A stretch of DNA of 19,624 nt from Hydrogenophaga sp. Its GTDB lineage: Bacteria > Pseudomonadota > Gammaproteobacteria > Burkholderiales > Burkholderiaceae_C. Location of the stretch: NCBI GenBank assembly GCA_011390855.1, contig JAABRN010000267.1:1-19624 (forward strand). The letters run 5' to 3'. Of the stretch, positions 1 to 19,624 are shown in pieces. The translations under genes were made by a program, and so were the position numbers. Position 1 is the stretch's first letter, and the number at the start of each line of letters is the position of its first letter. A model generated the notes under the pieces. It was not told the DNA's origin. It saw only the letters and a program-made list of their open reading frames with translations, and searched no databases.

Positions 1-44
1 AGATTATAAAATTGATAGCTTATGCCGCATACCAGGACGTTCAA

Positions 45-302
45 ATGACAGTGATAGCCGTGGCGCTGCACCTGGCCGGATTCCTTGCGCCTGCCTTGGT
101 GACGGGTTTGTTGTTGTGGCTGGCCGCCGGTCTATGGCGAGCCAGACACCGTCGGGGCCTGGGTCTGGGGCTGCTGATGCTGGCGGGAGCGGTGGTGCTT
201 TTCGCAGGGCTGGCTTATTTCGGGCGCGACGGCAAGATGGCGACCTATGCCGCTCTGGTGCTCGTACAGGGCACCCTGGTCTGGTGGCTGCGCAGGCGCT
301 GA
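45..302 (+). CDS. Small hypothetical membrane protein, three predicted helices
   Basis: This is an 85-residue protein that I cannot assign to a family. It is almost entirely hydrophobic, with likely membrane segments at about residues 3-28, 34-54 and 62-81. They are separated by arginine-rich turns (RARHRR near 28-33) and the protein ends in a basic tail (RRR), which fits a small inner-membrane protein. The ATG at 45 is preferred over an in-frame TTG at 12, which lies almost at the window edge. No strong ribosome binding site is visible for either. The gene converges on ugpQ with only 18 bases between the two stop codons and no obvious terminator. Its upstream neighbour is outside the window, so its operon context is unknown. 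The reading frame is convincing as a membrane protein; the function is unknown. Confidence 0.6.
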   Translation: MTVIAVALHLAGFLAPALVTGLLLWLAAGLWRARHRRGLGLGLLMLAGAVVLFAGLAYFGRDGKMATYAALVLVQGTLVWWLRRR

Positions 303-320
303 GCGCCGCCTGTTCGAACC

Positions 321-1094
321 CTACGCCGCTTCGCGGCCCGGCGCAAACAGGTCGACGCGGTCTGTGATCACGCCATCGATGCCCAGATTCAGCAATCGCT
401 CCACCGCCCATTCGTCGTTGACGGTGTAGGCCAGGGTGCGCATCCCGGCCTGGGTGGCCTGAGAAATGGTGGCCTTGTCCCACAGTGCGTGGTTGCAAAC
501 GATGGCCACACAGCCCAAATCCGTCGCCACGTTCAGCCAGCCGTCCCACAAGGTGTCGAGCAACAGCCCCCGCGGCAGATCGGGCGCCGCCTCTTTGGCT
601 CCCATCAGGGCCTCAGGCTGAAAGGAAGTCAAAAGCGGTGGCGCAGCCGAGGAAGTGGTCCACAGCGCCTTTGCCGCTTTGGCAACTGCCACGCCCGTGG
701 CCCTCTCCAGGCCGGGCGTGGGCTTGATCTCGATGTTCAGCATGAACGCATTGGCCAGGCAAAACCCCGCCACCGCACCCAGTGTGGGGAGTGGTTCGCC
801 TGCAAAGGCGCGGGAGTGCCAGGCGCCCGCATCGAGCTGGCTGAGGTGGTGCCATTTGTGGTGCCCACCAGTGCCTTCTCCATTGGTGGTTCGCTGCAGG
901 GTGGCGTCGTGCATCAGGAATACCACGCCGTCGGCGCTCAGCTTGGCGTCACATTCGAACATGCGGTAGCCGTGGAGCGCACCGACGCGGAAGGCAGCGA
1001 GGGTGTTTTCTGGTGCAAGTTTGCCTGCACCCCGATGGGCGATCCAGCGTGGATAGGGCCAGGGAGCGGCTGCCTGCGGGGTGACTGACCTCAT
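321..1094 (-). CDS. ugpQ: Glycerophosphodiester phosphodiesterase UgpQ
   Basis: This 257-residue cytoplasmic enzyme hydrolyses glycerophosphodiesters to glycerol-3-phosphate and an alcohol, using substrates brought in by the Ugp transporter. The N-terminus carries the GDPD catalytic signature, [12 protein letters not shown] (His20, Arg21, Glu29, Asn30), followed by [10 protein letters not shown] (Glu47, Asp49) and MHD (His62). These are the catalytic histidines and metal ligands of the GDPD TIM barrel. The similarity to Escherichia coli UgpQ runs along the whole length (for example PRGLLLD and AYTVN), and the length is close to the 247 residues of that protein. The ATG overlaps the ugpC stop codon as ATGA (1091-1094), so it is translationally coupled as the last gene of the ugpBAECQ operon. 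No signal peptide is seen, which agrees with the cytoplasmic role. Confidence 0.95.
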
Positions 1095-2095
1095 TGCCGT
1101 TTGCCTGTTTGGACATCAAACCAGTGCACCCGGTCTTCCCGGGGCTGCGCGAAAATGGTGCTGCCCACTTCCGGCGCACCCTGGTCTTCGTGTGTGCGGA
1201 TGATGAGCTGCTCATCACCCAGGCGCGCGTGCACCAGGCGTTCGGCGCCCAGCAGTTCCACGGTCTCTACCTGCAAGGCCCACCCGCCGGTTCCAATGTC
1301 GAGGTGCTCAGGCCTGATGCCCAGCAGGCTGCCCGGGCGGCCACCTGGTGCATGCTTCAAGAGGTTCATGGGGGGCGAGCCAATGAAGCTGGCCACAAAG
1401 GTGGTGGCGGGGCGGGAATACACCTCTTCCGGCGTGCCGAACTGCTCCATGTTGCCGGCATTCATCACGATCATGCGCTGGGCCAGCGTCATCGCTTCCA
1501 CCTGGTCGTGGGTAACGAACAGTGAGGTGATGCCAAGCTCGCGGTGCAGTTTCTGGATCTCCAGGCGTGTCTGGGCTCGCAGCTTGGCATCGAGATTGGA
1601 CAGCGGTTCGTCGAACAGAAAGACCTGGGGTTGGCGCACGATCGCGCGGCCCATGGCCACGCGCTGGCGCTGGCCGCCCGAGAGTTCGCGCGGTTTTCGG
1701 TTCAGCAGGTGGCCCAGTTCCAGAATACCGGCAGCCTTGTCCACTCGCGCCTTGATCTCGTCAATCGGTACCTTTTTGATCTTCAGGCCGTAGGCCATGT
1801 TGTCGAACACGCTCATGTGGGGGTACAGCGCGTAGTTCTGGAACACCATGGCGATGTCGCGTTCCGCCGGTTCCAGCCCGTTGACCACCCGCGGGCCGAT
1901 GGCGATTTCACCGCCGCTGATTTCTTCCAGACCGGCCACCATGCGCAGCAGCGTGGACTTGCCGCACCCCGAGGGGCCCACGATGACGATGAATTCTCGA
2001 TCGGCAATTTCGGCGTTCACGCCGTGGATCACCTGCAGTTCGGTTTTGCCTGAGCCATAGCGCTTGGTGACGTTGCGCAGGGAGATGGATGCCAT
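1091..2095 (-). CDS. ugpC: sn-glycerol-3-phosphate ABC transporter ATP-binding protein UgpC
   Basis: This 334-residue nucleotide-binding subunit powers G3P/glycerophosphodiester import through UgpA and UgpE. The visible motifs are Walker [10 protein letters not shown] (residues 40-48), the Q-loop in [16 protein letters not shown] (about 84-99), the signature [14 protein letters not shown] (138-151), Walker [14 protein letters not shown] (158-170) and the H-loop histidine 196 in VTHDQ. A C-terminal TOBE/MOP regulatory domain (about 235-334) follows, including GIRPEHLDI, as in the MalK/UgpC group. The start at 2095 ([14 protein letters not shown]) matches the family. The frame stays open to 2257, but that extension would run into ugpE and has no family-like sequence. 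The gene lies 53 bases after ugpE and overlaps ugpQ by four bases. Confidence 0.96.
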
Positions 2096-2148
2096 GGGAA
2101 TTCTGAATTTTTTGGAGAGATTGGACTGCGATCGAAGGTTTCCTGGAG

Positions 2149-3003
2149 CTATTTCTCCGTATCCACCAGCCCCTTGACGAACCAGCGCTGCATGACCATG
2201 ACCACCAAGGCCGGGGGCAGCATCGCGAGGATGGCCGTGGCCATGACCACGTTCCATTCGGTATAGGACTCACCAGCGATCAGGCGCTTGATGCCCATGA
2301 CCACCGGGTACATGGATTCGTCCGTGGTCACCAGCAGTGGCCAGAGATACTGATTCCAGCCGTAGATGAACTGGATCACGAAGAGTGCTGCGATCGAGGT
2401 TTTGGACAACGGAATCAGCACGTCCTTGAAGAAGCGCATCGGGCCCGCGCCGTCCATGCGGGCGGCTTCCACCAGTTCGTCCGGCACAGTGAGGAAGAAC
2501 TGCCGGAACAGGAAGGTGGCGGTGGCCGATGCAATCAGTGGAACGGTCAGTCCCGCATAGGTGTTGAGCATGCCCAGATTGGCCACCACCTCGTAGGTGG
2601 GGCCGATACGCACTTCGACTGGCAGCATCAGGGTGACAAAGATCATCCAGAACACCAGCGTGCGAAACGGGAATCGGAAGTAGACGATGGCAAAGGCCGA
2701 CAGCAGCGAGATCGCGATTTTCCCAATGGTGATGATCAGGGCGCTGACCAGACTCACCCACATCATGGGTGCCGCAGCGGGGATCTGGCTCCCTGCGCTT
2801 GTCATGCCGCCGAACAGGGCTGTTTTGTAGGTCTGCAGCATGTTGTCACCGGGAATCAGCGACATGGGAAATGCTTGCGCGATCTGTTCAGAAGTCTGGG
2901 TGGAGCCGACCAGCGTGATGTACAGCGGAAACCCCACCACCAACACGCCAAGCAGCAACACCACATGTGAAAGGACCGTAAGGCCAGGGCGTTTTTCGAT
3001 CAT
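2149..3003 (-). CDS. ugpE: sn-glycerol-3-phosphate ABC transporter permease UgpE
   Basis: This 284-residue inner-membrane permease forms the translocation channel with UgpA. It opens with [13 protein letters not shown], which closely resembles the start of E. coli UgpE, and ends with KGLVDTEK, also family-like; the length is close to the 281 residues of that protein. Six hydrophobic segments are visible (first about 10-32, last about 254-272). The cytoplasmic EAA loop that contacts UgpC is [20 protein letters not shown] (179-198). There is no purine-rich ribosome binding site before the ATG. Instead, the stop codon of a 39-codon reading frame overlaps the ATG (ATGA at 3000-3003), suggesting translation by coupling. 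Confidence 0.96.
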
Positions 3004-3119
3004 GGTGCAGTCCGGGTGCAGAGGGGAAGTTCAACCAGAACGCCGCCGATCCGGCTCTGCTGGTCGGCCAGCGTTGCTCCCTGGGGGGTGACGACGAAGT
3101 CGGCGCGGGGGGGGCTCAT
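3000..3119 (-). CDS. Candidate 39-residue small protein exactly filling the ugpA-ugpE gap
   Basis: Read on the minus strand, an ATG directly abuts the ugpA stop codon (TGAATG at 3117-3122). It opens a 39-codon frame beginning [17 protein letters not shown] and ending LCTRTAP, with a TGA that overlaps the ugpE ATG. Both ends therefore look coupled: ribosomes finishing ugpA could restart here and deliver ribosomes to ugpE, which lacks its own clear Shine-Dalgarno site. The peptide has no membrane segment and no domain I recognise. It may be a real small protein, a purely translational coupling device, or a chance frame in GC-rich DNA. I know of no counterpart in the E. coli operon. Confidence 0.4.
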
Positions 3120-4001
3120 TCAGTAGTTCACTTTCTTTTCGACAAAGCGGAACTGGATGACGGTGAGCGTGATGACCACCACCATCAACACCACCGACTG
3201 CGCGGCGGAGCCGCCCATGTCCAGGGCCTTGAAGCCGTCGTAGTAGACCTTGTAGACAAGAATGGCCGTGTCTTTGCCCGGGCCGCCCTGAGTGGTGGCG
3301 TCGACGATGCCGAAGGTGTCGAAGAACGCGTAGACGATGTTGATCACCAGCAGGAAAAAAGTGGTGGGTGAGAGCAGCGGAAACACGATGGACCAGAAAC
3401 GCCTCCAGGGCCCGGCACCATCGATGGCCGCAGCCTCGATCAGCGACTTGGGGATCGACTGCAGCCCCGCCAGGAAGAACAGGAAGTTGTAGGAGATCTG
3501 CTTCCACACCGCCGCCGCCACGATGAGCGTCATGGCGTGGTCGGAATCCAGCAGGTGGTTCCATTCAATGCCGACCGCGCGAAGGTAGTAAGCCACCACG
3601 CCCATGGGTGAGGCAAACATGAAGAGCCACAGCACACCCGCGACCACCGGGGCCACCGCGTAGGGCCAGATCAGGAGGGTTTTGTAGACAGATGAGCCTT
3701 TCAGCACGCGGTCGGCGTACACCGCCAGCAGCAGGGCGATCGACAGGCCGATCACGGCCACCAGCAGCGAGAACACCGCTGTGGTCTTGAACGACTCAAG
3801 GTAGGTGCTGTCGTCCCAGAGGCGCTGGAAGTTTTCCATGCCAACGAACTCGGTGGACATGCCAAACGGGTCCTGGGTCAGGAAACTTTGGTAGAGCGCT
3901 TGCGCAGCGGGCCAGAAAAAGAACACCAGCACCACCGCCATCTGCGGTGCCACCAGGGCCCAGGGGAGCCATGTGGATTTGAAACGTACGCGTTTTTCCA
4001 T
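3120..4001 (-). CDS. ugpA: sn-glycerol-3-phosphate ABC transporter permease UgpA
   Basis: This 293-residue inner-membrane permease is the partner of UgpE. It aligns end to end with E. coli UgpA (295 residues), for example [10 protein letters not shown] near residue 11, [14 protein letters not shown] near 34, SVWKQ-like [14 protein letters not shown] (163-176), and SAAQSVVLM (265-273). The EAA loop [20 protein letters not shown] spans residues 189-208. Six hydrophobic segments can be seen, the first at about 13-33. The ATG at 4001 gives a family-like basic N-terminus ([13 protein letters not shown]), with only a weak upstream purine stretch. The gene follows ugpB after 125 bases that contain a terminator-like hairpin, so its expression may be lower than that of ugpB. 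Confidence 0.96.
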
Positions 4002-4049
4002 GAGGTGCCCACTGGGTGAGTGAGAAGGAATCCGACAGGGTGAGTCAAC

Positions 4050-4091
4050 GAAAAACCCGCCCCGTCCGGGGTGGCCGGCGCTGGGGCGGGT
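4050..4091 (-). terminator. Terminator-like hairpin between ugpB and ugpA (likely attenuator)
   Basis: On the minus strand, a perfect 9-base stem (ACCCGCCCC at 4091-4083 with GGGGCGGGT at 4063-4055) encloses a 19-base GC-rich loop and is followed at once by TTTTT (4055-4051). This is the layout of a Rho-independent terminator in the direction of ugpB to ugpA. A second hairpin (GGGCGC/GCGCCC, 4093-4110) precedes it, just after the ugpB stop. Because ugpAECQ lie downstream and belong to the same system, partial termination is more likely than a complete stop. Confidence 0.6.
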
Positions 4092-4126
4092 AGGGCGCCG
4101 TCAAGCGCCCGGAAGGGTGGAGATTA

Positions 4127-5443
4127 TCAGGACTTGTTGGCGCGCTCGAAGCGTTCGAGTTGCTCATTGCCGCGCTTGACGGCAGAGTCGAGCGCTTCTT
4201 TGGCCGACTTCTTGCCAGCCCAGACCTGCTCCAGCTCTTCGTCGTTGATGGTGCGGATCTGCACGAAATTGCCCAGGCGGATGCCGCGCGACTTGTCAGT
4301 GGTCTTGCGGATCATCTGGGTCACGGATACATCGGTACCGGGGTTCTGCTTGTAGAAACCGCTGCTGTCTGTGAGCTTGAACGATTCCACCGTGACAGGG
4401 AGGTAGCCGGTGCGCTGGTGGCTCTTCGCGGCCTCTTCAGGCTTGGACAGGTGCGCAAAGAACTGGGCGACACCTTTGTACTCTTCCGCTTTTTTGCCCG
4501 ACATCACCCACAGGCTTGCGCCGCCGATGACGGTGTTCTGCGGTGCGCCTTGCACGTCGGGGTAGAAGGGAAGGGTGCTGATGCCGCTTTCAAACTTGGC
4601 GTTGCGCTTGATGTTGCCGTACAGCGCAGAAGATCCGGTGGTCATGGCGCATTCGCCCGAGACGAAGGTGGCGTCGGCTGCGTTGCCGCGGCCCTTGTAG
4701 ACGAACAGGCCGGTCTTGGCCATGTTGGCCAGGTTTTCGATGTGCCGCACGTGCAACGGGCTGTTGAAGTTCAGGCGCGCGTCCATGCCGCGCATGCCAT
4801 TGCCCTTGGTGGCGAATTCGGTGTTGTGCCAGGCAGAGAAGCTCTCCAGCTGGGTCCAGCTCACCCAGCTGGTGGTGAACGGGCACTTGTGACCAGCTGC
4901 CTTGAGCTTGCCAGCCGCCAGGGCCACTTCCGGCCAGGTCTTGGGAGGGGCCTCAGGGTCCATGCCGGCCGCTTTGAAGGCGTCCTTGTTGTAGTGGAAC
5001 ACCGGCGTGGAGCTGTTGAACGGGAAGCTCAGCATCTGGCCGTTGGGGGCGGTGTAGTAGCCTGCCACCGCAGGTACGTAAGCCGCCGGGTCGAATGTCA
5101 CGCCGGCGTCGCTCATGATCTTGCCCACTGGCACGATGGCGCCCTTGCTGGACATCATGGTGGCGGTGCCCACTTCAAACACCTGCAGGATGTGAGGTGC
5201 GTTGCCTGATCGGAACGCGGCGATTGCAGCCGTCATGGATTCGTCGTAGCTGCCCTTGAAGGTGGGAACAATCTTGTACTGGGTCTGGCTGCCGTTGAAA
5301 TCCTTGGCCAGGTCGTTGACCCATTCGCCCAGGGCGCCACCCATTGAGTGCCACCACTGGATTTCGGTCTGAGCATGTGCAGGGGTGCTGAGGAAGGCGG
5401 CCAGCGCCAATGCGCTCGCAGCAGGAAGAAGGTTCTTGTGCAT
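4127..5443 (-). CDS. ugpB: sn-glycerol-3-phosphate/glycerophosphocholine-binding periplasmic protein UgpB
   Basis: This is a 438-residue periplasmic solute-binding protein, the receptor of the Ugp importer. A Sec signal peptide (MHKNLLPAASALALAAFLST) has a probable cleavage after AHA at residue 24. The mature part matches E. coli UgpB throughout: WWHSMGGALGEWV, YKIVPTFKGSYDESM, FRSGNAPHILQVFEVGTATMM, FPFNSSTPVFHYNKDAF, APQNTVIGGASLWVM and RLGNFVQIRTINDEELE. The length equals that of the E. coli protein. The ATG at 5443 follows a good Shine-Dalgarno sequence (AGGAGC on the minus strand). The frame is open further upstream to 5578, but that stretch is the promoter region and does not resemble the family. 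It is the first gene of the operon and is separated from ugpA by an attenuator-like hairpin. Confidence 0.97.
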   Translation of the reverse strand: MHKNLLPAASALALAAFLSTPAHAQTEIQWWHSMGGALGEWVNDLAKDFNGSQTQYKIVPTFKGSYDESMTAAIAAFRSGNAPHILQVFEVGTATMMSSKGAIVPVGKIMSDAGVTFDPAAYVPAVAGYYTAPNGQMLSFPFNSSTPVFHYNKDAFKAAGMDPEAPPKTWPEVALAAGKLKAAGHKCPFTTSWVSWTQLESFSAWHNTEFATKGNGMRGMDARLNFNSPLHVRHIENLANMAKTGLFVYKGRGNAADATFVSGECAMTTGSSALYGNIKRNAKFESGISTLPFYPDVQGAPQNTVIGGASLWVMSGKKAEEYKGVAQFFAHLSKPEEAAKSHQRTGYLPVTVESFKLTDSSGFYKQNPGTDVSVTQMIRKTTDKSRGIRLGNFVQIRTINDEELEQVWAGKKSAKEALDSAVKRGNEQLERFERANKS

Positions 5444-5475
5444 GGTTGCTCCTGAAAAATCGTTTGGAAGGCCGA

Positions 5476-5509
5476 AGCCTAGCGGTCGAATGTGACAATT
5501 TGATTGCAT
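5476..5509 (-). promoter_or_regulatory. Candidate PhoB box and -10 of the ugp operon
   Basis: On the minus strand, positions 5509-5491 read ATGCAATCAAATTGTCACA. By eye this agrees with the Pho box consensus (two CTGTCAT-like repeats 11 bases apart) at 14 of 19 positions, with the downstream TTGTCAC repeat being the strong one. Nine bases further downstream is a possible -10, TAGGCT (5481-5476), which is the spacing expected when PhoB replaces the -35. A further TTGTCAT lies upstream at 5530-5524. The ugp operon of E. coli is a PhoB-regulated member of the phosphate-starvation regulon. The assignment here is by inspection only. Confidence 0.4.
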
Positions 5510-5617
5510 ACAGTTTTCCAGGCCATGACAACAGGGTTTCCACAGGGGTGGTGGGTGTATGTTGCGCTGCGGTACCATCTTGGGCTACCCACAGTCATGC
5601 TGGCGACTGCCACACAG

Positions 5618-8600
5618 ATGAACGCTCCGACACCGCTCTCGCTTCTCGCCACGGCAACCGACGACGCGCCGCGTTTGCGCGAAATCCCCTACAACTACAC
5701 GTCTTTCTCTGACCGTGAAATTGTGATGCGGCTGCTGGGCGAGCGAGCCTGGGCACTGCTGGACGAGTTGCGCGGTGAGCGTCGCACCGGGCGTTCGGCG
5801 CGGATGCTGTACGAAGTGCTCGGTGATGTCTGGGTGGTTCAGCGCAATCCTTACTTGCAGGATGACCTGCTCGATACCCCCAAGCGCCGCAAGCAACTGG
5901 TGGATGCCTTGCATCACCGTCTGGGCGAGGTGCAGAAGCGGCGTACACCGCAGGATGACGCTGGACGTGACGCCCTGGTTGCTGAACTGCTTGAAGCGGC
6001 CAAAGTGGCTGTCGACCAGTTCGCAGGTTCGTTTGAAGAAATGGCGGCTTTGCGACAGCGGGCCACCAAGGCACTGCGCAAGCTGACCGCCCGCGACAAC
6101 ATCAAATTCGACGGGCTCTCGCGTGTCTCGCATGTGACCGATGCCACCGACTGGCGGGTTGAATACCCGTTTGTGGTGCTCACGCCAGACACCGAAGTCG
6201 AGATGGCCGCATTGGTCAAGGGGTGCTTTGAACTCGGGTTGACCATCATCCCTCGTGGAGGCGGCACAGGCTACACCGGTGGTGCCATTCCACTGACCTG
6301 GAAGAGCGCGGTGATCAACACCGAAAAGCTCGAAGCCATGACCGAGGTCGAATGGGTTGCCGTACCGGGCCATGACAAACCCTTGCCCACTGTATGGACC
6401 GAAGCGGGGGTGGTGACCCAGCGCGTGGCAGACGCCGCCGAGAGGGCCGGGCATGTGTTCGCGGTGGACCCGACTTCGGCCGAAGCGTCCTGTATCGGCG
6501 GCAACATTGCCATGAACGCTGGCGGAAAAAAGGCGGTGCTTTGGGGCACGGCCCTCGACAACCTGGTGAGCTGGCGTATGGTCACGCCGCAGGCAGAGTG
6601 GCTGGAAGTGACCCGTCTCGACCACAACCTCGGCAAGATCCATGATGCCGACGTGGCCACCTTCGAGCTTCAGTATTTCCAGGCCGACGGCAAGACCCTG
6701 CTTCGTACCGAGCGCCTGGCCATTCCGGGCAAGACATTCCGCAAGGAAGGCCTGGGCAAGGACGTGACAGACAAATTCCTGAGCGGTCTGCCGGGCATCC
6801 AGAAGGAAGGTTGCGATGGACTGATCACCAGCGCACGCTGGGTGGTGCACCGCATGCCGGACCATGTGCGCACCGTATGCCTTGAGTTTTTCGGCAATCC
6901 CAAGGACTGCGTGCCGTCGATCGTCGACATCAAGGACTTCATGTTCGGCGAAATGAAGCGCCCAGGTGGCGCCATTCTGGCCGGCCTGGAGCATCTGGAC
7001 GACCGCTACCTCAAAGCGGTGGGCTACGCCACCAAGAGCAAGCGCGGCACCTTGCCCAAGATGGTGCTGGTGGGTGACATCGTGGGCGATGACGCCGACG
7101 CAGTCGCGCGCGCCACGAGCGAGGTGATCCGACTGGCCAACTCGCGCAGCGGCGAAGGTTTTGTTGCCATCAGCCCGGAAGCGCGCAAGAAATTCTGGCT
7201 CGACCGCAAGCGCACGGCGGCCATCAGCAAGCACACCAACGCTTTCAAGATCAACGAAGACGTGGTGATTCCGCTGCCCCGCATGGGCGAATACACCGAA
7301 GGCATTGAGCGCATCAACATCGAATTGTCGTTGCGCAACAAGCTCAGGCTCTGTGAATCCCTGGAATCGTTCTTTACACGCGGCCACCTTCCGCTGGGCA
7401 AAAGCGACGACGCCAATGACATTCCCAGCGCCGAACTGTTGGAAGACCGTGTGCAACAGGCGCTCGCCCTGGTGAGGGAGGTGCGCGCACTCTGGGCTGG
7501 CTGGCTGCGCGATGTGGACGCGCTGTTTCCGCAGTTGCAGGACCACCGCCTGCGTGCGAGCTGGAAGACACAGATCCGCGCGCCGTTGCAAGGCATTTTT
7601 GCTGGCGCGGCGTTTGGCCCCATCCTGACGGAATGCAATGCCATTCACCAGCGCGTGCTCAAGGGGCGGGTGTGGGTGGCCTTGCACATGCATGCCGGCG
7701 ACGGCAACGTGCACACCAACATCCCGGTCAACAGCGACGACTACGAAATGCTGCAGACCGCGCACGAAGCCGTGAGCCGCATCATGGTGCTGGCGCGCAG
7801 CCTGGATGGCGTGATTTCTGGTGAGCATGGCATTGGCATCACCAAGCTGGAATTCCTGACAGACGATGAATTGCGCCCGTTTGCAGAGTACAAGGCGAAG
7901 GTGGACCCTGAAGGCCGATTCAACAAGGGCAAACTGCTGCGCGAATTTGCCGGCACGCCCGCGCTCGCCCACGACGCCAGTCTGCGCAGCGCTGACCTCA
8001 GCAACGCCTACACTCCCAGCTTCGGTTTGATGGGGCACGAGTCGCTCATCATGCAGCGCAGCGAGATCGGCGCCATCGCGGACAGCGTCAAGGACTGCCT
8101 GCGCTGTGGCAAGTGCAAACCGGTGTGCGCCACCCACGTGCCACGCGCCAACCTGCTGTACAGCCCGCGCAACAAGATCCTGGCCACGTCACTGCTGGTG
8201 GAGGCCTTTCTTTACGAGGAGCAGACGCGCCGAGGCATCAGCATCAAGCACTGGGAAGAGTTCGAAGACGTGGCCGACCATTGCACGGTGTGCCACAAAT
8301 GCCTGAGCCCGTGTCCGGTCGATATCGACTTTGGCGACGTGACCATGAACATGCGCAACTTGTTGCGCAAGATGGGAAAGAAGAGCTTCAGGCCTGGCAA
8401 TGCCGCAGCCATGTTCTTCCTGAATGCATCGAACCCCGAGACCATCAAGCTCATGCGCACGGCGATGGTGGGTGTGGGGTTCAAGGCCCAGCGACTGGCA
8501 AACGATCTGTTCAAACGCGTGGCGCGCAAACAGACCAGCGCGCCACGGGCCACGCTGGGTGCTGCGCCCATCAAGGAACAGGTGATCCACTTCATCAATA

Positions 8601-9511
8601 AGAAGATGCCAGGCGGATTGCCCAAAAAGACGGCCCGCGCGCTGCTGGATATCGAGGACAAGGATTACGTCCCCATCATCCGCAACCCTCAGGCCACCAC
8701 GGCTGAGACGGAGGCGGTGTTCTATTTCCCTGGCTGCGGTTCCGAACGTCTGTTCAGCCAGGTGGGTCTGGCCACCCAGGCCATGCTGTGGCATGCAGGC
8801 GTACAGACCGTGTTGCCACCAGGCTACCTTTGCTGTGGCTATCCCCAGCGCGGAAGCGGCCAGTTCGACAAGGCCGAGAAGATGATCACCGATAACCGGG
8901 TGCTGTTCCACCGCGTGGCCAACACGCTGAACTACCTGGACATCAAGACAGTGGTGGTGAGTTGCGGTACCTGCTACGACCAGTTGCAGGGGTATGAATT
9001 CGACAAAATATTCCCCGGCTGCCGCATCATCGACATCCACGAGTACCTGCTGGAAAAGGGCATTACGTTGCCAGCCGGGCAGGGGGGGTATCTCTACCAC
9101 GACCCCTGCCACACGCCGATGAAGCTGCAGGACCCGATGAAAACGGTCAAGGCTCTGCTGGGCGACAACGTGGTGGAAAGCAAGCGCTGCTGCGGCGAAA
9201 GTGGCACCCTGGGTGTGACCCGGCCCGACATCTCCACCCAGATCCGTTTCCGCAAGGAGGAAGAGATCAAGAAGGGCGAGGCCCAGTTGCGCGCTGCAGG
9301 CACCGTGGGCGCCCAGGACAACATCAAGATGCTGACCTCTTGCCCCAGTTGCCTGCAGGGTCTGAGCCGCTATGGCGACGATTTGAAGAATGGCTTGCTC
9401 GAAGCCGACTACATCGTGGTCGAGATGGCCAACCAGATCCTGGGCAAGGACTGGCTGCCCGAGTACGTGGCGGCCGCGAATCAGGGTGGTATTGAGCGAG
9501 TGCTGGTTTGA
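5618..9511 (+). CDS. DUF3683 / FAD-linked oxidase / iron-sulfur (CCG) fusion dehydrogenase
   Basis: This 1297-residue protein resembles a fusion of GlcD- and GlcF-type subunits of glycolate/D-lactate dehydrogenases. Residues 1 to about 150 resemble DUF3683. The FAD-binding PCMH domain has [11 protein letters not shown] (212-222). The FAD-oxidase C-terminal domain has [10 protein letters not shown] (690-699) and GEHGIG (735-740). Two 4Fe-4S clusters follow: [11 protein letters not shown] (827-837) and [12 protein letters not shown] (889-900). The final part has two cysteine-rich CCG units, with Cys1040 in YFPGCG, CCGYPQ at 1072, HDPCH with Cys1164 and CCGESG at 1191. It probably oxidises a 2-hydroxyacid such as D-lactate or glycolate and reduces quinone; the substrate cannot be read from the sequence. 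ATG 5618 ([10 protein letters not shown]) is chosen on family resemblance. ATG 5597 is also possible, neither has a clear Shine-Dalgarno site, and the frame is open to 5504. A TACCAT at 5573-5578 might be its -10. Confidence 0.9.
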
Positions 9512-9522
9512 CTGTGAATACC

Positions 9523-9602
9523 CCTGCGCCGCCTTCGGCGTCACCCCCCAAGGGGGCGATACCAGTGGCCCGGCAAAGCCGGTTCCACGGTATCTCTGGA
9601 CG
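9523..9602. repeat. Intergenic triple-hairpin repeat element (Comamonadaceae type)
   Basis: The gap between the dehydrogenase and the DUF971 gene holds three adjacent inverted repeats: CGCC/GGCG (9527-9540), CCCCC/GGGGG around AA (9544-9556), and a long nested hairpin at 9558-9594. The last is built from GATACC/GGTATC, GTGG/CCAC and CCGGC-AAA-GCCGG with one small bulge and one internal mismatch. From general familiarity, near-identical GCCTTCGGCGTCACCCCCCAAGGGGG-like strings are scattered between genes in Comamonadaceae genomes, so I call this a dispersed intergenic element. Only one copy is in this window, so its repetitive nature cannot be shown here. It may act as a transcription attenuator or mRNA end-protecting structure. 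Confidence 0.55.
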
Positions 9603-9675
9603 AAGGCATTTCGCGCCGGAGGTGCTCTGCTTTCTTTGGGGCCTCACCCCCGCAACCTGAACCAGGAGTACTGAC

Positions 9676-10089
9676 ATGGCCGGACTAGACAAAGATACCC
9701 CGACACCGCAGGACATCACCTTGCACGGCGCTTCGCGCGTGCTTGAGGTGGGCTTTTCTGACGGTCAGACCTTCCGTATTCCCTTTGAGTTGATGAGGGT
9801 GTTTTCGCCCTCTGCAGAGGTGCAGGGCCATGGGCCTGGACAGGAAGTGCTGCAAACCGGAAAGCGGGAGGTGGGTGTTCTGGGTTTGGAGCCGGTGGGC
9901 AACTATGCGGTGCAGCCGACGTTCAGCGATGGCCACGATTCCGGGATTTATTCTTGGGACTACTTGTACTTTCTGGGATCGAAACAGGACGAATTGTGGG
10001 CGGATTACAACGCGAGGCTGCAGGCCGCGGGCGTTGATCGCGATTCGTCCATGCCCGAAAAGGGCGGGCATGGCTGCAGCAGTCACTAG
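9676..10089 (+). CDS. DUF971 family protein (gamma-butyrobetaine hydroxylase N-terminal-like)
   Basis: This 137-residue soluble protein has the DUF971 fold signature: an ITLHGASRVLEVGFSDG opening, FRIPFELMRVFSPSAEVQGHG in the middle, and a late YAVQPTFSDGHDSGIYSWDYL block (about residues 76-96). The family corresponds to the N-terminal zinc-binding-like domain of eukaryotic gamma-butyrobetaine hydroxylase; its bacterial function is not established. The C-terminus ends in GGHGCSSH, a histidine/cysteine tail that could bind metal. A strong Shine-Dalgarno sequence (AGGAG, 9663-9667) precedes the ATG. The gene lies 16 bases before ubiE, an arrangement common in betaproteobacteria, so the two are probably co-transcribed. 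No direct link to quinone synthesis can be read from the sequence. Confidence 0.88.
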   Translation: MAGLDKDTPTPQDITLHGASRVLEVGFSDGQTFRIPFELMRVFSPSAEVQGHGPGQEVLQTGKREVGVLGLEPVGNYAVQPTFSDGHDSGIYSWDYLYFLGSKQDELWADYNARLQAAGVDRDSSMPEKGGHGCSSH

Positions 10090-10105
10090 ACGCTAACATC
10101 ACATC

Positions 10106-10837
10106 ATGGCCAGTACTCACTTCGGTTTCAAGACGGTCGACGAGCGCGAGAAGGCGCAGCGTGTGCGCAGCGTGTTCGACTCCGTCGCGCCCAAATACGA
10201 TGTGATGAACGACCTCATGTCCGGGGGGCTTCATCGCTTCTGGAAGCGTTACACGCTCACCGTGGCGAACCCTCAACCAGGCGATCGGGTGCTTGACATC
10301 GCCGGAGGCACCGGGGATTTGTCCCTGGCATTCTCAAAAAAGGTGGGGGGCACCGGCCGCGTGGTGCACACCGACATCAACGAAAGCATGCTGCGCGAAG
10401 GGCGCAATCGCCTGATCGACATGGGCGTCGTGTTGCCCACACTGGTGTGCGATGCCGAGCAACTGCCTTTCGCCAACGACTCTTTTGATTTCGTGTCGGT
10501 GGCATTTGGTTTGCGGAACATGACGAAGAAGGAACTTGCACTGGGCGAAATGTATCGGACGCTCAAGCCGGGGGGCAAGTTGCTGGTACTGGAGTTCTCG
10601 AAAGTGGCGCAGCCGCTGGAAAAGGCCTACGACTGGTACTCCTTCAACATCTTGCCCAAACTTGGAAAATGGGTCGCGAAGGACGAAGAAAGTTACAGGT
10701 ACCTGGCGGAATCCATCCGCATGCATCCGGGTCAGGAAGCCTTGCGGCAGATGATCAAGGAAGCAGGCTTCGGGCATGTGGATGTTCACAACCTGAGTGC
10801 CGGTGTGGTGGCTTTGCATGTGGGAATCAAGTGTTGA
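10106..10837 (+). CDS. ubiE: Ubiquinone/menaquinone C-methyltransferase UbiE
   Basis: This 243-residue class I SAM-dependent methyltransferase performs the C-methylation step of ubiquinone synthesis (2-polyprenyl-6-methoxy-1,4-benzoquinol to its 3-methyl form); the family also methylates demethylmenaquinol. Visible signatures are [20 protein letters not shown] (20-39), SAM-binding motif [13 protein letters not shown] (62-73), acidic HTDIN (88-92), DAEQLPF (116-122), [13 protein letters not shown] (128-139) and [14 protein letters not shown] (153-166). The length is normal for UbiE. The start is supported by the family-like N-terminus ([13 protein letters not shown]), although no strong ribosome binding site is present. 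The stop is followed by a hairpin and then a Tim44-like gene. Confidence 0.97.
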
Positions 10838-10839
10838 TG

Positions 10840-10860
10840 GACCTTGCCGAAAACAAGGTC
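10840..10860 (+). other. Hairpin in the ubiE-tim44-like gap
   Basis: A perfect 7-base inverted repeat (GACCTTG/CAAGGTC) with a 7-base loop (CCGAAAA) starts three bases after the ubiE stop codon. It is not followed by a T-run, so it is not a standard Rho-independent terminator. It could stabilise the ubiE message end or modulate translation of the next gene 30 bases away. Confidence 0.45.
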
Positions 10861-10890
10861 TGGTTGGAAAAGTTTCATTTACGGGGACAA

Positions 10891-11898
10891 ATGGCGATGA
10901 ACAAGTTGTGGTCAGTGGTGTTGGTTTGTGCGCTGGTGGTCGGCACGCAGGACGCTCTTGCAAAGCGCATGGGCGGCGGTTTTTCATTCGGTAAGCAGTC
11001 GGGCAATGTGACGCAGCGCAACACAACGCCGCCCGCGCAACAACAGACGGCCCCTCAACAGGCCCCTGCGCAAAATGCAGCCGCTCGCCCTGCATCGGCT
11101 GCGCCGGCCGCCGCCGCTGCCCCCAAACGGCCCTGGGGCGCCATGGTGGGTGGCCTGGCTGCAGGTCTGGGTCTGGCTTGGCTGGCTTCAGCACTGGGCT
11201 TTGGCGAGGCCTTTGCCCAGTTCCTGCTGTTCGCACTGATTGCCGTGGTGGTGATGGTCGTCATTGGAATGGTCATGCGCAGCCGCCAACCGGCCAGTCG
11301 CAATGGTGGCCTCGCTTACCAGGGCGCTTCTCCAATGCAGACAGGTGGTGCAGGCGACGCCCTCACCCCCCGCAGCTACAGCCCTCAAAACGTCGGCAAC
11401 GACGCGTCGGCCCGTCCATGGGAGCGTGCAGGCGCAGCCCCTGACAGCGGGTCAGGGGCACTGGGTGGTTCCATGATCGGCTCAGCCCTCGCGGGCTCCC
11501 AATCCTGGGGCGTACCCCAGGATTTCGACCAGGAAGGTTTCCTGGCAGCTTCGAAAGGCAACTTCATCCGGTTGCAAGACGCCTGGGACCGCTCCGATAT
11601 GGTCAGCCTGCGTGCCATGATGACCGACGACATGCTGGAGCAGATCAAGCAACAACTCGCAGATCGGGAGCAAGAAAGCGGCGGCGCTGTGAGCAAGACC
11701 GAGGTGGTGGTGCTGGACGCGCAGTTGCTCGGCATCGAAGAGATGGAATCCGAATACATGGCCAGCGTGGAGTTCTCCGGCTTGATCCGGGAAGACGAGT
11801 CTGCCGGCCCGAACCCTTTCCGCGAGGTCTGGAACATCACCCGACCCAAGGCAGGTCCCGGTGGCTGGCTGGTGGCGGGTGTGCAGGCGCTGCAGTAA
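10891..11898 (+). CDS. Tim44-like domain membrane protein
   Basis: This 335-residue protein has an N-terminal signal peptide (MAMNKLWSVVLVCALVVGTQ, likely cut after DALA at 24), then a short KRMGGGFSFGKQ block and a Gln/Pro/Ala-rich low-complexity linker (about 45-80). Two membrane helices follow (about 84-103 and 108-129), then a Gly/Ser-rich linker (135-205) and a C-terminal Tim44-like domain (about 212-333, from EGFLAASKGNFIRLQDAWDR to GGWLVAGVQAL). The Tim44 fold in mitochondria anchors the import motor; the role of bacterial members is unclear. ATG 10891 follows a purine-rich ACGGGGACAA; ATG 10897 is an alternative. A strong terminator follows, so the gene ends the transcription unit that includes ubiE. 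The frame is open upstream to 10669 but that part overlaps ubiE. Confidence 0.85.
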   Translation: MAMNKLWSVVLVCALVVGTQDALAKRMGGGFSFGKQSGNVTQRNTTPPAQQQTAPQQAPAQNAAARPASAAPAAAAAPKRPWGAMVGGLAAGLGLAWLASALGFGEAFAQFLLFALIAVVVMVVIGMVMRSRQPASRNGGLAYQGASPMQTGGAGDALTPRSYSPQNVGNDASARPWERAGAAPDSGSGALGGSMIGSALAGSQSWGVPQDFDQEGFLAASKGNFIRLQDAWDRSDMVSLRAMMTDDMLEQIKQQLADREQESGGAVSKTEVVVLDAQLLGIEEMESEYMASVEFSGLIREDESAGPNPFREVWNITRPKAGPGGWLVAGVQALQ

Positions 11899-11918
11899 AC
11901 GAGGCGAGCGATTCATAC

Positions 11919-11950
11919 AAAAAAAGGGGCATTCGAAGTGCCCCTTTTTT
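11919..11950. terminator. Strong Rho-independent terminator
   Basis: AAAAAAAGGGGCA is followed by a 7-base TTCGAAG loop and TGCCCCTTTTTT. This is a symmetrical stem with a T-run on either strand, so it can work in both directions. It ends the transcription unit of the Tim44-like gene and separates it from ubiJ-ubiB, which must therefore have their own promoter in 11951-12123. Confidence 0.88.
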
Positions 11951-12123
11951 GTTGCGTTGCGCAGCTGATCGGGGTTGCCGCAAGAGGTTGGCAGCTCATG
12001 GGAGCGGGCTTGCCTGCGAATCGGCTGACGCTGGAGCATCGATTGCATTGCTCTGGACCGAGTGACAGGGCCTTCCAGGCAGAATGTTTTGTAAGGCGGG
12101 ATATCCGTCAAAATCGAGACGCC

Positions 12124-12792
12124 ATGAAAAACGAAACCCATACTTCTTCAGCTGCTTCTGACAACGCAGGCAGCAACCCCGCACAGTTTCTCCAGTCGGT
12201 GCTGGCAGCCCTTCGCCCGCCTGAATGGGTTGTCGACGAACTGCAGAACCGAATCGTGCTTTTCTTGAATCATGTGTTGATGCAGGAGAAGGCGGCCCAA
12301 GACCGGTTGCGCCGGCAAAAGGGGAAGGCGGTGCGCATTCAGTGGGGTGACTTTCACCTCACGCTGGCACCTACCGCAGCAGGCCTGCTGGAGCGCTGTT
12401 CTCCCGACACGAAGCCTGAGCTGAGCATGACACTCACCCAGACTTCGCCGCTGTCGCTGGCCCAGAGCGTATTGGCCGGGAAGAAGCCCGGCGTGGACAT
12501 TCAGGGTGACGTACAACTGGCGGCCGAAGTGGCCTGGTTGGTGGACAACGTGCGGTGGGATGTGGAAGAAGATCTCTCGCGTTTCGTAGGCGATGCACCA
12601 GCCCACACGCTGGGTAAATTCGCTCGTGCTGCTGCGCAGGCGTTGAAGTCATTTTTGGCTCGATTGCCCGATGGACTCGCTGCGCGTTCCCCTTTTTCTC
12701 CCGCTTCGCCAGTCACGCCAGCACCTTCAGTCACGCCAACCACCGATCCCGCCGGGCCTGAAGCCAGAAGCGAAGGCGGAACGGCAGCATGA
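12124..12792 (+). CDS. ubiJ: Ubiquinone biosynthesis accessory factor UbiJ (SCP2-like)
   Basis: This 222-residue protein lies directly upstream of ubiB. Its N-terminal half (about 30-130) resembles an SCP2 sterol-carrier fold: [41 protein letters not shown], and later [38 protein letters not shown], which is the characteristic UbiJ tail block. UbiJ binds lipid and is part of the soluble Ubi complex that works on polyprenyl quinone intermediates with UbiK and the Ubi hydroxylases. The C-terminal 40 residues are a Pro/Thr/Ala-rich tail with an imperfect repeat (SVTPT). ATG 12124 gives a family-like length; the frame is open back to 11938 but that begins inside the terminator. The stop overlaps the ubiB start as ATGA (12789-12792). 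Confidence 0.88.
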
Positions 12793-14354
12793 CGCGGCTC
12801 TTTCGCGGCATCTTCATTGTTTGGGTGGTTTTGCGGTATGGCCTGGATGAGCTGGTGCTCTCCAGTTTTCAGCGGCCAGGGCTGCGCCTCCTGACCCGGA
12901 TCGTATCGATTGGCCGAGATCTCAGGAGCCCGCGCGGTGAGCGCCTGCGTCTGGCGCTGGAGCGTCTGGGTCCGATTTTTGTGAAGTTTGGTCAGGTGCT
13001 GTCCACGCGGCGCGACTTGCTGCCTGCAGACATCGCAGACGAGCTGGCCCGACTGCAGGACCGGGTGCCCCCGTTCCCCAGTGCGGTGGCGGTCGCCACC
13101 ATCGAGCGTGCCTTCGGTAAACCCCTGGACTCGGTTTTCAGTCATTTTGAGCAGGTCCCGGTGGCCAGTGCGTCCATTGCGCAAGTGCACTTCGCCACCC
13201 TGCGCAGCGGCCGCCACGGTGGGCGAGAGGTGGCGGTGAAAGTACTGCGGCCGAACATGTTGCCTGTGATCGAGAAGGATCTCAGCCTCATGCGGATGAT
13301 GGCGGGCTGGGTGGAGAAATTGTCAGCCGATGGAAAACGCCTGAAGCCGCGTGAGGTGGTTGGCGAGTTCGACAAATACCTGCACGACGAGCTCGATCTG
13401 GTGCGTGAGGCATCCAATGCCGCCCAGTTGCGCCGCAACATGCAGGGCCTGGAGCTGGTCCTCATTCCGGAAATGTTGTGGGACTACTGCCACACCGAAG
13501 TGATGGTGATGGAGCGCATGCATGGACTGCCCATCAACCGGGTGGAAGAGCTCCGTCGACTGGGGGTGGACATCCCGAAACTGGCCCAAGACGGGGTGAC
13601 CATATTTTTCACCCAGGTGTTCCGTGACGGTTTCTTTCACGCCGACATGCACCCCGGGAACATCCAGGTGAGTGTCGACCCAGCGACGTTTGGTCGCTAT
13701 ATCTCGCTCGACTTCGGAATCGTCGGCACGCTCACCGAGTTCGATAAGGAATACCTGGCGCAGAACTTCACTGCGTTCTTTCGCCGCGATTACAAGCGGG
13801 TGGCGGAACTGCACGTCGAGTCTGGCTGGGTGCCCGCCAACACGCGCATCGACGAACTGGAGTCGGCCATTCGGGCGGTGTGCGAGCCTTACTTCGATCG
13901 GCCTTTGAAAGAGATTTCGCTCGGGATGGTGTTGATGCGCCTGTTCCAGACGTCGCGACGCTTCCATGTGGAAATACAGCCGCAACTGGTGCTGCTGCAG
14001 AAGACGCTCCTCAACATTGAAGGGCTGGGTCGCGATCTTGATCCCGAACTGGATCTCTGGAACACGGCCAAGCCGTTCCTCGAGAAGTGGATGCTGGAGC
14101 AGCTCGGGCCTCAGAAGCTGCTGCATCAGTTCAAGGAAGAGGCGCCACAGTACGCCAAACTGTTGCCCGCTCTGCCTCGCCTGCTGCACGACTACCTGCA
14201 GCACAAACCACATGCAATGCGACGCGAGCTCGACGCCCTGCTGCAAGAGCAACGGCGCACCAATCGCCTGCTGCAGGGCATCATCTGGGGTGGTCTGGGC
14301 TTCCTGCTGGGCCTGATTCTCATGCAGGTGCTGCTGCGGGTTCAAATCTGGTGA
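12789..14354 (+). CDS. ubiB: Ubiquinone biosynthesis kinase-like protein UbiB
   Basis: This 521-residue atypical (ADCK/Coq8 family) kinase-like ATPase is needed for ubiquinone synthesis at the membrane. It shows the KxGQ motif as [15 protein letters not shown] (65-79), the Ala-rich loop [10 protein letters not shown] (125-134) in place of a glycine loop, the ATP-binding lysine in VAVKVLRP (Lys151), the family ExD-type ELDL (201-204), the catalytic block HADMHPGN (284-291) and the DFG-like LDFG (307-310). The C-terminus has hydrophobic anchor segment(s) at about 496-516 ([19 protein letters not shown]), typical of the family. It is coupled by a 4-base overlap with ubiJ. No terminator is seen behind it before the next promoter-like box at 14404. 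Confidence 0.96.
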
Positions 14355-14403
14355 GATCTGGTTTCGGCGACGAACGAGCGCCCCGCTGAACAGGACCACA
14401 ATT

Positions 14404-14409
14404 TATAAT
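14404..14409 (+). promoter_or_regulatory. Consensus -10 box of the fmdB-DUF502-aspS unit
   Basis: TATAAT is a perfect sigma-70 -10 hexamer in otherwise GC-rich DNA. It lies 50 bases after ubiB and 118 bases before the FmdB-like start codon. No convincing -35 is seen at 16-18 bases upstream (the region reads CCCCGCT), so the promoter may rely on an activator or on the extended AT-rich stretch ACAATTTATAAT. Confidence 0.5.
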
Positions 14410-14422
14410 GCCCGGTTTTGTT

Positions 14423-14481
14423 CCGACTTTCGTCGGCCGTCGGTTGTCGCCAGGGGCAAGTTGATCCAGTCAACTCCTGCC
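14423..14481 (+). other. Structured 5' leader upstream of fmdB-like gene
   Basis: Downstream of the -10 box the leader holds CCGAC-TTTC-GTCGG (14423-14436), and a nested hairpin made of GGCA/TGCC (14455-14458 with 14478-14481) around GTTGA-TCCAG-TCAAC (14460-14474). No T-run follows either, so they do not look like terminators. They match no riboswitch class that I recognise. They may simply stabilise the message. Confidence 0.35.
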
Positions 14482-14526
14482 GCCTGCGTCCATCCAGGTC
14501 CTACTGCTTCTCACCAGGTTTCAGCC

Positions 14527-14898
14527 ATGCCCATCTATGCGTACAAGTGCGAGTCCTGCAGTCATGCCAAGGACGTTTTGCAGAAATTGTCCGACGACCC
14601 GTTGACCATTTGCCCCGCGTGCGGAGAACCCAGTTTCCGCAAGCAGTTGACGGCAGCGGGATTTCAACTCAAGGGCTCGGGCTGGTACGTCACCGATTTC
14701 CGTGAGGGCAGCAAAGCCCCTGCCGCACCAGCTGCGGAAGGCGCTGCTCCTGCCGCCCCTGAGGCCGCCGTCAAAGGGGCGGGTGAATCGACTGGGGCGC
14801 CTGCGCCATCCCCTGCCTCAGCCACGCCCGCTGCTGCTGCCCCCGCCGCCGCCAAAGCGCCTGCCGGTGCATCATCGCCAGGCACGTCACCCACCTGA
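14527..14898 (+). CDS. FmdB-family zinc ribbon protein with Ala/Pro-rich tail
   Basis: This 123-residue protein starts MPIYAYKCESC and carries a four-cysteine zinc ribbon (Cys8, Cys11, Cys29, Cys32). It then has KQLTAAGFQLKGSGWYVTDF (39-58), which is typical of the FmdB/CxxC-CxxC-SSSS regulatory protein family. After residue 60 it is nearly all alanine, proline, glycine and serine, a low-complexity tail common in betaproteobacterial members. The molecular function is not firmly known; FmdB was named as a putative regulator of formamidase genes in another organism. It lies 8 bases before a DUF502 gene and upstream of aspS, a conserved arrangement. Confidence 0.88.
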   Translation: MPIYAYKCESCSHAKDVLQKLSDDPLTICPACGEPSFRKQLTAAGFQLKGSGWYVTDFREGSKAPAAPAAEGAAPAAPEAAVKGAGESTGAPAPSPASATPAAAAPAAAKAPAGASSPGTSPT

Positions 14899-14906
14899 CC
14901 CTGGTC

Positions 14907-15587
14907 ATGCCCTCCTTGCGCAAATGGTTGCTCTCGGGCCTGCTGGTTCTGGTGCCCTTGATCATCACCCTGTGGGTGCTGGACTGGGTCGTCACCACGC
15001 TTGATCAGACCTTGCGCATCCTGCCTGTGAACTGGCACCCCGACCATTTGCTGGGCATGCACATTCCTGGCCTGGGTGTGGTGTTTGCGCTGGCCGTTGT
15101 TCTGTCCATTGGCGCAATGGCGTCGAACATCATCGGCCACAAGCTTGTGCACTGGTGGCATGCCTTGTTGCACCGCATCCCGGTCGTGCGATCCATCTAC
15201 TCTGGCGTCAAGCAGGTGTCTGACACCCTTTTCTCCGAGAAAGGCAACGCTTTTCGCAAGGCCATGTTGATTCAATGGCCGCACGAGGGCATGTGGACCA
15301 TCGCTTTCCTGACGGGATCACCAACAGGCGACGTGCTTGCCAGGTTGCGCACTCAGCCGGGCGATCAGCCGGTGAATGACGACGAGCTCTTCTGCAGTGT
15401 CTTCGTTCCCACCACACCCAATCCGACGGGTGGCTACTTTGTACTGGTGCGCCAGAGCGATTGTGTGGAGCTGCAGATGACGGTGGACGAGGCCCTGACC
15501 TACATCGTGTCCATGGGTGTGATTGTGCCGGGAGGCACGAAGAAATCCCTTTTGAAGGCGTCTGCCTTGCCGCCGGCTGCTTCCTGA
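14907..15587 (+). CDS. DUF502 family inner-membrane protein
   Basis: This 226-residue protein has two N-terminal membrane helices (about 5-29 and 56-80) followed by a soluble domain. The family signatures are LVLVPLIITLWVLDW, the PGLGVVFALAVVL helix, IPVVRSIYSGVKQVSDTL (about 91-108), and the late VFVPTTPNPTGGYFVLV (about 168-184). The function of DUF502 proteins is unknown. The ATG lies eight bases after the FmdB-like stop with little room for a ribosome binding site, suggesting coupled translation. It sits 48 bases ahead of aspS in the same direction. Confidence 0.9.
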   Translation: MPSLRKWLLSGLLVLVPLIITLWVLDWVVTTLDQTLRILPVNWHPDHLLGMHIPGLGVVFALAVVLSIGAMASNIIGHKLVHWWHALLHRIPVVRSIYSGVKQVSDTLFSEKGNAFRKAMLIQWPHEGMWTIAFLTGSPTGDVLARLRTQPGDQPVNDDELFCSVFVPTTPNPTGGYFVLVRQSDCVELQMTVDEALTYIVSMGVIVPGGTKKSLLKASALPPAAS

Positions 15588-15635
15588 ATTTTTCCTGCGG
15601 GCGTGCCCTGCTTATCTGTTGAAAGAAAACCTGAA

Positions 15636-17423
15636 ATGGCCATGCGCTCCCACTATTGCGGTCTGGTGACCGAAGCCCAGATGGGTGAAACCGTTCAGTT
15701 GTGTGGCTGGGTGAACCGCCGCCGCGACCACGGTGGCGTCATCTTCATCGATCTGCGTGACCGGGAAGGCTACGTGCAGGTGGTGTGCGACCCCGATCGT
15801 GCCGAGATGTTCAAGACCGCGGAAAACGTGCGCAACGAGTATTGCGTGCAAATCACGGGGCTGGTGCGTGCCCGTCCGGAAGGCACCACCAACGGCAAAA
15901 TTGAAGTGCTTTGCCACGAGCTCAAAGTGCTCAACGCCTCGATCACGCCACCGTTCCAGCTGGACGACGACAACCTGAGCGAAACCACACGCCTGACGCA
16001 CCGGGTGCTCGACCTGCGCCGCCCTTACATGCAGAACAACCTGATGCTGCGCTATCGCGTGGCCATGGAGGTGCGCAAGTTCCTGGATGCCAATGGGTTC
16101 ATCGATATCGAAACTCCGATGCTCACCAAGAGCACACCTGAAGGCGCGCGCGACTACCTCGTGCCGAGCCGCGTGCACGACGGACATTTCTTCGCGTTGC
16201 CCCAAAGCCCTCAGTTGTTCAAACAGCTGTTGATGGTGTCGGGTTTCGACCGCTACTACCAGATCACCAAGTGCTTCCGAGACGAAGACCTGCGCGCCGA
16301 CCGCCAACCCGAGTTCACGCAGATCGATATCGAGACCTCGTTCCTGACCGAGGAAGACATCCGTGACATGTTCCAGGGCATGATCAAGACCGTGTTCCAG
16401 AACACCCTGGGGGTGGATCTGGGAGACTTCCCGGTCATGGCCTACAGCGAGGCCATGCACCGTTTCGGCTCAGACAAGCCCGACCTTCGCGTCAAGCTGG
16501 AGTTCACCGAGCTGACCGACGTGATGGCCGATGTGGACTTCAAGGTCTTCAGCGCCCCTGCCACCATGAAAAACGGGCGCGTGGTCGCCCTTTGCGTGCG
16601 TGGCGGGGCGGAGATCAGCCGTAGCGAGATCGACGCTTACACCGAATTCGTCAAGATCTACGGTGCCAAGGGTCTGGCCTGGATCAAGGTCAACGAAGTG
16701 GCCAAGGGTCGCGATGGTCTGCAAAGCCCGATCGTGAAAAACCTGCACGATGCCGCCGTGACCGAGATTTTGAAGCGCACGGGTGCTCAAGACGGAGACA
16801 TCATCTTCTTTGGCGCAGACAAGTGCAAGGTGGTGAACGACGCCATTGGTGCACTGCGCATCAAGATTGGTCACAGCGAACTGGGCAAGAAGAACGGTCT
16901 GTTTGAGGACCGTTGGGCACCCCTGTGGGTGGTGGACTTCCCGATGTTCGAGCACGACGAAGAAGCCGATCGCTGGACCGCGGTGCACCACCCGTTCACC
17001 GCACCGAAAGATGGTCACGAGGACTGGATGGTGACGGCACCCGAAAAATGCATCGCCAAGGGTTACGACATGGTGCTCAATGGTTGGGAGATTGGCGGCG
17101 GCTCGGTGCGTATCCACACGGCGGCGGTGCAGCAGAAGGTGTTCGATGCCTTGAAGATCACGCCTGAAGAAGCGCAAATCAAGTTCGGCTTCCTGCTCGA
17201 CGCGCTGCAATACGGTGCCCCACCGCACGGAGGCCTTGCCTTCGGCCTTGACCGGGTTGTGACCTTGATGACCGGTGCCGAATCCATTCGCGACGTGATT
17301 GCCTTCCCCAAAACCCAACGAGCCCAGTGCCTGCTGACCCAGGCGCCGAGCCTGGTTGACGAGAAGCAGTTGCGAGAACTGCATATCCGCCTGCGCAACG
17401 CCGATCTGGTCAAGCCGGCCTGA
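15636..17423 (+). CDS. aspS: Aspartyl-tRNA synthetase (likely aspartate--tRNA(Asp/Asn) ligase)
   Basis: This 595-residue class IIb aminoacyl-tRNA synthetase is of bacterial type, with the GAD insertion. The N-terminal OB anticodon-binding domain spans about 1-110 ([21 protein letters not shown]). Class II motif 1 is around [20 protein letters not shown] (154-173). Motif 2 is [18 protein letters not shown] (214-231). Motif 3 is [16 protein letters not shown] near the C-terminus. The length fits the family. In the anticodon domain, His32 (RRRDHGG) and Gly83 (RPEGTTN) match the pattern of the non-discriminating Pseudomonas aeruginosa enzyme rather than E. coli (RRRDLGS). It may therefore also charge tRNA-Asn for conversion by GatCAB. 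The start at ATG 15636 ([10 protein letters not shown]) is family-like; ATG 15642 is an alternative. Confidence 0.97.
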
Positions 17424-17450
17424 CCCAACTTGCTGCTTCACGACTCAAAA

Positions 17451-17475
17451 AATGGGCGCTGTTTCGGCGTCCATT
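17451..17475. terminator. Possible terminator hairpin after aspS
   Basis: AATGGGCGCT-GTTTC-GGCGTCCATT forms a 10-base stem including two G-T pairs, 28 bases after the aspS stop. On the plus strand it is followed only by GATTTGG, a poor T-run. On the minus strand it would be followed by TTTTTT. It may be a weak plus-strand terminator or a processing site. Confidence 0.4.
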
Positions 17476-17583
17476 GATTTGGTGCACTGAACATTCTTCC
17501 GACTGCTTTGGTGCGTCAAGTGACACACATAGCCCTGATGCTGTCGTGGTTTGGTACCATGGTTTTTTGTAAAGGAGTACCCG

Positions 17584-17904
17584 ATGACCAAAGCCAAACT
17601 GGATTCTCTCGCCGACAAGGAAAAACTGGTCGCTGACTTGCAACGCGTGATAGCTGACGCAGAAGAGCTGATGCAGGCGACTGCACATCAGACCGAAGGC
17701 AAAGTGGTCGAGCTGCGTGAAAAGATCAACGAAAACCTGCGCAACGCGCGCCACAAGCTGGCCGACGTGGAAGACACCATCAGGTACAAAACCCGAGAGG
17801 TGGCCCGCGCCACCGACGACTATGTGCACGAACACCCCTGGCTTGCCATCAGCACGGCGGCAGGTGCTGGCCTGGTGATCGGACTTCTGATTGGCCGACG
17901 CTGA
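17584..17904 (+). CDS. DUF883 / YqjD-ElaB family membrane-anchored protein
   Basis: This 106-residue protein has a long charged amphipathic helix region (about 1-80, rich in Glu, Lys and Ala) and a C-terminal membrane helix with glycine spacing (AISTAAGAGLVIGLLIG, about 88-104), ending RR. This is the DUF883 architecture of E. coli YqjD and ElaB, which are inner-membrane, ribosome-associated, stationary-phase proteins. A strong ribosome binding site AAAGGAG (17570-17576) is 7 bases before the ATG at 17584. The AT-rich TGGTTTTTTGTAAAGG just upstream and TACCAT at 17554-17559 could be promoter elements, though no -35 stands out. It begins a small run of yqjD/yqjE/yqjK-like genes. Confidence 0.88.
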   Translation: MTKAKLDSLADKEKLVADLQRVIADAEELMQATAHQTEGKVVELREKINENLRNARHKLADVEDTIRYKTREVARATDDYVHEHPWLAISTAAGAGLVIGLLIGRR

Positions 17905-17931
17905 ACCGCTGGTTGACCACCGCGCTGCCCC

Positions 17932-18306
17932 ATGACTGACGCTCCGCGGCGTTTGACCGCATCGCTCAAATCGCTGGCCGGCACCGTGCTGGAGTTGCTG
18001 CAACTCCGGCTGGAACTGCTCAGTGTGGAAGCACAGGAAGAGGTGCAGCGCCTGGGCGGATTGCTTGTTTACGGTGCGGTCGCCGTGACCTTTCTCAGCC
18101 TGGGGCTCGGTTTTCTGGCCATCCTTATCACCGTGGCTCTGTGGGACTCGCACAGGCTGCTGGCCCTTTCGGTGTTCGCGACACTGTTTTTGACACTGGG
18201 TGGCGTGTGTGCATGGCTGGCAAGGGAGCGTGCGCTTGCTGGCACGCGCTTCTTTTCCTCAAGCGCGAACGAGCTCAAGCGCGATCGCGAGAGCCTTCGC
18301 TCATGA
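17932..18306 (+). CDS. YqjE / phage holin superfamily (DUF1469) membrane protein
   Basis: This 124-residue protein has an N-terminal amphipathic helix (about 8-40, LLQLRLELLSVEAQEEVQRL, the YqjE signature) and two membrane helices (about 43-70 and 75-97), with a charged C-terminal tail. It follows the DUF883 gene by 27 bases, as yqjE follows yqjD in E. coli. The ATG at 17932 has no strong Shine-Dalgarno sequence. The holin-family name is a superfamily label; nothing here suggests phage origin. Confidence 0.85.
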   Translation: MTDAPRRLTASLKSLAGTVLELLQLRLELLSVEAQEEVQRLGGLLVYGAVAVTFLSLGLGFLAILITVALWDSHRLLALSVFATLFLTLGGVCAWLARERALAGTRFFSSSANELKRDRESLRS

Positions 18307-18316
18307 GAGGTTCGGC

Positions 18317-18619
18317 ATGAAGCAGCGCAGTATCAAACTGGCTCATCGGCGCGAGAATCTGCTGGCACGCTCTAACCTGCTGCGTCAGCAGATCGTGCAG
18401 CAGTCGGTGGCTTTGAATCCTGTGCTTTCCACGGCTGACCGATTGCAGGACGCTTGGTGGTGGGTTCGGGCGCACCCCGAAGCCATTGCCGCAGGCGCGC
18501 TTGCCCTGGTGGTATGGCGGCCCAGAAAGACCTGGTCAATTGGCTGGCGGGCCTGGTCCATGTGGAAGCTTTACCAGCGCTGGAATGCCGCTGGTTTCTC
18601 GCTCAAGCGCTTCTTCTGA
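18317..18619 (+). CDS. YqjK-like small protein
   Basis: This 100-residue basic protein has an arginine-rich N-terminal helix (SIKLAHRRENLLARSNLLRQQI, with the R-x-x-L-L pattern), a WWWVRAHP turn at about 47-54, one short hydrophobic segment (55-67, AIAAGALALVVW) and a Trp/Arg-rich C-terminus. Position right after a YqjE-like gene, and the basic N-terminus, suggest a YqjK-like protein, but the similarity is loose. The ATG at 18317 follows GAGAGG (18305-18310), a good ribosome binding site. The stop is 14 bases before nudB. Confidence 0.75.
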   Translation: MKQRSIKLAHRRENLLARSNLLRQQIVQQSVALNPVLSTADRLQDAWWWVRAHPEAIAAGALALVVWRPRKTWSIGWRAWSMWKLYQRWNAAGFSLKRFF

Positions 18620-18633
18620 CGCGCCATCGCACG

Positions 18634-19152
18634 ATGGTCAGCAAAGACTCGTCATCGTGTTCTCCCAAGTCGTCTACTGGTTTCAAGATTCCGCAGTCCG
18701 TGCTGGTGGTGATCCACACGCCGCAACTGGATGTGCTGTTGATTGAACGGGCAGATGCACCTGGTTTCTGGCAATCGGTCACCGGCTCGAAGGATTCGGA
18801 AGGCGAGTTGTTTGAGCAGACCGCGGTGCGTGAGGTGGCTGAAGAAACGGGTCTTGATGCGCATGCCCCGGGACATGTGCTCACCGATTGGGGTTTGGAG
18901 AACGTCTACGACATATACCCCCAGTGGCTGCAACGTTATGCGCCCGGTACCAGCCAAAACGTCGAACGCGTTTTTGGCTTGTGCATACCGGCATGCAGGC
19001 CGGTGATCCTCAGTCCGCGTGAGCATCGTGCACAAATGTGGATGCCTTGGCACGGCGCTGCCGACCTCTGTTTCTCTCCATCCAACGCGGAAGCCATCTT
19101 GCTGCTTTCGCACTTTGGATCGGGCTTTAGGCTGCCCAGAAAACTCGGTTAA
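18634..19152 (+). CDS. nudB: Dihydroneopterin triphosphate diphosphatase NudB
   Basis: This 172-residue Nudix hydrolase removes pyrophosphate from dihydroneopterin triphosphate in tetrahydrofolate synthesis. FKIPQSVLVVIHTP (17-30), LLIERADAPGFWQSVTGSKD (35-54) and the Nudix box from Gly51 to Leu74 (REVAEETGL, catalytic glutamates 67, 70 and 71) identify it, with WQSVTG being specific to the NudB group. The Nudix spacing before the first glutamate has one extra residue relative to E. coli NudB, as I recall for betaproteobacterial members. Later NVYDIYPQW and the HRAQMWMPWHGA block also fit. The ATG at 18634 keeps a short family-like leader; GTG 18637 is a possible alternative. It often accompanies aspS in betaproteobacteria; here the yqj-like genes lie between. 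Confidence 0.93.
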   Translation: MVSKDSSSCSPKSSTGFKIPQSVLVVIHTPQLDVLLIERADAPGFWQSVTGSKDSEGELFEQTAVREVAEETGLDAHAPGHVLTDWGLENVYDIYPQWLQRYAPGTSQNVERVFGLCIPACRPVILSPREHRAQMWMPWHGAADLCFSPSNAEAILLLSHFGSGFRLPRKLG

Positions 19153-19196
19153 TGAGCACTTTGGAACCTCTTCGTTCCGCAATTCTTGCTGCCAAA

Positions 19197-19219
19197 GTAC
19201 TGATTCGGAGTACGTTTTT
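19197..19219 (+). terminator. Weak terminator candidate after nudB
   Basis: GTACT-GATTCGG-AGTAC is followed directly by GTTTTT, which is a hairpin plus T-run layout 44 bases after the nudB stop. The stem has only five pairs and is AT-rich, so it would be a weak terminator. A second short inverted repeat (GGAAC/GTTCC, 19163-19178) precedes it. Confidence 0.35.
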
Positions 19220-19391
19220 GTAATAAACCTTCCGCTTGTAGTGCGAAGTTGTTCACGCTTGTCTGTTTGCAGGCGCCTTGGGAGCTCGGCTGTACGTTTC
19301 AATTGAGAGAAAATGTTTACCTATTGGAAAAAGGGTAGACCAAAGACCCCATCCGATGGTCTCTCTCATTCAAAAGCGGGCGTTGGCGAGC

Positions 19392-19624
19392 ATGAACAAG
19401 ACTTACAAATCGATCTGGAACGAAACCCTCGGAACGTACGTAGCCGCAGCAGAAACATCCGCTTCCGCAGGCCGCAAGACAGCCTCGACCCGACGCTCAC
19501 GCAGGGCACCCGCGCGCGCACATGCCGGGCAACTGGTGCTTGAGCAGCGCATTGTTTTCGATGCAGCCATGCCAGCCACGATGGCAGAGGTTCAAGGCGA
19601 CAGTGACACTGTGTCGGATTCAAT
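19392..19624 (+). CDS. N-terminal part of a large surface adhesin-type protein (ESPR + LEPR-like motif), truncated by window edge
   Basis: An ATG at 19392 opens a frame with no stop before the window end (77 codons seen). It starts MNKTYKSIWNETLGTYVAAAE, a clear match to the extended signal peptide region (ESPR) found at the N-terminus of autotransporters, trimeric adhesins and TpsA exoproteins (pattern MNKxYKxIWNxxxGxxVAVxE). Next comes a basic Arg/Ala/Ser stretch (RKTASTRRSRRAPARAHAG, about 28-46), and then LVLEQRIVFDAAMPAT (48-63), resembling the LEPR-XLL motif near the start of giant repeat-containing secreted proteins. No hydrophobic signal core is visible between them. Very probably the beginning of a long repeat-rich surface protein; the secretion route cannot be decided from this part. 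The ribosome binding site (GGCGAG) is weak. Confidence 0.75.
   Translation, partial: MNKTYKSIWNETLGTYVAAAETSASAGRKTASTRRSRRAPARAHAGQLVLEQRIVFDAAMPATMAEVQGDSDTVSDS

Follow-up and report, generated by a model that had tools for sequence, protein, structure and literature searches.

The ESPR is described, in the excerpted text of PMC8151025, as the front part of the Sec-dependent signal peptides of type V secretion, with no signal function when it stands alone. Two surveys of adhesins, PMC10952558 and PMC8286594, include it as a signal domain in the excerpts concerned, the first of them together with Planc_extracel, and earlier surveys may in this way already have counted the ESPR in fibrillar adhesins. 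For the export of giant DUF4347/LEPR proteins, for a hybrid of ESPR and LEPR, and for the gene cassette discussed below, we found no description among the open-licence PMC papers listed by our searches, judged by title and the start of the abstract. The component families are known; their arrangement and the two candidate export signals appear to be new.

The window analysed here, a stretch of 19,624 nucleotides, is the entire contig C138 of a Hydrogenophaga genome (2.39 Mb in 553 contigs, 55% complete). The giant gene at its right end is cut because the contig ends with the window. Judging from sequence comparison with its relatives, this gene probably encodes a giant surface adhesin of the genus, exported by an M50-HlyD/OEP apparatus; in this protein the ESPR would be a lineage-specific addition.

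The Start of a Giant Gene

The features of the window that bear on this gene are as follows.

15603..17423, + strand: aspS-like gene on the conserved left flank (88-98% identical between the loci compared, conserved order)
18634..19152, + strand: nudB-like (NUDIX) gene, the conserved left neighbour (PF00293, scanned from 18646; conserved order, ATG and stop)
19153..19391, + strand: non-coding stretch between the nudB-like gene and the giant gene
19392..19624, + strand: giant protein gene, first 77 codons and 2 bases, truncated at the contig end
19392..19520, + strand: ESPR, aa 1-43 (PF13018, E 3.5e-14; 1.1e-13 in the genome search)
19470..19529, + strand: Arg/Ser-rich linker, aa 27-46, where a hydrophobic core is expected (sequence, uncharged runs)
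19539..19568, + strand: LEPR-like motif LEQRIVFDAA, aa 50-59 (pattern and position; ortholog conservation)

The frame from 19392 to 19624 translates as MNKTYKSIWNETLGTYVAAAETSASAGRKTASTRRSRRAPARAHAGQLVLEQRIVFDAAMPATMAEVQGDSDTVSDS and is stop-free to the window end. The ESPR that the earlier note had read at its start was recovered by profile search (PF13018, aa 1-43, 53.4 bits against a cut-off of 25), and at an E-value of 3.5e-14 the match is not due to chance. Past the Arg/Ser-rich linker the protein continues with LEQRIVFDAAMPAT, in which L50, E51, R53, I54, V55, F56, D57, A58 and A59 are invariant across nine orthologs. The curated LEPR-XLL model NF012209 (cut-off 17 bits) leaves the window protein unmatched up to E 10, since the motif reads LEQR rather than LEPR; the LEPR-like motif of the earlier note thus stands by its pattern and by its position near the N-terminus of DUF4347 giants, but not by profile score. 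The NF012209 cut-off is exceeded by two of the nine proteins tested. PADLOC matched nothing for P0001.

The ESPR begins at the same ATG in the nine loci compared, and 16 of its first 19 residues are identical among nine orthologs (the exceptions being residues 4, 11 and 12), which suggests selection. Upstream of this ATG the frame is open for just 2, 3, 7 and 11 codons in the four complete orthologs, leaving no space there for an upstream signal peptide. The window itself has 50 open codons upstream of the ATG, including a short hydrophobic stretch, VVHACLFAGALGARLYV, that starts upstream of the first possible start codon, a TTG at 19278.

The left flank of the giant gene, including the nudB-like gene and the aspS-like gene at 15603..17423, has an identical order in the window and in the relatives compared. 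Further to the left, on the minus strand at 321-5578, lies what we take to be a sugar/glycerophosphate-type ABC importer group with a phosphodiesterase-like gene. The same genome also encodes an ESPR protein of the ordinary kind, hydrophobic core included (L275, G000 contig C44, 2730-4230), which offers a within-genome contrast; its start, as we read it, resembles that of filamentous haemagglutinin.

Full-Length Orthologs

The 77 residues were searched in 147 related genomes, the window's own included, of which 28 gave a match at E ≤0.001. Fifteen of the matching genomes, besides the window's own, belong to the same genus, that of Hydrogenophaga taeniospiralis, with 62-88% identity and E < 1e-25. 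Four orthologs are complete, with 2884 aa in G039, 4390 in G045, 4885 in G005 and 6198 in G007. They carry long repeat arrays, which agrees with the earlier note in two respects: the window frame starts an unusual giant repeat protein, and the full-length orthologs have the cadherin/VCBS-type repeats that it had proposed to look for. In the G005 and G045 proteins Pfam finds the ESPR, one DUF4347 and 36 and 28 Big_9 stretches, respectively, plus cadherin-like ones, and NCBIfam finds tandem-95 and VCBS repeats in the G039 and G045 proteins, with CshA repeats in the latter.

No barrel, TPS or beta-helix domain was found by Pfam in the full-length G005 and G045 proteins (E 0.01), and the candidate classes of autotransporter, trimeric adhesin and TPS protein are ruled out by the full-length orthologs. 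Lacking a barrel, a TPS domain and a Sec core, these proteins also sustain the suggestion that the ESPR stands here outside an ordinary type V/Sec signal. The large-adhesin model NF045619 scores 385.7 and 513.7 bits in the G039 and G045 proteins (cut-off 180), a score that comes from the repeats only: it is built from 23-24 repeat stretches, and the best profile part is 97-222 of 458, not the C-terminus. RTX nonapeptides are absent, with 0 occurrences of GGxGxDxx across the four complete orthologs. Between the repeats and the tail lies a Pro/Ala-rich linker, and the tail closes with a conserved G[FL]..Q[LV]. For the final 250 aa the prediction, at low confidence (mean pLDDT 48), is mostly disorder and a short helix at the very end; as a search for a structured C-terminal domain, a model of this quality was unusable.

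The ESPR-LEPR Hybrid among Other ESPR Proteins

An ESPR is present in 42 of the 67 genomes of the genus. We compared 75 unique ESPR N-termini, five of their loci coming from outside the genus, after dropping one shorter than 60 aa. Between aa 22 and 100, the longest uncharged run was 8-12 residues in 20/20 N-termini of the LEPR type and 16-67 residues in 55/55 of the others. In the window protein, the longest run free of D, E, K and R past aa 22 is 8 residues, so the junction of an ESPR with a LEPR-like motif without an H-region, as first described, is confirmed. Plain hydropathy windows give overlapping ranges for the two groups (0.82-1.81 for the LEPR type vs 0.99-2.63 for other ESPR proteins); the difference lies in the charge pattern. 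Within the hybrid N-terminus, hydrophobicity is highest in the LEPR segment.

A profile of ESPR plus LEPR was carried beyond the genus, where it matched 17 of 349 genomes of the order and 2 of 312 of the class, the window's own being included in each. The order gave 18 new loci, 17 of them readable (L293 was unreadable), and five further places without a locus. Only one true hybrid was found outside the genus, a 2359-aa DUF4347 protein in G762 that ends in what we take to be a DUF4214-like region, and no cassette genes were found in 34 kb around it. LEPR is missing from the remaining 16 loci of the order and from the class match G235, all of which represent ESPR proteins of the ordinary kind. 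Among the genomes searched, the hybrid class proposed by the earlier note is not a wide one: it was found in one genus and one other genome. Eleven long proteins with both ESPR and DUF4347 are in the protein database according to Pfam lists.

The genus has several ESPR-LEPR paralogs that sit away from the cassette, as well as paralogs without an ESPR (L114, L116), and the cassette-linked giants read outside the genus mostly do without one. Taken together, the paralogs away from the cassette and the G762 hybrid without a cassette indicate that the link between ESPR and cassette is not strict.

The Putative Export Cassette of the Genus

To the right of the window's end, as extended through the orthologs, the giant gene continues and is followed by genes for an OEP, two HlyD-type adaptors and an M50 protein. 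In full, the order in the four complete loci is OEP, HlyD, GAF-like-HlyD and M50-HlyD. In G039, these genes overlap or sit at most 44 bases apart. They encode an OEP of 625 aa (PF02321, E 4.5e-24) with a lipobox VMAGC, a 275-aa HlyD, a 441-aa HlyD whose front half is GAF-like, and a 727-aa fusion of one M50 half with one HlyD half, the OEP, HlyD and M50 assignments being those of Pfam. Nine more loci of the genus are cut by contig ends, and in eight of these the giant's C-terminus comes directly before the OEP; the ninth stretch, L127, is not long enough. The G007 OEP (composite 30837-32724) is split over two overlapping frames, by a frameshift or a sequencing error.

The earlier note had named the HlyB/HlyD/TolC genes of a type I system among the things to look for. 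No frame with both Walker A and LSGGQ was found between the giant's start and the M50 end in four loci, so that the neighbours do not include the ABC ATPase of such a system; with RTX repeats also absent from the giant, RTX/HlyB-type secretion was rejected. In five long regions the sole ABC ATPase found is of the sugar-importer type and lies left of the giant on the opposite strand (G039, G045, G049).

In the window's own genome, an M50-HlyD with 70% identity over aa 213-727 stands at the end of contig C67, the remainder of which is collinear with the G039 region right of the cassette. Contigs C138 and C67 therefore most likely flank the missing portion of the giant gene. No DUF4347 was found in this genome, which is 55% complete.

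The HExxH and the Asp motif are invariant in the 11 M50 proteins compared, and the M50 half matches the daptide model NF041824 at E 8.3e-50 (170 bits). A GAF domain in the third cassette gene was not accepted, at 17.7 bits by Pfam against a cut-off of 22.4. The 50 fold matches listed for a model of this protein were all adaptors, with low TM-scores (0.24-0.30 on the query), and "GAF-like" accordingly remains a lead.

A second giant of the genus, L116 (5637-12361, G039), has no ESPR; it carries LEPRIVFDGA and the same C-terminal type, and is followed by its own OEP, with no adaptor or M50 gene within the stretch read. A few kb downstream of the cassette-free paralog giants L111, L113 and L116 there are frames for ABC ATPases.

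Distribution of the Cassette and of DUF4347

The cassette set is widespread and not confined to the Hydrogenophaga genus. With thresholds of E ≤1e-20 for M50-HlyD and E ≤1e-5 for DUF4347, the 147 relatives contain M50-HlyD in 39 genomes, DUF4347 in 35 and both in 30. A DUF4347 lies within 40 kb on the same contig at 17 of 51 M50 places, each time on the same strand; at the other 34, some of them on split contigs, none was found within that distance on the contig. Across 398 genomes of the phylum, M50-HlyD occurs in 90 and DUF4347 in 93, 74 having both and 16 and 19 only one of the two; by genera, the counts are 46, 49 and 36 (both) of 212. The odds ratio for the genomes is 70 and the p-value 4e-46, and since the compared genomes and protein tails are mutually related, this p-value, as well as the Fisher tests and shuffles given below, overstates the significance.

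Eighty named M50 loci were kept from at least 587 relatives. An OEP was found in 73 of them, HlyD in 76, GAF-like-HlyD in 77 and a giant-like frame in 61. Among plasmid records, 52 matched, including 18 from Escherichia and 8 from Citrobacter. One E. coli IncFIA/IncFIB plasmid (L350, L353; NZ_CP081687.1 44829-64580) carries in a row an Ig-like protein, a TolC family protein, an RND adaptor and two HlyD proteins; its giant starts with MTTIKNRRLRPRAHRFALESRQLFDGA, contains DUF4347 and has SLAAQVDALARNR close to its end. M50-HlyD was also seen on Citrobacter, Azospirillum and Cupriavidus records. A distant class of M50-HlyD (26-30% identity; L100, L101, L102) lies near DUF4347 giants in another gene order, and these giants end differently, some of them with a membrane helix.

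Candidate Export Signals and DUF4347

Two segments of the giants are likely export signals. The one at the N-terminus is the LEPR segment. We fetched 40 N-termini of DUF4347 proteins and found LEPR upstream of DUF4347 in 21 of the 24 from genomes with M50-HlyD vs 1 of the 16 from genomes without it (Fisher p 3e-7; 6e-7 when L316, cut by a contig end, is left out; both overstated by relatedness); the 16 stem from 11 genomes, and several of them start 1-20 residues before DUF4347. The single case without M50-HlyD comes from a genome that is 57% complete. As for the three misses, L326 has LAPRILFSAD in its place, and L327 and L331 have nothing.

The other candidate is a motif at the C-terminus. 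The pattern [LFIVM]..Q[LVMIF], set after the tails had been inspected, occurs in the last 45 aa of 53 of the 55 giants that end just before an OEP, mostly as F..Q[LVI] (named loci). Shuffled tails gave a mean of 4.2 and a maximum of 11, and windows from the protein bodies a mean of 5.4 and a maximum of 15. The two misses are L152, with FSEMVQ, and L186, with FTEQV farther upstream. The stricter form G[FL]..Q[LV] is found in seven tails of the genus and also in four ESPR-LEPR paralogs located apart from the cassette (L111, L112, L113, L115), and the sharing of one tail by such paralogs suggests one apparatus serving several substrates.

Each of the four complete giants has exactly one cysteine, which lies inside DUF4347 beside a conserved Tyr-Gly (e.g. 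L043 5549-6004). In 36 longer DUF4347 frames from many genera, some of them partial, there is one cysteine in 24 and there are 2-6 in 12, and a cysteine falls within DUF4347 in all 36. Of 88 non-redundant DUF4347 domains, 86 conserve the His of a His-Gly pair, and 86 conserve a Cys. We take this order, His and then Cys, to be that of clan CD peptidases, and DUF4347 may be a clan CD-like self-cutting protease beside the leader, freeing or trimming the adhesin. A structure named as a DUF4347 domain-containing protein (PDB 9qpe_G) shares the His-Gly and the Cys. Its match to the DUF4347 profile is weak, at E 5.5e-5 with designed TIM barrels next at 1.4e-4, and a single-sequence query placed it at E 0.36, behind unrelated designs, so that the tie leans only on the depositors' name.

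A Proposed Export Route and Its Alternatives

In the route that we propose for the giant adhesin of this genus, the LEPR segment and the C-terminal motif would be the export signals, recognised by the adaptors. The adaptors and the OEP would build a TolC-type duct with the OEP as its exit, and the intramembrane M50 protease would process, gate or hold the giant's N-terminus. Once outside, the repeat arrays would form a surface fibre. The ESPR would have no role as a type V signal peptide. Its simplest use may be to delay export or to retain the N-terminus at the inner membrane, a relic being less likely.

A wider proposal is that these parts make up an undescribed and widespread Gram-negative secretion system, a possibility we raise tentatively and would not yet call probable. 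Its substrates would be LEPR/DUF4347 giants with an N-terminal LEPR and a C-terminal F..Q[LVI] signal. A TolC-type duct of the OEP, two HlyD adaptors and M50-HlyD would export them with no ABC motor. The genus would have added a type V ESPR, and DUF4347 would perhaps be the clan CD-like self-cutting protease. Against the route proposed above for the genus stand the 16 of 90 M50-HlyD genomes without DUF4347 and the 34 of 51 M50 places without one within 40 kb on their contig.

The giant might instead be a type I substrate that crosses the inner membrane through an ABC exporter encoded elsewhere, with the linked adaptors and OEP as the outer parts. An OEP and adaptors of the HlyD type belong to the usual equipment of type I systems, and ABC exporters are present in 8/8 cassette-bearing genomes of the genus that were searched. 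In G005, G007, G035 and G040 the LssB match is nearly full-length, and these four also have an ABC-sized frame with C39, which in G035 is partial. We nevertheless consider this unlikely. None of the eight genomes reaches the LssB cut-off, and G039, G045, G061 and G063 have neither a near-full-length LssB among the matches listed nor a C39-bearing ABC-sized frame; the giant has no RTX, and the cassette has no ABC gene. An ABC ATPase was found in only 7 of the 80 named loci, always at least 2.7 kb beyond the M50 gene, by a query that was a sugar-importer ATPase rather than an established type I ATPase. Other kinds of ABC exporter are abundant in the cassette-bearing genomes, and no ATP-driven component was identified for the cassette. 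It is quite improbable, in turn, that the ESPR and the LEPR segment together work as a Sec signal of an unusual sort, the cassette being used after Sec crossing. The membership of the ESPR in Sec-dependent type V signals (excerpted text of PMC8151025) and the hydrophobicity of the LEPR segment, the highest in the N-terminus, speak for such a signal; against it stands the uncharged run, which never exceeds 12 residues in any of the 20 LEPR-type N-termini.

Compatible with the cassette reading is the view of the ESPR as a relic without function or as a captured N-terminus, with all targeting elsewhere in the protein. The cassette-linked giants read from other genera, most of which manage without an ESPR, and the ESPR-free paralogs L114 and L116 would fit it well, and yet the near-identity of its first 19 residues in nine orthologs suggests selection, which makes a relic rather improbable. 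A contig end in a fragmented genome is also a place where an assembly or binning artefact could join an ESPR to an unrelated frame. The same joint at the same locus in G005, G007, G039 and G045, and in proteins of other data sets, rules out such a fusion, to which we assign next to no probability.

Many Gram-negative bacteria have giant DUF4347/LEPR proteins, which are also found on E. coli and Citrobacter plasmids. For these giants, the cassette, the LEPR segment and the F..Q[LVI] motif offer an export route that can be tested. The hybrid of this genus, for its part, is a natural separation of the ESPR from a Sec signal, which makes the role of the ESPR directly testable.

Comparison with Known Systems

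Among described families, LEPR-XLL (NF012209; cf. PF07595, Planc_extracel) shares with the giants an N-terminal LExRxxF/L(D/S)(G/A) motif, free of a hydrophobic core and placed ahead of DUF4347 in large repeat proteins. The window protein differs in reading LEQR, in having no NF012209 score and in the ESPR that precedes the motif. With the type V proteins of PF13018 the window protein has in common an ESPR above the cut-off, but the giant has no hydrophobic core, and its full-length orthologs have no barrel or TPS domain. The giant Ig/cadherin/VCBS repeat arrays, with an OEP and HlyD nearby, are shared with the type I adhesins of the LapA/BapA/LapF kind (NF045619), from which the giant is set apart by the missing RTX, by a cassette without an ABC gene and by an NF045619 score that comes from repeats.

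The cassette also has parts with known counterparts. Its M50 retains the HExxH of the peptide-maturation proteases (NF041824, daptide; NF058609, YydH/LiaK), but it stays under their cut-offs (300 and 225 bits), is fused to HlyD and is paired with giant proteins. The HlyD halves match the tripartite efflux adaptors MacA, EmrA and MexA by sequence, and GAF-like-HlyD matches them by fold, with low TM-scores; what distinguishes the cassette from these adaptors is an added cytoplasmic-type front half and the fusion to M50.
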